Assembly: GCF_025244845.1 (NCBI RefSeq) | Contig: NZ_CP104264.1 | Location: forward strand, 496,001 to 560,000 | From: Arthrobacter sp. zg-Y1171 | GTDB lineage: Bacteria; Actinomycetota; Actinomycetes; Actinomycetales; Micrococcaceae | DNA length: 64,000 bases | Direction: 5' to 3' | In this document: one piece after another, positions 1-64,000 of the stretch | Position numbering within the stretch: position 1 is the stretch's first letter | Layout of the letters: the number at the start of each line of letters is the position of its first letter | The notes under the pieces: model-generated | The model's database searches: none | What the model saw: the letters and a program-made list of their open reading frames with translations, nothing else | What the model was told of the DNA's origin: nothing | Position numbers and translations under genes: made by a program

Positions 1-1017
1 CACCTTGGCGTAACCCCAGGTGCCCGCCAGGCGGCCGGCAAACGGGCCCACGATGAGGCCTGCGAGGGCGTACGGAGTGATGGTCCACCAGGCGGACTCT
101 TCGGCGCCCATCCCGAAGCCCACGGCACCGTCCTGCGCCAGGGCCGGGATGATGCCGTTCATGACGGCAAAGACGCCGGTCATGGTCAGCACGGTGGTCA
201 GGAGCAGTGCCCAGGTGGACCGCTGCTTCAGCAGGTAGGTCGCGATCAGCGGCTGTTCGGTGCGGTTCTCGACCTTCCAGAACACTACGAACGCGATGAC
301 TGCAATGACGATCAGGCCAATGACCAGCGGCCAGTTGGCCTCCGCCAGCTTGCCGGCCTCGTTGAAGCCGGTCAGCAGGGTGCCGACCGAGATGACCAGG
401 GGCACAACGCCCACCCAGTCCATCTTTTCCTTCTTCTCGGCGCGGGACTCCGGTACGACGGCGATGACGAGGGCGGCGGCAATGACGCCGACGACGGCCA
501 TGGACCAGAAGATTGACGCGAAGCCGTGGTTCTGCGCCAGATAGCCGCCGGCAATGGCGTCAACGCCGGCGATGCCGCCGTTGACTGCCGCAATGACACC
601 CATCAGGGTGCCGTAAAGCTTGGGGTCGCGGATCTCCACGCGCAGCATGATCATGGACAGCGCAACTGTGGGGCCGGAGACGCCCTGGATCAGCCGGGCC
701 AGGAACAGTACCTCGATGCTCGGTGCGAGGGCGGCCACCACGGAGCCGATGGTCAGGACCACCAGCATTCCGCCGAGGACCTTCTTGCGGCCGATGATGT
801 CGCCGAGGCGGGGCAGGAACAGGGAGAACAACGCGGCGGCAGTGAAGAATGCCGTCTGGGTCAGGGCTACGGCAGCCGAAGTGGTGTCCAGCTCCTGCTC
901 GATGGTGAACAGGGCGGGGGAGAGCATGGAGGCGTTCAGCTGGAACGCCACGCAGGCGGCCAGCAGGGCCGCCATCAGTGCGCCGACGCTTACCCGCCGG
1001 CGGGCGGTTTCACTCAC
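1..1017 (-). CDS. MFS transporter, 3' end beyond the window
   Basis: Translating the minus strand from a GTG at 1017 gives about 339 residues of a 12- or 14-TM major facilitator, cut by the left edge. Visible are a first membrane segment (ALMAALLAACVAFQL), the loop 2-3 signature ending in LPRLGDIIGRKKVL, and ARLIQGVSGPTVALSM in TM4, typical of drug:H+ antiporter-type MFS. The GTG overlaps the TGA of the upstream nucleoside hydrolase (GTGA), so the two are translationally coupled. The pairing suggests a nucleoside or base carrier, but this is inference; the fold alone does not give substrate or direction. Confidence 0.85.
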   Translation of the reverse strand, partial: MSETARRRVSVGALMAALLAACVAFQLNASMLSPALFTIEQELDTTSAAVALTQTAFFTAAALFSLFLPRLGDIIGRKKVLGGMLVVLTIGSVVAALAPSIEVLFLARLIQGVSGPTVALSMIMLRVEIRDPKLYGTLMGVIAAVNGGIAGVDAIAGGYLAQNHGFASIFWSMAVVGVIAAALVIAVVPESRAEKKEKMDWVGVVPLVISVGTLLTGFNEAGKLAEANWPLVIGLIVIAVIAFVVFWKVENRTEQPLIATYLLKQRSTWALLLTTVLTMTGVFAVMNGIIPALAQDGAVGFGMGAEESAWWTITPYALAGLIVGPFAGRLAGTWGYAKV

Positions 1018-1961
1018 AGGTCAACCTCGCCAATGCGCTGAAGAGCGTCGACAACCAGGTCCCAGAATTTCCGGTGGTCCAGATCGACGGCTACGGATGT
1101 GTTGCAGTCAGCGGGAGCCGGTGCGCGGAAGTCCGCCACGGTCATGCCCAGCGTCAGGGTGCCGGTCAGTTCCACGTCCAACGGCACGCGCCGGGTGGTC
1201 ATGACGGAGGGATCGATGACGTAGGCCACGGCGCACGGGTCATGCACGGGCGGGAAATCGAAGCCCTGGGCGTCCTTGTACGCCTCGCCGAAGAACTCGA
1301 GCAGTTCACCGACGAACTTGGCCGGCTTGGTACCGACGGCGGCGATGCGCTCGGCCACTTCGTCGGTGGCCAGGGCCTGGTGGGTGAGGTCCAGGCCGAC
1401 CATGGTCAGCGGCCACTTCTCGTTGAAGACGATGTGTGCAGCTTCGGGGTCGATCTTGATGTTGAACTCGGCCACGGCGGACCAGTTGCCCACGTGGTAG
1501 CCGCCGCCCATCAGGACAACTTCCTTCACCCGTTCGGCAATGCGCGGTTCCTTGCGCACGGCCATGGCGATGTTGGTCAGGCCGGCGGTGGGAACAAGGG
1601 TGACGGTGTTCGGCTCGTGTGCCATGACCGTATCGATGATCAGGTCCACCGCGTGGCGGGGATCCAGCTCGAGGGTCGGCTCGGGCAGCTCGGGGCCGTC
1701 CATGCCGGAGTCGCCGTGGATGTCCGGGGCGTTTTCAATGGTGCGGACCAGGGGGCGGTCGCAGCCGGCGGCGAAGGGAATGCCTGTGATATTTGCGACA
1801 CGGGCAATTGCCAGTGCGTTACGTGTCACCTTCTCCAGGGTCTGGTTTCCGACGACGGTGGTCACCGCCAGAAGGTCGATCTCCGGGCTGCCGTGTGCCA
1901 GCAGCAGGGCGACCGCATCATCATGCCCGGGATCGCAATCCAGGATGATTTTGTGGGGCAT
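1014..1961 (-). CDS. Inosine-uridine-preferring nucleoside hydrolase family protein
   Basis: This 315-residue protein has the normal length of the cytoplasmic IunH/Rih family, which hydrolyses ribonucleosides to base and ribose. The N-terminal Asp cluster that binds catalytic Ca2+ is present (ILDCDPGHDDAVALL, residues 6-20), followed by TTVVGNQTLEKVTRNAL and the VLMGGGYHVGNW loop; HDPCAVAY near residue 240 supplies the C-terminal Asp. A GGAG sits 6 bases before the ATG. It is first in a two-gene unit with the MFS transporter, consistent with nucleoside salvage. Exact base preference cannot be read from sequence. Confidence 0.93.
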   Translation of the reverse strand: MPHKIILDCDPGHDDAVALLLAHGSPEIDLLAVTTVVGNQTLEKVTRNALAIARVANITGIPFAAGCDRPLVRTIENAPDIHGDSGMDGPELPEPTLELDPRHAVDLIIDTVMAHEPNTVTLVPTAGLTNIAMAVRKEPRIAERVKEVVLMGGGYHVGNWSAVAEFNIKIDPEAAHIVFNEKWPLTMVGLDLTHQALATDEVAERIAAVGTKPAKFVGELLEFFGEAYKDAQGFDFPPVHDPCAVAYVIDPSVMTTRRVPLDVELTGTLTLGMTVADFRAPAPADCNTSVAVDLDHRKFWDLVVDALQRIGEVDL

Positions 1962-2337
1962 TACGTCTCCGCTTCGTTGAGGTTCTAGCTCCGGGACCGC
2001 GGTTCCGGCATTTCGGCGCCCACTTCCGGTACTCCTACAGCGGCCCGCGGCGGTGCGGACATGGGGGAGTGCCCATCAGGCACCGGAATTAACGATATCG
2101 ACGTATTGCGGACCACTCCGCCGTGGCTTCTGCCACGCCCCTGGCAGAGCGCCGGCCCAATTTGCCATCTGCCCGCCAGGAAATTATGCTGTCCGCCGCT
2201 CTTTCTCGGGCGGGGCGGTGCGGCAGGCTCCCGCCTCCCCATCCAGCTTGCCCGAACGGCACGGTCCCCGCCAGACAGGCGCAGCGATTGGGGTTGCCCG
2301 CGCCGCCTATCCGCGGGCCCGATGCGGGACGTTGGTG
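1962..2337. other. Intergenic stretch, no supported gene
   Basis: Several frames are open here, but their translations are proline/arginine/glycine-rich, overlap each other on both strands, and lack a convincing ribosome binding site. It presumably carries the promoter of the nucleoside hydrolase operon. I see no conserved motif or tRNA. Confidence 0.5.
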
Positions 2338-2370
2338 CGGCCGCCCTGCCCGCGAAGGGCGGGGCGGCCG
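2338..2370 (-). terminator. Terminator-like hairpin after the small basic protein
   Basis: A 14-bp stem (CGGCCGCCCTGCCC pairing with GGGCGGGGCGGCCG, one T-G wobble) closes a GCGAA loop. It starts 8 bases after the stop of the small minus-strand gene. No T tract follows, as is common in GC-rich actinobacteria. Confidence 0.6.
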
Positions 2371-2377
2371 TGCGTTC

Positions 2378-2605
2378 TTACCACCGGACCTTTCGTTCCC
2401 GCGGGCCTTGCTTCGTGGTCGCACGGGTGGGCTTGTGGTCCTTGCCGAGACTCTGCCAGCCGGGCAGGGCGGTCTCCGGAGCGGAGGCAAGCTGCTGTGC
2501 GCTCGCCTCGCTCAGCCGCGCTTCGGCCGCCGGAGCGAGATGGATCCCGACCGGCGGCAGTACGGGCTGTTCGGATTCGGGCTTTTTCTCTTTAGGTGCA
2601 CGCAT
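2378..2605 (-). CDS. Small hydrophilic hypothetical protein
   Basis: A 75-residue protein beginning MRAPKEKKPESEQPVLPP. It is rich in Lys, Arg, Glu and Pro, with an Ala/Glu-rich, possibly helical centre (AAEARLSEASAQQLASA) and a basic tail (GPRERKVRW). GGAG with a 6-base spacer precedes the ATG at 2605; a TTG four codons upstream lies over that site and is not credible. A strong hairpin follows the stop. The good RBS, terminator and amino-acid composition unlike the antisense frames argue that it is real. I recognise no family. Confidence 0.55.
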   Translation of the reverse strand: MRAPKEKKPESEQPVLPPVGIHLAPAAEARLSEASAQQLASAPETALPGWQSLGKDHKPTRATTKQGPRERKVRW

Positions 2606-2873
2606 GGTGTTCTCCAATGGCTCTTGGCCGTTGAGGTTATGTCAGGGACACCGTCCGGGCATGCGAAAGCACACCGGTTCTACGGGGAGGCTTTTGCGGG
2701 GCAGACGGACGGGCTCGGAGGCAGCGCCTCAACAAGCTCTAATGGATGGTGTCTGCGGTGGGTTTCGAGCGCGCAGCGCTACTCGAATATCAGTGTTCCC
2801 ATGCCGATGACCATAACAGCGCGCCCGTCCGCGGGATAGCCCTTTCCCAAAAACCCGATGCATTAACGACGAC
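2606..2873. other. Intergenic stretch without a supported gene
   Basis: About 270 bases between the small minus-strand gene and the hairpin after the oxidoreductase. No frame has a credible RBS and composition. It should hold the promoter of the small protein; I could not pick a clear -10/-35 pair. Confidence 0.4.
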
Positions 2874-2906
2874 GACGGCGGCACCTGAGGCGCCGGTGCC
2901 GCCGTC
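2874..2906 (-). terminator. Terminator-like hairpin after the oxidoreductase
   Basis: A perfect 12-bp inverted repeat (GACGGCGGCACC and GGTGCCGCCGTC) with a 9-base loop lies 29 bases beyond the stop of the minus-strand oxidoreductase gene. Confidence 0.6.
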
Positions 2907-2935
2907 GCGCGGTTGAGCGGCGGTCGAGCGAAGGA

Positions 2936-3865
2936 TCAGAAGGTCAGGACAATCCGGCCGCGCAGGCCGCCGGCCTCCAGCCTGCGGTGCGCTTCGGCAG
3001 CCCGGTCGGCGGGCAGGACATCCGCGATCCGCGGGCTGAGCAGGTCCGCTTCGGCCAACGCCCGCAGCCGGTCCAGCTTCGCGCCGGAGGAGTACTCCTC
3101 GCCGACCCGGATCGCCTGCACCGTAATGCCGCGGCCGGGATCGCCGTCCCACCCGCGTACGGTGGCGAACCCGCCGCCGTCGCGCACTGCGCCCACGGCC
3201 AGCTCGTTCATCACTGCCGCATCGGCCACGGCGTCCACGCCGTCGGGGAATAGCCCGCGGACCCGGTCGGCAACGTCGTCGCCGCGTTCCACCACGTAGT
3301 CCGCTCCCAGCGCGGTCACGAGCTCCGCGTCCCGCGGGGAGGCGTCGGCGACAACGGTCAGCCCGGCCTCCTTGGCGAGCTGGATCAGATAGTTGCCGAG
3401 GGTGCCGGCTGCACCGGTAATCGCCAGGACCGAGCCTTCGGCAAGGTCCAGCTTCTCCAAGGTCTGCACCGCGGTGAGGCCGTTCATCGGCAGCGTGGCG
3501 GCGGCCTCCAGCCCAACCCCGGCCGGGACCCGTGCGATGGAGTCCGACGGCGCCACCAGGTACTCGGCGTAGGCACCCCGCCGGGCGGCCCGGGGCAGGG
3601 CCAGGGCCATGACTTCGTCACCGATCCGCCAGCCGGCTCCCTCACCCACCTCGTCGATCACGCCGGCGGCGTCCATGCCCGGAATATACGGCGGCTCCTG
3701 CCCGCCCATATCCTGGGCTCCGGAGCGCAGGACGGTGTCGGTGGGGCTGACGGCGGCGGCGCGGACCCGGATGCGAACTTCCCCGGGGCCGGCATGGGGC
3801 TCGGGCACGTCGAGGACCTCCAGGACCTCGGGGCCGCCAAAGGCGCGGATGCCAACAATCTTCAT
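2936..3865 (-). CDS. NADP-dependent zinc-free alcohol dehydrogenase/quinone oxidoreductase family protein
   Basis: About 309 residues of the medium-chain dehydrogenase/reductase superfamily. The N-terminal GroES-like half starts MKIVGIRAFGGPEVL, the usual opening of the quinone oxidoreductase branch. The Rossmann half has GAAGTLGNYLIQLAKEAG near residue 140 for NADP(H). No structural zinc Cys cluster is present. Expected chemistry is NADPH-dependent reduction of a quinone or enone; the substrate is unknown. The start is ambiguous: an ATG at 3886 adds MVDIVES in the same frame, but homologues usually begin at MKI. It is divergent from the Cds1-like gene. Confidence 0.88.
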   Translation of the reverse strand: MKIVGIRAFGGPEVLEVLDVPEPHAGPGEVRIRVRAAAVSPTDTVLRSGAQDMGGQEPPYIPGMDAAGVIDEVGEGAGWRIGDEVMALALPRAARRGAYAEYLVAPSDSIARVPAGVGLEAAATLPMNGLTAVQTLEKLDLAEGSVLAITGAAGTLGNYLIQLAKEAGLTVVADASPRDAELVTALGADYVVERGDDVADRVRGLFPDGVDAVADAAVMNELAVGAVRDGGGFATVRGWDGDPGRGITVQAIRVGEEYSSGAKLDRLRALAEADLLSPRIADVLPADRAAEAHRRLEAGGLRGRIVLTF

Positions 3866-3954
3866 GGACTCGACGATATCGACCATCAGGGTGCTGATGA
3901 CAATCCCGGGTGCCGGCAGACGGGCGGACAGGCCAGCAGGTGCCCGACCGAACG

Positions 3955-3966
3955 TAGGCTTGGAGC
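3955..3966 (+). promoter_or_regulatory. -10 box placed for a leaderless transcript
   Basis: TAGGCT at 3955-3960 is followed after only 6 bases by the GTG start at 3967. That puts the expected transcription start on or next to the start codon. The GGAG in between is 1 base from GTG, too close to act as a ribosome binding site. Confidence 0.45.
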
Positions 3967-5049
3967 GTGAACACTCCTACGCTTCCGGACCGCACGTGGG
4001 CCGAGACCGCCATCCGCCGCATCGAGGCCGAGGGGGCACGCTCGGCGGACACGCATCTGTTCCAGGTCCCGGTCCCGGCCGGCTGGTCCGTGCAGATCTA
4101 CCTGAAGGACGAGTCCACCCATCGCACCGGCAGCCTCAAGCACCGGCTCGCCCGCTCCCTCTTCCTCTTCGGCCTGGTCAACGGCTGGATCACCGAGGGC
4201 ACCACCATCGTGGAGGCTTCCAGCGGTTCCACCGCTGTCTCGGAGGCTTACTTCGCCCAACTGCTGGGACTGCCGTTCGTGGCCGTGATGCCGCAAACCA
4301 CCAGTGCGGAGAAGATCCGGCTGATCGAGCACTACGGCGGGCGCTGCCACTTCGTCGAGGAGCCTTCGGAGGTGTACGCCGCCGCGGAGGCCGTCGCGGC
4401 CAGCACCGGCGGGCACTACATGGACCAGTTCACGTACGCAGAACGCGCCACTGACTGGCGGGGCAACAACAATATTGCCGAGTCGATCTTTTCCCAGATG
4501 GCCCAGGAGGACCATCCGCTGCCGGACTGGATAGTGGTGGGTGCCGGGACCGGCGGGACAAGTGCAACGATCGGCCGCTATATCCGTTATCACCGGTATC
4601 CCACCCGCCTGGCCGTCGTGGATCCGGAGAACTCGGCGTTTTTCCCCGCCTGGCAGAATCCGGGGGAGCCCGCGGCCGGAAGGCCCTCCCGGATTGAAGG
4701 TATCGGCCGGCCGCGGCCGGAACCCAGCTTCGTTCCGGCGGTAATCGACCATATGATCCAGGTCCCGGACGCCGCATCTGTGGCTGCTGCACGGCACCTG
4801 AGGCGGCTCACCGGGCTGCATGCCGGCCCCTCCACCGGCACCAATCTCTGGGGTGTCTGGCAGCTGGCCGCCGCCATGGAAGCGGACGGCCGTGCCGGAA
4901 GCATCGTCTCGCTTGTGTGCGATTCCGGGGATCGGTACACCGCTTCCTACGGCGACGACGCCTGGCTGGCGTCCCGCGGACTGGACCCGGCCCGGGCCAC
5001 GGCCGTGCTGGAGGAACTGTTCCGGACCGGGCGGTGGCCTGCGGGCTGA
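3967..5049 (+). CDS. PLP-dependent cysteine synthase-like protein, Cds1 (L-cysteine desulfhydrase) type
   Basis: This 360-residue fold-type II PLP enzyme carries the lysine motif [13 protein letters not shown] near residue 55, the substrate/phosphate loop [14 protein letters not shown] near residue 90, and the glycine-rich cofactor loop [16 protein letters not shown] near residue 190. The long insert with NGWITEGTT and the C-terminal [11 protein letters not shown] match the Cds1 group, which includes mycobacterial Rv3684 and degrades cysteine to H2S, ammonia and pyruvate, rather than CysK or CysM. The start is GTG and possibly leaderless. It is divergent from the quinone oxidoreductase and not part of a cysteine biosynthesis operon. 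Family assignment is firm; the desulfhydrase activity is inferred. Confidence 0.88.
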
Positions 5050-5110
5050 TCCGCTCCATGCCGGCCCCGCAGCCGGAGCGGCAGGCACCGCTCCTCGATC
5101 GTTATTGAGA

Positions 5111-5122
5111 ATTGTTGACAAT
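5111..5122 (+). promoter_or_regulatory. GntR-type operator, copy 1 (before the ABC importer)
   Basis: ATTGTTGACAAT has inverted arms ATTGT/ACAAT around a TG centre. It lies 66 bases before the ABC substrate-binding protein and contains a consensus -35 hexamer, TTGACA (5115-5120), with TACCGT 17 bases downstream as a possible -10. A bound regulator would block this promoter. With flanks, 17 bp (AATTGTTGACAATCATG) are shared exactly with copy 3. Confidence 0.75.
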
Positions 5123-5188
5123 CATGTTTACCAAAAATACCGTGTGTGTGACCTAGCTTACTTTTTACACGGAAACCGGGGAATGACA

Positions 5189-6166
5189 ATGAAGCCAATT
5201 CTTAGGATGCTCGCCGCCTCCACTGCGGTCCTGGCTCTTGCCGCCTGCGGCTCGGGGTCGCCCAGCGGGGAGGCCGAAGACACCGGCGAGGCCGGTGGCG
5301 GTGAGCTCACCCAGGTGACGGTGGGAGTCATTCCCATCGTCGATGTTGCACCCATTTACCTCGGCGTCCAGGAAGGCTTCTTTGAAGCGGAAGGCCTGGA
5401 GTTGGAACTGCAGCCGGCCCAGGGCGGCGCGGCCATTGTTCCGGCCGTCATGAGCGGCAGCATGGACTTCGGTTTCAGTAACATTTCCTCGATGCTGCTG
5501 GCCAAGTCCAAGGGCCTGGATGTACAGGTGGTGTCCGCCGGAGCGGCGTCGACAGGCGAGGACGGCGCCGATTTCGGCGGCATCCTGGTCAACCCGGATG
5601 CCGGGATCGAGACGGCGGCGGACCTCGCAGGCAAGAAGGTCGCCGTAAACACCCTCAACAACATCAACGACACCACCGTCCGGGCCTCCGTTCGCAAGGC
5701 AGGCGGCGACCCGTCCGGCATCGAGTTCGTGGAGCTGGCCTTCCCCGATATGCAGGCAGCCCTGGAACGCGGCCAGGTGGACGCCATCCAGGTGGTGGAG
5801 CCCTTCCTGACGGGCGGGCAGAACGCCGGGTCCATTCCGATCGCCTCCAACTACGTGGATGCCGCAGACGATCTGACCGTCGCCGCCTACTTCACGACGT
5901 CGGCGAAGGCCGAGGATGATGCCGAGACGGTGGAGAAATTCACGGCGGCCATGAACAAGTCCCTGGAATACGCGGAGGAGAACCCGGACGCCGTCCGCGA
6001 GGTCCTGCTCACCTACACGAAGATCGACGCCGAGACCGCGAAGGCACTCACCCTGCCCAGCTTCACCACGGAGATCAATCGTGCCGGCGTCGAAACGCTC
6101 GCGGAGCTTTCGCTCAGTGACGGTTTGATCAGCGAAGAGCCGAAGCTGGATGAGTTGCTGCCGTAA
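5189..6166 (+). CDS. ABC transporter substrate-binding lipoprotein, taurine/sulfonate/nitrate (SsuA/NMT1) type
   Basis: A 325-residue lipoprotein. The signal peptide MKPILRMLAASTAVLALAAC ends in a lipobox (LAAC), predicting a lipid-anchored extracellular binding protein. The mature part has the NMT1/SsuA pattern: VIPIVDVAPIYLGVQEGFFEAEGL, then GGAAIVPAVMSGSMDFGFSN, then DLAGKKVAVNTLNN. GGGGA 6 bases upstream favours the ATG at 5189 over one two codons earlier. The TAA shares its A with the next ATG. Operator copy 1 lies upstream, and the neighbours degrade an aromatic acid, so the ligand is probably that acid or an ester/amide of it (inference). Confidence 0.9.
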   Translation: MKPILRMLAASTAVLALAACGSGSPSGEAEDTGEAGGGELTQVTVGVIPIVDVAPIYLGVQEGFFEAEGLELELQPAQGGAAIVPAVMSGSMDFGFSNISSMLLAKSKGLDVQVVSAGAASTGEDGADFGGILVNPDAGIETAADLAGKKVAVNTLNNINDTTVRASVRKAGGDPSGIEFVELAFPDMQAALERGQVDAIQVVEPFLTGGQNAGSIPIASNYVDAADDLTVAAYFTTSAKAEDDAETVEKFTAAMNKSLEYAEENPDAVREVLLTYTKIDAETAKALTLPSFTTEINRAGVETLAELSLSDGLISEEPKLDELLP

Positions 6167-7005
6167 TGAGTACTGAAGTGCTGAAACCCGGCCGGGCTGC
6201 GCAGCCACGCGCAGCCCGGCCGGGTGCGCGCCGTCCCGTGCCGAAACCGGTGCTGGGCCTGGTCGGGGTCCTCGGTTTCCTGCTGATCTGGGAACTGGTT
6301 CCAAGGCTCGGCCTGGTCCAGCCCCGCTTCCTGCCCCCTGCCTCGGAAGTCATCATGGCCCTCGTCCGGGACTTCGGGCTGACTGCCTTCTGGGTGGCCG
6401 TGGGGCACACCCTGATGGCCTGGGCCATTGGCCTGGCAGCCGCCGTCGTCGCCGCCGGCATCCTGGGCCTGGTGATCGGCATGAGCCCGTTCCTCCGACG
6501 GTTCACCAACTCCACCATCGAGTTCCTGCGCCCGGTTCCCTCGGTGGCCCTGATCCCGCTGGCCGTGCTGCTGTTCGGCGTCAAAATCGAATCCTCGCTG
6601 ATGCTGATCATCTACGCCTGCTTCTGGCAGGTGCTGATCCAGGTGCTCTACGGGGTGGCCGACGTCGACAACGTGGCAACGCAGACGGCACAGTCCTACG
6701 GCTTCTCCAAGCTGCAGCGGATCCGGCACGTGGTGTTTCCCACCGTGCTGCCGTACCTGATGACGGGCATCCGTCTGGCGGCCTCCGTGGCGCTGATCCT
6801 GGCCATCACCGCCGAGCTGATCATCGGCTCGCCCGGGCTCGGGCGTGAGATTGCGGACGCCCAGTCCGGCGGAGCCATCTCCGGCATGTATGCCCTGGTG
6901 CTGGCCACCGGCCTGCTGGGCGTGGCGATCAATATCGTGATGCGCCAGGTCGAGCAGCGCCTGTTGTCCTGGCATCCGTCCGTCCGCGGAGAGGTGGTGC
7001 TGTGA
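6166..7005 (+). CDS. ABC transporter permease, SsuC/TauC type
   Basis: A 279-residue inner-membrane permease with about six membrane segments. The BPD_transp_1 signature (EAA loop) that contacts the ATPase reads QTAQSYGFSKLQRIRHVVFPTVLPYLMTG near residues 182-210. Its start overlaps the substrate-binding gene by one base and its stop overlaps the next permease by four (GTGA). Two non-identical permeases in one operon imply a heterodimeric channel. The first ~25 residues are basic and proline-rich, a cytoplasmic tail. Confidence 0.9.
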   Translation: MSTEVLKPGRAAQPRAARPGARRPVPKPVLGLVGVLGFLLIWELVPRLGLVQPRFLPPASEVIMALVRDFGLTAFWVAVGHTLMAWAIGLAAAVVAAGILGLVIGMSPFLRRFTNSTIEFLRPVPSVALIPLAVLLFGVKIESSLMLIIYACFWQVLIQVLYGVADVDNVATQTAQSYGFSKLQRIRHVVFPTVLPYLMTGIRLAASVALILAITAELIIGSPGLGREIADAQSGGAISGMYALVLATGLLGVAINIVMRQVEQRLLSWHPSVRGEVVL

Positions 7006-7775
7006 AGACGCTCAAGAGCCTTGCCTACGTGGTTGCGCTGCCCCTGCTGCTGGTGCTCCTGTGGTGGGCTTCCACCCGGGGCGAACCGAACTTCTTCGTA
7101 CCCACCCCGTCCGCTCTGGTGGATGTCTTCGGTCCCACCTGGTTTGAGGGGCGGATCACCGGGGATGTCCTGCCGTCGCTGGGAAGGCTGCTCGCCGGGC
7201 TCGCCATCGCGATCATCCTTGGCATCGTCGTCGGGCTGCTGGTGGGCCTGAACCGGACGCTGCGGGCGCTGACCGAACCCGTGTTCGAGTTCTTCCGTGC
7301 CCTGCCGCCTCCGGTGCTGGTTCCGGTGCTGATCCTGCTGGTGGGCCTGAATGACGGCATGAAGGTTGCCGTGATTGTGGTCGGCTGCATTTGGCCGGTG
7401 CTGTTGAACACCATCGAAGGGGTGCGCTCCATTGATCCGGTGCAGAACGAAACGACCCGGTCCTACGGCATCTCCGGGATGAACCGGATCCGCTACCAGG
7501 TGCTGCCGTCTGCCGCGCCGACGATCATGGCCGGCATCCGGCAGTCGCTGTCCATCGGCCTGATCCTCATGGTCATTTCGGAAATGTTCGGTTCCTCCTC
7601 GGGACTGGGCTTCACTATTCTGCAGTTCCAGCGGTCCTTCGCCATCCCGGAAATGTGGTCCGGCATCCTGGTGCTCGGCCTGATCGGCCTGGCCCTGTCC
7701 CTGATCTTCCAATGGTGCGAACGGCGCGTGCTGCGCTGGTACCACGGCCTTAAAGAGGTAGAAAATGCAGCCTGA
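7002..7775 (+). CDS. ABC transporter permease, SsuC/TauC type (second subunit)
   Basis: A 257-residue permease homologous to its upstream neighbour, with the coupling loop TTRSYGISGMNRIRYQVLPSAAPTIMAG near residues 155-180. It starts with GTG inside the stop of the first permease and its last 11 bases overlap the ATPase start. About six TM helices are visible, from VVALPLLLVLLWWAS to ILVLGLIGLALSLIFQW. Confidence 0.9.
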   Translation: MKTLKSLAYVVALPLLLVLLWWASTRGEPNFFVPTPSALVDVFGPTWFEGRITGDVLPSLGRLLAGLAIAIILGIVVGLLVGLNRTLRALTEPVFEFFRALPPPVLVPVLILLVGLNDGMKVAVIVVGCIWPVLLNTIEGVRSIDPVQNETTRSYGISGMNRIRYQVLPSAAPTIMAGIRQSLSIGLILMVISEMFGSSSGLGFTILQFQRSFAIPEMWSGILVLGLIGLALSLIFQWCERRVLRWYHGLKEVENAA

Positions 7776-8640
7776 CGCCATCTCCGCCAAAACCACTCCG
7801 GCACCGGAAGGCACCGCACCGTCCGGGCGCACGCTGCCCGAGGGGGAAGCGCTGCTTTCGGTCCGCGGGCTGAAAAAGGTCTACTCCACCGACGGCGGCC
7901 CCATCGAAGCCGTCCGCAACCTCACCTTCGACCTGGGGCACGGCGAGCTGGCCTGCCTGGTCGGTCCCTCCGGCTCCGGCAAGACCACCCTGCTCAAGTG
8001 CATCGCGGGACTGCTCGGAGCCACCGAGGGCGAAGTGCTGCTCGACGGCAAGAAGGTGACGGCGCCGCCCAAGAAAATGGCGGTGGTCTTCCAGGAATAC
8101 GGCCGCTCCCTGTTTCCCTGGCTGCGGGTCGCGGACAACGTGGAGCTGCCCCTGAAGAACGCCGGCGTGCCCAAAGCGGAACGCCGGCAGCGGGTAGCCG
8201 ACGCGCTGGAGGCGGTGGGGCTGGAGAACGTGCCCAAGTCCTACCCCTGGCAGCTGTCGGGAGGGATGCAGCAGCGCGTGGCCATCGCCCGTGCGGTGGC
8301 GTACCAGCCGGAGGTGCTGCTGATGGACGAGCCGTTTGCCGCCGTCGACGCCCAGACCCGCGCCGATCTGGAGGACCTTACCCGGCGGCTGTGGAAGGAC
8401 CTGGGCATGACCATCCTGTTCGTCACGCACGACATCGACGAATCCGTGTACCTCGGTGAACGCGTCATCATCCTGTCCTCCTCGCCCACCGTGGTGCAGG
8501 AGGACATCCTGATCGACCTCCCGGAGGACCGTGACCAGCTGGAGACCCGGGGGATGCCGCGCTTCACCGAGCTGCGCCATCACGTCTACGAGCAGATCCA
8601 GCTCGCCAAGAAGGGCCACCGGCCGGACGCGGCGCGCTGA
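7765..8640 (+). CDS. ABC transporter ATP-binding protein, SsuB/TauB type
   Basis: A 291-residue ATPase with every expected motif: Walker A GPSGSGKTTLL, Q-loop QEYGRSLFPWL, signature LSGGMQQRVAIARA, Walker B VLLMDEPFAAVD and switch His in FVTHDIDES. The nitrate/sulfonate/taurine subfamily is indicated by the Q-loop and by the permease partners. It completes the importer with two permeases and a lipoprotein; the four genes overlap or abut. A bidirectional-looking hairpin follows. Confidence 0.93.
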   Translation: MQPDAISAKTTPAPEGTAPSGRTLPEGEALLSVRGLKKVYSTDGGPIEAVRNLTFDLGHGELACLVGPSGSGKTTLLKCIAGLLGATEGEVLLDGKKVTAPPKKMAVVFQEYGRSLFPWLRVADNVELPLKNAGVPKAERRQRVADALEAVGLENVPKSYPWQLSGGMQQRVAIARAVAYQPEVLLMDEPFAAVDAQTRADLEDLTRRLWKDLGMTILFVTHDIDESVYLGERVIILSSSPTVVQEDILIDLPEDRDQLETRGMPRFTELRHHVYEQIQLAKKGHRPDAAR

Positions 8641-8662
8641 GCCCGGTAGGACAAACGACTTA

Positions 8663-8688
8663 CGGCCCCTCCCGCGAAGGAGGGGCCG
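8663..8688. terminator. Hairpin between convergent ABC and dioxygenase genes
   Basis: A 10-bp perfect stem (CGGCCCCTCC with GGAGGGGCCG) and 6-base loop CGCGAA lie between the ATPase stop and the converging dioxygenase stop, and could end transcription both ways. Confidence 0.7.
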
Positions 8689-8705
8689 CCGTCGTTATGC
8701 CGGGC

Positions 8706-9668
8706 TCACTCGGCGGGAAGCTCCACCGGGGGAGTGCCGTGGGTATGGAAGGTGTCGATGGTCTTCATGCCCCAGGCCTGGCCCTTGGCGCGCTCCGCCT
8801 CGGTCCATTCGATGGTTTTCCAGTCCGGTGCCAGGATCAGGCGGGCACCGGCGTTGCAGAATTCGATCCGGTTGCCGCCGGGCTCATACACATACAGGAA
8901 AAAGGTCTGCTGGATGGCGTGTTTGTGCGGCCCGGTTTCGATGTGGATGCCGTTTTCGAGGAAGATGTCCGCAGCCTTGAGGATGTCTTCGCGGGTGTCG
9001 GTGGCGAACGCGACGTGGTGCAGCCGGCCGCTGCTGCCGGTCCAGTCACCGCTGTACACCAGGTCATAGGACTTGTTGGAGAAGGTGAACCACTGGCCGG
9101 AAAGCCTGCCGTTGTCCAGCCGGATCTGTTCGGTGGGCTTGCCGCCCAGCACCTCTTCCACGAACCGGCCGTTCTCGGCAACGTCTGCGCCGAGGAAATT
9201 GACGTGGTCCAGCCGGCGGGCGTTCACGCCGCGGCCCGGGAAACGGTCCGCCTGGTTCTTCAAGGCCGGCCGGGACTCTTCGGTGGGCACATGCCATTCG
9301 CTGTCAAAGTAGATGTCCATCGGATGGCCGTCCGGATCCGTGAAGGCGTAGGTCTTGCCCATGCCCGGGCCGCCGTCGTGCCAGCCGACTCCGCGTCCTG
9401 CCGCCTCGATGGCCGCAACGCGCCGTTGCAGCGCCTCTTCGCTGGCGGCGCGCAGGCCCAGGCGTCCGACGCCGGAAGTCTCGTGGGCGGTGAGTTTGAT
9501 GGTGTGGTGTTCGTAGTCGTCCCACGCGTGCAGGTAGGCGGAATCGCCCTCTCGGGCGACTTCGCGCATTGCCAGCAGTTCGGTGAAGAACCACAGGCTC
9601 TTGTCGAAATCCGGGGTATAGAGTTCCACGAAGCCCAGATGGGCTACGTCGCGAAAAGCATCAGGCAT
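8706..9668 (-). CDS. Type I extradiol (VOC-family) ring-cleavage dioxygenase, catechol 2,3-dioxygenase-like
   Basis: A 320-residue two-module vicinal-oxygen-chelate protein. The metal facial triad is recognisable in the C-terminal module: His144 (RRLDHVNFLG), His207 (RLHHVAFATD) and Glu258 (GGNRIEFCN), with spacing like XylE-type catechol 2,3-dioxygenases. It should cleave a catechol ring next to the diol using Fe(II) and O2. AAGGAA with a 6-base spacer sets the ATG at 9668. Operator copy 2 is 105 bases upstream. With GalD/LigJ/LigK-like enzymes nearby the substrate is probably a carboxylated catechol such as protocatechuate; I recall a type I protocatechuate 4,5-dioxygenase (PcmA) in Arthrobacter keyseri, but the regiospecificity here is inference. 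Confidence 0.85.
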   Translation of the reverse strand: MPDAFRDVAHLGFVELYTPDFDKSLWFFTELLAMREVAREGDSAYLHAWDDYEHHTIKLTAHETSGVGRLGLRAASEEALQRRVAAIEAAGRGVGWHDGGPGMGKTYAFTDPDGHPMDIYFDSEWHVPTEESRPALKNQADRFPGRGVNARRLDHVNFLGADVAENGRFVEEVLGGKPTEQIRLDNGRLSGQWFTFSNKSYDLVYSGDWTGSSGRLHHVAFATDTREDILKAADIFLENGIHIETGPHKHAIQQTFFLYVYEPGGNRIEFCNAGARLILAPDWKTIEWTEAERAKGQAWGMKTIDTFHTHGTPPVELPAE

Positions 9669-9773
9669 TGCGGTTTCCTTTGCGGTCTGCTGAAACGGCA
9701 CGGGCTTCGTTGCCGGCCTGCCGGTCCCGAAGCAGTGCTGAGAGTCAATCAGCGGCCCCGGGTATTGTCAACA

Positions 9774-9785
9774 ATTTCGCAGACA
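9774..9785 (-). promoter_or_regulatory. GntR-type operator, copy 2 (before the dioxygenase)
   Basis: ATTGTCAACAAT on the plus strand, i.e. ATTGTTGACAAT in the direction of the dioxygenase gene, so TTGACA again points at the gene it would control. It sits in the short gap between the dehydrogenase stop and the dioxygenase start. Confidence 0.7.
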
Positions 9786-9792
9786 ATGCAGG

Positions 9793-10575
9793 TCAGGCGG
9801 GGCCGGTGCCGTCTGCTGCCAGTGCGGACAACCAGCTGAATGTGCCTTCCGTCATCCAGGCAGGTGTGCCCAGTCCGCGGAGGTACGCCAAGGAGTCTGC
9901 GACCTCGTGCGCACGCCGCACGGCGTGCGTTTCCGAGCCCTGAAGGAGCCGGGCCACCAGGTCCGGCCCGTCCGGGCCCAGCTCCCCGGCGATTTCCGCC
10001 AGGAGCCACTCCTCCGCGCCGGCTGCTTTTCCGGCTGCCCGGCATTCCAGTACCAGACCAGCCAGTCCCTTCATGAAGACACTGCGCAGCAGTTTGCGGC
10101 CCGCCGCGGCGCCGGGGGCACCGGGGATCGTTTCCACCGGGGTGCCGAAGCCTTCCATCAGGGCGGCAAACCTGTCCGCCGCGGTGCCGCTGACAAGGAG
10201 CGGGGTTCGGCTGCCGGCCCGGGGGACGGGCGCCATGACGGCCACGTCCACCAGGGCCACTCCGTAGCCTGCGGAGAGTTCGGCAAGTGCGGCTTTGTCC
10301 TCCGGACCGGCGGTGTTGAAATCCGCGAACACGGCGTTCGAGGGAAGCAGCGGAAGTATCTGCTCCGCGACGCTGCGCGCGGCGGCGGCGCCGACCAGGC
10401 TGATGGCCAGATCCGTTCCGTCAACGGATTCGGCAAGCGAGTCGAACTGGCGGATGCCGGCGTCGCGTGCGTCGGTGTACGGGTCGTAGCCGCGTACGTC
10501 CGCCCCGGCCTCGGCCAGGCCCAGTGCGTACAGGCGTCCGGCTTCGCCCAGGCCCAGTACGGTCACCGCAGTCAT
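9793..10575 (-). CDS. NAD(P)-dependent oxidoreductase with C-terminal DUF1932 domain
   Basis: A 260-residue protein of the beta-hydroxyacid dehydrogenase/6-phosphogluconate dehydrogenase-like superfamily. It opens with the dinucleotide-binding motif TVLGLGEAGRLYALGLAEAG, continues with ADFNTAGPEDKAALAEL and ALVDVAVMAPVPRAG (substrate loop), and has GRKLLRSVFMKGLAGLVLEC carrying the catalytic-type Lys in the DUF1932 half. GAGAGGA with a 7-base spacer sets the ATG at 10575. Operator copy 3 is 41 bases upstream. Being in the regulon, it may oxidise the ring-cleavage semialdehyde or another pathway intermediate; DUF1932 proteins are not known for that, so the role is open. Confidence 0.8.
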   Translation of the reverse strand: MTAVTVLGLGEAGRLYALGLAEAGADVRGYDPYTDARDAGIRQFDSLAESVDGTDLAISLVGAAAARSVAEQILPLLPSNAVFADFNTAGPEDKAALAELSAGYGVALVDVAVMAPVPRAGSRTPLLVSGTAADRFAALMEGFGTPVETIPGAPGAAAGRKLLRSVFMKGLAGLVLECRAAGKAAGAEEWLLAEIAGELGPDGPDLVARLLQGSETHAVRRAHEVADSLAYLRGLGTPAWMTEGTFSWLSALAADGTGPA

Positions 10576-10615
10576 GGTTGTGTCCTCTCGTAGCTGTCCG
10601 CCGATTATTGCCATG

Positions 10616-10627
10616 ATTGTCAACAAT
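10616..10627 (-). promoter_or_regulatory. GntR-type operator, copy 3 (between dehydrogenase and gntR)
   Basis: ATTGTCAACAAT on the plus strand. It lies between the divergent dehydrogenase (start 10575) and regulator (start 10736) genes. On the dehydrogenase strand it reads ATTGTTGACAAT with TTGACA facing that gene, and its 17-bp extended form matches copy 1 exactly. It could also mediate autoregulation of gntR. Confidence 0.72.
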
Positions 10628-10735
10628 TCCAAGCTACGGCCGCCCGCCGGGGGCTGGGGGACTGTGATGCAGTGATAACTTGGCGTGACACCAAAAATGA
10701 GGGCGGGCGGGTGCCGTTTCGCCGAGGAGCTTCAA

Positions 10736-11410
10736 ATGACAGCAGATGCAGCAGCGACCACGAGTAACGCTGCGCAGGTGGCGGACGCAATCCGCACGGC
10801 AATTCTTGACGGCGAGCTGGTGCCGTCCCAACGGCTCGTGGAGGCGGACCTGTGCACGCAGTTCAAGGCGAGCCGCAGTGCGGTCCGCTCCGCCCTTGCC
10901 GAGCTCGCCGTCGAGGGCGTGGTGGAGCGGGTGCAGAACCGCGGAGCCCGCGTGCGGTCGGTGCCCGTGGAAGAAGCCGTAGAGATCATTGAGGTCCGGG
11001 GCGTGCTGGAGGCGCTGTGTGCCCGCAAGGCAGCGGAGCGGATTGATGCCGGGCAGGTCTCCGAACTCCGGCAGATGGCCGACGACATGGCGTCCGCCGT
11101 AAAGGCCGGCGAACTGATGCGCTACTCGGAGATCAATTCCAGGCTCCATCGGCGGATCGTGGAAATCAGCGGCCAGGGAACCGCCGGTGCCACCATCGAA
11201 AGGCTGCGGGCACAGAATGTGCGCCACCAGTTCCGGCTTGCGGTCCAGCCTGGGCGTGCCAACGTTTCGCTGCCGGAACACGTGGAAATCATTGAAGCCA
11301 TCTGCGCCGGGCAGGGCGAGCAGGCTGCCCGCATGATGGAGACCCACATGGCGAGCATTGCCGACGCCATCCGCCGGACAGGCTCAGCGCCCCCGCACTA
11401 TGCCGCGTAG
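10736..11410 (+). CDS. GntR-family transcriptional regulator, FCD (FadR/VanR) subfamily
   Basis: A 224-residue regulator. Residues ~12-75 form the winged helix-turn-helix, with AIRTAILDGELVPSQRLVEADLCTQF and SRSAVRSALAELAVEGVVER. Residues ~85-215 are the all-helical FCD effector domain, where a metal commonly helps bind a carboxylic acid; the expected Asp/His-type residues appear in SEINSRLHRRIVEIS and LPEHVEIIEAI. GAGGAG 6 bases upstream fixes the ATG at 10736. The four ATTGT-N2-ACAAT sites around it are the obvious operators, and a pathway acid the probable inducer (inference). Confidence 0.92.
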   Translation: MTADAAATTSNAAQVADAIRTAILDGELVPSQRLVEADLCTQFKASRSAVRSALAELAVEGVVERVQNRGARVRSVPVEEAVEIIEVRGVLEALCARKAAERIDAGQVSELRQMADDMASAVKAGELMRYSEINSRLHRRIVEISGQGTAGATIERLRAQNVRHQFRLAVQPGRANVSLPEHVEIIEAICAGQGEQAARMMETHMASIADAIRRTGSAPPHYAA

Positions 11411-11485
11411 TATGCCTAGCCGCCGCCAATCGAACGCGCGGCACGGTTAGCGGCTGCTGCTCCGCTATTTGTCTTTGTCACCGTT

Positions 11486-11497
11486 ATTGTCAACAAT
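11486..11497 (+). promoter_or_regulatory. GntR-type operator, copy 4 (before the tautomerase operon)
   Basis: ATTGTCAACAAT, 22 bases before the GTG of the tautomerase gene. Relative to its gene it is in the opposite orientation to the other three copies and so does not supply a -35 box; it would act over or just after the transcription start. It overlaps another short inverted repeat, GTCAAC-N6-GTTGAC. Confidence 0.7.
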
Positions 11498-11519
11498 CTG
11501 GTTGACGAGGTACATTCTT

Positions 11520-12716
11520 GTGGTGCAGACCACAGAAAAGTCCTCGGTGCCGGGTTCCGTCCGCGGCAGCCAGCTCGGCATCCCCTGCTGGTTCATGCGG
11601 GGAGGAACCTCCCGCGGACCCTTCTTCCGCCGCACCGACCTGCCGGCTGACCTGCACGGCGAACGCCGGGACGAGGTGCTGCTTGCCGCCCTCGGATCTC
11701 CCCACCCGCTGCAGATTGACGGGCTGGGAGGCGGTAATCCGCTCACCAGCAAGGTGGGGATCGTGGACGTCAGCAGCCGGGACGGGGTGGACCTGGAGTT
11801 CCAGTTCGCGCAGCTGCAGCCGACTTCCGACACCGTGGATACCACGGCCAACTGCGGAAACATGCTCGCCGCCGTCGTTCCGTTCGCCGTGGAGTCCGGC
11901 CTCCTTCTGCCCGGCGGGGATACCACCACCGCCCGGGTCCTGACGCTGAACACGGGCATGGTGGCCGAAATCAGCATCGCGACGCCGGCAGGGGACCAGG
12001 GCCGGTTTGTCGAGTACGGCGGGGATACGCGGATCGACGGCGTTCCCGGCACGGCGGCGGCAGTCACCATCAACTTCCTGGACACGGCCGGTTCCGTCTG
12101 TGCCTCCCTGCTTCCCACCGGCAACGCCAGCGACACGGTGGTTCTCGACGGCGTAGGTCCGGTCCGCGTCACCTGCATCGACAACGGCCAACCGCTGGTG
12201 ATGGTCCGGGCCACGGACCTGGGCCGCACCGGCTACGAATCCGCCGCCGAGTTGAACCGTGACGAAGAGCTGAAGCAGAGGCTTGAAGCACTGCGGCTCC
12301 AGTGCGGGCAGCTGATGGGGCTGGGAGACGTCACCGCCAAGAACTACCCGAAGATGACGCTGGTAGCCCCGCCGGCATACGGCGGCACCATCACCACCCG
12401 CAGCTTCATCCCGCATGTCTGCCACGAATCCATTGGCGTGCTGGCCGCCGTCACCGCTGCCACCGCGTGCGTCATTGACGGCACCGTGGCACGGGAAGTC
12501 AGCACCGTTGCTGATGCCGGCCCCGGAGCAGACCTGACGGTTTCGGTGGAGCATCCCTCCGGCGAATTCACCGTGGCACTCGGGCTTGACCCGCAGGACC
12601 CCCAGCACGTCACCAAATCCGCGCTGCTGCGCACCGCCCGGCTGATCATGGCCGGCGAAGTTTTTGTCCCGCACCGTCTCCAGGAGGCGGCAGCAACAGA
12701 GGAGAACACCCGATGA
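11520..12716 (+). CDS. 4-oxalomesaconate tautomerase (PrpF family, GalD-like)
   Basis: A 398-residue PrpF-type isomerase with the diaminopimelate-epimerase fold. The family opening is clear (GIPCWFMRGGTSRGPFF), followed by DGLGGGNPLTSKVGIV, then TANCGNMLAAVVPFA with the catalytic-type Cys, and the C-terminal half with DVTAKNYPKMTLVAPP. GalD shifts the keto form of 4-oxalomesaconate to its enol so that it can be hydrated. A GAGG 9 bases before GTG 11520 decides the start. The stop overlaps the next gene (ATGA). The neighbouring hydratase and aldolase make GalD a better reading than methylaconitate isomerase PrpF. Confidence 0.88.
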   Translation: MVQTTEKSSVPGSVRGSQLGIPCWFMRGGTSRGPFFRRTDLPADLHGERRDEVLLAALGSPHPLQIDGLGGGNPLTSKVGIVDVSSRDGVDLEFQFAQLQPTSDTVDTTANCGNMLAAVVPFAVESGLLLPGGDTTTARVLTLNTGMVAEISIATPAGDQGRFVEYGGDTRIDGVPGTAAAVTINFLDTAGSVCASLLPTGNASDTVVLDGVGPVRVTCIDNGQPLVMVRATDLGRTGYESAAELNRDEELKQRLEALRLQCGQLMGLGDVTAKNYPKMTLVAPPAYGGTITTRSFIPHVCHESIGVLAAVTAATACVIDGTVAREVSTVADAGPGADLTVSVEHPSGEFTVALGLDPQDPQHVTKSALLRTARLIMAGEVFVPHRLQEAAATEENTR

Positions 12717-13768
12717 TCATCGATTGCCACGGCCATTACACCACCGCCCCGCCGGCCCTGGGCGGCTGGCGGGACCGGCAGATTGCGGCGCTCGCCGATC
12801 CCGGAACGGCTGCTCCGGACCCGGCGGACCTGGTCATCAGCGACGATGAACTGCGGGAAAGCATCTCCGCGAACCAGCTGCGCCTGATGGATGAGCGGGG
12901 TATCGACCTGACCATCTTCTCGCCGCGGGCCTCCTTCATGGCACACCACGTAGGGGACTTCGCCACTTCCGCCGCGTGGGCGGCCATCTGCAACGAGCTG
13001 TGCTTCCGGGTCAGCCAACTCTTCCCGGACCGGTTTGCTCCGGCCGCCATGCTGCCGCAGTCACCCGGAGTGGACCCGGCGTCCTGCATCCCGGAACTGG
13101 AACGCTGCGTCAACGAATACGGTGCCGTGGCGCTGAACCTCAACCCGGACCCTTCCGGCGGCTACTGGACCGCCCCTCCGCTGACGGACCGCTCCTGGTA
13201 CCCGATCTACGAAAAGATGATCGAGTACGGACTGCCGGCGATGATCCACGTAAGCACCAGCGTGAATCCTGCCTTCCACACCACGGGCGCCCACTACCTC
13301 AACGCGGACACCACCGCGGTGATGCAGCTGATCCAGGGGGACCTGTTCAGGGACTTCCCGGAGCTGAAGTTCGTTATTCCGCACGGCGGCGGCGCCGCGC
13401 CCTACCACTGGGGGCGCTTCCGCGGGCTGGCCATGGCACTGAAGAAGCCGCCGCTGGAGGAACACCTGCTCAACAACGTCTTCTTCGACACCTGCGTCTA
13501 CCACCAGCCCGGTATCGACCTGCTGTTGGAGGTGATGCCCACCCGGAACATCCTCTTCGCTTCCGAGATGATCGGAGCGGTGCGCGACGTCGACCCGGAC
13601 ACCGGGTTCAACTTCGATGACACCGGGCGGTACCTGGCTGCAGCCGGCCTGACAGGCGAGGAGCTTGCCGATATCCGCGAGAACAATGCCCGTGCCGTCT
13701 ATCCGCGCCTGGATGCGCTGTTGACCCGGCAGGGCCGTGAACCCCAAAGGAGCAGCACCCATGCATGA
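12713..13768 (+). CDS. 4-oxalomesaconate hydratase (LigJ-like, amidohydrolase superfamily)
   Basis: A 351-residue metal-dependent TIM-barrel protein. It opens [19 protein letters not shown], the LigJ-type variant of the HxH metal site. Further residues expected of the site lie in [28 protein letters not shown] and [12 protein letters not shown]. LigJ adds water to the enol form of 4-oxalomesaconate giving 4-carboxy-4-hydroxy-2-oxoadipate. It overlaps the tautomerase by 4 bases and the aldolase by 8, so the three are one translationally coupled unit. A related amidohydrolase (ACMS decarboxylase-like) is the alternative family, less likely in this context. Confidence 0.88.
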
Positions 13769-14444
13769 ACTCGGAGTGGTCCACCGCAGCATCACCCGTG
13801 CCCCGCAGCCCGACGTCGAGGCCCTGGCCCCGTACGGGACCAGTACCGTGCACGAGGCCATGGGCCGGTTGGGGCTGATGCGGCCCTACATGCGCCCCGT
13901 CTACCCCGGCGCCAAACTCTGCGGCCCGGCGGTCACCGTGCTGCTGCAGCCTGGGGACAATTGGATGCTGCACGTGGCCGTTGAACAACTCCAGCCCGGC
14001 GACGTGCTGGTGGCAGCCTGCACCACGGAGAGCGAAGACGGCTTCTTCGGCGAGCTGCTGGCAACTTCGGTGCGTGCACGCGGCGGTGTTGGTTTGGTCA
14101 TCGACGGCGGCTGCCGCGACGCTGCGGCCCTGCAGGAAATGGACTTTCCCGTGTTCTCGCGTGCCATCAACTCCAAGGGCACGGTCAAGGCGACCCTGGG
14201 TTCGGTAAACGTTCCGATCGTGTGCGCCAACGCCTTGGTGAACCCCGGCGACGTGGTGGTTGCAGATGTGGACGGCGTCGTCGTCGTTCCTGCCGACCGT
14301 GCCGCAGAAGTGGCCGAGGCCTCCCGGAAGCGGGAGGACAACGAGGCGGCCAAACGCGAACGCCTCGCCGCGGGAGAACTCGGACTGGACATGTATTCGA
14401 TGCGGGGACCGCTGGAAGCGGCAGGACTGCGCTACATCGATTAG
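13761..14444 (+). CDS. 4-carboxy-4-hydroxy-2-oxoadipate aldolase/oxaloacetate decarboxylase (LigK/GalC, RraA-like)
   Basis: A 227-residue RraA-fold class II aldolase that cleaves 4-carboxy-4-hydroxy-2-oxoadipate into pyruvate and oxaloacetate. Visible are [37 protein letters not shown] and the signature [17 protein letters not shown], whose Arg-Asp pair binds substrate and Mg2+. C-terminal [17 protein letters not shown] is typical of the family. AAAGGAG with an 8-base spacer selects the ATG at 13761 over an upstream GTG. It is the last gene of the operon, and a strong hairpin follows. Confidence 0.9.
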
Positions 14445-14453
14445 CCGCTGGAG

Positions 14454-14486
14454 GGTGGTGCGGATAGGAAATCGATCCGCACCACC
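14454..14486 (+). terminator. Terminator hairpin closing the catabolic operon
   Basis: A perfect 12-bp stem (GGTGGTGCGGAT and ATCCGCACCACC) with a 9-base loop begins 9 bases after the aldolase stop. Confidence 0.7.
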
Positions 14487-14596
14487 ACCCGGAACAACGG
14501 CGAACTGATCCGCGATTGCAGGTGATTCCGGCATGGTGTGCCCTCCCGCTCTTGGGCACGACAGTGCCAGCGCAAGGAGCCGGTAGTCAACGCGCG

Positions 14597-15097
14597 CTAC
14601 GGCAAAGGCGGCAAGGCACGCTTGAACCCGAGGTGCGAGGCTTCAAAGCCCAGCCGCCGGTAAAAGCGGTGTGCGGACTCCCGCCGGGCATTGGAGGTGA
14701 GCTGGACCAACGTGGCACCGTTACGCCGGCCTTCGGCAACCGCCCAGTCCATCATGGCCGCACCCAGCCCGTTGGACCGGAGACCGGCCCGCACATGGAC
14801 GGCTTCAACCTGTAACCGGGTTGCCCCGCCGACGGCCAGGCAGGGGATCAGGGTCAACTGCAGTGTCCCGGCAATCTTCCCTGCCGGGTCCTCGACCGCG
14901 GCCAGGAAGTTGGCCGGATCCGCGGCAATGGCCTCATAAGCGCGCAGATACGGCTCCAGGGGATGGACGCCCGGCGGATCGGACGGGGACGACGGCGTGT
15001 CGGCCAGCAGCAGCCGAACGATCGGGCCGACGTCGTCGCGCTCTGCCCTGCGCACCCGGTAGGAGCCGCCGAGCAACGCGGCGGGACGGATTTCCAT
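14597..15097 (-). CDS. GNAT-family N-acetyltransferase
   Basis: A 166-residue acetyl-CoA-dependent acyltransferase. Motif A, the pyrophosphate-binding part, reads LQVEAVHVRAGLRSNGLGAAMMDWAV (R/Q-x-x-G-x-G/A pattern slightly relaxed as RSNGLGAA). Motif B is ARRESAHRFYRRLGFEASH. GGAAG upstream supports the ATG at 15097; a GTG 18 bases earlier is the alternative start. Substrate unknown. It converges on the catabolic operon but lacks the operator, so it is probably unrelated to it. Confidence 0.88.
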   Translation of the reverse strand: MEIRPAALLGGSYRVRRAERDDVGPIVRLLLADTPSSPSDPPGVHPLEPYLRAYEAIAADPANFLAAVEDPAGKIAGTLQLTLIPCLAVGGATRLQVEAVHVRAGLRSNGLGAAMMDWAVAEGRRNGATLVQLTSNARRESAHRFYRRLGFEASHLGFKRALPPLP

Positions 15098-15261
15098 GCC
15101 CGCAGTCTTCCACACGGTGGCAAACCGGCTCCATCCATTGACCGGGCGGCCCGGGCGCAGGCAGGGTTAATGGACCGGATGACCGTTGCCGCCGTCAGGA
15201 CCCGTTTCTGCTTTGAATCCGATGCGGCACTCTTTCCCGGTCAGACTGTAGAGAGGCAGCT

Positions 15262-15846
15262 GTGGGCGAAAACCTGAGGCGGGTCCAAAGGATAGTGCAG
15301 GTACAGTTCGGGGTTCCCGAGCCCCCGGACAGCTACTCCGAGACCTGTGCCCGGCTCGATGCGGCGATTGCCGTCACCGCGGCACGCCAGGACGTGCTGC
15401 GGAACCAGGTCCGCGCGGCATGGGAAGTGGCGCGGCACTACGGTGCGGTCACGCGGTCCTACGAAACCCGGTTGAAAGCGTTGGAAGCCGTTGTTGCCGA
15501 GGAACGGCTGACCGCAGGCCAAGCCGTCAGCCTCGCCGCGACCGCGCGCCGCATGCATGACCTTGCGGTACGCGTTGAAGCCACGGCGCGCCACCATTTT
15601 GAGGTTGTCCGTGCGAAGGAATCCCGTGTGGAGGAATTGATGCAAAAACTGACAAGTTCGAAGTCGCAGCTGAAGCTGGCGCAAACGGCGGAGAACCATC
15701 GAAACCGGCTGCGCTCCCTCGAAGCGGCCGTCGAGCAGGACCCGATGATTTATAACCGAAGCCGCTCCGACCACGAGCTCCACGAGGCGGCCAGGCTGGC
15801 CCGCGAAGCAGAGGCATTGGCCGGGCTGAAGGGAGGGTGGTCCTGA
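15262..15846 (+). CDS. Coiled-coil hypothetical protein
   Basis: A 194-residue protein starting with GTG (GAGAGG 5 bases upstream). It is almost entirely predicted helix, rich in Ala, Arg, Glu and Leu with heptad-like spacing from about residue 75 to 160 (VEATARHHFEVVRAKESRV and following). No signal peptide or enzyme motif. It overlaps the next gene by one base (TGATG), so the pair is co-translated with the membrane protein downstream. I recognise no family. Confidence 0.7.
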   Translation: MGENLRRVQRIVQVQFGVPEPPDSYSETCARLDAAIAVTAARQDVLRNQVRAAWEVARHYGAVTRSYETRLKALEAVVAEERLTAGQAVSLAATARRMHDLAVRVEATARHHFEVVRAKESRVEELMQKLTSSKSQLKLAQTAENHRNRLRSLEAAVEQDPMIYNRSRSDHELHEAARLAREAEALAGLKGGWS

Positions 15847-16382
15847 TGGCCGCGCAGATCCAACCGATACTGGTCACCGTTCCGCTCAGTCCACGGCACC
15901 CCCACTCAGTGCGAACCATCGTGGGCCTGAGCGTGGCCGCGATGCTGTTCCTCGTGATGGGCGGCGGTGACCTGATTGCACTGCTTATCGCCTTCGGCTT
16001 TATCGTTCAGCCCGTCCAGGCAGTCACGGACAAACTCATCCGGTGGCCGCGGCAGGACCGTGCGGACGCAGAAGCCCTTACCCGAGTGGTCCGCGAGTAC
16101 TTCTACAACGCACCCGCGGTGGACGCCAAAGGCGTCCGTGAACTGGTGGCGAAGCGGCAGCTGCAGGTCAACGACGACGGCGGCGGGCAGCTGCGCCTGG
16201 CGCTGACCGGGCGGCGGAAGCCTACTGCGGCGGGCAGCAGGCCGGAGGCCAGGCTGTCCTTCAAGTGCGGCGACGTGGGGCTGATGGACTTCGACCGGCT
16301 GCTGCAGAACGCCGAAAACGATCCGCCGGTCCGGCGCGCAACTGATCGGATGCGCCGTCCGGGCACCGGGGCGGCCGCCTGA
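15846..16382 (+). CDS. Small membrane protein with cytoplasmic tail, unknown function
   Basis: 178 residues. After a short polar N-terminus, residues ~30-65 hold two closely spaced hydrophobic segments (TIVGLSVAAMLFLVMGGG and LIALLIAFGFIVQPVQ). The rest is soluble and basic, with a winged-helix-like stretch (TRVVREYFYNAPAVDAKGV). GGGAGG 9 bases before the ATG fixes the start. It is coupled to the coiled-coil gene upstream, suggesting they act together at the membrane; function not recognised. Confidence 0.7.
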   Translation: MAAQIQPILVTVPLSPRHPHSVRTIVGLSVAAMLFLVMGGGDLIALLIAFGFIVQPVQAVTDKLIRWPRQDRADAEALTRVVREYFYNAPAVDAKGVRELVAKRQLQVNDDGGGQLRLALTGRRKPTAAGSRPEARLSFKCGDVGLMDFDRLLQNAENDPPVRRATDRMRRPGTGAAA

Positions 16383-16475
16383 AGCGGTGCCCGCACGGTG
16401 TGCCCCGGCGGTGTGTCCTGGCAGGGTGCGGGGGCGGCGGCAAGGTTTGTGCCCAGCGGCTGAGAACATAGAAGT

Positions 16476-16895
16476 ATGCAGACACTCAGCCTCAAGGAAG
16501 CCACCGCCCTCGCAGAACAGGCAGCAGCCGTAGCCGAGGCCCATATTCCCTACGGCTCCGGGCTGGGTGCCCCCGCTTCCTTCACGCTTGCCTGGCTGAT
16601 GGCCTCCGCCGGGCTGGAGGGCGTGCGCGTGGCCAGCGGAAGCTCGGGCATGGGCGATCACTTCTGGGTGGAGACGGATCAGTGGCGCATCGACCCGACC
16701 CTGCGCCAGTTCGCCCGGCTGAATGGCCGTCCGCTGGTGGAACCGGTCAGCGAACCGGGCAACTTTGCCGCCGTCAAATACCACGCCGTGCCCGGTTCCC
16801 GGCAGGAGGCGGTGCGGGAGGTCTCCTACGGGTTCCGGAACGCGGCCGAGACCGAGGACTTCGTCAATGAGATGGCTGCGGCCATCCGCCTCTAG
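16476..16895 (+). CDS. Hypothetical protein, possibly a degenerate transglutaminase/papain-like fold
   Basis: 139 residues, no signal peptide. The segment GDHFWVETDQWRIDPTLRQF resembles the His...Asp part of transglutaminase/papain-like folds, where His and Asp follow a catalytic Cys, but the protein contains no cysteine at all. If the resemblance is real it is a non-catalytic relative. This is my pattern reading only. It is monocistronic and converges on the 16924-17454 gene. Confidence 0.6.
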   Translation: MQTLSLKEATALAEQAAAVAEAHIPYGSGLGAPASFTLAWLMASAGLEGVRVASGSSGMGDHFWVETDQWRIDPTLRQFARLNGRPLVEPVSEPGNFAAVKYHAVPGSRQEAVREVSYGFRNAAETEDFVNEMAAAIRL

Positions 16896-16923
16896 CCGGC
16901 GAATGACCCATGCCGGCGATCAG

Positions 16924-17454
16924 TTACTGCCCGAACTCTTCCCCTGCGAGAGTGATCAGCTCTTCCTCATTGGCCCTCACATCCACCGGGCGTTTATCGG
17001 ACAGGCGCCGGTGGGATGTGTAGAACCACAGGGCAATCCGCTCATCCGGCCAGCCGGCTTGGCGGCCCATCCGGACCACATCCTTAACCGTGGGAAGCAC
17101 CCGCTCAGCATTCCAGTCGAACTGGAAACCGGGATACAGGAACTGCTCTCCCCGCTTGACCACCAGGATCCTCCCCTTCCCGGTGAGCTGGCGGGCCATC
17201 GAATTGGGGCCGCCGCCGAAGCCCAGCTGCTGGGCTATCTGGGCCACGGTGTACAGGCCGTCCTCCCGTTCCATCGACTGCCACTGCGCCTCCGGCCCCA
17301 CCGCATCGGCTTTCCCCGGGCTGCGGGAAGAATCAGGGCCGCGGGAAGGCTCAGGATTGCTCGAAGAACCAAGCCTCGGGGAAAATCCGGGTGCCGGCCG
17401 CGGGGGAAGGGAACTGTGTTTCTGGGGTTGTTTCCGGGTTTCGCGATCGCTCAT
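16924..17454 (-). CDS. Hypothetical protein with antitoxin-like C-terminal domain
   Basis: About 176 residues from the ATG at 17454. Residues 1-55 are disordered, rich in Pro, Ser, Arg and Gly. The rest is folded: YTVAQIAQQLGFGG looks like a helix-turn-helix start, and the end (ERIALWFYTSHRRLSDKRPVDV) recalls the closing motif of Xre/MbcA/ParS antitoxins. No toxin (RES-domain) gene adjoins it, so an orphan DNA-binding protein is as likely. The RBS is weak, so the start is uncertain; a start nearer residue 57 would remove the disordered tail. Confidence 0.6.
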   Translation of the reverse strand: MSDRETRKQPQKHSSLPPRPAPGFSPRLGSSSNPEPSRGPDSSRSPGKADAVGPEAQWQSMEREDGLYTVAQIAQQLGFGGGPNSMARQLTGKGRILVVKRGEQFLYPGFQFDWNAERVLPTVKDVVRMGRQAGWPDERIALWFYTSHRRLSDKRPVDVRANEEELITLAGEEFGQ

Positions 17455-17586
17455 GCCGCGCACGCTACCGCGGCGGCGGGAGCAGGGGCAGAGTAGCGAC
17501 GAGATCCAAGGGTTCGACGGCGGGCCGGTCTCCGGAGCGGGGCACACCGCACGGAGTCTCCCGGCGGAACATGGAAAACTGGAAGC

Positions 17587-18252
17587 ATGCAGCCGTTCGA
17601 CAAAGTCCAGCCCATCGTCCTGCTCGTGGACAAGACTGATCCCGCCGCCCACCGCGACGCCGTGGCCGCGGCCGCCGTCGCCAGCGTCCGGGCCTACACA
17701 TCCACCGAGGGCAGCGAAGCGTGGGAGAACTGGTTGTACGGCCGGTTTACGAAGACCGTCCGCCGGGCCAATCCCAGTACCTTCGGGCGGCTGGCTGCTG
17801 AAGCGCCGTCGGGGGCGGTGACGGTGGGCCGGGCGCAGGCCATCGCCTTCGAACCGGTCACCTACGACCAGATGCCCAAGAACCTCGCGAAGCTGCAGGT
17901 TTCCGGCACCCAGCTGCCGGATGACGCCCCGGTGCCCTGGCCGGGAAACGCCCCGGTGATCGTCCTGAACGCAGACCTGGACATGTCGACCGGCAAGGCC
18001 TCCGCCCAGGCAGCGCACGCGCTGCTGTCCTGGTACCTGCAGCTGGACCCGACCGCCCGGCAGGCGTGGCAGGACGCCGGGGAACCTGCGGGAGTCCGCT
18101 TCACGGCCGGGAAGCTTTTCGCCGAGTCCGCCGCCCGCCCGGGAGCCGGACCGCTGATCGTCGACGCCGGAATGACGGAGATTGCCCCGGATACCGCGAC
18201 GGCGTTCGTGGAGTCGGCCAGCTTCAGCCCGGCTGCCGGGCTGCCCGTCTGA
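17587..18252 (+). CDS. PTH2-family peptidyl-tRNA hydrolase-like protein
   Basis: A 221-residue protein whose second half carries the PTH2 signature: VIVLNADLDMSTGKASAQAAHALLSWY (M-S-x-G-K-x-x-A-Q-x-A-H-A), the Lys being catalytic in archaeal and eukaryotic Pth2. PTH2 enzymes release peptides from stalled peptidyl-tRNA. The N-terminal ~100 residues (VQPIVLLVDKTDPAAHRDAV...) are an extra domain not found in minimal Pth2 (~120 residues). Actinobacteria also have the bacterial Pth1, so this is an accessory or specialised copy. Confidence 0.8.
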   Translation: MQPFDKVQPIVLLVDKTDPAAHRDAVAAAAVASVRAYTSTEGSEAWENWLYGRFTKTVRRANPSTFGRLAAEAPSGAVTVGRAQAIAFEPVTYDQMPKNLAKLQVSGTQLPDDAPVPWPGNAPVIVLNADLDMSTGKASAQAAHALLSWYLQLDPTARQAWQDAGEPAGVRFTAGKLFAESAARPGAGPLIVDAGMTEIAPDTATAFVESASFSPAAGLPV

Positions 18253-18294
18253 CACATAGGCCCCGGGTGCCGGCGCCATGATAGAAAGACTCGG

Positions 18295-19554
18295 GTGAGC
18301 GAGACCAAGGGGACACCGGCAAACACCACCGCAGGCGGCCGCACCCTGCCGATCTGGCTGGTCGGCATCGCCGTGGTTCTGGTCGCCGTCAATCTGCGGC
18401 CCGGCGCGTCCTCCATCGGACCGGTCCTCGCCGAGCTGCAGGCCGCACTGGACCTGGACGCCACCGCCGCCGGAGTGCTGACCGCGCTGCCGGGACTGAC
18501 CTTTGCCATGGTGGGGGCGCTCGCCGTCGCACTTTCGCGCAAAACCGGCATCAACGGCGCCATTGTCCTGGCGCTGGGGGTGGTGGCAGCAGGCCTGCTG
18601 GCACGGGCGCTGGCAGGCTCCGCCGTGCTCTTCCTGATGCTTACCGTGCTCGCCTTCGCCGGCATGGCGGTGGGCAACATCCTCGTCCCCGCCTTCATCA
18701 AGCGCCACGGCGGGTCGCGCCTGGCCCTGCTGAACTCCGTGTACGGCACCACGCTGGCCCTGGGCGCCAGCCTGCCGCTGCTGCTGGGCGGCGTGCTGGC
18801 CGGCAGTGATCCGGCCGGCTGGCGGCTGAGCCTGGGGGTATGGGGCGCAGCGGCCGTGGCGGCGTTTATCCCGTGGATTCTCGTGGCGCTGCGGGCAGGC
18901 CGTGACCCGCTGGCGGCAGGCGAGCCGCGCCGGACGAAGGGCGCCCGGATGCGTTCGTCACGCACCGCCGTCGCCCTGAGCATCTTCTTTGGCGTTCAGT
19001 CCATGCACGCCTACGTCCAGTTCGGCTGGGCTGCGCAGATCTACCGCGACGCCGGACTGGAACAGGCGCACGCCGGACTGATGGCCGCGATCATTGCCGG
19101 GCTTGGTATCCCGGGCGGCCTGATCATGCCGGTGCTGGTGGCACGCTCGCCGCGCCTGCGGACCTACATTGTCGGCCTGGGTGTCTGCATGGTGGCCGGC
19201 TACAGCGGGCTGCTGCTGGCAGCGGACACGCTGCCCTGGCTCTGGGCGCTGTTCCTGGGCGTTGGCGGGTTCGCGTTCCCCACCGCGCTGGCACTGATCA
19301 CCGCCCGCTCCCGGGAACCGCGGGTCACCGCGCAGCTCTCGGGCTTCATCCAGCCCGTCGGCTACTTGCTGGCCGCCATGGGGCCGTTCGCCATCGGCGC
19401 CCTGCACGATGTCTCCGGCAGCTGGACCCTGCCGCTGGCACTCCTGATTGCCTCCGCCGCCGTGATGGTCGGAGCCGGCATCCGTGCAGCCGCCCCGCGG
19501 TTCGTGGACGATGAACTGGCCGCGGTGCCGAAACGCCCGGTGATAGGTTCGTAA
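18295..19554 (+). CDS. MFS transporter, CynX/NimT type
   Basis: 419 residues, 12 predicted TM helices. The opening (AVVLVAVNLRPGASSIGPVLAEL) and VLTALPGLTFAMVGALAV fit the cyanate/nitroimidazole (CynX/NimT) branch. It begins with GTG; TAGAAA lies 7 bases upstream, so the mRNA may be leaderless. Substrate unknown. It is followed by an SDR gene on the same strand after 50 bases. Confidence 0.88.
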   Translation: MSETKGTPANTTAGGRTLPIWLVGIAVVLVAVNLRPGASSIGPVLAELQAALDLDATAAGVLTALPGLTFAMVGALAVALSRKTGINGAIVLALGVVAAGLLARALAGSAVLFLMLTVLAFAGMAVGNILVPAFIKRHGGSRLALLNSVYGTTLALGASLPLLLGGVLAGSDPAGWRLSLGVWGAAAVAAFIPWILVALRAGRDPLAAGEPRRTKGARMRSSRTAVALSIFFGVQSMHAYVQFGWAAQIYRDAGLEQAHAGLMAAIIAGLGIPGGLIMPVLVARSPRLRTYIVGLGVCMVAGYSGLLLAADTLPWLWALFLGVGGFAFPTALALITARSREPRVTAQLSGFIQPVGYLLAAMGPFAIGALHDVSGSWTLPLALLIASAAVMVGAGIRAAAPRFVDDELAAVPKRPVIGS

Positions 19555-19604
19555 GGACTGGCACTACCGCTGGCACCCTGCTTAGACATGAGGAAGGCTT
19601 GCAC

Positions 19605-20372
19605 ATGAATAACCGTTTTGAGGGCAAAGTCGTCATTGTTACCGGCGCCGGATCCGGCATCGGCGAGGCCGCGGCGCGGGGCTTCGTTGCCGAAGGAGCC
19701 ACCGTTGTCCTGACCGACACGGTGGCAGAGAAAATTGCAGCCACCGTCGCCGACCTGCCTGAGGGCACGGCCACGGCCGTCGTCGCCGATTCCGCCAACT
19801 GGGACGATATCCGCAAACTGGTCGAGGACACCGTGCAGCAGCACGGGCACCTGGACGTCCTGGTGAACAACGCCGGCACGCTGGCCAACGGGCCGGTCGA
19901 AGAGACCGACGTCGAGGAATGGCACCGCGTCATCGAGACCGACCTTTCGGGCGTCTTCTACGGCACCAAGGCCGCGATACCGCACCTGATCGAATCCAAG
20001 GGCTGCATCGTCAATACCTCCTCCGTGTCCGGCATGGCAGCTGACTGGAACATGAGCGCCTACAACGCGGCCAAGGGCGGGGTAAACAACTTCACCCGCG
20101 CGGTGGCCCTGGACCACGGCAAGGACGGGGTCCGCGTGAACGCCGTGGCTCCCGGGCTGATCTGGACCGACCTGGTCGAGGACAAGAAGGACGACGAAGA
20201 GCAGAAGGCGAAGTTCGCCGAGCGGATTGCCCTGGGCCGCCCGGGCCAGCCGGACGAGGTAGCGGACGCAATCCTGTTCCTGGCCTCCGACGCCGCCCGG
20301 TTCATTACCGGTGCGATCCTGCCCGTCGACGGCGGCACCACGGCGAGCAACGGACAGCCGCAGCAGGCCTAA
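19605..20372 (+). CDS. SDR-family oxidoreductase
   Basis: A 255-residue classical short-chain dehydrogenase. Cofactor motif VIVTGAGSGIGEAAARGF (TGxxxGxG), NNAG at LVNNAGTLANGP, catalytic Ser in NTSSVSGMAADW and YxxxK in MSAYNAAKGGVNN. The C-terminus (FITGAILPVDGGTTA) is the usual FabG-like ending. AGGAAGG 7-8 bases upstream selects the ATG at 19605. Substrate not predictable. It converges with a second SDR gene 19 bases away. Confidence 0.92.
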   Translation: MNNRFEGKVVIVTGAGSGIGEAAARGFVAEGATVVLTDTVAEKIAATVADLPEGTATAVVADSANWDDIRKLVEDTVQQHGHLDVLVNNAGTLANGPVEETDVEEWHRVIETDLSGVFYGTKAAIPHLIESKGCIVNTSSVSGMAADWNMSAYNAAKGGVNNFTRAVALDHGKDGVRVNAVAPGLIWTDLVEDKKDDEEQKAKFAERIALGRPGQPDEVADAILFLASDAARFITGAILPVDGGTTASNGQPQQA

Positions 20373-20391
20373 GGGCCGGGCCCCGCGGAAG

Positions 20392-21150
20392 TCAGCGCAG
20401 GTGCGAGGCGCCGTTGACGTCGATCACCGTGCCGCTGACCCACACCGGAGCCGCCGTGGCGAGCCAGGCTACGGTCGCAGCCACTTCCTCCGGCTCCGCG
20501 ACCCGGTTGAACGGACTCTGCGCCCGGATGGCTGCACCGCTGGCCCCCTCCAACGCGGGGCGGCCCATCCGGGTGTCCACGAATCCCGGTGCGACGGCGG
20601 CGGAGAAGATCCCATGCGGCGCCAGCGCCACGGCAAGGGACTGGGTGAGGGAGTGCAGCCCGGCCTTGCTGGCGCCGTAGGCGGCGTTCTCCGGCTCACC
20701 GCGGTAGGCGCCGCGCGATCCCACATTCACCAGCCGCCCGCCCGCCGGACCCGCGGGCCGTTGGACCAGGTGCTCGGCCATCAGCCGGCAGAGGTTCGCC
20801 GGTGCCAACAGGTTGATGTCAATGGTCTGCCGCCATGCCTCGTGCCAATCGGCAAAAGACCCGGACAACACCGGCTGGGCCCGGAAGATGCCCGCGTTGT
20901 TCACCAGGACATCCAGGCCGCCGAGCTGATCCACGGCCTCGGCGAAGATCCGCTTGCACTCCGCGGGGGAGGACAGGTCCCCGACGACGACGGCGTGGCC
21001 CGTTCCGGGCAGCGTATCGGCAACCCGGCGGGCGGCGTCGGCGTCGTGCCCGGCGTGCACCGCCACGGTGTGGCCGGCGTCCGCGAGGGCGGCTGCGATT
21101 GCTGCTCCGATGCCCCGGCCTGCGCCGGTGACCAATGTGTTTGTACTCAT
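20392..21150 (-). CDS. SDR-family oxidoreductase
   Basis: 252 residues. TLVTGAGRGIGAAIAAAL, LVNNAGIFRAQPV, VNVGSRGAYRG (Ser), and YGASKAGLHSLTQ (YxxxK) give a complete classical SDR active site. It ends VWVSGTVIDVNGASHLR, a variant of the usual DGG tail. It resembles 3-oxoacyl-ACP reductase-like SDRs more than the convergent neighbour, from which it is clearly diverged, so the two are not a recent duplication. Confidence 0.92.
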   Translation of the reverse strand: MSTNTLVTGAGRGIGAAIAAALADAGHTVAVHAGHDADAARRVADTLPGTGHAVVVGDLSSPAECKRIFAEAVDQLGGLDVLVNNAGIFRAQPVLSGSFADWHEAWRQTIDINLLAPANLCRLMAEHLVQRPAGPAGGRLVNVGSRGAYRGEPENAAYGASKAGLHSLTQSLAVALAPHGIFSAAVAPGFVDTRMGRPALEGASGAAIRAQSPFNRVAEPEEVAATVAWLATAAPVWVSGTVIDVNGASHLR

Positions 21151-21172
21151 CGACCGAGCGTACCGGCAGGCC

Positions 21173-22999
21173 CTACGGTACGGCGGAACGTGATGCTTCC
21201 AGGGCGCGGATCAGGGTGGCGGCATCGTAGGGGCCGTGGTGCCTGCGGCGCCCGATGAAGAAAGTGGGAGTTCCGTGCAGGTCCATTGACTCGGCGTCCA
21301 GGGCATCATCCAGCACACGGTTGCTGACCTCTGCCGAACGCAGGTCCGCTTCGAACCGGTCCATGTCCAGCCCCAGGCTCTCCGCTGCACCCAGCAGATC
21401 TTCGGGGAGCAGATTGTCCTGGTGCTCGAAAAGGTGCGCGCTGTATTCCCGGAAGCGCCCCTGCCGGTCCGCGGCCTCTGCCGCCTCGGCGGCCGCAACG
21501 GCATTGGGATGGACCCGGGACAGCGGCAGATGGCGCCAGACATAGCGCAGCTCGGCACCGAAATGCCCGCGCACTTCCATGATGGTCCCCGTGGCCCGGC
21601 TGCAGAACGGGCACTCATAGTCCCCATATTCCACAAGGGTCAACGGAGCATCTGCGGGGCCCACCACATGGTCCCGTGCCGGATCCACCGGCCGGGCCAG
21701 CACCTCACCCGGGGGAACGGCAGGGCGCCGTCCCTCCACTGCCCGGAAAATGATGGTTCCCGCCGCGAACGCCAGAAGTGATCCGGCCAGGACCGCCACC
21801 CGCGCTTCGTTCTGCACCGCGGGGTCTTCGATGGCGAGGCCGATGATGAACAGGGAGATGGTGAATCCGATGCCGGACAGGGCGGCGCCGCCGGCGATGC
21901 GGCCCAGGGTCAGGCCGGGGCCGAACTCGCCGATCCGCAGCCGTTGCAGCACTGCCGCAGCACCGAAGATGCCGATGAACTTTCCCAGTACCAGGCCGCA
22001 GACAATGCCCCAGGCGAGCGGAGAACGCAGGGCTAGTTCCAATGTTGGCCCGTCCAACCGCACTCCGGCGTTGGCAAGGGCGAATACGGGCAGGATCAGG
22101 TAATCCACGTACGGGGTGTAGGCACTGTGCAGGCGTTCGTTGATGGAGAGGGACTCCCGCACGCTGTGCACCGCTGCCCGGGCGTACCGGGAATTGGGGG
22201 ACTGACGGAAGACACGGGTCTGCTCCAACGCATGCTCCACGTCCCTCCGGGCGGGCGGAAACACGGGGACCAGCAGGGCAATGCCGACGCCGGCCAGGGT
22301 CGGATGCACGCCCGAGGCGTAAAAGGCCAGCCAGACCAGCACCGCCAGCACCGCGTACACGGCGCCGCGACCGTACGGCAGGTACCGGGTCAGTGCGACG
22401 GCAGCCAGCCCGACGAAGGCCAGCAGCAACGGCACGGGTTCCAGATGGTCGGTGTAGACCAGGGCAATGATGCTGAGCGCGGCAACGTCGTCGACCACTG
22501 CGAGGGTCAGCAGGAAGATCCGCAGCCTGCCGGGAACCCGAGGTCCTGCGACGGCCAGCGCGCCCAGCAGGAACGCGGTGTCGGTGGAGATGACTACGCC
22601 CCACGCACCTGCATTCTCCGTGCCGGACGTGAACAGCAGGAAGACTCCGGCGGGCACGGCAATCCCCGCGGCCGCGGCGACCACCGGAATCACCGCCCGG
22701 GACCGGTTGGTCAACTCCCCGAGGGCAAACTCCCGCCGCACCTCAAGTCCCACAACGAAAAAGAACACGGCCATGAGTGCATCGTTGACCAGCTCCCGCG
22801 TGGTCAGCTCCAGATCCATGCTGCCGGCACGCACCTCGACGGTGGATTCCCAGAACTCCTCGTAGGAGGCGGCAAACGGTGCATTGGCCCAAAGCACCGC
22901 CAGAATGGTTGCCAGCAGCAGCAGAGCGGCAGGACGCTTTTCCGCGCCGCCCCTGCCGGTGGCAGCGGTGGTGGCAATGCGGTGCGGGCGGGCCGGCAT
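21173..22999 (-). CDS. nhaA: NhaA Na+/H+ antiporter fused to a DsbA-like thioredoxin domain
   Basis: 608 residues. The first ~420 are NhaA: ELVNDALMAVFFFVVGLEVRREF, the Asp pair needed for ion exchange in LLTLAVVDDVAALSIIALVYTD, and about 11-12 TM helices. Residues ~440-608 are a thioredoxin-fold domain of the DsbA/DsbG kind, beginning DHVVGPADAPLTLVEYGDYECPFC with redox motif CPFC. Such NhaA-thioredoxin fusions are known in actinobacteria. It swaps external Na+ for protons or the reverse; the redox domain may regulate the channel (inference). Its ATG is 2 bases after the phosphatase stop, so both are one operon. Confidence 0.93.
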   Translation of the reverse strand: MPARPHRIATTAATGRGGAEKRPAALLLLATILAVLWANAPFAASYEEFWESTVEVRAGSMDLELTTRELVNDALMAVFFFVVGLEVRREFALGELTNRSRAVIPVVAAAAGIAVPAGVFLLFTSGTENAGAWGVVISTDTAFLLGALAVAGPRVPGRLRIFLLTLAVVDDVAALSIIALVYTDHLEPVPLLLAFVGLAAVALTRYLPYGRGAVYAVLAVLVWLAFYASGVHPTLAGVGIALLVPVFPPARRDVEHALEQTRVFRQSPNSRYARAAVHSVRESLSINERLHSAYTPYVDYLILPVFALANAGVRLDGPTLELALRSPLAWGIVCGLVLGKFIGIFGAAAVLQRLRIGEFGPGLTLGRIAGGAALSGIGFTISLFIIGLAIEDPAVQNEARVAVLAGSLLAFAAGTIIFRAVEGRRPAVPPGEVLARPVDPARDHVVGPADAPLTLVEYGDYECPFCSRATGTIMEVRGHFGAELRYVWRHLPLSRVHPNAVAAAEAAEAADRQGRFREYSAHLFEHQDNLLPEDLLGAAESLGLDMDRFEADLRSAEVSNRVLDDALDAESMDLHGTPTFFIGRRRHHGPYDAATLIRALEASRSAVP

Positions 23000-23001
23000 G
23001 G

Positions 23002-23769
23002 CTACACCTGGGCGGGTACCGGCTGCACCAGCTTGCTGCGCAGGCGGCCGATCAGATCCGACGTGAGGCCGCCGGAACGAAGCACCGCGGCAGCGCCGCC
23101 CGCCCTGCCGTCAAGGGTTGCCAGCATGGACCGCATCGCAGCCGGGTGGGCGGCCAGCACGGGATGATCTGCAGGGATGTCATAACCGCCGCTGAGCTCA
23201 GCAAGTCCCAGCCGTCGGTAGACCTCCGGGAGCCGGGCCTGGGTCCGGGCGTAGTCCTCGACGACGGCCTCCGGCTCCGCACCCAGCACGGTCAGCAGCG
23301 CTGCGGCGAACAGGCCCGTTCGGTCCTTGCCGGCGGCACAGTGGAACAGGACAGCACCGGGGGAGTCGGCCACAGCCTGCAGCCCCCGCACCAGGGCCTC
23401 TTTCCGGGAGACGAAAGTCTTCGCGTACCACTGGCCCACCTGCGCCGGGGAACGGACCGACTTCAGGAGTTGCCCCGCCAGTTCAGGCGGGGCGTCCATG
23501 GAATCGGTCAGGGGCAGGGCCAGATACTGCACCGGGTGGTCTGCGGACGGACCGCGTCCGGTGCGTTCCGCTTCGTCGGCCGAGCGCAGATCAATGATGG
23601 TGCGCAGGCCCGCCTCCACGAGTTCGGCTACCTGCTCCGCGGTGGTGGTCGCGACGTCGTCGGCCCTGAGCACCAGGCCCGCGCGGATCTTCCCCCCGTC
23701 CACTGGAATTCCGCCCAGGTCCCGCAGGTTCGCCAGCGGCGTCGGGGCAGGAATGATGGGTTTCGGCAT
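23002..23769 (-). CDS. Protein-tyrosine phosphatase, PtpB/MptpB type
   Basis: 255 residues. It begins MPKPIIPAPTPLANLRDLGGIPV, the 'NLRDLGG' opening of tyrosine/serine phosphatases related to mycobacterial PtpB. The P-loop is LFHCAAGKDRTGLFAAAL (HCxxGKDRT), which in PtpB gives triple specificity including phosphoinositides. GGAGG 9 bases upstream fixes the ATG at 23769; 36 further in-frame codons upstream are not needed. It is first in an operon with the nhaA fusion. Confidence 0.9.
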   Translation of the reverse strand: MPKPIIPAPTPLANLRDLGGIPVDGGKIRAGLVLRADDVATTTAEQVAELVEAGLRTIIDLRSADEAERTGRGPSADHPVQYLALPLTDSMDAPPELAGQLLKSVRSPAQVGQWYAKTFVSRKEALVRGLQAVADSPGAVLFHCAAGKDRTGLFAAALLTVLGAEPEAVVEDYARTQARLPEVYRRLGLAELSGGYDIPADHPVLAAHPAAMRSMLATLDGRAGGAAAVLRSGGLTSDLIGRLRSKLVQPVPAQV

Positions 23770-23929
23770 GACAGGTTTCCTCCCGGGTGCCATCCGCCGG
23801 GCATGGCCGGCGGCGCTTGTGGCCACCATCTTAGGCACGATCGGCTGCGTGTGCCCCGACACCCGACTATGAGGCACGGCTCACAGGGCGATAGGGTGAA
23901 TTCGATCTCGTTCTCTGAAAGGCCTCTCC

Positions 23930-25456
23930 ATGCACCGTCGCATTTCCCATCCCGGACTCCAGAAACTCGTTATGACCGCCGAACAGGCAGCGGCCATGAT
24001 TCGCCCGGGAATGACCGTGGCGATGAGCGGTTTTACCGGCGCAGGCTATCCCAAGGCCGTTCCGCAGGCGCTCGCAGTCCAGATGGAAGCCGCGCACGCA
24101 AAGGGCGAAGACTTCCAGATCAAGGTCCTCACCGGCGCCTCGACGGCCCCGGAACTCGACGGAGTGCTGGCCAAGGCAGACGGCATGGAACTGCGCCTGC
24201 CCTACCAGTCCGATCCCACGCTTCGGAAGCGGATCAACGACGGCGAACTCGAGTACATCGACATCCACCTCGGGCACGTGGCCCAGTACACCTGGTTCGG
24301 TTTCTACGGGCATGTGGACCTGGCCGTGATCGAGGTAGTCGGCATCAACGAGGACGGCAGCCTCATCCCGTCCTCCTCCGTGGGCAACAACAAAACATGG
24401 ATTGAGCAGGCAGACAAGGTCATCATCGAGGTGAACCGCCAGCAGCCGGAGGCCATGGACGGCATGCATGACGTCTACTACGGGACCGCACTGCCCCCGC
24501 ACCGCAAGCCCATCATGCTGGTGAATCCGGATGACCGCATCGGGGAGCCCTACCTGCGCCTGGACCCGGAGAAGGTCATTGCCGTCGTCGAAACCGACGC
24601 ACCGGACCGCATGACTCCGTTTGCAGCCCCGGACGAAACCTCGCAGCAGATCGCCGGGCACCTGCTGGACTTCTTCGAGTCCGAAATCAAGGCCGGCCGC
24701 CTGACCAACAAGCTCCTGCCGCTGCAGTCCGGGGTGGGCAACATCGCCAACGCCGTGCTCGCCGGGCTCTCCACCGCCGGGTACACCGGGCTCACGGCCT
24801 ACACCGAGGTGATCCAGGACGGCATGCTGCACCTGATCCGGGACGGGGTGATCCGGGTGGCCTCCGCGACGTCGTTCTCGCTCAGCCCGGCCGGCATCGA
24901 GGAATTCAACTCCAACATCGACTTCTACCGCAAGCGCATCATCCTGCGGACCCAGGAGATCTCCAACCACCCCGAGCTGATCCGCCGGCTGGGCTGCATT
25001 GCCATGAACGGCATGATCGAAGCCGATATCTACGGCAACGTGAACTCCACCCACGTTGCCGGTACGGCCATGATGAACGGCATCGGCGGCTCCGGGGACT
25101 TTGCCCGCAACGGCTTCCTCTCCGCCTTTATGTCCCCGAGCACGGCCAAGGGCGGGAAGATTTCCGGGATCGTGCCCATGGCGGCCCATGTGGATCACAC
25201 CGAACACGACACCATGCTCATCATCACCGAGCGGGGCCTGGCGGATCTGCGCGGCCTTTCCCCCAAGCAGCGCGCCCGCGTCATCATCGAGAAGTGCGCG
25301 CACCCGGACTTCCAGCCGCTGCTGCAGGACTACTTCGAGCGCGCCAGCCGGGACAGCCTCGGCAAGCACACCCCGCATCTGCTGGACGAGTCCCTGTCCT
25401 TCCACCAGCGGTTCGTGGAAACGGGTACCAGCCTGCCGCAGCCCGCGGTTCCCTAG
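23930..25456 (+). CDS. Acetyl-CoA hydrolase/succinyl-CoA:acetate CoA-transferase family protein
   Basis: 508 residues, the normal size of Ach1/SCACT-type class I CoA-transferases. The catalytic Glu that forms the CoA thioester lies in GLTAYTEVIQDGMLHLI, and the CoA-binding glycines in VAGTAMMNGIGGSGDFARNG. These enzymes move CoA from succinyl- or propionyl-CoA to acetate, or hydrolyse acetyl-CoA, linking acetate use to the TCA cycle. GAAAGG precedes the ATG. It stands alone, divergent from the phosphatase. Confidence 0.92.
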   Translation: MHRRISHPGLQKLVMTAEQAAAMIRPGMTVAMSGFTGAGYPKAVPQALAVQMEAAHAKGEDFQIKVLTGASTAPELDGVLAKADGMELRLPYQSDPTLRKRINDGELEYIDIHLGHVAQYTWFGFYGHVDLAVIEVVGINEDGSLIPSSSVGNNKTWIEQADKVIIEVNRQQPEAMDGMHDVYYGTALPPHRKPIMLVNPDDRIGEPYLRLDPEKVIAVVETDAPDRMTPFAAPDETSQQIAGHLLDFFESEIKAGRLTNKLLPLQSGVGNIANAVLAGLSTAGYTGLTAYTEVIQDGMLHLIRDGVIRVASATSFSLSPAGIEEFNSNIDFYRKRIILRTQEISNHPELIRRLGCIAMNGMIEADIYGNVNSTHVAGTAMMNGIGGSGDFARNGFLSAFMSPSTAKGGKISGIVPMAAHVDHTEHDTMLIITERGLADLRGLSPKQRARVIIEKCAHPDFQPLLQDYFERASRDSLGKHTPHLLDESLSFHQRFVETGTSLPQPAVP

Positions 25457-25478
25457 GCGCGAAGCCGAGGGTGCGGGC

Positions 25479-25859
25479 CTAGCTCCCGCGCAGCCGGTCC
25501 AGCTCGCGGCGGTCCTTCTTGGTGGGCCGGCCGGCGCCCCGGTCCCGCACCGGAATACCCAGTGCCGGAGCTGCCGGGCGGGCCGGCGTGGTGTCCGTGA
25601 AGCAGTGCGATGCCGCCTCGGCACCCACCCGTTTATTGATCAGCTGCCGTACCTCGAGGATCCGTTCGAAGCCGGGCTGCCGGATCCGGACGGTGTCCCC
25701 GGGCTGCACCGGCTGCGCTGCCTTGGCCGGATTGCCGTTCAACCGGACATGGCCGGCGCGGCACGCTGCTGTGGCCGCGGACCGGGTTTTATAGGCGCGG
25801 ACCGCCCACAGCCAGGCATCCACCCGGACGGTTTTGGAAGTGCTCGCTGGAATGCTCAT
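25479..25859 (-). CDS. S4-domain RNA-binding protein (HslR/Hsp15-like)
   Basis: 126 residues. The S4 fold occupies residues ~10-60: VRVDAWLWAVRAYKTRSAATAACRAGHVRLNG then AQPVQPGDTVRIR. The basic tail includes GAGRPTKKDRRELDRLRG. Hsp15-type proteins bind 50S subunits carrying stalled nascent chains; that role here is by homology. It lies 13 bases after an HNH gene on the same strand. Confidence 0.88.
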   Translation of the reverse strand: MSIPASTSKTVRVDAWLWAVRAYKTRSAATAACRAGHVRLNGNPAKAAQPVQPGDTVRIRQPGFERILEVRQLINKRVGAEAASHCFTDTTPARPAAPALGIPVRDRGAGRPTKKDRRELDRLRGS

Positions 25860-25872
25860 GGGAGTTCCGAGT

Positions 25873-26742
25873 CTAGCGAAGTCCGCGCAGCCGGGCGGCG
25901 TCGTCCAATGCCTGCTGCTGCTCCGGGCTCACCAGGGACCCGACGACGACGGCGTCCGCGCCCACTGCCCGTGATGCTGCATCCGGTGCGGCGGCAAGCA
26001 GGCCGCGCACCTCGGCGGGGGTGTAGGGGACCGGAACCCGGGTATGCGCCACGGCGTGGCACGTGGGACACAGCGGCACCAGATCCGAGGCCGGATCCAG
26101 TGCGTAGTCGGCGGGCAGGTCCGTGCCCGGCACCAGATGATGCACCTGCATCAGCGCTTCCGTCCCCGGACCGTACCGCTGTGCGGGGACCAGCCCGCAG
26201 GCCGCACAGCTATTGCCGTGGAAGGCCAGGCACAGCCGGCGGGCCTCGGCGTTATGCTCGTAGGCATTGACGCGCTGCAGGCCCAGTGCTTCGGCGGCAA
26301 TGGTGCCCGGCGGAGGACTCAGCGGATCCGGGCCGGCGCCGAGGAATCCCGACCACAGCCGCCGCAGTGCCGGCACGGAAGCTGACGGTACGGAAGCGGC
26401 ACCGTCGACCCGGGGCAGGTTGGGCACATCTTCCTCGAGGAGCGACGCCGGTACTTGCTCACCAAGGGGCAGCAGCCGGTCGAAGTCCACCGTCACGACG
26501 TCCGCTGTGTCCCCTGATCCGGACGGCACAACGACGCCGTGGCCCACCAGCCCCCGCTGCCCCCGCCTACTGCCGCGCAGTACGAGCCATACCTCGGTTC
26601 CGGCAACCGGCGGGAATCCGGCCATCGGGGGCATGCTCCGGCGGAAGGTCCCGCCGTCGTTCACCGCCGCTACTGCCGGACCGTAACCGCCGGGCCAGGG
26701 ATCCGGGAGGTCCGGATTCCATTCGAATAGGACTGATGCCAC
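25873..26742 (-). CDS. HNH endonuclease family protein
   Basis: 289 residues. The C-terminal third holds the HNH fold: CAACGLVPAQRYG, MQVHHLVPGTDLPAD and LVPLCPTCHAVAHTR, i.e. two CxxC pairs for structural zinc and the HH catalytic start. The N-terminal ~150 residues contain a small beta-rich segment (EVWLVLRGSRRGQRGLVGHG) reminiscent of the domains that read DNA or modified bases in McrA/ScoMcrA-type restriction enzymes. It could be a type IV-like restriction protein or a housekeeping nuclease. It is 3 bases from the DUF1540 gene. Confidence 0.82.
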   Translation of the reverse strand: MASVLFEWNPDLPDPWPGGYGPAVAAVNDGGTFRRSMPPMAGFPPVAGTEVWLVLRGSRRGQRGLVGHGVVVPSGSGDTADVVTVDFDRLLPLGEQVPASLLEEDVPNLPRVDGAASVPSASVPALRRLWSGFLGAGPDPLSPPPGTIAAEALGLQRVNAYEHNAEARRLCLAFHGNSCAACGLVPAQRYGPGTEALMQVHHLVPGTDLPADYALDPASDLVPLCPTCHAVAHTRVPVPYTPAEVRGLLAAAPDAASRAVGADAVVVGSLVSPEQQQALDDAARLRGLR

Positions 26743-26745
26743 CGG

Positions 26746-27036
26746 TTAGCGGGGCTGGTAGGTGAGGCAGTCAGCGAGTTCCGCGCCGGGACCCACCCGT
26801 ACATCACGGGCGTCGCACATGAGGTGGTCATTGAACCGGCACTCATTGCGCTGGCACGCACCTACCTGGGCGAGGACCTTGGGCAGGCCGCCGGTGGCCG
26901 ATGTGTCGATGAAGGTGGCGCAGCTGGCGTGATCGGGTGAGCCGCCCACCGTGATCGCGTAGGCGGTGCATCCCTCATGGTTGAAGTCGCAGCTGGATAC
27001 GGTGCAGTCCTGCACCTGGGCAACGTGGTCGGTCAT
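26746..27036 (-). CDS. DUF1540 domain protein, cysteine-rich small protein
   Basis: 96 residues with eight Cys in two similar blocks: CTVSSCDFNHEGCTAYAITV...CATF and CQRNECRFNDHLMCDARDVRV...CLTY. This tandem C-x4-C-x6-C pattern is that of DUF1540, thought to bind metal. No signal peptide. The function is unknown. A gap of only 3 bases to the downstream HNH gene suggests co-transcription. Confidence 0.85.
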   Translation of the reverse strand: MTDHVAQVQDCTVSSCDFNHEGCTAYAITVGGSPDHASCATFIDTSATGGLPKVLAQVGACQRNECRFNDHLMCDARDVRVGPGAELADCLTYQPR

Positions 27037-27172
27037 GGTTCCTCCAAAAGGCGGTCATTCGTTCCGTGCCTGGCTTCGAACGTACCACCGCGGTGCCGGA
27101 ATAATTAGCGCGAATTTCCCTGCCTTATTTGACCGGTTTGGCCGGTGCCGTCCGGTTGGGTAGAACGGAGGG

Positions 27173-28243
27173 ATGACCGCAATGCAGGCCCCGGGCGCCG
27201 CCGACGAATTCCAGCTCGCAGCGCAAGCGCAGGGCCTGGCCCTGGATGCCGCCCAGCTGGCCGTCCTTCCGGCGCTTGCCGCGGCTGCCGCGGCGGCCCG
27301 ATCCGCCGAACCCGCGCCGGACAATACCTCCGTCTACCTCTGGGGCCCGCCTGGGCGGGGGAAGACCTGGCTGCTGGACACGTTGTTCGATTCCGTGGAC
27401 ATTCCGGAGAAACGGCGGCTGCATTTTCATGACTTCTTCCGGGAACTGCACGCACTCGTTTTCGCCGGTTACGGAAACCCCGGCTACCGGCAGGATTCGG
27501 CCTTCGCTGCGGCCCTGGACCAAATGCTGGGCCGGGTCCGGCTGCTGTGCTTTGACGAATTCCATGTGAAGGACCCGGCAGATGCAGCCTTCATTACCCG
27601 GCTGCTCCGCACCGTGCTGGACCGCGGCATCGTGTTGGTGGCGACGTCCAACTATGCGCCGCAGGAGCTGCTTCCGGATGAGATGTTCCACCATCTCTTC
27701 GAACCCGGCATTGCCCTGATTGCCGGACACCTGCAGGTCCTGGAGCTGGACGGGGACACCGATTACCGGGCCGTTGCAGGGCCCCGGAGCGCGTCGGGTT
27801 TCGCCGCCGGGTATCACCTGCGCAGTGACGACGACGTGCTGCTGGCCTCGGCCGGGCTGATCCCGCCAGGCGCAGCGGAAGCGCTGCAGCTGACCCCGGG
27901 CACCCGGACGCTGGATGCGCTGCGGGCGGACGGCGGGCAGCTGTGGTTCGATTTCGAGGACCTGTGCCATGCGCAGTCGGCCACCTCCGATTACCTGCAC
28001 CTGGCGCAGACGCACCGGCACTGGGTAATCAGCGGCGTGCCCCCGACCGAGGGATCGAATCCCTACGGCTGGCAGCGCTTCGGCAACGTCGTGGATGTGC
28101 TCTACGACGCCGGCTGCCGCCTGGACGTCATCGGGATGCCGGATTACGACGGCGTGTTCCCCGGGATAGCCCATCCCACCGATCTGGCGCGGATCCGCAG
28201 CCGGTTCGGGATGCTGCAGCAGCTGCCCGGACACGGAAGCTAG
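27173..28243 (+). CDS. zapE: AFG1/ZapE-family ATPase
   Basis: 356 residues. P-loop LWGPPGRGKTWLLDTLF (residues ~55-72), then RRLHFHDFFRELHAL, Walker B LLCFDEFHVKDPADAAF and sensor VLVATSNYAPQELLPDEMF, matching ZapE, which in E. coli binds the Z ring and needs ATP. TAGAAC (27161-27166) six bases before the ATG would make the mRNA leaderless; alternatively GGAGGG serves a second in-frame ATG at 27182. The stop abuts the convergent coiled-coil gene with no gap. Confidence 0.9.
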   Translation: MTAMQAPGAADEFQLAAQAQGLALDAAQLAVLPALAAAAAAARSAEPAPDNTSVYLWGPPGRGKTWLLDTLFDSVDIPEKRRLHFHDFFRELHALVFAGYGNPGYRQDSAFAAALDQMLGRVRLLCFDEFHVKDPADAAFITRLLRTVLDRGIVLVATSNYAPQELLPDEMFHHLFEPGIALIAGHLQVLELDGDTDYRAVAGPRSASGFAAGYHLRSDDDVLLASAGLIPPGAAEALQLTPGTRTLDALRADGGQLWFDFEDLCHAQSATSDYLHLAQTHRHWVISGVPPTEGSNPYGWQRFGNVVDVLYDAGCRLDVIGMPDYDGVFPGIAHPTDLARIRSRFGMLQQLPGHGS

Positions 28244-29221
28244 TTACGGCGTCCCGCCGTCGGAAAGGTCCTGGGCGTCGGCGAGCTTCTGCCGGGCCTT
28301 TTCCGCCGTGCGCCGGGCGGCACGGGCCGTGCGCCGGGCGTTGTCCCGCTCGCGTTCCAGCTTCCCGGAGCGTCGGTCCACGGTTGCGACCTCCCGCTCA
28401 AGCTGCCTGATCCGCTCCCGCAGTTCGTCGATTTCATCCGTGAGCTCGTCCCGGCGGCCGGCGGACTCATCCACTTCCCGCTGGGCCGTGTCCAGTGCTT
28501 CCTGCGCCCGGCGTTCGGCGCCTGCCGCTTCCTCCAGGTCCGTCTCCGCCTTCCGGACCGCCCGCCGGGCCTCGGCCTGCCGCCGTCGTACTGCGGCGCT
28601 GTCCGAGCTCCCGCCCTTGTCCTTCGCAGTCCCGGCCCCGTCCGCCGCCGACCCGGACCCCGCCCTGCCCCCGGCGCCGTGGGAGATCGAGTCCGGGTCG
28701 GCAACGGCACCGTCCAGGTCCACCTCTTCCCACCCGCTGGCGGCGAGGGAACGGACCAGCTGGCCGCTGGCAACGGCGTCGGCCGCCGAGGGGTCGGTCA
28801 TCGCGGCCCAGAGCGTTTGTTCGGCTTCCGCCGCCAACGATTCGCTCACCGGGTGGTCCAGTTCGGAGGCCAGGTCCCGGGCTTGGCGGACAATCGCGCG
28901 GAGCAGGCGCTGGCGTTCGGTGCTTAAGCGGCGCAGCTGCTTCTGGTCCAGGTCCTCCTGGGCTTCGCGCAGCGCAGCTCCCAGCTCCAGCACCTGTTCC
29001 AGGTCCTCCCGCCGCTGGTGCGCCAGCAGATTCACGAGCCAGGCCGCCGTCGAGGGTTTGGGCAGCGCCTTGATGCGTTTGGCGAGTTCTTTGTCCCCGG
29101 CCCGCCCGGCGTCGGCGGCGCGGGCGTTGCGGGCAGCGGTGAATTCAGCCGGCAGCAGCGCGTAGAGCTCGACGACGGCAGCACCGAGCGGCGGCGGGGA
29201 GTGCGGATCCGCACTGCTCAC
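28244..29221 (-). CDS. Coiled-coil hypothetical protein
   Basis: 325 residues. The N-terminal ~150 are a helical domain (AAVVELYALLPAEFTAARNAR, ALPKPSTAAWLVNLLAHQR) followed by a Gly/Ala/Ser linker and a long charged coiled coil (residues ~200-315: EARRAVRKAETDLEEAAGAE... RIRQLEREVATVDRR). No TM or signal. The pattern is common to an uncharacterised actinobacterial family often seen near cell-division or DNA genes; no function can be claimed. It starts with GTG inside the DoxX stop (GTGA overlap). Confidence 0.8.
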   Translation of the reverse strand: MSSADPHSPPPLGAAVVELYALLPAEFTAARNARAADAGRAGDKELAKRIKALPKPSTAAWLVNLLAHQRREDLEQVLELGAALREAQEDLDQKQLRRLSTERQRLLRAIVRQARDLASELDHPVSESLAAEAEQTLWAAMTDPSAADAVASGQLVRSLAASGWEEVDLDGAVADPDSISHGAGGRAGSGSAADGAGTAKDKGGSSDSAAVRRRQAEARRAVRKAETDLEEAAGAERRAQEALDTAQREVDESAGRRDELTDEIDELRERIRQLEREVATVDRRSGKLERERDNARRTARAARRTAEKARQKLADAQDLSDGGTP

Positions 29222-29589
29222 CCGAAGACACCAAACCGGCCCAGCGCCACCACCAGCGAAAGCACCATCAGAATGACGCCCAGGGCAATCCGGTTGCGTT
29301 CACCGCGCCTCGCGTGGACCAGGACCGCCAGCGCCATCAGGAGGGTCAGTGCAGAGGCAGCTATCGGCGTCAGTACGGGCAGGACACCGGTCGCCTCGGG
29401 GATGACCAGCCCGGCGGCTCCAAGGACTTCGAGGACGCCGATCAGTTTCACGGTGGCGGGGGAGAAGTCCTCGGGCCAGCGAAGGTTCTCCCGGAGGCGT
29501 GCATAGCCCTGGAAGATCTTTACGAAGCCGACTCCGGCAAATAGAAGTGCCAACAGCAGTTGAACAAGCCACAAGACCAGAGACAGCAT
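29218..29589 (-). CDS. DoxX-family membrane protein
   Basis: 123 residues with four hydrophobic segments: LVLWLVQLLLALLFAGVGFVK, KLIGVLEVLGAAGLVIP, LTPIAASALTLLMALAVLVH and IALGVILMVLSLVVALG. This is the DoxX/DoxD-like four-helix layout; some members act in thiosulfate:quinone oxidation or oxidative stress, but most are uncharacterised. Stop and start of the following coiled-coil gene overlap. Confidence 0.85.
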   Translation of the reverse strand: MLSLVLWLVQLLLALLFAGVGFVKIFQGYARLRENLRWPEDFSPATVKLIGVLEVLGAAGLVIPEATGVLPVLTPIAASALTLLMALAVLVHARRGERNRIALGVILMVLSLVVALGRFGVFG

Positions 29590-29642
29590 GGGTACCTAAG
29601 CGACTTTCTGTATACGGGCAGGAGTCAGCACATACAACACGG

Positions 29643-29669
29643 TGGAACCATTGGAACCAGTGGAACCAT
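29643..29669. repeat. Three tandem 9-bp repeats in a gene-free gap
   Basis: TGGAACCAT, TGGAACCAG and TGGAACCAT follow each other without spacing between the DoxX and aldo/keto reductase genes. No coding frame across them is credible. Confidence 0.6.
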
Positions 29670-29735
29670 CACAACCCAAGCATGGTCTGCCGTCCGGGAA
29701 CTGCGCAATAACGGGCGTGGCGCAGCGCAGGTCGC

Positions 29736-30722
29736 TCAGAACCCGGCCACGGGACGGGGACGGTAGTACTCCTCGAGCGCGCTGAATTCCTCTTCGGTGA
29801 GCTGGATGTCCAAGGCCTGGATGTTCTCATTCAAGTGGGAAGCGGCCGTGGCGCCGATGAACGGAGCCGTGACCACCGGGTTGGCCAGGACCCAGGCCAG
29901 GGCGACCTGCGCCCGGGTGGCGCCGAGTCCTTCGGCTACGTTCCCCACTGCATCGGTGATGCTGCGGTCCACTTCCTCGTTACCCCGATAGAGCATCTGG
30001 CCTTGCTCGTCGTAGTCCTGCCGGACCGTCCTCGTCCCCCAGGGGCGGGCCAGGCGCCCGCGCGCGAGCGGCGAATAGGGCAGTGCCCCGATGCCGCGGT
30101 CCGCGCACAGCGGGTACATCTCCCGTTCCTCTTCGCGGTAGAGGAGGTTGTAGTGGTCCTGCATGGTGATGAACTGCGCCCAGCCGTGCTGCTCCTGCAG
30201 GAAGAGGGCTTTCGAGAACTGCCAGGCGTGCATGCTTGAAGCGCCCAGGTACCGGACCTTGCCGTCCCGGACCAGCTGGTCGAGGGTCCCCAGTGTTTCT
30301 TCCAGCGGCGTGGTGCCGTCCCAGCGGTGCACCTGGTAAAGGTCGATATAGTCCGTGCCCAGGCGCCGCAGGCTCTGCTCCACCTGCCACAGGATGTGTT
30401 TGCGGGACAATCCCCATCCATTGGGGCCCGGCCCCATTTCGCCGTGGACCTTGCTGGCGATCACCACCTCTTCCCGCCGGCAGAATTCCGCGACGGCAGC
30501 TCCGAGGATTTCCTCGCTGTGGCCGGCGGAATACACGTTGGCGGTGTCGAAGAAATTGATGCCCAGCTCCACTGCGTGCCGCAGCAGGGACTTGGCCTCC
30601 TCCTCGCGGATGGTCCATCCGTGCGCGCCGCGGTCCGGATCGCCGAATGCAAGGCAGCCCAGCCCAAGGGCCGAGACAGTTGCCCCTGACTTGCCGAGCT
30701 TGGCGTATGTCATCGAGTTCAT
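29736..30722 (-). CDS. Aldo/keto reductase
   Basis: 328 residues, a TIM-barrel NADPH-dependent reductase. The catalytic tetrad is visible: Asp/Tyr in INFFDTANVYSAGHSEEIL, Lys in VVIASKVHGEMG and His in YIDLYQVHRWDGTTP. The NADP-binding end reads VVTAPFIGATAASHLNEN. It resembles the YhdN/YajO-like general stress AKRs. GGAGG with an 8-base spacer selects the ATG at 30722 over one 11 codons upstream. Physiological aldehyde unknown. Confidence 0.93.
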   Translation of the reverse strand: MNSMTYAKLGKSGATVSALGLGCLAFGDPDRGAHGWTIREEEAKSLLRHAVELGINFFDTANVYSAGHSEEILGAAVAEFCRREEVVIASKVHGEMGPGPNGWGLSRKHILWQVEQSLRRLGTDYIDLYQVHRWDGTTPLEETLGTLDQLVRDGKVRYLGASSMHAWQFSKALFLQEQHGWAQFITMQDHYNLLYREEEREMYPLCADRGIGALPYSPLARGRLARPWGTRTVRQDYDEQGQMLYRGNEEVDRSITDAVGNVAEGLGATRAQVALAWVLANPVVTAPFIGATAASHLNENIQALDIQLTEEEFSALEEYYRPRPVAGF

Positions 30723-30836
30723 CCGCTGGCCTCCGCTGCTGCAGTGCCGGTTCATTACCGCACGATGCTACCGGGATGCGCCCCGGCTCCGGTAGGGAGG
30801 AGGCCCAAGGACTCCCGGCAGCGGCCGTTGCGGTCC

Positions 30837-30842
30837 TATACT
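30837..30842 (+). promoter_or_regulatory. -10 box for a probably leaderless CHAD gene
   Basis: TATACT is a strong -10 (5 of 6), and the ATG at 30850 begins 7 bases after it, so transcription should start at or beside the A of the start codon. There is no ribosome binding site in between. Confidence 0.5.
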
Positions 30843-30849
30843 GGCGCAC

Positions 30850-32367
30850 ATGGCCGCCGGAACAGGTACCGCAAGCCGCTTCTTGGTGCATGTTGCATTG
30901 GTGCTGCCGCCGCTGCATGAGTTGTCGGGTGTCGCCAAAGTGGCACAGCCCAGGGAAGGCCGGCGCACGGAGGTCCGGTATGACACTTCGGACGGTTCCC
31001 TCCACAGGCACCGGTTCAGCCTCTCCCGGCATACCGACGACGACGGCGGCACGCGCTGGGAGCGCAGCGCCCCCTCTCTGGAGCCTGCTGTCCGGTCCAG
31101 CAACACTGCCGAACCCGAAGCAGGGATTCCGACGGAACTGGTGGAGGACGTCCAAGCCGTGGTTCGGGGCCGGGAACTTGCGCCTGTGCAGACCCTGGTC
31201 ACGCGCTACCTGGAGTACGACCTGCTGGACAGTGCGGGCACGGTGCTTGCCCGGGTCACCGATGAAAGCACCAGGACAAACGACGTAGAAGCGGAGCCCG
31301 GCGGACCGGGCCGGCGGGTCTGGACCATTTCTTCCGACCACAATGCGCTGGGCACGGAGGCTGGAACCATGTTCCTCGCTGCCGGTGCCGTGCCGGCGGG
31401 CCCGGAGGCAGGTGGGGGACGGGACGCGGTCCGGCACCCGGAGAGGGCCGGCGCGGGCACCGGGGGAGCGCCGGACGGAACAGACGCCGACCTCCTGGAC
31501 GCCGGCAGCCCGGTGGCGCTGCTGCTGCTGGAGTATCTGCGCGAACAGTTCGAGGAGTTGCTGCGCCACGATCCACGCGTACGGCGGGGAGACACTGACG
31601 GGATCCATAAGATGAGGGTTGCCACCAGGCGGCTGCGCTCGGCACTCTCCAGCTACCGCAGCACCATGGACCCCGAGCCGGGGCGCTCGCTGCGCGGGGA
31701 ACTGCGGTGGATCGCCCGGGTGTTGGGGGAGGCCCGGGATGCGCAGGTGATGCGGCACCGGCTCCAGGAACTGATTGCATCTGAACCCGCTGACCTGGTG
31801 ATGGGGCCGGTTGCCGCCCGCGTGGATGAGGAACTGCTCCATGACTATCGGCAGGCCTACGGGCACGTCCGCGAAGCACTGCACTCCCAGCGGTACTTCC
31901 AGGCATTGGACGGACTCGAAGCGCTGCTGGACCGCCCGTTCTGGACGGAAACAGCGAGGAAGCCGGCCGGTCCGGCCGCTGCCCGCATCGTCCGGCGGGA
32001 CCGGAAAAGGCTGCACCGCCGGGTACGGGCCACACGGACATTGGCGGGCGAAGACTACGCGGAAGCGCTCCATGACGCGCGCAAGGATGCAAAACAGCTC
32101 CGCTACGCAGCCGAGGTCTGGGCACCCGTCCAGCCGAAGGAAGCGAAGGAAATGGTGGACGCCGCCGAGCATGTGCAGAAAGTCCTCGGTGAGTACCAGG
32201 ACAGCGTGGTGACGCAGGCCTATCTGCGGCGGATGGGGGCAACAGCGTTGGCCGCCGGTGAGAACGGCTTTACCTACGGGCGGCTGCACGCCTTGGAACA
32301 GGCCTCTGCCCAATCGGCCCGGGAGCGCTTTGCCCGTGCGTGGAAAGGCTTCCCGTCCAGCCCCTGA
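30850..32367 (+). CDS. CYTH/CHAD-domain protein
   Basis: 505 residues. The N-terminal ~190 are CYTH-like (triphosphate tunnel fold: TEVRYDTSDGSLHRHRFSLS, LVTRYLEYDLLDSAGTVLARV) but without the usual ExExK opening, so probably non-catalytic. Residues ~230-500 are CHAD: GIHKMRVATRRLRSALSSY, ARDAQVMRHRLQEL, and KDAKQLRYAAEVW, with conserved His and Arg/Lys that bind polyphosphate. CYTH-CHAD pairs are linked to polyphosphate metabolism. The MFS exporter follows after 13 bases. Confidence 0.87.
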   Translation: MAAGTGTASRFLVHVALVLPPLHELSGVAKVAQPREGRRTEVRYDTSDGSLHRHRFSLSRHTDDDGGTRWERSAPSLEPAVRSSNTAEPEAGIPTELVEDVQAVVRGRELAPVQTLVTRYLEYDLLDSAGTVLARVTDESTRTNDVEAEPGGPGRRVWTISSDHNALGTEAGTMFLAAGAVPAGPEAGGGRDAVRHPERAGAGTGGAPDGTDADLLDAGSPVALLLLEYLREQFEELLRHDPRVRRGDTDGIHKMRVATRRLRSALSSYRSTMDPEPGRSLRGELRWIARVLGEARDAQVMRHRLQELIASEPADLVMGPVAARVDEELLHDYRQAYGHVREALHSQRYFQALDGLEALLDRPFWTETARKPAGPAAARIVRRDRKRLHRRVRATRTLAGEDYAEALHDARKDAKQLRYAAEVWAPVQPKEAKEMVDAAEHVQKVLGEYQDSVVTQAYLRRMGATALAAGENGFTYGRLHALEQASAQSARERFARAWKGFPSSP

Positions 32368-32380
32368 GGGAGTGAATCGA

Positions 32381-33946
32381 ATGGAATCGCCCTGGGCGCC
32401 GCTGCGCCGGCGGATGTTCCTCATTCTGTGGCTTGCCCAGTTGGGATCCAATATCGGCACCTGGATGCAGACCGTCGGGGCCCAGTGGTTCCTGGTGGAA
32501 TCCAGCAAAAACCCCGCCCTTGTATCCCTGGTCCAGACTGCCAACCTCGCACCTTCCCTTCTGCTGGGCCTTATCGCAGGGGTCCTGGCGGACGCCTTCA
32601 ACCGGCGCCGGCTGATCCTGGGCGCCAACATCTTCGCCGCCGGCGCTGCCACCGTGCTGACGGTCGTGGCCGCGATGGGCCTGCTGGACCCGGATTCGCT
32701 GTTGCTCTACACCTTCCTCATCGGCTGCGGCATGGCGCTGAGCGCCCCCGCCTGGCAGGCCATCACCCCTGCACTGGTGCCCCGGGAAGAGATCCAGGCG
32801 GCTGCGGCGCTCGGCAGCGTGGCGATGAACACGGCCCGTGCCGTTGGTCCCGCGATTGCCGGTCTGCTGGTGGCCCTGACCGGTCCAGCCTTTGTGTTCG
32901 GCTTGAACGCACTGTCCTTCGTGGGCACGGCCATTGCCATCTACAGTTGGCGGGCTCCCCAGCGGGATCCCGTCGAACGGGAACACGTGGGGGAGGCGCT
33001 CGCCGCAGGTATCCGCTACATCCGTGCTGCACCGCTCATCCGCCGGATTCTCCTACGGTCCGGTCTGTTCATTTTCCCCGCCAGCGCCCTCTATGCGCTG
33101 CTGCCCGTTGCCGCCAACGGCCATCTCGGCCTGGGGTCGGCAGGATACGGGCTGCTCCTCGGGGCGCTGGGTATCGGTGCCGTGCTGGGTGTCCTGTTCC
33201 TGCCGCGGCTCCGGACCGTCCTGAAGGACAACACACTGCTGGGCATCAGTGCCGTGGTCTTCGCGGCCGGGGCCTTCGCCTCGGGCTACCTGCCCGCGTG
33301 GGCCGTTGCCGTGCTGTTGGTCTTCGCGGGGTTCGCCTGGATCTCCACGTTCTCCACCTTGAACGCCGCAATGCAACTGACCCTGCCCGAATGGGTGCGT
33401 GCCCGCGGCCTGTCTGTGTATCTGATGGTCGCCTCCGGCACGCAGGCCGTGGGCGCCGTTTTCTGGGGATCGGGTGCCACCGGAGCCGGCTACGCTCCTA
33501 CCCTGGCTTTTGCCGCCGGCGTGCTGTTGTTGGCCGGGGCCAGCGTCCTGGTGCTTCCGTTGCTGCCGGGCACCGGACGCCTGGACCGCAGCGTAGCCGG
33601 CACGGAACTGCAGCTTCCTGCCGGCCAGGAACCGGATCCCGGCGCCGGACCGGTGACGGTCCTGATCTCCTATGAGGTGCCTGCGGACCTCAATGACGAG
33701 TTCGTGGCGGCTATGCAGTCGGTCCGGCTGTCGCGCATGCGCACCGGCGCCACGGACTGGGAGCTGGTGCACTCGGTCACTGACCAGGACCAGTTCCGGG
33801 AGATCTACGATGTGCCCACCTGGCGGGAGTACCTGCGGCAGGAACAGACGCGGACCACGGGGGAGGACCGCCGGATCATCCAGGCTGCATGGGACCTGGC
33901 CGAAGTGGAACCGCGGGTCCGCTGGTTCCTTCCTGCGTCCACTTGA
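32381..33946 (+). CDS. MFS exporter (EntS/MFS_3-like) with C-terminal monooxygenase-like domain
   Basis: 521 residues. Residues 1-410 are an MFS_3-type exporter (LWLAQLGSNIGTWMQTVGAQWF, GVLADAFNRRRLILGANIF), the group of enterobactin exporter EntS. Residues ~425-521 form a soluble ABM-like ferredoxin-fold domain (TVLISYEVPADLNDEFVAAM, WELVHSVTDQDQFREIYDV). This combination is recurrent in actinobacteria; the role of the tail is unknown. GAGGGAG precedes the ATG at 32381. It lies 13 bases after the CHAD gene. Confidence 0.87.
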   Translation: MESPWAPLRRRMFLILWLAQLGSNIGTWMQTVGAQWFLVESSKNPALVSLVQTANLAPSLLLGLIAGVLADAFNRRRLILGANIFAAGAATVLTVVAAMGLLDPDSLLLYTFLIGCGMALSAPAWQAITPALVPREEIQAAAALGSVAMNTARAVGPAIAGLLVALTGPAFVFGLNALSFVGTAIAIYSWRAPQRDPVEREHVGEALAAGIRYIRAAPLIRRILLRSGLFIFPASALYALLPVAANGHLGLGSAGYGLLLGALGIGAVLGVLFLPRLRTVLKDNTLLGISAVVFAAGAFASGYLPAWAVAVLLVFAGFAWISTFSTLNAAMQLTLPEWVRARGLSVYLMVASGTQAVGAVFWGSGATGAGYAPTLAFAAGVLLLAGASVLVLPLLPGTGRLDRSVAGTELQLPAGQEPDPGAGPVTVLISYEVPADLNDEFVAAMQSVRLSRMRTGATDWELVHSVTDQDQFREIYDVPTWREYLRQEQTRTTGEDRRIIQAAWDLAEVEPRVRWFLPAST

Positions 33947-34075
33947 GCGTTCGGCCCGGCGGCAGTGCAACGGATAGACTGGGACCCGGTTCGAAGGCCG
34001 TTTCCGCGGCGGGCCGGCGCGTTGGTAACGATGCGCTGAAAACGATGCAGTGAACAAACCATTAGTTGAGGTATT

Positions 34076-35149
34076 TTGCGAGATTTTAGTGCACGCCTGG
34101 CCACTGCCGAGGAGATCGCCAACTGGGACAAGCACGTGCTGGCCAACCCCGGCGGCGGCAATGTCCTTCAGTCAGCGTCCTTCGCGGAAGTGAAGTCCCA
34201 CCACGGCTGGAATCCCGTCTACCTGGCCTTCACCGGACCCGATTACGTGACCTACACGTTGGCGATCGAGAAGAAGGTCCCGGCCCTCGGCAGCCTCTGG
34301 TACCTCATCAAGGGTCCCGACGTCGCCGCACCCGAAGATGTGCCGCTGGTGGTGAACGCGCTGGCACGGTTCATCAAGGAGACCCGCCGCAAGGTTTTCG
34401 CGATCAAGGTTGAGCCGGACATCGTGGACAGCGAAGAGGTCCAGGCCCTGTTCACGGGGGCCGGATTCATCAAGACCTTCAACCTGCAGCCCAACGACTC
34501 CACTGCCCTGCTGGACACTACGCCGGACGAGGAGCAGCTGCTCAAGAACCTCTCCTCCCGGGGCCGGAACGCGGTCCGCCGGGCGATCCGCGAAGGCGCG
34601 GATGTCCGCCGGGTCGAGCCGACCGAAGAGAACATGCGGATCATGTACCGCCTGATGGCCCACATCGAGGACCGCTCTGCGGCGCGGCTGCGCTCCTACG
34701 AGTACTACCACCGGTTCTGGTCCAACTTCGTTGCTGCCGGGCAGGGACGCTTCTACTTCGCATTCGAGGACGGGGAACCCACTGTGGGTGCCTTCGTGAT
34801 TGCCTACGGCAACAAGGGCACCTACAAGGACGGCGGGTCCAAGCCGCGGCGCTCCCAGTACGGGGATTCGCACCTGGTCCAGTGGACCGCGATCACCGAA
34901 CTCAAGAAGGAGTGCGGCATTGTCCAGTACGACTTCTGCGGCACACCGCCGAGCAACCAGCTCAAGGACAAGAGCCACCCGCATCACGGGCTGGGTCTGT
35001 TCAAGACCAGTTTCTCCAAGACGGTCACGGATTTTGTCGGTTGCTACGACTTCATTGTGGATCCGATCCGCTATCGCATCTGGAACACCATCGGCGAACG
35101 CGTGGCGCGGCAGATTTACTGGCGCCGCCACCAGCAGCCGTTCTACTAA
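34076..35149 (+). CDS. FemAB-family peptidoglycan aminoacyltransferase
   Basis: 357 residues with the double-GNAT Fem fold and no coiled-coil insert. Recognisable parts: NVLQSASFAEVKSHHGWNPVY, FNLQPNDSTALLDTTPDEEQLLKNLSSRGRN (split here by family position), VGAFVIAYGNKGTYKDGGS and VQYDFCGTPPSNQ. Fem ligases add amino acids from aminoacyl-tRNA to the lipid II stem peptide, building the interpeptide bridge. It begins with TTG; GAGG lies only 4 bases upstream. A GATAGACT -10-like box at 33973-33980 would give a ~90-base leader. The threonine/serine exporter follows after 60 bases. Confidence 0.87.
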   Translation: MRDFSARLATAEEIANWDKHVLANPGGGNVLQSASFAEVKSHHGWNPVYLAFTGPDYVTYTLAIEKKVPALGSLWYLIKGPDVAAPEDVPLVVNALARFIKETRRKVFAIKVEPDIVDSEEVQALFTGAGFIKTFNLQPNDSTALLDTTPDEEQLLKNLSSRGRNAVRRAIREGADVRRVEPTEENMRIMYRLMAHIEDRSAARLRSYEYYHRFWSNFVAAGQGRFYFAFEDGEPTVGAFVIAYGNKGTYKDGGSKPRRSQYGDSHLVQWTAITELKKECGIVQYDFCGTPPSNQLKDKSHPHHGLGLFKTSFSKTVTDFVGCYDFIVDPIRYRIWNTIGERVARQIYWRRHQQPFY

Positions 35150-35209
35150 GCAGCAGTTCCACCAGGCAATAACCCGGGCGGGTCCCGGAACAGGCGAAAG
35201 GGTGAATCC

Positions 35210-37159
35210 TTGGAGAACACAGCCGATCCGGGTGGGCGCAAGCCCGGATCGAATCCGGATTCGGCACTGAATCCGGACCCGGTTGCGGGGCCCATTCCGT
35301 TGATCAGCATGCCGGCGCGCCGGCGGGCGGAGCCAGCAAAGGCGCAGCCGGAGAGCCCTGAACCCGGGAAGGTGCGGCCGGGGAACCCTCAGCCCGGCAG
35401 CGCCCAGGCAGGGAAGCCACAGGCCCAGAGGGCAAAGTCCGGCAAGGGACCCCGGCCGGGGCAAGGCGCGGCCGGGCGGCCTTCGCGGCAGGCTGCCAAG
35501 ACGCCGGCCCCGCCGTCGAAGGCTCCGGGGCAGCCGGCCACCGGCATGGACATGCCCACCGCTGCCCTGCGCAGCACCCGGCCCAAGCCGCCTCCTCCCA
35601 CCACGTCGGTAATCCGCCCGGGTGGCTCCAAGGTGCTTCGGCCGCCGACGGGCCGCATGCGGACGACGGCCGACCCTCGCGAGAAACGGCCTGCCCGTAC
35701 GCGCAAAACCGTTCCACCGGGAACGGTGCCGCTGGCCTCGACCGCCGTCCGCGCCGACCGCTCATCCGCTGCGGCGCGGCGCATGCTGCGCAAGCTGGTC
35801 CAAGGGGAGAATCCGCCCACCCAGGCCATGTCCATTGTGGAACGGCTGGCCGGCAGCCCCTATGCCAATCCGCTCGTGCGCACCGCCGGGCCGGACGCGA
35901 ATGCCCGCAAGACCCTGGACCTGGCCCTCGGCATGGCCGAATCCATGTTCCGCTACGGTGCCGGCGCGCTGGAGGTGGAAACCGCCATCATTGCCGTGAC
36001 CGCCGCATTCGGGCTGGAAAGCATCGAAGTGGACATCACCAACCAGTCGGTGCTGCTCAACTACTCTCCGAAGGACCAGACCCCCATCACGGTGATGCGC
36101 GTGGTCCGTTCCTGGACGAACAACTATGCCGGGCTTGGCCTGGTCCACCAGCTGGTCACCGACATCATCGACGGGGGGCTCTCCCGCGCCGAGGCGGCCA
36201 ACCGGCTCAACGAGATCACGCACCAGCCCAAGCCTTTCCCGCGCTGGGCCGTGACGGTATCCGCCGGGGTGTTCGCAGCCGCCATCGTCGGGTTTATCGG
36301 CGGCGGCCCGCTCGCGTCACTGGTGGGATTCGCCGGAACGGTGATGGTCAGCCTGCTCCAGCGCGTGCTGGGCAGGTGGCGGGTCCCGGACTTCTTCACG
36401 ACGGCGGCCAGCGGCTTTGTGGTCACGGCCATGGCCATGCTGTTCTGGTCCATGGAGGTGCCCATTTCCCCGGGCATCGTCGTTGCCGGCGGCATCCTGG
36501 TTATGCTGCCCACCGGCCGTCTGGTCTCGGCCGTGCAGGATGCGATCAACGGATTCCCGGTCACGGCGTCCGGCCGGTTCCTGTCCGCGTTCCTGACCTT
36601 CGGCGCACTGGTGGCCGGCATCGCCGTCGCGCTCGTGCTGGGTGCCCTGATGGGAATGGGCCGGCTGAACGTTACCGATGTGGCCTCGTCACAGTATTCC
36701 TTCGCCGTGACCCTGCTGCTGCTGGCTATTGCGCTGGGAGCCATCTGCATTGTCGAACAGTCCCCGCGCCGGCTGGTGTTGCCCACGGTGCTGATCGGCA
36801 CTGCCGGTTTCCTGGTGTACCAGCTGGTGGAGGCAGGCGGCATGGGGCCGCGCCTTACCCCGGCGGTGGCCGCCATCTTCATCGGCATGGTGGCCCGCAT
36901 TGTCGCCCTGCGGATGGGTGCCCCGCAGCTGATCGTGGCGGTGCCGGCCGTTCTGTTCCTGTTCCCGGGGCTGGCGATCTTCCGGTCCATGTACGGCCTG
37001 AGCATCGGCACCGACGAGATGTACCAGGGTGTGGTGGGCCTGTTTGACGCGCTCACCGTCATTCTGGCCATCTCCGGCGGCGTGGTGCTCGGCGATAACC
37101 TGGGCCGGCCCTTCACCCGCAACCTCAACGGCAACGACCGGCGTAACCGGCGGCGTTAG
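35210..37159 (+). CDS. Threonine/serine exporter, ThrE family
   Basis: 649 residues beginning with TTG. Residues 1-180 are disordered (Pro, Gly, Lys, Arg, Ala-rich), an unusually long tail. Then comes the ThrE N-terminal domain (TLDLALGMAESMFRYGAGALEVETAII) and about ten membrane helices in two blocks. Corynebacterium ThrE exports threonine and serine and has the same split architecture. A perfect terminator hairpin follows. Confidence 0.87.
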   Translation: MENTADPGGRKPGSNPDSALNPDPVAGPIPLISMPARRRAEPAKAQPESPEPGKVRPGNPQPGSAQAGKPQAQRAKSGKGPRPGQGAAGRPSRQAAKTPAPPSKAPGQPATGMDMPTAALRSTRPKPPPPTTSVIRPGGSKVLRPPTGRMRTTADPREKRPARTRKTVPPGTVPLASTAVRADRSSAAARRMLRKLVQGENPPTQAMSIVERLAGSPYANPLVRTAGPDANARKTLDLALGMAESMFRYGAGALEVETAIIAVTAAFGLESIEVDITNQSVLLNYSPKDQTPITVMRVVRSWTNNYAGLGLVHQLVTDIIDGGLSRAEAANRLNEITHQPKPFPRWAVTVSAGVFAAAIVGFIGGGPLASLVGFAGTVMVSLLQRVLGRWRVPDFFTTAASGFVVTAMAMLFWSMEVPISPGIVVAGGILVMLPTGRLVSAVQDAINGFPVTASGRFLSAFLTFGALVAGIAVALVLGALMGMGRLNVTDVASSQYSFAVTLLLLAIALGAICIVEQSPRRLVLPTVLIGTAGFLVYQLVEAGGMGPRLTPAVAAIFIGMVARIVALRMGAPQLIVAVPAVLFLFPGLAIFRSMYGLSIGTDEMYQGVVGLFDALTVILAISGGVVLGDNLGRPFTRNLNGNDRRNRRR

Positions 37160-37177
37160 CAGCACCAAAAAAGACAA

Positions 37178-37210
37178 GAGCCCGGCCCGCTGCTGCAGCG
37201 GGCCGGGCTC
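37178..37210. terminator. Bidirectional terminator hairpin
   Basis: A perfect 15-bp stem (GAGCCCGGCCCGCTG with its exact complement) and a 3-base CTG loop lie between the convergent thrE-like and siderophore-interacting genes. An A-run (CAAAAAAG) on the 5' side would give a U tract to the leftward transcript. Confidence 0.85.
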
Positions 37211-37223
37211 CTTGCCGTCCGGG

Positions 37224-38087
37224 CTAGAGAATCTTGCCGACCGGCGTGCGCTTTTCGGCCTGGAAGACGTCTTCGGTGCGTCCCGCAGCCCAGTAGCCGG
37301 AAAGGGAGACCTGCCTGCGCTCCAGTCCACGGTGGCTGAACATGACATCGCGCAGGGACTTCATTGCCTCCCGCTCGCCGTGTGCAAAGACCTGCACGGT
37401 TCCATCCCGCCAAGGCGTCGCCGAAACGGCGTCGGTCAACATCCGGCTGCGCCCCGCGGGGACGTCCCCGCGGTACAGCCAGGTCAGCTCCACTCCCGCA
37501 GGCTTCGGCACCGGCTGGCGGTCGGCGGGGCCGGCGACTTCGATGAATGCCTGCCCGACGGCGTCCTGCGGCAGCGCGCGGAGCACGGTGGCAGCTGCGG
37601 GGAGGGCTGACTCATCGACAGCCAGCAGGTACCAGTCGGCGCCGGGATCGGGGTTGAAGGCGCCCCCGGGGCCGGAGAAGGTCAAGGGTTCCCCCGGCTC
37701 TGCCGAGGCCGCCCACGGCCCGGCCAGGCCTTCATCTCCGTGAACAACGAAGTCGATGCTGATTTCGCGTGCTTCAAGATCCACGTCCCGGACCGTGTAG
37801 GTGCGGGACACCGGCCAGTGCTCCCGTTCGCTCCGCGCCCGAATGGTGTCCAGGTCCTCGGTACCGTCAATCGGGCGGCCCTGCGGGCCAAACCAGATCT
37901 TGCAGTAGGCATCGGCGCAGCTGTTGGGCTGGAACTTGTCGAAACCGGGTCCGCCGGCAACCACCCGGACCATATGCTCACTGATCTGCTCGCGGCGGAG
38001 AACCTCAAGGGTCAGCAGGGGGCGCTGGCGGCGGGGAGCTGGAGACTCCGGCTCCTGCGGGCGCGGGGAAGTCATTGGGTCGGGCAT
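37224..38087 (-). CDS. Siderophore-interacting protein (ferric-siderophore reductase)
   Basis: 287 residues, ViuB/YqjH-type flavoreductase. The FAD site is SRTYTVRDVDLEA (RxYT) near residue 95, followed by HGDEGLAGPWAASAEPGE; the NAD(P)H-binding half has YLLAVDESALPAAATVLRALP. It reduces ferric siderophores in the cytosol to release Fe2+. AGGAG 6 bases before the ATG. No siderophore transporter adjoins it, but a DtxR-type regulator is in the window at 57140. Confidence 0.92.
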   Translation of the reverse strand: MPDPMTSPRPQEPESPAPRRQRPLLTLEVLRREQISEHMVRVVAGGPGFDKFQPNSCADAYCKIWFGPQGRPIDGTEDLDTIRARSEREHWPVSRTYTVRDVDLEAREISIDFVVHGDEGLAGPWAASAEPGEPLTFSGPGGAFNPDPGADWYLLAVDESALPAAATVLRALPQDAVGQAFIEVAGPADRQPVPKPAGVELTWLYRGDVPAGRSRMLTDAVSATPWRDGTVQVFAHGEREAMKSLRDVMFSHRGLERRQVSLSGYWAAGRTEDVFQAEKRTPVGKIL

Positions 38088-38147
38088 GGGTGTCTCCTAG
38101 GAAAGGGCCTGTAACTACCGTATCGCGCCGCCCTTACCGCGCCGCCC

Positions 38148-38927
38148 TTACCGCTCCCCGCGAAGCCGCCAGTCCACGGGGTCGGCGCCCTGCTGCGCCA
38201 GCAGTTCGTTAACCCGGCTGAACGGTCGGGAACCGAAGAACCCGCGTGAGGCCGACAGGGGACTGGGGTGCGCGGATTCGACGGTCGGCGCACCGCCGAG
38301 GAACGGGACAATGCCCTGGGCATCGCGTCCCCACAGGACGGCAACCAGGGGAACGCGCGTGCCGTCCGGGCGGCGGCGGGCAGCCAGTGCGCGCACGGCG
38401 AGCTCAGTGATTTCCTCCCATCCCCGCTTCCGGTGTGAGCCTGCTTCCCCGGCACGTACCGTGAGTACGCGGTTCATCAGGACCACCCCCTGATCCGCCC
38501 AGGCGCTGAGGTCTCCGGAGGGGGAGGGGGTGATTCCCAGATCGGCGTTGAGCTCGGTAAAGATGTTGTTCAGGCTTCGGGGAAGCGGACGTACGCCCTT
38601 CCCTACGGAGAAGGAGAGGCCTACGGCATGCCCGGGGGTGGGGTACGGATCCTGGCCTACGATCAGCACGCGGGCACTGGCCAGCGGACGTTGGAAGACG
38701 CGCAGGATGTTGCCGGGTGCGGGCAGGATGCGCTGACCGGCGCGGCGCTCCGCGTCCAGCTCGGCGGCTATTTCTTCAAGGCGCGTCTTCACCGGGGAGA
38801 GCACATGGGCCCAATCGGGAGCCATGAGGTCCTCAAGGCGTGTGGGTGCAGCGAAAGGAAAAGGGGTGTTTTCCCCCGGTGCGGCTTCGCCGGTGTAGGA
38901 AAAAAGCTGGGGTTCGTCAGTGCTCAC
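38148..38927 (-). CDS. ung: Uracil-DNA glycosylase, family 1
   Basis: 259 residues. Catalytic water-activating motif [22 protein letters not shown] and the leucine loop [18 protein letters not shown] are complete. It removes uracil from DNA in base excision repair. GTG start, weak RBS. It is divergent from the DUF3263 gene. Confidence 0.95.
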
Positions 38928-39048
38928 TGGTCCATTTTGTCACCGGTGCGTTTGCGGTGCCTTGCCGACGACTGCCGTAAATGACAAGCCTGTTATTCCC
39001 AATTAGCATGGGCGGTAGATATATACAGGGATCTTTTTGGGAGTGAAT

Positions 39049-39357
39049 GTGGCGGAATCGGCCGAAGCCGAGCGGTTTTCCCTCGATGACGCAGTGGACC
39101 CGGACAGCCCGTTGGGTGCCCAGGAACAGCAGATGCTCGCGTTGGAACGGGCGTGGTGGAAATACGCCGGTGCCAAGGAACAGGCCATCAAGGACCTCTT
39201 CGGGATGTCGGCCACGAGGTACTACCAGGTCCTGAACGCCCTGATTGATACCGAGGAAGCCCTCGCCCATGATCCGATGCTGGTCAAACGATTGCGTAGA
39301 CTACGTACGACCCGCCAGCGTGCCCGTACCGCCCGCCGCCTGGGCACAGGCGTCTAG
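39049..39357 (+). CDS. DUF3263 protein
   Basis: 102 residues. The core AQEQQMLALERAWWKYAGAKEQAIKDLFGMSATRYYQVLN is the DUF3263 family, actinobacterial, with a predicted helix-turn-helix (AIKDLFGMSATRYYQVL) and a basic C-terminus (RRLRTTRQRARTARR), so probably a small DNA-binding protein. GGGAG with a 5-base spacer selects GTG 39049 over upstream TTG/GTG codons. The LytR-C protein follows after 67 bases, a commonly conserved pair. Confidence 0.87.
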   Translation: MAESAEAERFSLDDAVDPDSPLGAQEQQMLALERAWWKYAGAKEQAIKDLFGMSATRYYQVLNALIDTEEALAHDPMLVKRLRRLRTTRQRARTARRLGTGV

Positions 39358-39424
39358 CGCCGGTTCCCTCCAATGTTGGCCGCCCAGTACGCGGCGCCAT
39401 CAGAACAAGGATTGAAACTCCACA

Positions 39425-40048
39425 ATGAGCCAATACCCTCGGGATGAGTTCGACAAGGTCCCCGAAACGTCCGCGCGGCAGGGCGTGCACCGCGAACGCC
39501 TCATTCCCTCGCGTTCCAACGGGCTGGGGCTGCTGATCACCGTGGGTGTGCTCGCTCTGCTAATCGGCTTGGCAGCCTACTTTGTCCTGCCGCGGCTGGG
39601 CATCGGGTCCGGTTCCGCTGGTCCGTCCCCGGAAGCACAGGCTTCGGCCCCTGCTTCCGCGTCCGCCTCAGCTGCAGCCACACCGACTCCCGAGGCGAAG
39701 GCCGAGGATGCCTCACCGAGTCCTGCTCCGGCATCCACTCCAACGCCCACTCCAACGCCGACGCCGACTGCGCCCGCGATTGACCGTACCCAGCCGGTTG
39801 CAGTGTTCAACGCCAGCGGCGTGACCGGACTTGGTGCAGGCGTTTCCGGACGGATGTCCGCTGCAGGATGGGCAGTTGGAACGGTGGCCAACTGGGCCGG
39901 TGCGCCCCAGCAGGGATCCGGCGTCTACTACAGCTCACCGGAGCTGGCTGCCAATGCGCAGGAAATCGGTGCGCAGCTGGGCATTCCCGCGTTGGAAACA
40001 CCCGGCTTCACCAGCGTCACCGTGATCCTGGGCCCCGGATACCGGTAA
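39425..40048 (+). CDS. Membrane-anchored protein with LytR C-terminal domain
   Basis: 207 residues. A cytoplasmic N-terminus of ~35 residues, one TM helix (LGLLITVGVLALLIGLAAYFVL), a 70-residue Ala/Ser/Pro/Thr linker with a (TP)n run, then the LytR_C domain (QPVAVFNASGVTGLGAGVSGRM...). LytR_C is usually attached to LCP ligases that join teichoic acid or arabinogalactan to peptidoglycan; here it stands without a catalytic LCP domain. Predicted outside the membrane, wall-associated. Confidence 0.87.
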   Translation: MSQYPRDEFDKVPETSARQGVHRERLIPSRSNGLGLLITVGVLALLIGLAAYFVLPRLGIGSGSAGPSPEAQASAPASASASAAATPTPEAKAEDASPSPAPASTPTPTPTPTPTAPAIDRTQPVAVFNASGVTGLGAGVSGRMSAAGWAVGTVANWAGAPQQGSGVYYSSPELAANAQEIGAQLGIPALETPGFTSVTVILGPGYR

Positions 40049-40095
40049 ACGGGGCGTTCGGGTTAAAAGACCATAACGTTATCAACACGCCTGTA

Positions 40096-40111
40096 TGTGA
40101 TCGGGATCACC
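40096..40111 (+). promoter_or_regulatory. Candidate Crp/GlxR-type site upstream of the cold-shock gene
   Basis: TGTGA-N6-TCACC (N6 is TCGGGA) is close to the cAMP-receptor consensus TGTGA-N6-TCACA and includes the perfect repeat GTGATC-GG-GATCAC. TAGAGT at 40117-40122 is a plausible -10, so the site overlaps the -35 region. The start codon is ~130 bases further on, leaving a long leader as is usual for cold-shock mRNAs. Confidence 0.5.
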
Positions 40112-40249
40112 GTAGTTAGAGTGATGCCAGCCGGTTTGCGCTGCTGACCTCGGCCTCCCTCGGGAACCGACAGAGGGACGGATCCGGCGCCTCCGGCGTC
40201 CAAGCATGCCGCCGGAGGGCGGCATCGGAATCTAGGTTGGAGAAAGATC

Positions 40250-40453
40250 ATGGCGCAGGGGATCGTCAAGTGGTTCAACGGCGAAAAAGGGTACGGCTTT
40301 ATTACCCTCGACGAAGCCGAAACGGATGTGTTCGTCCACTGGTCCGCCATCCAGGCATCGGGTTACCGGACGCTGGAAGAAGGACAACGGGTGGAGTTCG
40401 AAATCGGCCAGGGCCAGAAGGGTCCGCAGGCCGAGGAAGTCCGCGCAGTGTAG
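40250..40453 (+). CDS. Cold-shock protein, CspA family
   Basis: 67 residues forming a single OB fold. RNP1 is KGYGFITL and RNP2 is DVFVHWSAI, with [11 protein letters not shown] at the front. It acts as an RNA chaperone in the cytoplasm. The ~120-base leader between the putative promoter and the ATG may carry cold-responsive structure. A strong terminator follows. Confidence 0.95.
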
Positions 40454-40494
40454 GCCACTCCAAGTAACACCCTCCCGGCTTGGGGACGGGATCG

Positions 40495-40528
40495 GCAGCG
40501 GCGGAGCTTCGGCTCTGCCGCTGCTTTT
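40495..40528 (+). terminator. Intrinsic terminator after the cold-shock gene
   Basis: A 13-bp stem (GCAGCGGCGGAGC with GCTCTGCCGCTGC, one G-T pair) capped by the very stable TTCG tetraloop and followed by TTTT. Confidence 0.88.
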
Positions 40529-40590
40529 GCATTCGCCCGCCGGCTGCGGTCGGGAACGAATGTGAACCGGGTGGCATGTCGGCGTGATCG

Positions 40591-40617
40591 CTTGCACTCA
40601 GTGTGTGGGAGTGCTAA
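40591..40617 (+). promoter_or_regulatory. CIRCE element 1 (HrcA operator)
   Basis: CTTGCACTC-N9-GAGTGCTAA matches the consensus TTAGCACTC-N9-GAGTGCTAA with a perfect right half and two changes in the left half. TTGCAC within it could be a -35, with TAATTA 17 bases on. Confidence 0.88.
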
Positions 40618-40625
40618 TTATTGAC

Positions 40626-42447
<1,822 letters not shown>

Positions 42448-42478
42448 GCCCCCCGCAGCTCCTGCCTAAAGCGTAAGT

Positions 42479-42515
42479 AAGAAGCGCGGCACCCGGACCG
42501 GGTGCCGCGCTTCTT
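42479..42515. terminator. Intrinsic terminator after groEL
   Basis: An 18-base inverted repeat (AAGAAGCGCGGCACCCGG and its exact complement) around a single A forms a ~16-bp stem with a tight loop, flanked by A-rich and T-rich ends so it can work for both strands (groEL and the converging WXG100 gene). Confidence 0.88.
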
Positions 42516-42575
42516 GCATTTAAGGGCGTACCGCCCTGCCAAGCGCCGGTGCAGCCCCCGGCATCGGCGGCGCGG

Positions 42576-42866
42576 TCAGTGCATAAAGAGCGAAGTGTTC
42601 GCCGCCTCCGTCTCGGCGTACTGCGCCGATGCGAAGGCCAGCGCCTGGTTGATGCTGTCCAGCGATTCCTCCACCCGGGCCTGCGTAGCCCGCCAGTCGG
42701 TAACCAGCAGCTGGAAATTGGACGACGCCGATCCCCGCCAGATCTCACTCAACGAGGCCAGCCCGGCCTGCATACCGTTCACGTCTGCCCGCAGGCGTTC
42801 GATCGTTCCCTGCACTTCGGCACTCTTGGCAGCCAGCGCCTCGCTGTCCACGGCAAATAAAGGCAT
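42576..42866 (-). CDS. WXG100-family type VII secretion protein (EsxA-like)
   Basis: 96 residues, all helical, with a central W-x-G turn (SEIWRGSASSNF) between two amphipathic helices, the ESAT-6/CFP-10 hairpin. C-terminal ESLDSINQALAFASAQYAETEAAN includes a Y-x-x-x-E-like secretion signal (YAETE). AGGAGG 6 bases upstream fixes the ATG at 42866; the frame stays open further upstream but has no reason to be coding. Presumably exported as a dimer by a type VII system encoded elsewhere. The five-gene ESX-like operon lies 2.4 kb away. Confidence 0.88.
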   Translation of the reverse strand: MPLFAVDSEALAAKSAEVQGTIERLRADVNGMQAGLASLSEIWRGSASSNFQLLVTDWRATQARVEESLDSINQALAFASAQYAETEAANTSLFMH

Positions 42867-43047
42867 GATTTCCTCCTGGTAGCGGCTTGGATCGGATACC
42901 GGAAGGGTAGGGCGGCAGACGGCCGGCAACGCGCGGACCACCAAGGGGTGTGGAGTTGCCGCGGCGGGTCTGCCTCGGGGAACACGTTGTGGAGGGCAGC
43001 ACGGTCCCTCCTGCCCCTCTGGAGCCCCCGCGTGCGCCCGGGGAGGG

Positions 43048-44514
43048 TCAGTTGTCGCCAGCCTCGTCCGGACGCTCGGGGAACTGCTCCGGAGCGCGGT
43101 AGGGCAGGCGGATGGAGAGGGTGGCGCCTCCGCCTTCTGTTTCGGCCAGCCGCACCGTCCCGTCGTGCTGGGCCACCAGTGCCGCCACGATAGCCAGCCC
43201 GAGGCCGGTGCCGCCGGTCTCCCGGTAGCGGGAGGAATCGGCGCGGTAGAAGCGTTCAAACACCCGTGCGGCGTCGTCCTCGGAAATCCCGGGCCCGTGG
43301 TCCCGTACCTCCAGTACCGCATCCATCCGGTCATGGATAACGGGGGCAACTCCGACTGCCACTTCGATGGGGGAACCCGCCGGTGTGTAGCGCAGGGCGT
43401 TGGTCATGAGGTTCGCCACGACCTGCCGCAGCCGGGCCTCGTCTCCCATGGTGGGTGCGCTCTGCGGCGCGTGGCCGTCCAGCCCCACCACCCGAATGTT
43501 CCGATCGGGTGCGCTGGCCCGCGCGTCCAGTGCGGCGTCGTTGCCCAGGATCATCAGGTCCACCGGCTCGTATTCGAGCGGGCGCTGCTCGTCCACCCGG
43601 GCCAGGGTCAGGAGGTCCTCGACCAGTTGTCCCATACGCTTGGCTTCGCTCTCGATCCGGCCCATGGCGGCGGAGATCTCTTCGGGTTCCTGGAGGGCAC
43701 CGTGACGGTACAGCTCCGAGAATCCGCGGATGGTCACCAGCGGGGTCCGGAGCTCGTGGGAGGCATCCTGGACGAAGCGGCGCATCTTGCGTTCAGACTG
43801 GGTGCGGGCGGCGAACGCCGTTTCGATATGGGCCAGCATGGCGTTGAGTGAGCGGGACAGGCGGCCGATTTCCGTGGCCGGGTTGCCCACCTCCACTCGG
43901 CGGGACAGGTCACCTGCGGCAATGGCGGCAGCGGTTTTTTCCACCTGGCTCAGCGGACGGAACTGCCGGGTGACTGCCCAGTAGGCGATCCCCGTGGCGC
44001 CCAGGGTTCCGAGCAGCCCGACCGAAAACACCAGCGACGCCGCCTCGTCCACGGTCGCGGCGACCGAGTCCAGCGGGATGGCAACGGCGACGGAACCGGG
44101 GAGGTTCTCGAAATCGTAGATGCGTACCCGCCAGCCCTTGGACGTCGGCTCGGTGCCGCGGACATCGAAGCCCTCGGTACCCATCGCCTCCACTTGATCG
44201 GAGGTGTAGTTACCGAGGTTCGGGATGTCCGTTGCCGACTCCGAGTGCGTGGCCGGACCATGGCTGCCGTCTTCGTTCAGGTACAGCCCGTAGTACCGGA
44301 ACAGCGAGGCATCAGTACTCGGCTCGTTCACCAGCAGGTAGCGCGACACCTTGGACGCATTCGCGTCGATGTCTGCGTCCAGCCGGTCCACGAGTATCTG
44401 GCGCAGCAGGGTAATGGTGGCGAAGCCGGTGATAGTCACCGTAACCACCATGAGCACCGCCATGATGGCGAGCAGCTGCGACCGAAGTGAAGCGGATTTC
44501 CAGCGCCTTATCAA
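43048..44514 (-). CDS. Sensor histidine kinase
   Basis: 488 residues. TM1 at ~13-37 (LLAIMAVLMVVTVTITGFATITLL), an extracellular sensor of ~125 residues, TM2 at ~165-187, HAMP, HisKA with phospho-His in VQDASHELRTPLV, and HATPase with N box LMTNALRYTP and G boxes DHGPGISEDD and GGTGLGLAIV. The partner regulator is directly upstream (4-base gap). It resembles actinobacterial TrcS/PhoR-like kinases; the signal is unknown. Confidence 0.94.
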   Translation of the reverse strand: MIRRWKSASLRSQLLAIMAVLMVVTVTITGFATITLLRQILVDRLDADIDANASKVSRYLLVNEPSTDASLFRYYGLYLNEDGSHGPATHSESATDIPNLGNYTSDQVEAMGTEGFDVRGTEPTSKGWRVRIYDFENLPGSVAVAIPLDSVAATVDEAASLVFSVGLLGTLGATGIAYWAVTRQFRPLSQVEKTAAAIAAGDLSRRVEVGNPATEIGRLSRSLNAMLAHIETAFAARTQSERKMRRFVQDASHELRTPLVTIRGFSELYRHGALQEPEEISAAMGRIESEAKRMGQLVEDLLTLARVDEQRPLEYEPVDLMILGNDAALDARASAPDRNIRVVGLDGHAPQSAPTMGDEARLRQVVANLMTNALRYTPAGSPIEVAVGVAPVIHDRMDAVLEVRDHGPGISEDDAARVFERFYRADSSRYRETGGTGLGLAIVAALVAQHDGTVRLAETEGGGATLSIRLPYRAPEQFPERPDEAGDN

Positions 44515-44518
44515 GGTC

Positions 44519-45232
44519 CTAGCGCTTCTCCGAGGACCGCAGCAGGTAGCCGACGCCGCGCTTGGTCTGGATCAGCGCCGGCGCGTCCGGGCTGCGGTCG
44601 ATCTTGCGGCGCAGGTAGGAGATGTAGGACTCCACGATGGAGGCGTCTCCGTTGAAGTCGTATTCCCAGACGTGGTCCAGGATCTGCGCCTTGGACAGGA
44701 CACGGTTCGGGTTCAGCATCAGGTAGCGCAGCAGCTTGAACTCGGTGGGGGAGAGGTCGATGGTGACGCCGCCGCGGCGTACCTCGTGGGCGTCGTCGTC
44801 GAGCTCCAGATCATCCACGCGGATGACGGCGTCGTCGTCCTCGAGCGGCTGGGTGCGGCGCAGTACGGCACGGATGCGTGCCACCACCTCGTCGAGGCTG
44901 AAGGGCTTGGTGACGTAGTCGTCGCCGCCCACAGTGAGGCCGGTGACCTTGTCCTCGGTGTCGTCACGGGCGGTCAGGAAGACCACGGGGAAGTGCTGTC
45001 CGGCGGCGCGCAGGCGGCGCGTGAGCGTGAAGCCGTCCATATCCGGGAGCATCACGTCCAGGACCGCGAGGTCCGGGTTGTGGGAGTCGACGGCGGCGAG
45101 GGCCTCACGGCCGTTGGCGGCGGCGACGACGTCGAACCCGGCGAACCGCAGCGAGGTGGACAACAGCTCGCGGATGTTGGGCTCATCATCGACAACAAGG
45201 AGGCGTGCTTCGGGTGCAGACGATTTGTTCAC
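44519..45232 (-). CDS. OmpR/PhoP-family response regulator
   Basis: 237 residues. Receiver domain LLVVDDEPNIRELLSTSL with phospho-acceptor Asp59 in LAVLDVMLPDMDGF and the Lys in YVTKPFSLDEVVAR, followed by a winged-helix DNA-binding domain (SPTEFKLLRYLMLNPNRVLSK, SYISYLRRKID, TKRGVGYLLR). The GGDDYVTKPFSLDEVVARIR stretch is very like mycobacterial PhoP. It is first of the two-gene operon with the kinase. Confidence 0.94.
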   Translation of the reverse strand: MNKSSAPEARLLVVDDEPNIRELLSTSLRFAGFDVVAAANGREALAAVDSHNPDLAVLDVMLPDMDGFTLTRRLRAAGQHFPVVFLTARDDTEDKVTGLTVGGDDYVTKPFSLDEVVARIRAVLRRTQPLEDDDAVIRVDDLELDDDAHEVRRGGVTIDLSPTEFKLLRYLMLNPNRVLSKAQILDHVWEYDFNGDASIVESYISYLRRKIDRSPDAPALIQTKRGVGYLLRSSEKR

Positions 45233-45310
45233 CTGCCCAGTTTCTTACATTTAGCTGGACGTTGTCTGTAGGCGGGCAGGATGATTTCTGGAAATGCCCG
45301 GTGAAGCGCG

Positions 45311-46162
45311 CTACGCAAACCGAGGAGGACGCTGGAAACGAACGGACTCGACGAGGTCGACTAAATGGCGGTAGACATTGGCTGAGGGGATGGAAGCCAG
45401 GGTTGCCTGGTCCTCGTCGGCCACCACGCGATAGTGGCCGGCGCCGCCGGCATTCAGATACCCCACACCCTCGTCCGTGGCCGGGTCCATCACGAGATGC
45501 CAGAGGAACCACGGCTGGGACCAGGCATACGCCAAGGCTTCGTCCGCCCCCTCAGGCAGCGGGGCCCCGGAGTCCCGGTGCCTCTCGTTGAGGATCTCCA
45601 CAGGAAAGGCAGCGGGAGAGACAGGCAGGTTCCACGCCGGCGAAATCCCCAGCCATGCCGCGAGAACAGGGAAGAGCTCATGGAGGCTCACGAACTTCAA
45701 CTGCAGCTTTCCGGCGGTGTCCGCGGGTTTTTCGGACGGGCTTGCCAACACGCCCGCCGAGGGGCCGGCGAGCATGAGTGCGTTGGTTCCGTCCAACCAA
45801 ACCTGCAGCTCGGTCGCTTGTCCCAGGGAGGAAGCCCTGAAGTGAAGGACCGCCGCTGGCTGGTCGAGCGGCCTCGTAATGACCTTGCCACCGGGGGTAA
45901 GCCGTCCGGCGCTGTCCAGAAGCCCCGCGTCGGCCAGGACCTTGATAGACGGTCCGTTGCCCGATCGCTCCAACCGTCCTATCCGGCCGTTCTGGGCGAC
46001 CCGGTGCAGCATGGACGCCGCCGCCGGATCGAGCCATGGTCCGTCGGAGGCAAACGGTTGCTTCGCGCGAAGGCCGCTTAAACGCTCGAGAGGGACACCT
46101 GCCAGGCGGCTTGCAACCTCTTCGAGGGAAGGTTCGCGGGTGGGAACGTACATCTCGGTCAC
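45311..46162 (-). CDS. Hypothetical protein, last gene of the ESX-like operon
   Basis: 283 residues, no signal peptide or TM. Contains a mixed alpha/beta core (KVITRPLDQPAAVLHFRASSL, LQVWLDGTNALMLAGPSAGVL, KLQLKFVSLHELFPVLAAWLG). Size, position and lack of export signal would suit a cytosolic ESX substrate chaperone (EspG-like) or an immunity protein, but I cannot see EspG motifs clearly. It begins with GTG inside the stop of the previous gene (GTGA). Both roles are inference from context. Confidence 0.7.
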   Translation of the reverse strand: MTEMYVPTREPSLEEVASRLAGVPLERLSGLRAKQPFASDGPWLDPAAASMLHRVAQNGRIGRLERSGNGPSIKVLADAGLLDSAGRLTPGGKVITRPLDQPAAVLHFRASSLGQATELQVWLDGTNALMLAGPSAGVLASPSEKPADTAGKLQLKFVSLHELFPVLAAWLGISPAWNLPVSPAAFPVEILNERHRDSGAPLPEGADEALAYAWSQPWFLWHLVMDPATDEGVGYLNAGGAGHYRVVADEDQATLASIPSANVYRHLVDLVESVRFQRPPRFA

Positions 46163-46614
46163 GCCGGCTCCTTAATCTGCGCAGACGAGCACATCAGCTC
46201 AAGGACGTCATCGTAGGCACCTAGCTCCGCGGACGCGCACGAGGTGGTAACCAGGACTCCGTGGCCGGCGGTCTGATGCACATCCACCCGGCAGTGCACG
46301 GCGAGTCCGCCGCTGGAATACGTGTACTCGATGATGCGGCCCTCCCCGCGGGCGGGAGGGAACCTGTCCACGGAAATAAAGTAGACGTCCTGCAGCATGG
46401 CGTGGGCGTAGGAGAGGACCAGTGTGCTCAGTTTCTCCATGCTGCCGGTGTACGGAAAGCTGTTGACGACAACGCTCGGACGGAAGGACCCTTCAGCAAC
46501 CACGGGTGCGGCCAGGACCAGATCAGCGGAATCCGTTAGACCGCCGATTTCCCAGTCATGCGGCCTGCCGATGGAACAAAACCGGGATTCTTCACGCAAT
46601 AGTGGTTCCAGCAT
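46159..46614 (-). CDS. Hypothetical protein, possibly Mog1/LpqN-like fold
   Basis: 151 residues without a signal peptide. The strand-rich pattern around FRPSVVVNSFPYTGSMEKLSTLVLSYAHAMLQDVYFISVDRF and TYSSGGLAVHCRVDVHQ recalls the Mog1/PsbP-like fold of LpqN and related proteins. GGAAGG and AAGGG just upstream favour the ATG at 46614. It starts 4 bases after the membrane-protein stop. Function unknown; associated with the ESX-like module. Confidence 0.7.
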   Translation of the reverse strand: MLEPLLREESRFCSIGRPHDWEIGGLTDSADLVLAAPVVAEGSFRPSVVVNSFPYTGSMEKLSTLVLSYAHAMLQDVYFISVDRFPPARGEGRIIEYTYSSGGLAVHCRVDVHQTAGHGVLVTTSCASAELGAYDDVLELMCSSAQIKEPA

Positions 46615-46618
46615 TCCC

Positions 46619-47041
46619 TTACCTTCCGGCACGCTTACGCACCCACGTGGTGACCGGGTCGCCGCCGGTATGCAATATGTCTTCCTTCACGGCGCCGTTA
46701 TCGATCCACCGGCGGTACCAAGCCGGAAGAAGGGGCCTGGGCAACCGGGTCACGGCGGCGATGCACAGGAGGACTGACAGTCCGCCCAGCGCCTGAAAGC
46801 CAATACCCAGGAAATCAGGCGCACGTAGGCTTCCCGCCACTCCTGCTGATGCTCCGAAAACCACGGCAAGCCCGGCATAAAGCATCAAGAAACCGAACTG
46901 CGGATGTTTCCCCATTTCATATGCCATCATGTGGCGGACCCACCGCCGCCACTTACCGCGGTAAGCAGCAATTCCGGATATGAGCATTGCTGCGCCAACC
47001 GTATATATACCGATCCAGACCAAGTATTCCTGCATTACCAT
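46619..47041 (-). CDS. Small integral membrane protein of the ESX-like operon
   Basis: About 140 residues with three to four hydrophobic segments: YLVWIGIYTVGAAMLISGIAA, FGFLMLYAGLAVVFGASAGVAG and FLGIGFQALGGLSVLLCIAAV. Its first codons overlap the end of the glycine-zipper gene, so it is translated with it. A small multi-TM protein encoded immediately after a glycine-zipper substrate is what a membrane-toxin immunity protein would look like (inference). The start may be ATG 47041 or 47035. Confidence 0.72.
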   Translation of the reverse strand: MVMQEYLVWIGIYTVGAAMLISGIAAYRGKWRRWVRHMMAYEMGKHPQFGFLMLYAGLAVVFGASAGVAGSLRAPDFLGIGFQALGGLSVLLCIAAVTRLPRPLLPAWYRRWIDNGAVKEDILHTGGDPVTTWVRKRAGR

Positions 47042-48183
47042 AGTGAACCCCAGAACTCCTTGACTGCGCCATTCCATGAGTCCTCATGGCTTTTACCTTC
47101 GGTCTTGTCCTGGGCGTAACTGCCCGCAGCCTCGCCGGCTGCTCCGCCGAAGAATCCGCCGACAAAGCCGCCGACGATGCCGCCGATCAGGGTTCCCGGG
47201 CCCGGGAAAATGGACCCGATGGCGGCTCCCGCCGCCGCACCCGCCCAAGCGCCGCCTGCTCCGCCCAAGGCAGATCCCGTGGTTTCGAAAGCCACGTTTT
47301 TGGCCGCACTCGCTACCCGCTCGCCCGTGTCATATTCGGGATGGTCTATCAGGTCCTGGTTCCACTCTTCGGTCACGTTGTCATAAATGGAGAGGCCGAT
47401 GTCCAGTGCGCCCAGCGCATTACCCGCCCGTTTCGCCCACGGAGGCATATTGGCCAGTTCATCATTGGCCACCAGAACGGTGCGCTCGTATTCGTGCTGT
47501 TGTATGCGCAGTTCCACGGTGGTGGTTAGCGTGGCCCGAGTGGCCGGAACCACGGTGCCGTCTGCATAGGTAATAAATACCCGGCTGATGTCGAGGGTCT
47601 GGACGTGGACGGTGCTGGAAACAGTGACCCGCACCCTTTCCTGATGGATCCTGGTCAGAACATTGTCGGCCGCATCATTGGCTATGTCCCAAGCGGGGGT
47701 GTCCGTAAAGCCGGGAGAATCGGGGAGCTTGGCCGGGTCGGCCTGCCGGATGGCTGCGGCGCAGGCTTCCTCCGCAGCAGCGTACTCCTGCGCCAGGGCG
47801 GAGATGCCGGCGGCAACTTCAGCTTCCTTGTTCTTGCCGTAATCAGGATCGTCATCAGTTGATTCGGGATAGGAGGTGCCGGCCGCCGAAACGAGCTCCC
47901 TGTGCCGGGCCTGCATGCCGCGGACCGCCTCCGCGAAGGTGTTCAACGCAGATTCGATCAGGAGGGTCACAATCTGCGCTTCGTCAGTGAAGACGGTTAC
48001 CGGCTTCATCGCTTCGTACACCAGCGCCTGTTCCGGGGCCTGATAATGCGGCTGAACGCCGTTCCAGATAGTAACAAGCTCGTTTCCGGACTGGGCGGCA
48101 CGGGTACCGGAGGCCGCGATCAGCGCGGCATCGGAAATAATCAGGTCCGGGTCCGGAAGGACCGGCAGCGCATCCGCACTCAT
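47035..48183 (-). CDS. Putative type VII-exported protein with C-terminal glycine-zipper segment
   Basis: 382 residues. Residues 1-170 are helical with acidic and Ala-rich stretches, resembling an LXG/ESX-type N-terminal targeting region (VTLLIESALNTFAEAVRGMQARH). The middle (~175-245) is beta-rich (VRVTVSSTVHVQTLDISRVF). Residues ~305-365 are an Ala/Gly-rich hydrophobic run with GxxxG repeats (IGGIVGGFVGGFFGGAAG). No Sec signal. Glycine zippers of this kind occur in membrane-perturbing type VII toxins; no enzymatic toxin motif is visible. It overlaps its upstream and downstream genes. Confidence 0.72.
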   Translation of the reverse strand: MSADALPVLPDPDLIISDAALIAASGTRAAQSGNELVTIWNGVQPHYQAPEQALVYEAMKPVTVFTDEAQIVTLLIESALNTFAEAVRGMQARHRELVSAAGTSYPESTDDDPDYGKNKEAEVAAGISALAQEYAAAEEACAAAIRQADPAKLPDSPGFTDTPAWDIANDAADNVLTRIHQERVRVTVSSTVHVQTLDISRVFITYADGTVVPATRATLTTTVELRIQQHEYERTVLVANDELANMPPWAKRAGNALGALDIGLSIYDNVTEEWNQDLIDHPEYDTGERVASAAKNVAFETTGSALGGAGGAWAGAAAGAAIGSIFPGPGTLIGGIVGGFVGGFFGGAAGEAAGSYAQDKTEGKSHEDSWNGAVKEFWGSLW

Positions 48184-48527
48184 TTGTCCGCCTCCGGATC
48201 TACGCTGGGAGCAGCGATGGATGCCTGCTGATTGGCGGTCTCCGCCATAACCTGGTCGCCGTCGATGTACGCATGGATAGCATTTGCGGTTTCATCAAGA
48301 ACTTTATCGGCGCGCTGAACTGCACTCGCTACCAGCGGGCCCAGGTAGCCCTCATAGACTTCCATCAATGCGCCGGTGATAAGTCCGCTGTTGACACTTT
48401 CCGCAGCGCCCGTCAGGGCATTCCGAAGAACGTTTCCTTCCGTGCCAAGTTCTCGGTGTTCTGTTCTGGCTTGAACTATCACGCCCCGGGTTCCCGCGAC
48501 GTCGATATCCCACCCATTAAGTGACAT
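48180..48527 (-). CDS. ESX-like small helical protein (DUF6507-like)
   Basis: 115 residues, first gene of the operon. It opens MSLNGWDIDVAGTRGVIVQA, an opening I associate with the DUF6507 family, then two long helices. No W-x-G turn, but length and helical content are those of type VII partner proteins. It shares an ATGA overlap with the large substrate-like gene, as do Esx/LXG-chaperone pairs. Confidence 0.72.
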   Translation of the reverse strand: MSLNGWDIDVAGTRGVIVQARTEHRELGTEGNVLRNALTGAAESVNSGLITGALMEVYEGYLGPLVASAVQRADKVLDETANAIHAYIDGDQVMAETANQQASIAAPSVDPEADK

Positions 48528-48702
48528 CCCCCATTATCCTTCCCCCTGCAAAAAAGCTCCGCCAGCGACACCGGTTTACCGTATGTCCTTGGACAAGCGC
48601 ATGTCCATGGGGAGAACTACCCATGGACATCAGCGCAATTGCCAAAGCGCCCAATATGCGTTCCAGGCCTTTTGCAATAAGCAGTTTGCCAGATAGGCGG
48701 AT

Positions 48703-48727
48703 ATGCCGCTCGGAGGGAAAGCGGCAT
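48703..48727 (-). terminator. Weak hairpin in the gap before the ESX-like operon
   Basis: ATGCCGCT-N9-AGCGGCAT forms an 8-bp stem 68 bases after the helicase stop. The 267-base gap (48528-48794) is otherwise featureless to me and should hold the operon promoter. Confidence 0.4.
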
Positions 48728-48794
48728 CGGTCTTTTGGCGATACGGCGTTATGGGCGCAGAGGGGAAGGTCCCTCGCCGAAGCCGTGCCCGGGG

Positions 48795-50441
48795 CTACAC
48801 CGGCTTTTCGATGTCCGTGGCGTCCAGGATGGAATAGGCATAGCCCTGCTCCGCGAGGAACCGCTGCCGCTTGGCCGCGAAGTCCTGGTCCAGGGTGTCA
48901 CGGGCAACAACGGTGTAGAAGTGGGCTGCCTTGCCGTCCGCCTTGGGTCGCAGCAGCCGGCCCAGCCGCTGGGCCTCTTCCTGCCGGGAGCCGAAGGAGC
49001 CGGAGACCTGGATGGCCACGGACGCCTCGGGCAGGTCGATGGAGAAGTTCGCAACCTTGGACACCACGAGGGTGCTCAGTGCACCTTCCCGGAATTCGTT
49101 GAAGAGCCGCTGGCGTTCCTTCACCGGGGTGTCACCCTTGATCACCGGTGCGTCCAGTCGCTCGGAAAGTTCGTCCAGCTGGTCCAGATACTGTCCGATC
49201 ACCAGGGTCTGCTCGCCGGCATGGCGCTTCACCAGCTTTTCGACGACGCCGGTCTTGGTTTCCGACGTCGAGCACAGCCGGTACTTGTCCCCGTCTTCGG
49301 CCATGGCGTAGGCCACGCGCTCATCCCGCGGCAGGTCCACCCGGACCTCGATGCACTCGGCGGGCGCAATGTAGCCCTGCGCCTCGATGTCCTTCCACGG
49401 GGCGTCGTAACGCTTGGGGCCGATCAACGAGAAGACCTCGCCCTCGCGGCCGTCCTCGCGGACCAGGGTGGCGGTCAGGCCCAGCCGGCGCCGGGCCTGC
49501 AGGTCCGCGGTCATCCGGAAAATGGGTGCGGGCAGCAGATGCACCTCGTCGTAGATGATCAGGCCCCAGTCGTTGGCGTCCAGCAGTTCCAGGTGCGGAT
49601 ACAGCCCGCCCCGCTTGAGCGTCAGGACCTGGTAGGTGGCGATGGTGACCGGGCGGACTTCCTTCACCGCGCCGGAGTATTCGCCGATTTCATCCTCGGT
49701 CAGCGACGTGCGCTTCAGCAGCTCATCCTTCCACTGCCGGGCGGAGACGGTGTTGGTCACCAGGATGAGGGTGGTGGTGGAGCTGGTGGCCATGGCCGCC
49801 GCCCCGACCAGGGTTTTGCCCGCACCGCAGGGCAGCACCACCACGCCGGAACCGCCGGCCCAGAAGTTCTCGGTGGCGAGCTTCTGGTAGGGGCGCAGCG
49901 CCCAGCCGTCCTCATTGAGCAGGATCGGATGCGGCGTGCCGTCCACGTAACCGGCCAGGTCTTCGGCGGGCCAGCCCAGTTTCAGCAGCAGCTGCTTGAG
50001 CTGGCCGCGCATGGCGGACTGCACCACGACGGTTTCGCCGTCGATCCGCGGGCCGAGCAGCGGCTGGATCTTCTTGGCATGCATTACTTCTTCGAGCACC
50101 GGATAGTCGTTGGTGCGAAGCACCAGCCCGTGCTGGGGATCCTTCTCCAGCCGCAGCCGCCCGTACCGGGACATGGTTTCTTCAATGTCGATCAGCAGCG
50201 AGTGCGGTACGGGGAAGCGGGAGTACATAAGCAGCGTGTTGAGGACCTGTTCGGCGTCGAGTCCCGCGGCCCGCGCATTCCACAGTCCCAGCGGCGTCAG
50301 CCGGTAACTGTGGATGTGCTCGGGGGCACGCTCGAGTTCGGCGAAAGCCGCGATGGCGTGCCGGGCCTCGGTTGCCTGTTCATGATCGACCTCCAGAAGA
50401 ATCGTCTTATCGCTCTGGACAATCAACGGTCCGTCAACCAT
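48795..50441 (-). CDS. XPB/Ssl2-type DNA repair helicase
   Basis: 548 residues, superfamily 2. An N-terminal damage-recognition-like region, then helicase motif I VVLPCGAGKTLVGAAAM, DEVHLLPAP (DEAH-type II), LGLTATLVREDG (III), and QRLGRLLRPKADGKAAHFY (VI). The R-E-D motif of XPB appears in ATLVRED. XPB in bacteria unwinds DNA 3'-5'. Its first 8 bases overlap the preceding gene, which supplies a probable partner. Confidence 0.93.
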   Translation of the reverse strand: MVDGPLIVQSDKTILLEVDHEQATEARHAIAAFAELERAPEHIHSYRLTPLGLWNARAAGLDAEQVLNTLLMYSRFPVPHSLLIDIEETMSRYGRLRLEKDPQHGLVLRTNDYPVLEEVMHAKKIQPLLGPRIDGETVVVQSAMRGQLKQLLLKLGWPAEDLAGYVDGTPHPILLNEDGWALRPYQKLATENFWAGGSGVVVLPCGAGKTLVGAAAMATSSTTTLILVTNTVSARQWKDELLKRTSLTEDEIGEYSGAVKEVRPVTIATYQVLTLKRGGLYPHLELLDANDWGLIIYDEVHLLPAPIFRMTADLQARRRLGLTATLVREDGREGEVFSLIGPKRYDAPWKDIEAQGYIAPAECIEVRVDLPRDERVAYAMAEDGDKYRLCSTSETKTGVVEKLVKRHAGEQTLVIGQYLDQLDELSERLDAPVIKGDTPVKERQRLFNEFREGALSTLVVSKVANFSIDLPEASVAIQVSGSFGSRQEEAQRLGRLLRPKADGKAAHFYTVVARDTLDQDFAAKRQRFLAEQGYAYSILDATDIEKPV

Positions 50442-52866
50442 GTGCCGGGCTACCCTCCACTATTTCCACGTCCATAATCCGGTGTACTGACACTGTGCGT
50501 TCGACGTCGCTGCGCGGGTCATAGACCCGGACCCTGCCGTCGCTCACTGACAGGGGAACGAAAATCTCCTGCCGCTGATTCCCCTGGGCATCCACCACGC
50601 CCATCCGCACCGAACTCTTGGTCCGGATGGCCTTGCGCAGGGTTTCCAGGCTGACCAGGGACTGGCTCTCGCCCGCGTGCGGGACGGGTCCTCCGCCGCG
50701 CAGTGCGGCCAGCTGCCGGTCCAGGTCCTCATCCGTAAGTTCCCACGGATTCAGCCGGGCCCGGGAGGAGGACGGCGCCGGCACAGGGATCATCCGATGG
50801 GAGCCGACCGGCTTGCGTGCCGGGCCTTCCAGCGCCGGGGGATAGCCGAGCTCCCGAAGGGAAAAGGTGAGTTCCTTAGCCGGCACATTGGCTGCGACCA
50901 CCGTCGGGGCCAACCGCACCAGGCCCAGCGAAGCGGTCCGCGGGTCCGCCAGCAGGGCGTTCAACCCGGCCTCGTCATCACTGCGCAGATAAGATCCCGC
51001 CGCACCCACCCGCAGCCGGCCGTACCGGGCTGCCGTGTCCTCCACCAAGTAGCGCAGCGGCTGGGGGACATCCGTTGCGGAATGCTGGTGCAGGAAGGCG
51101 AGGATGCCGTCGGCGTCGAGCCCTTCATCGAGTGCCCGCCGGATGGACTCGGCCGAGAACCGGTAGATCGTTGCCGGGCCCTGGCCTTCCGCCGTGGAAA
51201 TCAGGGCCAGCTCCCGGGCGACGCCGGGCTCCAGATACCCGGGCGCCACCGCCGTGAGGTCAGCCTGCAGCAGGAAGGAGTTCAATGGCGCAGGCAGGGC
51301 GTCACGCAGTACGGAGGTGGCACGGGCATAGTCGCTGCCGGCAACGGCCGACCCCAGCACGGTCAACGCCCCTGAACCGAGCAGCCCCAGCTGGGCTGCC
51401 TCCTTCAGGATGCCCGGAACCAGCCGGGCAAAACGCCGCTGCAGCCGCGGCTGGTGCCAGGTCAGGGCACTGATGAGGTCCTCGGTGTCGAAGGCACCGA
51501 CAGTTTCGTTTTCGCCCGCGCCCTCGACGTCGGATAGCAGGGCAAGCATTTCCAGTGCCCGACGGCGGACGACGGGGGCGTCCGGGCGGGAAACTTCTGC
51601 GGCCAGCGCGTTCACTGCTCCGCCTGCTGGCAGGGGTGCGCCCACCAGGGACGGTGCGCGGTCCGCATCCAGCCAGGCTTCCACCAATCGGCGCCACTGA
51701 TCCTCACGGTTCTGGGTAAGCCAGGTTCCCTCGGTGGTGCCCCAGCGTGAGGTTGCAGCATCCAGGGTGATCAGCCCGGCCAGGGCCGCCAGCTCAAGCA
51801 GCCAGGACGTAGCGGCACCGTCGAGCCGCAGCGATTCCGAGAGACGGCGCACTTCGCGCACGCCAACGCCTCCGGAGCGGAGCGTCCCGATCGGGTTCTC
51901 GGCCGCAAGCGCCAGCAGTTCCGTAACCAGCCGCAGGGTTTCCGCCACCGCTCCAAACGCGGCGTTGTCCCGCAGGTTGCGGGCGACGTTGCGGGGAACC
52001 GGCCGGGGCGCTTCCAACTGGAAGTCCGCGACGATTACATGGCCCCGGGAGGCCTGGCCCACCGGCCGCGGAAGTTCCACGTGAAGCGCGTCCAAGGGGA
52101 CCAGGAGGCCACGGGCCACGAGCCACTCCACCGGGGTGGGGGAGGGGTTGTCCAGGACGGCCCGTCCCATGGCGGCTTTCTTGGGGATGGTGCCCACCGG
52201 TGAATACTTGAACCGGCGAAGCAGGTCTGCTGTCTGCGGCGGAGCGCCCTCCATTAGCGTCGCCCAGCCCGCAGGATCAGAGACCAGATGATGCAGGGAA
52301 TGGGCGGCGGTGGCGGGGGTGTCTGCCTTCTCTATGGGCAGTCCGCTGCTGCGCAGCCCCTCGACGATGCCTACCAGGCGTTGCCCGAACTCCGGATGCT
52401 GGGCCGCCAAGGTGGAATACGGCCTTCCCAGCCCGGCTGGGTAGGCGCCCAGCGCCTCGCCGAGGACCGAGACGGGTAGATAGAACCGGCGGGAGGCATC
52501 AGCTTTCGGTGCTCCGGGGTGCGGCTTGGCCCGCCGCAGCAGGGCCAGGGAATGCAGGTGGCCCAGGATCGCATCGAGGGATTTGATGGTTGAGCCCGAG
52601 ATTGTTGTTTTCAACCATGAAGCGGTGGTGCTGAGCTGGGAATCTTCGTTGGTGGTCAGGTCCACCGCTTCCAGGACCTGCAGCTGCGGTGCCGTCAGTT
52701 TTTCGAGGATCCGCTGGACGCTGACGCGTGTCGAAGCACGCGCTGCGAGAGCCTGGAAGTCCGGCACGGCGGGGAGCGCCAGGTCGGGCCGGGCCGCGAG
52801 CAATTCACGCAGTTGGTCATCACTGCGTGCTGCTAAATCTTCGGCCAAGGCTCGAATCGCGGACAT
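50434..52866 (-). CDS. Helicase-associated (XPB-partner) domain protein
   Basis: 810 residues. The N-terminus has a winged-helix pattern (ALAEDLAARSDDQLRELLAARPDL) and the C-terminal ~120 residues (SLRELGYPPALEGP, VRMGVVDAQGNQRQEIFVPLSVSDGRVRVYDPRS) match the 'helicase conserved C-terminal/XPB-Ssl2' associated domain, related to WYL-like folds. No ATPase motif. It overlaps the XPB gene by 8 bases, so both are made together. The ATG at 52866 is preferred over a GTG three codons upstream. A DNA-binding subunit of the helicase is the likely role. Confidence 0.85.
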   Translation of the reverse strand: MSAIRALAEDLAARSDDQLRELLAARPDLALPAVPDFQALAARASTRVSVQRILEKLTAPQLQVLEAVDLTTNEDSQLSTTASWLKTTISGSTIKSLDAILGHLHSLALLRRAKPHPGAPKADASRRFYLPVSVLGEALGAYPAGLGRPYSTLAAQHPEFGQRLVGIVEGLRSSGLPIEKADTPATAAHSLHHLVSDPAGWATLMEGAPPQTADLLRRFKYSPVGTIPKKAAMGRAVLDNPSPTPVEWLVARGLLVPLDALHVELPRPVGQASRGHVIVADFQLEAPRPVPRNVARNLRDNAAFGAVAETLRLVTELLALAAENPIGTLRSGGVGVREVRRLSESLRLDGAATSWLLELAALAGLITLDAATSRWGTTEGTWLTQNREDQWRRLVEAWLDADRAPSLVGAPLPAGGAVNALAAEVSRPDAPVVRRRALEMLALLSDVEGAGENETVGAFDTEDLISALTWHQPRLQRRFARLVPGILKEAAQLGLLGSGALTVLGSAVAGSDYARATSVLRDALPAPLNSFLLQADLTAVAPGYLEPGVARELALISTAEGQGPATIYRFSAESIRRALDEGLDADGILAFLHQHSATDVPQPLRYLVEDTAARYGRLRVGAAGSYLRSDDEAGLNALLADPRTASLGLVRLAPTVVAANVPAKELTFSLRELGYPPALEGPARKPVGSHRMIPVPAPSSSRARLNPWELTDEDLDRQLAALRGGGPVPHAGESQSLVSLETLRKAIRTKSSVRMGVVDAQGNQRQEIFVPLSVSDGRVRVYDPRSDVERTVSVHRIMDVEIVEGSPAHG

Positions 52867-52905
52867 CAAAACCACGTTACCTGAGTGGGGAGAAAAACGG
52901 ACCGA

Positions 52906-53217
52906 TCAGCCCCGGCGCCGCCGCCTGATTCCGTCGATCACCAGGCCCGCCATAAGCAGGAACGCGAGGGGGAGTGCGTAGAGGGATGCGGCAATGAGCC
53001 AAGGCGCCACTGCCTGGCTCCCGAGGTAGAGGATCAGCACCGCAGCGAGCGTACCCAGTCCGAACAGTGCCAGCGCGGCCGCAAGGACGGCAGTAAACCG
53101 GCGGAACGGCGACTTGCGGGGAGGAACTCGGGGATCCGGTGATGTGTGGGGTGCCGGAAACTGCTTCTCTGCGCGTGCCGCGGGGACCCGGACCTTCTCC
53201 GGTGGGGTGTTGCTCAT
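52906..53217 (-). CDS. Small membrane protein
   Basis: 103 residues. A charged N-terminus (MSNTPPEKVRVPAARAEK) and two TM helices, FTAVLAAALALFGLGTLAAVLILYLG and LIAASLYALPLAFLLMAGLVIDG, ending in RRRRRG. Uncharacterised. It is the probable first gene of a unit with the helicase pair (gap 39 bases). Confidence 0.75.
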   Translation of the reverse strand: MSNTPPEKVRVPAARAEKQFPAPHTSPDPRVPPRKSPFRRFTAVLAAALALFGLGTLAAVLILYLGSQAVAPWLIAASLYALPLAFLLMAGLVIDGIRRRRRG

Positions 53218-53428
53218 GGTAATTAACGCTAACAGCGGAAAACCGCGGGACAAAGGGGAGGCCTTGGTGCCCCATTCCCGTGTCGGGATATTCTAAAGGG
53301 AACAGACTTCCCCGTAGTATCACCAAAGGTACTCCGGCGCCGCTTCGGGCCTGGCGGGCCAACGCGGGTCACGACCATTCCTGCAGCAGGTGTCCTGCTG
53401 CGATTAAACTAAGAACGAGGTAACCGAA

Positions 53429-53812
53429 GTGCCCATCGGCAAGGTCAAATGGTTCGACACTGGTAAGGGTTTTGGGTTTCTGGCCACGGACGATGGGCAG
53501 GAAGTTTTCCTGCACGCTTCGGCACTGCCTGCGGGAGTCAGCGAGGTCAAGCCCGGCACCCGCATGGAATTCGGTGTTGCGGACGGCCGCCGCGGACCGC
53601 AGGCCCTTTCCGCCCGCATTCTCGAGGCCCCGCCGTCGGTAGCCAGGGCAACCCGCAAGGATGCCGAAGACATGGCCGTGATCACCGAGGACCTGATCAA
53701 GCTGCTGGACGGTATTTCCAACGGACTGCGGCGCGGCCGCTACCCGGATAAGAAGCACGCATCCAAGGTAGCTGCCGTCCTGCGGGCCGTTGCCGATGAT
53801 CTGGATATATAA
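53429..53812 (+). CDS. Cold-shock-domain protein with C-terminal helical extension
   Basis: 127 residues starting with GTG. Residues 1-65 are a cold-shock OB fold (GKVKWFDTGKGFGFLATDDG, EVFLHASAL). Residues ~70-127 add a charged helical domain (DAEDMAVITEDLIKLLDGISNGLRRGRYPDKKHASKVAAVLRAVADDL), making it nearly twice the usual size. This longer form is typical of actinobacteria and is followed by DUF3027. The extension may dimerise or bind another partner (inference). Confidence 0.9.
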   Translation: MPIGKVKWFDTGKGFGFLATDDGQEVFLHASALPAGVSEVKPGTRMEFGVADGRRGPQALSARILEAPPSVARATRKDAEDMAVITEDLIKLLDGISNGLRRGRYPDKKHASKVAAVLRAVADDLDI

Positions 53813-53827
53813 GGTAAGTGCACTGAA

Positions 53828-54415
53828 GTGACTATGCGACCGGAAATTCCCTCTCCCGACCCGTCCCCTGAACCCGGCACCGACGCCGCTGCTGCTCCGG
53901 CGGTTCGCAAGCGCGCCCCGCGGCGGCCGGGAAAGCCCGACGCCGTGCTCGCGGCCGCCGTGGCCGAAGCCCGCGCCGGACTGCTGGAAGTGGTGTCTGA
54001 AGGCGAAGTAGGCAACTACCTGGGTGCAGCCGCCGACGCCGAACGGGTGGTGACCCACCGGTTCTCTTCCCTGCGTCCCGGCTACCGCGGGTGGTACTGG
54101 TACGCCACGGTTGCCCGTATGCCCCGGAGCAAGAAGGTAACGGTGTCCGAAGTGGGCCTGCTTCCCTCGGACGACGCGCTGCTGGCTCCCGAGTGGGTGC
54201 CCTGGTCCGACCGGCTGCGTCCGGAAGACATTGCTGCCGAACAGGAACAGCAGGCCCAGGAACAGCGCGCGCAGGAACAGGCTGACCAGGAACAGGCTGA
54301 CCAGGAACAGGCCGAACTTGCCGGCCCGGACGACGACGGGCAGCAGGACGAGGCTGATCAGGAACAAGCCGGCGAACAGCACGCCGAAGCGACAGGTGCT
54401 CAGGAGGACGAATAA
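53828..54415 (+). CDS. DUF3027 protein
   Basis: 195 residues from GTG 53828 (an ATG two codons later is the alternative). The DUF3027 core is DAVLAAAVAEARAGLLEV, VGNYLGAAADAERVVTHRFSSLRPGYRGWYW and EVGLLPSDDALLAPEWVPWSDRLRPEDI. The last ~55 residues are low-complexity Gln/Glu/Asp/Ala with a tandem ADQEQ repeat. Function unknown; it sits directly after the cold-shock-domain gene. Confidence 0.87.
   Translation: MTMRPEIPSPDPSPEPGTDAAAAPAVRKRAPRRPGKPDAVLAAAVAEARAGLLEVVSEGEVGNYLGAAADAERVVTHRFSSLRPGYRGWYWYATVARMPRSKKVTVSEVGLLPSDDALLAPEWVPWSDRLRPEDIAAEQEQQAQEQRAQEQADQEQADQEQAELAGPDDDGQQDEADQEQAGEQHAEATGAQEDE
54272..54316 (+). repeat. Three 15-bp in-frame tandem repeats in the DUF3027 gene
   Basis: Two identical units CAGGAACAGGCTGAC and a third with two changes at its end encode QEQAD/QEQAD/QEQAE in the acidic tail. 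Confidence 0.8.
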
Positions 54416-54469
54416 TCCCGTGACGGTTGCGGCAACAGGGTTCACTATCCCCAAGGGGGCGCTGGACTG

Positions 54470-55750
54470 ATGTTCCGTTCCCTTCGCATTTTCAACTACC
54501 GCATCTGGTTTATCGGTGCCCTGGTGTCGAACATCGGCACCTGGATGCAGCGTACGGCGCAGGACTGGCTTGTCTATGACATCCTGACCGACCAGGACGC
54601 GGCGGCCATGGGAATCGTTATGGCGCTGCAGCTGGGACCGCAGCTGCTTCTGGCCCCGTGGTCAGGCCTGATCGCCGACACGTACAACCGGCGCAAGGTC
54701 CTCCTGCTCACGCAGGTCAGCATGGGCGGCCTGGGTCTGGCGCTGGGGCTCCTGGTGCTCTCCGGACATGCCGAGCTGTGGCACGTCTACGCGTTCGCGC
54801 TGGCGCTGGGCGTAGTGTCCGCCGTCGACGGGCCGGCACGCCAGGCCTTTGTCTCGGAGGTGGTTTCCGAGCGGGACCTGCCCAACGCCGTCGCCCTTAA
54901 CAGTGCCTCCTTTAACGGGGCACGGATGATTGGCCCCGCCGTCGCCGGTCTCCTGACCGTGGCCGTGGGTCCGGGCCTGGTCTTCGTCCTCAACGCCGTG
55001 ACGTTCGGTGCAATGGTGATTGCGCTGCTGAAAATGCGTGCCGGCGAGCTGCGCGTGTTACCCAAGGCGCCGCCGGGGAAGGGCCGCATCCGGGCCGGAC
55101 TTGCGTACGTGCGGCACCGGCCGGACCTGATCATGGTGATGCTCGCGATCTTCATCGTGGGGACCTTCGGCATGAATTTCGCTATCTATATAGCAGCCAT
55201 GGCACGGACCGAGTTCGGCCGGGACGCCGGTATTTTCGGCGTCCTGAATTCGGTGATGGCCATCGGATCCGTCGCCGGCGCCCTGCTGTCCGCGCGGCGG
55301 GACCGGCCCCGCCTGCGCTTTGTCTTCGGTGCGGCCGGAGCCTTTGGCCTGGCCTGCATCCTGTCCGCCATGGCACCCAGCCTGATCCTGTTCGCCGTCT
55401 CGCTGATCCCCGTGGGCCTGTTTGCCCTGACCCTGATGACCAGTGCCAACGCGTATGTCCAGACCACCACGGCCCAGATCATGCGCGGGCGGGTCATGGC
55501 CTTGTACTTCGCCATCTTTATGGGCGGCACGCCGCTGGGCGCCCCCGTGGTGGGTTGGGTCTCGAACTCCTTCGGTCCCCGCTGGAGCCTGGGCGTTGCC
55601 GCAGCTTCCGGTCTGCTGGCCGCAGCGATCGGATTCGTCTGGGCCTGGCGCACCTACGGCATGCGGTTCCACTATGACCGGAGCCTGCCGCGCCGGCTGA
55701 GCATGACCACGGACACTCCGGAAAAGCAGCAGGACCCGGACAACGCCTAG
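54470..55750 (+). CDS. MFS exporter, EntS/MFS_3 type
   Basis: 426 residues, 12 TM helices, same subfamily as the exporter at 32381: IWFIGALVSNIGTWMQRTAQDWLV and GLIADTYNRRKVLLLTQVSM. It lacks the soluble C-terminal domain of that protein. The substrate is unknown; hydrophobic drugs or siderophores are typical. The gene follows DUF3027 by 54 bases. Confidence 0.9.
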   Translation: MFRSLRIFNYRIWFIGALVSNIGTWMQRTAQDWLVYDILTDQDAAAMGIVMALQLGPQLLLAPWSGLIADTYNRRKVLLLTQVSMGGLGLALGLLVLSGHAELWHVYAFALALGVVSAVDGPARQAFVSEVVSERDLPNAVALNSASFNGARMIGPAVAGLLTVAVGPGLVFVLNAVTFGAMVIALLKMRAGELRVLPKAPPGKGRIRAGLAYVRHRPDLIMVMLAIFIVGTFGMNFAIYIAAMARTEFGRDAGIFGVLNSVMAIGSVAGALLSARRDRPRLRFVFGAAGAFGLACILSAMAPSLILFAVSLIPVGLFALTLMTSANAYVQTTTAQIMRGRVMALYFAIFMGGTPLGAPVVGWVSNSFGPRWSLGVAAASGLLAAAIGFVWAWRTYGMRFHYDRSLPRRLSMTTDTPEKQQDPDNA

Positions 55751-55764
55751 CGTCCGGGTCCTGC
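55729..55764 (+). terminator. Terminator overlapping the MFS stop codon
   Basis: A perfect 13-bp stem (GCAGGACCCGGAC and its complement) whose 10-base loop contains the TAG stop of the MFS gene. Confidence 0.65.
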
Positions 55765-55795
55765 CACGACCCCTGTTGCGGGGCGGCCTTGCGGG

Positions 55796-57043
<1,248 letters not shown>

Positions 57044-57139
57044 TTATCGGGCGGTCCGGCGGATAGGCTAACGTGTTGGCGTACACCCCCGGGCAGCGGT
57101 GCGCTGCCTTTCTTCCTCCCTTGCTAGGAGCGGCCCGTC

Positions 57140-57838
57140 ATGACGGATCTCATTGACACCACTGAGATGTATCTCAGGACCATCCTGGAACTGGAAGAAG
57201 AGAACATCGTTGCCCTCCGTGCACGCATTGCCGAACGGCTGCGCCACTCCGGGCCCACGGTTTCCCAGACCATCGGGCGAATGGAACGTGACGGGCTCGT
57301 GGTGGTTGCCGGGACGCGTCGGCTGGAACTGACGGAACTGGGCCGGCGCCGGGCCACCGAGGTGATGCGCAAGCACCGCCTGGCCGAACGGCTCCTTGCG
57401 GACGTCATCGGACTTGACTGGGCCTACGTCCATGACGAAGCCTGCCGCTGGGAACACGTGATGAGCGAGCGTGTGGAACGGCGCCTGTATGAGCTGCTGG
57501 GCCGCCCCACGGAATCGCCCTACGGCAATCCCATTCCCGGCCTCGAGGGGATCGGCGGGGTGGCGGCGGAAGTGTTCATCGCCGGCGTCGTCGACCTGGT
57601 GTCCACCGTCGCGACGGCCGAGCCGGGGACCAAGCTTCGGCTGGTCCGGCTGGCGGAACCCATCCAGGTGGAACCAGAACTGCTGACCCAGCTGGACGAA
57701 GCGGGATTGCGGCCCGGAGCGCAGATAACGGCAGAAGTTGTCGGCGGTTATATCTCCGTTCGTGTTCCCGGCATCGAGGGTGCCTTGGAACTGCCTACGG
57801 AAGTGGCCTCCCACGTCTTTGTTTCTCCCGTTGGGTAA
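57140..57838 (+). CDS. DtxR/IdeR-family metal-dependent transcriptional regulator
   Basis: 232 residues. Winged helix (MYLRTILELEEENIVALRARIAERL, SGPTVSQTIGRMERDGLVVV), then the metal-binding dimerisation domain (DEACRWEHVMSERVERRLYELLG, with SPYGNPIPGL) containing the Cys102-like residue (ACRWEHVM), His and Glu ligands, and an SH3-like FeoA-type C-terminal domain. Cys rather than Met/Asp at the ligand position supports an iron-sensing IdeR/DtxR over a manganese MntR. It would control iron uptake and possibly the siderophore reductase. Confidence 0.93.
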   Translation: MTDLIDTTEMYLRTILELEEENIVALRARIAERLRHSGPTVSQTIGRMERDGLVVVAGTRRLELTELGRRRATEVMRKHRLAERLLADVIGLDWAYVHDEACRWEHVMSERVERRLYELLGRPTESPYGNPIPGLEGIGGVAAEVFIAGVVDLVSTVATAEPGTKLRLVRLAEPIQVEPELLTQLDEAGLRPGAQITAEVVGGYISVRVPGIEGALELPTEVASHVFVSPVG

Positions 57839-57867
57839 CGGAATGGTCACTTTTGTGACATTTACCC

Positions 57868-57873
57868 TATAGT
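57868..57873 (+). promoter_or_regulatory. -10 box for the first riboswitch transcript
   Basis: TATAGT, 38 bases before the first conserved pairing of the riboswitch. Just upstream lies the inverted repeat GTCAC-TTTT-GTGAC (57846-57859), a possible activator site of Crp-like half-sites. Confidence 0.5.
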
Positions 57874-57910
57874 GAGTTCCGACGCTGAAACACCATCGTT
57901 ATCCGGTCCG

Positions 57911-58123
57911 TCCGCCGAGCCCTGCCAGCGGACCGGAGCACTAAACTCGTCCAGGCAGGGGCGGAGGACCCACTTTCCGGCAGCATTGCTGCCTTGGGGT
58001 GAAGCCTTTCGGAAGCCGGCGGCATTTCCTGCATAGTTGCAGGTGAGGCCCGCCCTTTTCCGGAAAGGCCGAGTTTCTCTACTCGAATCCGACAGCTAAC
58101 TTCGCAGGCGATCCATGAGAGGG
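57911..58123 (+). promoter_or_regulatory. c-di-AMP riboswitch (ydaO/yuaA type), copy 1
   Basis: Conserved ydaO elements appear in order: GCGGAGGACCCA (57961-57972), TTGGGGTGAA (57994-58003), and TCGAATCCGACAGCTAAC (58083-58100) followed by TTCGCAGGCG. P1 can form between CGCC (57914-57917 region) and GGCG (58107-58110), and P2 between CCCTGCC (57920-57926) and GGCAGGG (57954-57960). The element ends in GAGAGGG, which doubles as the ribosome binding site of the M23 gene. ydaO RNAs bind c-di-AMP and usually switch genes off. Confidence 0.83.
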
Positions 58124-58129
58124 AAAAAC

Positions 58130-58894
58130 TTGTCGAAGCATGCTGCTTCGGGCCGACGCCGCGCGTCAGCTCCTAATGCACCTGTGCGCCCGCGCAACGC
58201 CTCACCGTCAGGCCGCCGGCGCGCCGAAACAAAGTCCGTGTCCATGGGCGGTGCCGCCCAGAAGGTGGCTATTACCGCTGCCACGTCGGGCCTGATCCTC
58301 ACGGCTGCCATGCCCACGCATGCGGCAGCGGACGATCCGGTCCAGCTCGAGCCGGTGGCGGTCGACGCACCCGTCTCGGCCGACCCGAATGCCGATATCG
58401 GATTCGCCCGGGCCGGGCTGAGCAGCAAATACGACCCGGACGCCAAGCTGGCCTCCATTACGGTTGCCGCCGGCTCGCATGCGGTCCCTGCCGCGGCCAA
58501 GGGCACGCTGTCCACGCCCCTGGATGCCTCTTTGGTGCAGACCTCCGGGTTCGGCCACCGGGTCAGCCCCATTACCGGGGAGCACGGCGAGATGCATAAC
58601 GGACAGGACTTCGCCGCCGCCTGCGGTACAGCGGTCAACGCTGCGGCATCCGGCACCGTGGTCTTCGCCGGCTGGCATCCCTACGGCGGTGGCAACCGCG
58701 TGGTGGTAGATCACGGCAACGGAGTCCAGACCACGTACAACCACCTTTCCAATATTGCCGTCACCTTGGGCACGGAAGTCGAGCGCGGATTCCTGGTCGG
58801 TGCGAGCGGTACAACCGGTTCCTCAACGGGTTGCCACCTGCATTTCGAGGTCATGGTTAACGGCGAAGTAGTGGACCCGCTGAATTGGTTGTAA
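58130..58894 (+). CDS. Secreted M23 (LytM) peptidase
   Basis: 254 residues from TTG 58130. An ATG at 58115 is in frame, but it lies inside the riboswitch end; GAGAGGG 6 bases before TTG, and the matching layout of the next riboswitch gene (MSSNAHGRRR), decide for TTG (MSKHAASGRRR). A long basic n-region precedes the signal hydrophobic core (AITAATSGLILTAAM) with a THAAADD cleavage site. The catalytic domain has zinc motifs MHNGQDFAA (HxxxD) and GCHLHFEV (HxH), and cuts peptidoglycan cross-links. It is likely controlled by c-di-AMP. Confidence 0.92.
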   Translation: MSKHAASGRRRASAPNAPVRPRNASPSGRRRAETKSVSMGGAAQKVAITAATSGLILTAAMPTHAAADDPVQLEPVAVDAPVSADPNADIGFARAGLSSKYDPDAKLASITVAAGSHAVPAAAKGTLSTPLDASLVQTSGFGHRVSPITGEHGEMHNGQDFAAACGTAVNAAASGTVVFAGWHPYGGGNRVVVDHGNGVQTTYNHLSNIAVTLGTEVERGFLVGASGTTGSSTGCHLHFEVMVNGEVVDPLNWL

Positions 58895-58917
58895 GCACTT
58901 AAATCAATTGGTTGTAA
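58883..58917 (+). repeat. 12-bp direct repeat at the end of the M23 gene
   Basis: AATTGGTTGTAA occurs at 58883-58894 (including the stop) and at 58906-58917, spaced 11 bases. The second copy is part of a short imperfect hairpin (GGTTGTAACC). It looks like a duplicated gene end, or part of a weak terminator. Confidence 0.6.
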
Positions 58918-59023
58918 CCAGTTGAATATCGTTTCGTGATCGGAACGTGACATACCTCAAATGTTGCTGTACGCTCATCCTCGTGCCCGATTCGCCAAAG
59001 GTGGGGCACCTTCGAACAGATCG

Positions 59024-59197
59024 CCTAGCTCTGCCACTGTTTGAAGTCCGTTCGCAGAATCGCATGGCAGAGGCGGGGGAACCAATTTCGGGTTTCGAAA
59101 GAAACCCTTGGGGTTAAGTTGCAAAAGGCCATTGGCCGGGCAACCGGGTGACTCCCATCCGAATCCGACAGCTCACCTCGTAGGCAATTGGGAGAGG
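59024..59197 (+). promoter_or_regulatory. c-di-AMP riboswitch (ydaO/yuaA type), copy 2
   Basis: P1 GCCTA (59024-59028) pairs with TAGGC (59181-59185); P2 CTCTGCCA (59029-59036) with TGGCAGAG (59065-59072). The conserved blocks GCGGGGGAACCA (59073-59084), TTGGGGTTAAG and CCGAATCCGACAGCTCACCTC are very close to the ydaO consensus. It ends with GGGAGAGG (59190-59197), the RBS of the next gene. Confidence 0.88.
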
Positions 59198-59204
59198 CAA
59201 ACTT

Positions 59205-60005
59205 GTGTCATCAAACGCTCATGGCCGCCGTCGCGCTGCCACCGTACAGACCAACCCGATCACTGCACTTTCCAAGGCAGTCAGCAGCAACGCCGGAAAC
59301 GTAGGCCGCCAGGCCGCCGTCGTAGTTGCAGCATCCGGCCTCGTGCTGGCTGCCGGACTTCCTGCACAGGCTTCCGTAAGCACGGACCGCCAGGCACTCG
59401 CAGCAACCCCCCTGAACATCGTGGCCGGCAGCGTTACCGCTCCCGCCAACGCACCGTTCGAGCTTCCCCTGGTTGCCCCCAGCTCCACCTCCGGCGCCGA
59501 ATACCGCGCACAGGTTGCAGCAGAAGAGGCCGCAGCCCAGGCAGCAGAAGAGCTCGCAGCCTCGCAGGCCGCAGCAGCAACCCAGACAGCAGCCACCAAG
59601 AACGCCGCAGCCGCCCGCACCGCCGCCCCGGCAGCCTCCGGTGCCGCCGTAAAGCCAGCCTCCTCCATGTCGGCTCCGGTCGAAGCTCCGGCTTCCGGCA
59701 ACGTCGCAGCCGGCCTGGTTGCTTCCGCCTACGGCCAGATCGGTGTGGCACAGGACTGCACCGCCATGGTCGAGAACGCACTGCGCTCCGTCGGCAAGTC
59801 CGTCGGCGACCTGGGCCCGATGCAGTTCCTGCAGTTCGGTCCCCAGGTTTCCAGCCCGGCTCCCGGCGACCTTGTAGTCAACGGCGGCCACGTCGCGATC
59901 TACGTAGGCAACGGCCAGGTCATCAGCGGCGGACTCAACGGCATGAACACCGGCCTGCACAGCCTCTCGGACCTGGGCGGCGTCATGTTCGTCCGCGTCA
60001 GCTAA
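59205..60005 (+). CDS. Secreted NlpC/P60-like protein
   Basis: 266 residues from GTG, set by GGGAGAGG 7 bases before it. Basic n-region, hydrophobic core VGRQAAVVVAASGLVLAAG and QASV cleavage site; a ~110-residue Ala-rich linker with a coiled-coil look (AEEAAAQAAEELAASQAAAAT); then an NlpC/P60-like domain with Cys in VAQDCTAMVENAL and His in GGHVAIYVGNGQVI. NlpC/P60 enzymes hydrolyse the D-Glu-diaminopimelate bond of peptidoglycan stems. Domain is short (~95 residues). Preceded by riboswitch copy 2. Confidence 0.87.
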   Translation: MSSNAHGRRRAATVQTNPITALSKAVSSNAGNVGRQAAVVVAASGLVLAAGLPAQASVSTDRQALAATPLNIVAGSVTAPANAPFELPLVAPSSTSGAEYRAQVAAEEAAAQAAEELAASQAAAATQTAATKNAAAARTAAPAASGAAVKPASSMSAPVEAPASGNVAAGLVASAYGQIGVAQDCTAMVENALRSVGKSVGDLGPMQFLQFGPQVSSPAPGDLVVNGGHVAIYVGNGQVISGGLNGMNTGLHSLSDLGGVMFVRVS

Positions 60006-60032
60006 CCCGGAATTCGAGACGCGGAGATAATC

Positions 60033-60824
60033 ATGACCTCGACAATTGAGCGCGCCCGCCACCGGGCGCCGGTGGAACGCACCACTACGCTGAACGCGCT
60101 TGCCGGCGCCGTCAGTGCCAACGCCGGAACGGTGGGCCGCCAGGCCGCCGTGATTGCGGCAGCCTCCGGGCTGGTACTGACCACCGGCGTCGCGGCCAAT
60201 GCGTCCGGGGCAGACACCATGCGTGACGTCCAGACGAGCACCCTGGATCTTTCCTCGGTCAAGATCCTCCAGGTCTCCGAAAACGCGACGGTTTCGTTCG
60301 AACGCGACAGCATTGCGGGCACCACTCCGGCACCCGTGGCGGAACCGGCAGCCCCGGCTGCCGAGGCGCCTGCTGCCGTTGCGGCTGCGAAACCGGCAGC
60401 CGTTGCTGCCGGCACGCGTGCTCCTGCCAACACGGTGCCTGCTGTCCAGGCCACAACCCTCAGCACACCGGCACCGGCGCAGAGCGCCCCTTCCGGCGTG
60501 GCATCCACCATTGCAGCCGCTGCCTACGCGCAGCTGGGCATCGGCCAGGACTGCACCCGGTTGGTTACCAACGCACTGGCCGCGGCCGGAATCAACCACC
60601 ACGGCTGGCCTGCAAGCTACCTCACCCTTGGACGGACGGTGAGTGCAGCTGAGGCCATCCCCGGTGACCTTATCTACTACGCAGACGGCGGGATGGGCAT
60701 GGCCCACATCGCCGTGTATGTGGGCGGCGGACAGGCAGTGCACGGCGGTTTCAACGGTGGATCCACCGTTGTAGCTCCGGCCGAGCTTGGCTCCGGCGGC
60801 GTCTACATCCGCGTAGGCGGCTAG
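60033..60824 (+). CDS. Secreted NlpC/P60-like protein, paralogue of its neighbour
   Basis: 263 residues. Same plan as the upstream gene: N-terminus with NAGTVGRQAAVIAAASGLVLTTGV, an Ala/Pro/Thr/Val linker, then LGIGQDCTRLVTNALAAAG (Cys) and MAHIAVYVGGGQAV (His). It starts 27 bases after the previous stop with no riboswitch of its own, so it is read through from the same leader. A tandem duplication is likely. A strong terminator follows. Confidence 0.87.
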   Translation: MTSTIERARHRAPVERTTTLNALAGAVSANAGTVGRQAAVIAAASGLVLTTGVAANASGADTMRDVQTSTLDLSSVKILQVSENATVSFERDSIAGTTPAPVAEPAAPAAEAPAAVAAAKPAAVAAGTRAPANTVPAVQATTLSTPAPAQSAPSGVASTIAAAAYAQLGIGQDCTRLVTNALAAAGINHHGWPASYLTLGRTVSAAEAIPGDLIYYADGGMGMAHIAVYVGGGQAVHGGFNGGSTVVAPAELGSGGVYIRVGG

Positions 60825-60846
60825 GCAGCTCCCGGTACAGCATCTT

Positions 60847-60878
60847 GGCAAGGCCCCTCCTCCGGGAGGGGCCTTGCC
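60847..60878 (+). terminator. Terminator after the cell-wall hydrolase pair
   Basis: A perfect 14-bp stem (GGCAAGGCCCCTCC with GGAGGGGCCTTGCC) and TCCG loop, followed by TTGTT. Confidence 0.82.
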
Positions 60879-60962
60879 TTGTTAAGCCGCAGTCCGGGCG
60901 CGGAGGCAGGCGGGGTGCCGTGGGCAGGGAGCGGACCCCTGTACCACCGGCATAAATGGCCA

Positions 60963-60980
60963 AGAACGCGATCGCGTTCT
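60963..60980. promoter_or_regulatory. 18-bp perfect palindrome upstream of the HNH gene
   Basis: AGAACGCGATCGCGTTCT is exactly self-complementary and centred 96 bases before the HNH start. The 8-base centre between GAAC and GTTC rules out the usual 4-base SOS box. No second copy was seen in the window. Confidence 0.6.
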
Positions 60981-61067
60981 ACTCTTGCATAGACAATCCG
61001 ATGTGCCGTTGGCGGAGCGGTGTCTTGTACTCACCGGTTCGCGGGCGGCAGGCGAAGAGGTATGTGC

Positions 61068-61568
61068 ATGCGCACTCTCGTTCTGAATGCTGGATATGAA
61101 CCGTTGGCCGTGATCACCTTCCGCCGAGCCTTGGTGCTGGTCCTGAATGGAAAGGCGAGTGTGGTGGCGGAAAGCGGCGAGCCGGTGGTCGGCCCCAACG
61201 AAATCCTCCCCAGACCTTCGGTGATCCTGCTCCACCGGTACGTGAAGATTCCCTACCGGGAGGGCACCGTAGCCACCCGGCGGGGCGTCCTGCGCCGGGA
61301 TAACCATGAATGCGCCTATTGCGGGAAGGCGGCGGCTACCGTGGACCACGTGGTCCCGCGGTCCCGCGGCGGCGATGACAGCTGGGAGAACCTGGTTGCC
61401 TGCTGCCTGCGCTGCAATAACACCAAAGGGGACAGGACACTGGCGCAACTTGGCTGGGAGCTGCGGGTTTCTCCCAAGGCGCCGCGGGGTGCGCGCTGGC
61501 AGATCCGTGAACTTGAACGTCCCTCACCGCAGTGGGACCCGTTCCTGCAGAATGACACGGCTGCCTGA
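61068..61568 (+). CDS. HNH endonuclease
   Basis: 166 residues. N-terminal MRTLVLNAGYEPLAVITFRRALVLVLNGKA is the conserved front of a widespread bacterial HNH family; the nuclease core is CAYCGKAAATVDHVVPRSRGG and LVACCLRCNNTKGD (two CxxC pairs, DHV, N). The function in this family is unestablished. GAGG 8 bases before ATG 61068 favours it over an ATG two codons earlier. It is one base overlapped with mobA (TGATG). Confidence 0.9.
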   Translation: MRTLVLNAGYEPLAVITFRRALVLVLNGKASVVAESGEPVVGPNEILPRPSVILLHRYVKIPYREGTVATRRGVLRRDNHECAYCGKAAATVDHVVPRSRGGDDSWENLVACCLRCNNTKGDRTLAQLGWELRVSPKAPRGARWQIRELERPSPQWDPFLQNDTAA

Positions 61569-62245
61569 TGTCCGCTACCGCTCCGTATGATGCAGTCGTC
61601 CTGGCCGGCGGCCGTTCCACGCGCCTTGGAGGCACACCCAAGGCGCTGCTCCTGGCCGGGGACAGTACCCTGTTGGAAACCACCCTTGCCGCAGTGCCGG
61701 ATGCGCACAACATCGCCGTTGCGGGGCCGCCGGAACTGTCGAACCTGCTGAGCTCAATAGAGCTGGCCGGGTCCGCGGGGACGCCCCTGCTGGTCCGGGA
61801 GGAGCCGGCCTACGCCGGCCCCGCAGCAGCGGTCGGAGCCGCCGTCGCCGCCCTCGCCGCCCTCGAGAGCAGCGGCAGCCTCAATGAGGGCGGCCTCAAG
61901 GACCGGGGCCGAAGCCCCTGGACGATGGTCCTGGCGTGCGATATGCCGCAGATCGCCTCCGCCGTCCGGGCCCTGCTGGATGCAGCCGCTGTGCCGCCCG
62001 CCGAGAGCCTGCTGGCAGTGGACTCCAGCGGCAACCGCCAGCCGTTGGCAGCGCTGTACCGCACCGCTGACCTGCGCGCCGCTGTGGCTTCCCTGGCCGC
62101 GGAGGGTCTAGCGAACAAGTCGATGAAGGCGTTGCTTGCTAGGGTGCAATGGAGGGGTGTTGATGTTCCCCCGACGAGTACAGCCGATGTTGACACCTGG
62201 AACGATGCACAAACCCTGGGTGTGAGCGCCGGGGACCTGCCGTAG
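61568..62245 (+). CDS. mobA: Molybdenum cofactor guanylyltransferase-like protein
   Basis: 225 residues. Nucleotidyltransferase signature AVVLAGGRSTRLGGTPKALL (LAGGxSxRLG...K), then TMVLACDMPQIAS (metal Asp) and AVDSSGNRQPLAALYR. MobA attaches GMP to Mo-molybdopterin. Neighbouring DUF6457, moeA and fdhD genes make the cofactor role convincing. ATG overlaps the HNH stop. Confidence 0.92.
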   Translation: MSATAPYDAVVLAGGRSTRLGGTPKALLLAGDSTLLETTLAAVPDAHNIAVAGPPELSNLLSSIELAGSAGTPLLVREEPAYAGPAAAVGAAVAALAALESSGSLNEGGLKDRGRSPWTMVLACDMPQIASAVRALLDAAAVPPAESLLAVDSSGNRQPLAALYRTADLRAAVASLAAEGLANKSMKALLARVQWRGVDVPPTSTADVDTWNDAQTLGVSAGDLP

Positions 62246-62281
62246 CACCGGGCGGTCCCCAAGCGAAACGAAGGAGCACGA

Positions 62282-62566
62282 ATGGCAAGCCAGCAGGAAC
62301 AACTCGAGGCGTGGAGCGGCAGGCTGCTGCAGGCACTGGAACTCGAGGGCACACCGGTGGATGTCTCCGCTGTCCTCGATCTGGCTGCAGCCGCTGCGCA
62401 CAGCGTGGTGCGGCCTGCCGCCCCGCTGACCACCTTCATTGTCGGGTACGCGGCTGGCCTCGCCGCCGGCAGCGGCCAGGCCGACGACGGCGTCGCCATG
62501 CGTTCGGCCATGGCCGTAGCCACGGAACAATGCCGGAACGCCGCAACGGAAGGAGACGCCCAATGA
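62282..62566 (+). CDS. DUF6457 protein
   Basis: 94 residues, all helical: EQLEAWSGRLLQALELEG, VSAVLDLAAAAAHSVVRPAAPLTTFIVGYAAGLAAG. This pattern is that of a small family found in molybdenum cofactor clusters of actinobacteria (DUF6457, from memory). Good spacing after GAAGGAG. The stop overlaps moeA (ATGA), so its product is made in step with MoeA. Confidence 0.85.
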   Translation: MASQQEQLEAWSGRLLQALELEGTPVDVSAVLDLAAAAAHSVVRPAAPLTTFIVGYAAGLAAGSGQADDGVAMRSAMAVATEQCRNAATEGDAQ

Positions 62567-63858
62567 GCGAACATCCCGCACCCGTTATCCTGCCGGCCCA
62601 GCCCAATGCGTCCTGGGCGCAGGCCCGCCACGCCGCCTACGCAGCGGCCCGTCCGCTGCCGTATGAGACGGTGCCTTTGGACGAGGCACTCGGCCGGATC
62701 CTGGCCCTCGAAACCACTGCCCTGCAACCGGTGCCGCATTACGCCTCCGCCGCGATGGACGGATGGGTTGTTGCCGGGCCGCCGCCGTGGACTGTCATGA
62801 CCCATGAGGAACCCGAGGTGGAACGCTGGCAGATCCACCGCGAATCGGGACGCCGCGCGCTCCAGCCGGGCGAGGCCGTGGAAATCCTCACCGGCGGGCT
62901 TATCCCCGAAGGCGCCGAAGCCGTGCTGCGCTCCGAAAGCGGCAGCGTGTCGGCCACAACGCCGCCGCAGCTGACGCTCAGCGACCGCGCCAAGGAATCC
63001 GAACCGCGCGCCGGCGAACATATCCGCCCGGCCGGAGAAGAGGCGGCAGCGGGGGAGACCACCATCCCTGCGGGCAAGATGCTTAACCCGGCCCATATTG
63101 CACTGGCTGCCGTGTGCGGACATGACACCCTGCCGGTGCTGCGTTCCCCGCGCGTGTCCCTGCTGCTGACCGGGGACGAAGTCATCGAAGCCGGCCTGCC
63201 CGAGCCCGGACAGGTCCGGGACACCTTCGGACCCCAGCTGCCGCAGCTGATCACGATGCTGGGCGGACGCATCGACGTCGTCCGGCGCCTGCCGGACCGG
63301 CTGGAGGACGTGGTGGCGGCGCTGAGCAGCGAAGCCACGGACGAACTCTCCATCGCAATGTCTTCCGGCGACGTCCTCGTCACTACCGGCGGCACCGGAC
63401 GTTCCGACGCGGATCACCTGCGCCGGGCCTTGGAAGAGGTCGAGGCTGAACTCCTCATTGACGGAATCGCGATGCGTCCGGGCCATCCCACCATGCTGGC
63501 CCGGTTGCAGGACGGCCGCCTGCTGGTAGCGCTGCCCGGCAACCCGCTGGCCGCGATGATGGCGGTCTTCACCATCGTCCAACCGCTGCTGGACGGACTC
63601 CGCGGGGCACCGATTTCCCGTGAACGGCATGTCCTGGCCGGCGTGGATCTGGAACCATTGCCCGGACGGACCCGGCTGGTTCCCTGCAGCATCCAGGAAG
63701 ACCGGGCCATGCCGTCGCCGTATTTCCGCTCCGGAATGCTCCGCGGACTGGCCGAGGCGGACGCCGTTATGGTGGTGCCGCCGGAGGGCTGCATCAGGGA
63801 CCAGGCCGTGATGGCGCTGCCCCTGCCGTGGCAGGTCAACCGCGCACCGTCCGGATAA
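62563..63858 (+). CDS. moeA: Molybdopterin molybdenumtransferase (MoeA)
   Basis: 431 residues. Front ASAAMDGWVVAG (the family's SAMDGYA variant), then EAVEILTGGLIPEGAEAVLRSE, LLLTGDEVIEAG, and DVLVTTGGTGRSDADHLRRALE, where most MoeA proteins have SGGVSVGxxD; DADHL supplies the Asp. GHPTMLARLQ and VALPGNPLAAMMAVF complete the fold. MoeA inserts molybdate into adenylated molybdopterin. The frame is open ~84 codons upstream but the ATGA junction at 62563 is the start. Confidence 0.93.
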   Translation: MSEHPAPVILPAQPNASWAQARHAAYAAARPLPYETVPLDEALGRILALETTALQPVPHYASAAMDGWVVAGPPPWTVMTHEEPEVERWQIHRESGRRALQPGEAVEILTGGLIPEGAEAVLRSESGSVSATTPPQLTLSDRAKESEPRAGEHIRPAGEEAAAGETTIPAGKMLNPAHIALAAVCGHDTLPVLRSPRVSLLLTGDEVIEAGLPEPGQVRDTFGPQLPQLITMLGGRIDVVRRLPDRLEDVVAALSSEATDELSIAMSSGDVLVTTGGTGRSDADHLRRALEEVEAELLIDGIAMRPGHPTMLARLQDGRLLVALPGNPLAAMMAVFTIVQPLLDGLRGAPISRERHVLAGVDLEPLPGRTRLVPCSIQEDRAMPSPYFRSGMLRGLAEADAVMVVPPEGCIRDQAVMALPLPWQVNRAPSG

Positions 63859-63948
63859 GCCCGCACACCGGTAAAGCCGGAGCGGGACAACCCGGGGACC
63901 CCCGGCCACCCGGAGCCAGAGTCAATGCACTAAAGACAGGGAGACACC

Positions 63949-64000
63949 ATGGGACGGGTTACCCAGCGAGGGCGGGTCACACGCTTCCGGTTGGACGGGA
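63949..64000 (+). CDS. Start of a gene cut by the right edge, probably formate dehydrogenase accessory protein FdhD
   Basis: Seventeen codons (MGRVTQRGRVTRFRLDG) follow a GGGAG with a 5-base spacer. The MGRVTxR opening is that of actinobacterial FdhD sulfurtransferases, which sulfurate the molybdenum cofactor for formate dehydrogenase, and moeA/mobA upstream agree. Too short to be certain. Confidence 0.6.
   Translation, partial: MGRVTQRGRVTRFRLDG

Follow-up and report, generated by a model that had tools for sequence, protein, structure and literature searches.

Gene content and predicted operator copies of the locus

The window, i.e. the whole 64,000-nt stretch of Arthrobacter sp. zg-Y1171 DNA that was analysed, harbors an ABC importer operon, a type I extradiol dioxygenase gene, a DUF1932 gene, a GntR/FCD regulator gene and an operon for the lower 4-oxalomesaconate (OMA) pathway, which together probably serve the import and breakdown of a ring-shaped aromatic acid (Table 1). 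Each member of the lower-pathway trio (tautomerase, hydratase and aldolase) either scores above a curated cutoff or matches a solved enzyme, while the dioxygenase possesses the two-domain VOC fold and the 2-His-1-Glu iron site. The original prediction placed one copy of a 12-bp element, ATTGTTGACAAT or its reverse complement, before each of the four transcription units around the single GntR/FCD gene; this arrangement was borne out, with the starts at 5111, 10616 and 11486 confirmed and the second start corrected from 9774 to 9764. Copy 1 lies between the stop at 5049 (61 nt away) and the ATG at 5183 (60 nt away), copy 2 lies 95 nt before the ATG at 9668, and copy 3 is located 40 nt before the ATG at 10575 and 108 nt before the regulator's ATG at 10736. 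As proposed, all four copies are intergenic with the gene starts chosen here (longer frames with TTG starts would include copies 3 and 4), and copies 1 and 3 indeed share a longer run of identical bases, which spans 18 positions (GAATTGTTGACAATCATG) rather than 17. The predicted operator is the symmetric core ATTGT-NN-ACAAT, whose central TG/CA may be retained for the -35 region.

Table 1. Genes, predicted operator copies and putative promoters of the locus, in window coordinates.
Feature	Position	Strand	Context and evidence
Operator copy 1, ATTGTTGACAAT	5111-5122	+	5' of importer operon; exact match
Putative promoter, copy 1	5115..5143	+	TTGACA 5115-5120 inside operator, 17-nt spacer, TACCGT 5138-5143; consensus match only
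NMT1/SsuA-like substrate-binding protein of ABC importer	5183..6166	+	family scans
ABC permease 1	6166..7005	+	family scans
ABC permease 2	7002..7775	+	named by position alone
ABC ATPase	7765..8640	+	family scans
Type I (vicinal oxygen chelate, VOC) extradiol dioxygenase	8706..9668	-	catechol 2,3-dioxygenase model, 325.6 bits (cutoff 320.2)
Operator copy 2	9764-9775	-	5' of extradiol dioxygenase gene; exact match
NAD-binding DUF1932 dehydrogenase-like protein	9793..10575	-	family scans
Putative DUF1932 promoter	10604..10632	-	TTGGAA 10632-10627, 17-nt spacer, AATAAT 10609-10604; by eye, consensus match only
Operator copy 3	10616-10627	-	between divergent DUF1932 and GntR genes; exact match
GntR/FCD regulator, 224 aa	10736..11410	+	predicted binder of the four operators
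Operator copy 4	11486-11497	-	22 nt before GTG 11520 of OMA tautomerase gene; exact match
Putative promoter, copy 4	11487..11516	+	TTGTCA 11487-11492, 18-nt spacer, TACATT 11511-11516; by eye, consensus match only
OMA tautomerase LigU/GalD	11520..12716	+	NF033377, 489.1 bits (cutoff 440); OMA isomerase 6p3j, 3e-104
OMA hydratase LigJ	12713..13768	+	2gwg, 1.8e-175; no NCBIfam match
4-carboxy-4-hydroxy-2-oxoadipate aldolase LigK/GalC	13737..14444	+	TIGR02798, 386.7 bits (cutoff 304.5)

Across the whole genome (3,421,827 bases in one contig), ATTGTNNACAAT occurs exactly four times, all at these four places, while its reversed control gave no match. Within the window, allowing up to two mismatches returned eight matches, which correspond to the four places on both strands (shuffle mean 1.07), and at every position beyond the four copies at least two of the ten fixed bases are mismatched. 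Under an order-3 Markov model of the window, 0.007 occurrences would be expected in 64 kb and 0.37 in the genome. The prediction had judged chance unlikely, and the genome count, the Markov expectation and a half-site permutation control (below) rule it out as the origin of the copies. The genome-wide scan also addressed whether the 12-mer is scattered over unrelated genes; since all four genomic copies lie in the locus, this test did not refute a local regulon.

Conservation of the site with the regulator

Genus-level comparison covered ten genomes with a close ortholog of the regulator (E<=1e-100) and 18 genomes without a match at E<=1e-40. In the former, 36 of the 40 possible locus sites are exact, the other four carry one or two mismatches, and two further copies lie elsewhere; the 18 genomes of the latter group contain four copies in total. 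The counterpart of copy 1 is exact in nine of the ten ortholog genomes (two mismatches in the tenth), and that of copy 2 has one mismatch in three. Beyond the genus, 51 loci (975 kb) were retrieved by the regulator alone, with regulator identities of 28-100%. The palindrome was found 53 times, in 38 of these loci, while the 19 other arrangements of the half-site each gave zero matches in the same sequence. The 13 loci that carry no exact site include four in which the regulator has only the importer next to it and three from proteobacteria (28-40% identity). For 30 of the 51 loci the genome was scanned, and all 30 genomes contain the 12-mer at one to four copies each, a count that includes some copies belonging to other loci, against two control matches in all. 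Furthermore, the operator marks pathway genes on contigs other than the regulator's, and five sites (L069, L090, L098, L108 and L110, of which L090 lies outside the neighbor count below) lie before pathway genes in retrieved stretches of 4-6 kb that contain no regulator. Since the same site recurs with the same protein and the same kinds of genes in many distant bacteria, the 12-letter site very probably acts as a genuine genetic switch of a kind already known.

The pairing is local in this genome, as had been proposed, but it is not unique, as elsewhere the 12-mer stands beside other FCD regulators. By hand count, the 12-mer is missing from 20 of the 64 genomes of the family in which the regulator was matched at E<=1e-45 and present in 96 of the 331 others (usually only seven candidates per genome were scored, and two draws of 395 were treated as the same genomes), so other proteins read the 12-mer too. 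Among 20 further stretches containing it, four carry this ortholog (L148, L150, L151 and L156), 13 carry another GntR protein and three (L139, L147 and L152) carry neither. The 13 other GntR proteins are 31-50% identical to that of L107, and all four that were scanned have FCD domains. In Actinomadura and Pseudonocardia, off-locus sites lie between a unit of DUF3830, Amdase-domain and FCD-regulator genes and a unit of hydroxyacid dehydrogenase and amidase genes, with the Pfam annotation covering L107 and two regulators; these sites were not counted as members. The family counts and the other FCD loci reject exclusivity to this regulator across bacteria, and the 12-mer seems to be an operator type common to a broader FCD regulator group rather than half of a unique pair.

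Regulator, putative promoters and competing explanations

The regulator possesses an N-terminal GntR winged-helix domain (PF00392, 58.1 bits, cutoff 27) and a C-terminal FCD domain (PF07729, 91.3 bits, cutoff 24.3); the C-terminal domain is helical, and the top structure matches are GntR/FCD proteins. The metal-ligand motif of FCD domains comprises an Asp and three His. Among 28 aligned sequences, the Asp position is occupied by Asn134, which is nearly invariant together with His138 and His182, while His204 is invariant. The palindrome, with a GT-AC spacing of two, agrees with the operator type of the FadR/FCD subfamily; the MdcY operator is ATTGTATACAAT. Passages of PMC4494728 give that subfamily type as palindromic TKGT/ACMA boxes in which GT and AC stand two or three nt apart. 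The boxes recur here at a distance of two, and for none of the groups that the passages name do they state control of an OMA pathway.

PrpR (PA0797) and PmiR of Pseudomonas aeruginosa, which we take to be one protein as the residue register fits, constitute a GntR/FCD repressor of the 2-methylcitrate operon whose ten-base operator core is identical to that of the element described here. According to passages of PMC9765439, PrpR has the predicted operator ATTGTCGACAAT, bound the region upstream of prpR and acts as a repressor of its operon, and R54 was altered in a derepressed mutant. The corresponding R47 is invariant in the 28 sequences, and L67-R68 and V80 are also in register with the other mutated PrpR residues. 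The two systems differ in the operator center (CG in PrpR/PmiR, TG here), in the pathway (propionate versus an aromatic acid), in the number of sites (one named upstream of prpR in those passages of PMC9765439, four here) and in linkage, as the neighbors here are OMA-pathway genes and not the methylcitrate genes prpB/C/D. We file the regulator as one that probably works like PrpR/PmiR, not as a PrpR.

The original prediction also held that operator and -35 region coincide, with TTGACA facing the gene except in copy 4, where the element is inverted. The orientations are as described, with the palindrome always presenting TTGTCA in the direction opposite to TTGACA, yet the coincidence is convincing only at copy 1. 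It is weak at copy 2, where comparison with the consensus yields a weak -10 (TTGACT) after a 17-nt spacer, and other layouts seem more fitting at copies 3 and 4. At copy 3, TTGGAA-17-AATAAT is the better putative promoter, which would place the operator in the spacer, and xATAAT is retained in the compared Arthrobacter rows; at copy 4, the inverted element still offers a putative promoter directed at the gene, from which transcription would start at about the start codon, i.e. leaderless.

A rival explanation is that the elements are no more than strong -35 regions, TTGACA in an A/T context. For the promoter signal, 89 sites including other FCD loci were counted; TANNNT lies at 17 or 18 nt in 20 of them (shuffle mean 1.6; in the reverse direction, three at 17 and five at 18), but 13 of these lie at loci of other FCD regulators or at unassigned loci, and the count was therefore restricted to 42 non-redundant sites at regulator loci. 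In 24 of these (shuffle mean 3.5), the second and sixth -10 positions, at 17 or 18 nt past TTGACA, are A and T (NANNNT), and seven (0.7) show full TANNNT, which favors the -35 explanation. A match of at least four of six to TATAAT occurs there in one (1.6), i.e. without enrichment, which speaks against it. Orientation was scored in 79 de-duplicated sites (L016-L069 minus L031 and L032, the L118-L136 set and ten chosen loci, with other kinds of off-locus sites excluded): 20 point only toward a recognised gene, eight only away, 22 have recognised genes on both sides and 29 have none within 450 bp. The eight pointing only away are all the Arthrobacter tautomerase site, where TTGACA faces away from the gene in all eight loci compared. 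Moreover, -35 function requires neither the left arm nor the dyad, and the genomic copies are confined to the regulator's neighborhood. Orientation and -10 counts lead us to reject a plain -35 context as the whole story, and we consider it very improbable that the elements are only -35 regions and not operators.

It is somewhat less improbable, although still quite unlikely, that the operators are bound by another FCD regulator of the genome, alone or jointly with this one. The 12-mer adjoins other FCD regulators in other genomes, two of them only 23% identical to this protein, but all four copies of this genome flank this regulator gene, and site and ortholog go together across genomes. An activator or dual regulator is likewise unlikely. 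Sequence cannot tell activation from repression, and a factor acting at -35 could in principle use copies 1 and 2; on the other hand, the sites fall on putative -35, spacer or leaderless-start positions, and PrpR, a studied protein with this operator core, is described as a repressor in passages of PMC9765439. The best-supported reading remains the predicted local GntR/FCD regulon. We consider it likely, with good confidence, that the four elements are operators of the adjoining GntR/FCD protein, which would repress the importer, dioxygenase, DUF1932 and LigU-LigJ-LigK units until an effector binds.

Proposed regulation and the pathway

Under this local regulon, we infer that in the absence of inducer a regulator dimer would occupy ATTGT-NN-ACAAT over or inside each promoter and block RNA polymerase at the operons for the importer and for the tautomerase, hydratase and aldolase as well as at the dioxygenase and DUF1932 genes; gntR itself is perhaps also repressed by the dimer. 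After import and cleavage of the aromatic acid, the FCD domain would bind either a pathway tricarboxylate (OMA or 4-carboxy-4-hydroxy-2-oxoadipate) or the acid, and the regulator would release the DNA. These candidate effectors are conjectured from the pathway and from what PmiR senses.

The neighbor count comprised 58 loci, 54 with the regulator and four off-locus sites, with L062, L063 and L066 (40, 32 and 28% identity, no site) excluded; as some genomes contribute two loci, the 54 are not independent. LigK was found in 42 of them, DUF1932 in 36, VOC and LigU in 34 each, GalB in 32 and LigJ in 10, and GalB and LigJ, which are unrelated OMA hydratases, take each other's place, with no locus carrying both. 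The gal pathway of Pseudomonas putida and the lig pathway of Sphingobium likewise comprise a tautomerase, a hydratase (GalB or LigJ) and an aldolase, and their regulators are LysR-type. Ring cleavage in gal and lig is LigB-type, whereas here a GntR regulator accompanies a type I dioxygenase. In a passage of PMC4250580, gallate dioxygenases are classed in the LigB superfamily. The abstract of PMC8431788 reports a type II protocatechuate 4,5-dioxygenase in a Pseudarthrobacter. A search of this genome for LigB-type dioxygenases (PF02900) gave no match at E<=0.001, with the control search positive in 4 of 14 known genomes. The type I dioxygenase inside an OMA pathway is the unusual part of the locus. 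Among the matches listed from the open-licence literature (operator, OMA, gallate, dioxygenase and GntR themes), no title or abstract opening reports this regulon. Among open-licence papers, the operator string itself matched one, which by its title concerns LacI-repressed promoters.

One reading, which we hold tentatively and at somewhat less than even confidence, is that the operator delineates an OMA-forming catabolic module of Actinomycetota (with Meiothermus outliers), in which a type I rather than a LigB-type dioxygenase cleaves gallate or a close hydroxybenzoate, GalB and LigJ are interchangeable under one conserved pair of regulator and operator, and a pathway tricarboxylate is the signal for the regulator, much as 2-methylisocitrate is for PmiR. 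The operator core further suggests that FCD regulators bearing it have been used twice around PrpF-family isomerases, in the methylcitrate operon and here. A regulator, an operator and a target set for an aromatic-acid pathway are now proposed at base resolution, and the operator can serve as a tracer that ties genes on other contigs to the regulator. It shows GalB and LigJ as alternatives in one slot, and it suggests that the type I enzyme cleaves the ring in an OMA pathway; for gallate, passages of the PMC4250580 survey put this reaction under LigB-type enzymes.

A predicted operator confined to one locus of its genome

The original prediction placed four exact copies of a 12-bp operator around a single GntR/FCD regulator gene, and exact search recovered all four at 5111, 9764, 10616 and 11486 (copies 1 to 4), the second start having been set ten too high, at 9774. 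The element, ATTGTNNACAAT, occurs four times in the 3.42-Mb one-contig genome, always within this locus; its reversed control has no match there, and a third-order model of the window yields an expectation of 0.007 for this 12-mer in 64 kb. Two ATTGT arms with two bases between them make the element a perfect dyad, and its unbroken symmetry stops at the arms.

Genes of the locus, by window position
Feature	Position	Basis
PLP enzyme	3967-5049	602.7 vs NCBIfam cutoff of 600 bits, L-cysteine desulfhydrase Cds1
NMT1/SsuA-type importer	5183-8640	family search
Extradiol dioxygenase, catechol 2,3-dioxygenase type	8706-9668	family search
DUF1932 dehydrogenase-like protein	9793-10575	family search
GntR/FCD regulator	10736-11410 (+)	GntR and FCD domains both found by domain search
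4-Oxalomesaconate (OMA) tautomerase, OMA hydratase LigJ, aldolase LigK	11520-14444	family and structure matches

Tautomerase, LigJ hydratase and LigK aldolase convert OMA to pyruvate and oxaloacetate, as established for the lig/gal pathways. LigB-type dioxygenases have no match in this genome, so the type I enzyme is the sole ring-cleaving candidate among the locus genes scanned; its predicted structure has a mean pLDDT of 78.9 with some low-confidence stretches, and its substrate is presumably an aromatic acid. The Cds1-like PLP gene, whose score barely exceeds the cutoff, lies directly upstream of copy 1. In the regulator and nearly all aligned relatives, Asn134 replaces the Asp that we take to be usual at the FCD metal site, and the three His residues are retained.

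Conservation and type of the operator

Among 29 genus genomes, the regulator was matched in 11 at E≤1e-40. The ten with matches at E≤1e-100 hold 36 exact sites in the locus and two elsewhere, the remaining four orthologous positions carrying one or two mismatches each; the 18 genomes without a match hold four sites altogether. In the eleventh (G001, regulator 60% identical), one site is flanked by dioxygenase and tautomerase genes, 2.9 Mb along the contig from the regulator, or about 0.7 Mb if the 3.56-Mb contig is circular. One scan of genome contigs with the regulator as sole query collected 51 loci, from Arthrobacter, many Actinomadura/Actinoallomurus and further Actinomycetota, besides two from Meiothermus and three distant proteobacterial ones. 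In total these loci span 975 kb and contain 53 copies of the palindrome, spread over 38 loci, 33 of them among the 46 outside Arthrobacter; none of the 19 other half-site permutations occurs. L031, L032, L043 and L050 lack an exact site and pair the regulator with nothing but the importer; in the genomes of L032 (G038) and L050 (G050), site-bearing pathway genes lie on a different contig from the regulator.

The regulator's best PDB sequence match is PmiR, which we take to be the same protein as PrpR. Excerpts of PMC4494728 describe TKGT/ACMA boxes bound by FadR-subfamily GntR regulators, spaced by two bases in the GntR, HpxS, HypR, MdcY, PrpR and UxuR groups. For P. aeruginosa PrpR (PA0797), excerpts of PMC9765439 give ATTGTCGACAAT as the predicted operator, gel shifts in which PrpR bound DNA upstream of prpR, and derepression of the operon on loss of PrpR. 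The mutated places reported there (R54, L67-R68 and V80) align to the matching PmiR-chain residues at one constant offset from our regulator, R54 falling on R47, which is invariant among the aligned sequences. The operator is therefore of a known type. No report of this regulon was found in the open-licence literature, searched mostly by title and abstract start.

Other FCD regulators in other genera also carry the 12-mer nearby, and genome-wide counts elsewhere therefore cannot identify this regulator. A second conserved locus with the 12-mer emerges from off-locus sites in Actinomadura, Pseudonocardia and relatives (L078, L079, L089, L107, L115 and similar). It reads GATTGTTGACAATC, 14 nt, TAGCGT and separates two divergent units, one of DUF3830, Amdase-domain and FCD-regulator genes, the other of 2-hydroxyacid dehydrogenase and amidase genes (Pfam, L107). 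In other Micrococcaceae stretches (L137, L138, L140-L146, L149, L153-L155) two to four exact copies of the 12-mer accompany a GntR/FCD regulator other than this one, and local multi-operator regulons using the 12-mer seem common. In L071 and L073, which look orthologous, and also in L139, L142 and L149, ATTGTTGACAAT lies about 28 bp upstream of a start reading ATGACTTC.

Operator and promoter

The predicted coincidence of operator and -35 is well exemplified by copy 1 (TTGACA-17-TACCGT). At copy 3 AATAAT is a better partner for TTGGAA, which would place the operator within the spacer. Copy 4 has TTGTCA-18-TACATT directed at the gene, a putative promoter whose transcript would be leaderless, starting at GTG 11520 or 11523. 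Across 42 non-redundant sites of the regulator loci (<60% identical over 92 bp), NANNNT follows TTGACA by 17 or 18 nt in 24 (shuffle mean 3.5, maximum 9) and TANNNT in seven (mean 0.7, maximum 4); at least four matches to TATAAT at that distance occur in one (mean 1.6). Given this enrichment of the looser patterns and not of TATAAT, a non-consensus -10 at the proper distance is likely in many sites. At the four inexact positions in relatives TTGACA is intact and one arm has one or two bases changed, a pattern that, over so few positions, fits two separate constraints.

Pathway genes beside the regulator

Regulon content was tallied over 54 loci holding the regulator: the site is present in 43, LigK in 42, DUF1932 in 36, VOC (type I) dioxygenase and LigU tautomerase in 34 each, GalB in 32, the importer binding protein in 17 and LigJ in 10. 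GalB, identified by its PIG-L domain and a match to OMA hydratase 5cgz (2.1e-77), never co-occurs with LigJ, and 12 loci have neither hydratase. Many Actinomadura loci have a site immediately upstream of galB-aldolase-tautomerase, the dioxygenase mostly coming next, and sites away from the regulator precede importer, tautomerase or galB/aldolase genes (L069, L090, L098, L108, L110).

These genes could form an Actinomycetota OMA module in which a type I dioxygenase cleaves gallate or a close hydroxybenzoate, GalB and LigJ are interchangeable, and the regulator senses a pathway tricarboxylate; we infer both effector and sign of regulation. Against it, LigU is missing from nine of the 42 aldolase loci, both Meiothermus included, and nine of the 42 have no VOC gene (L021, L022, L026, L028, L030, L033, L040, L045, L046), which slightly lowers the odds. 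We hold such a module to be a tentative possibility, its chances somewhat short of even.
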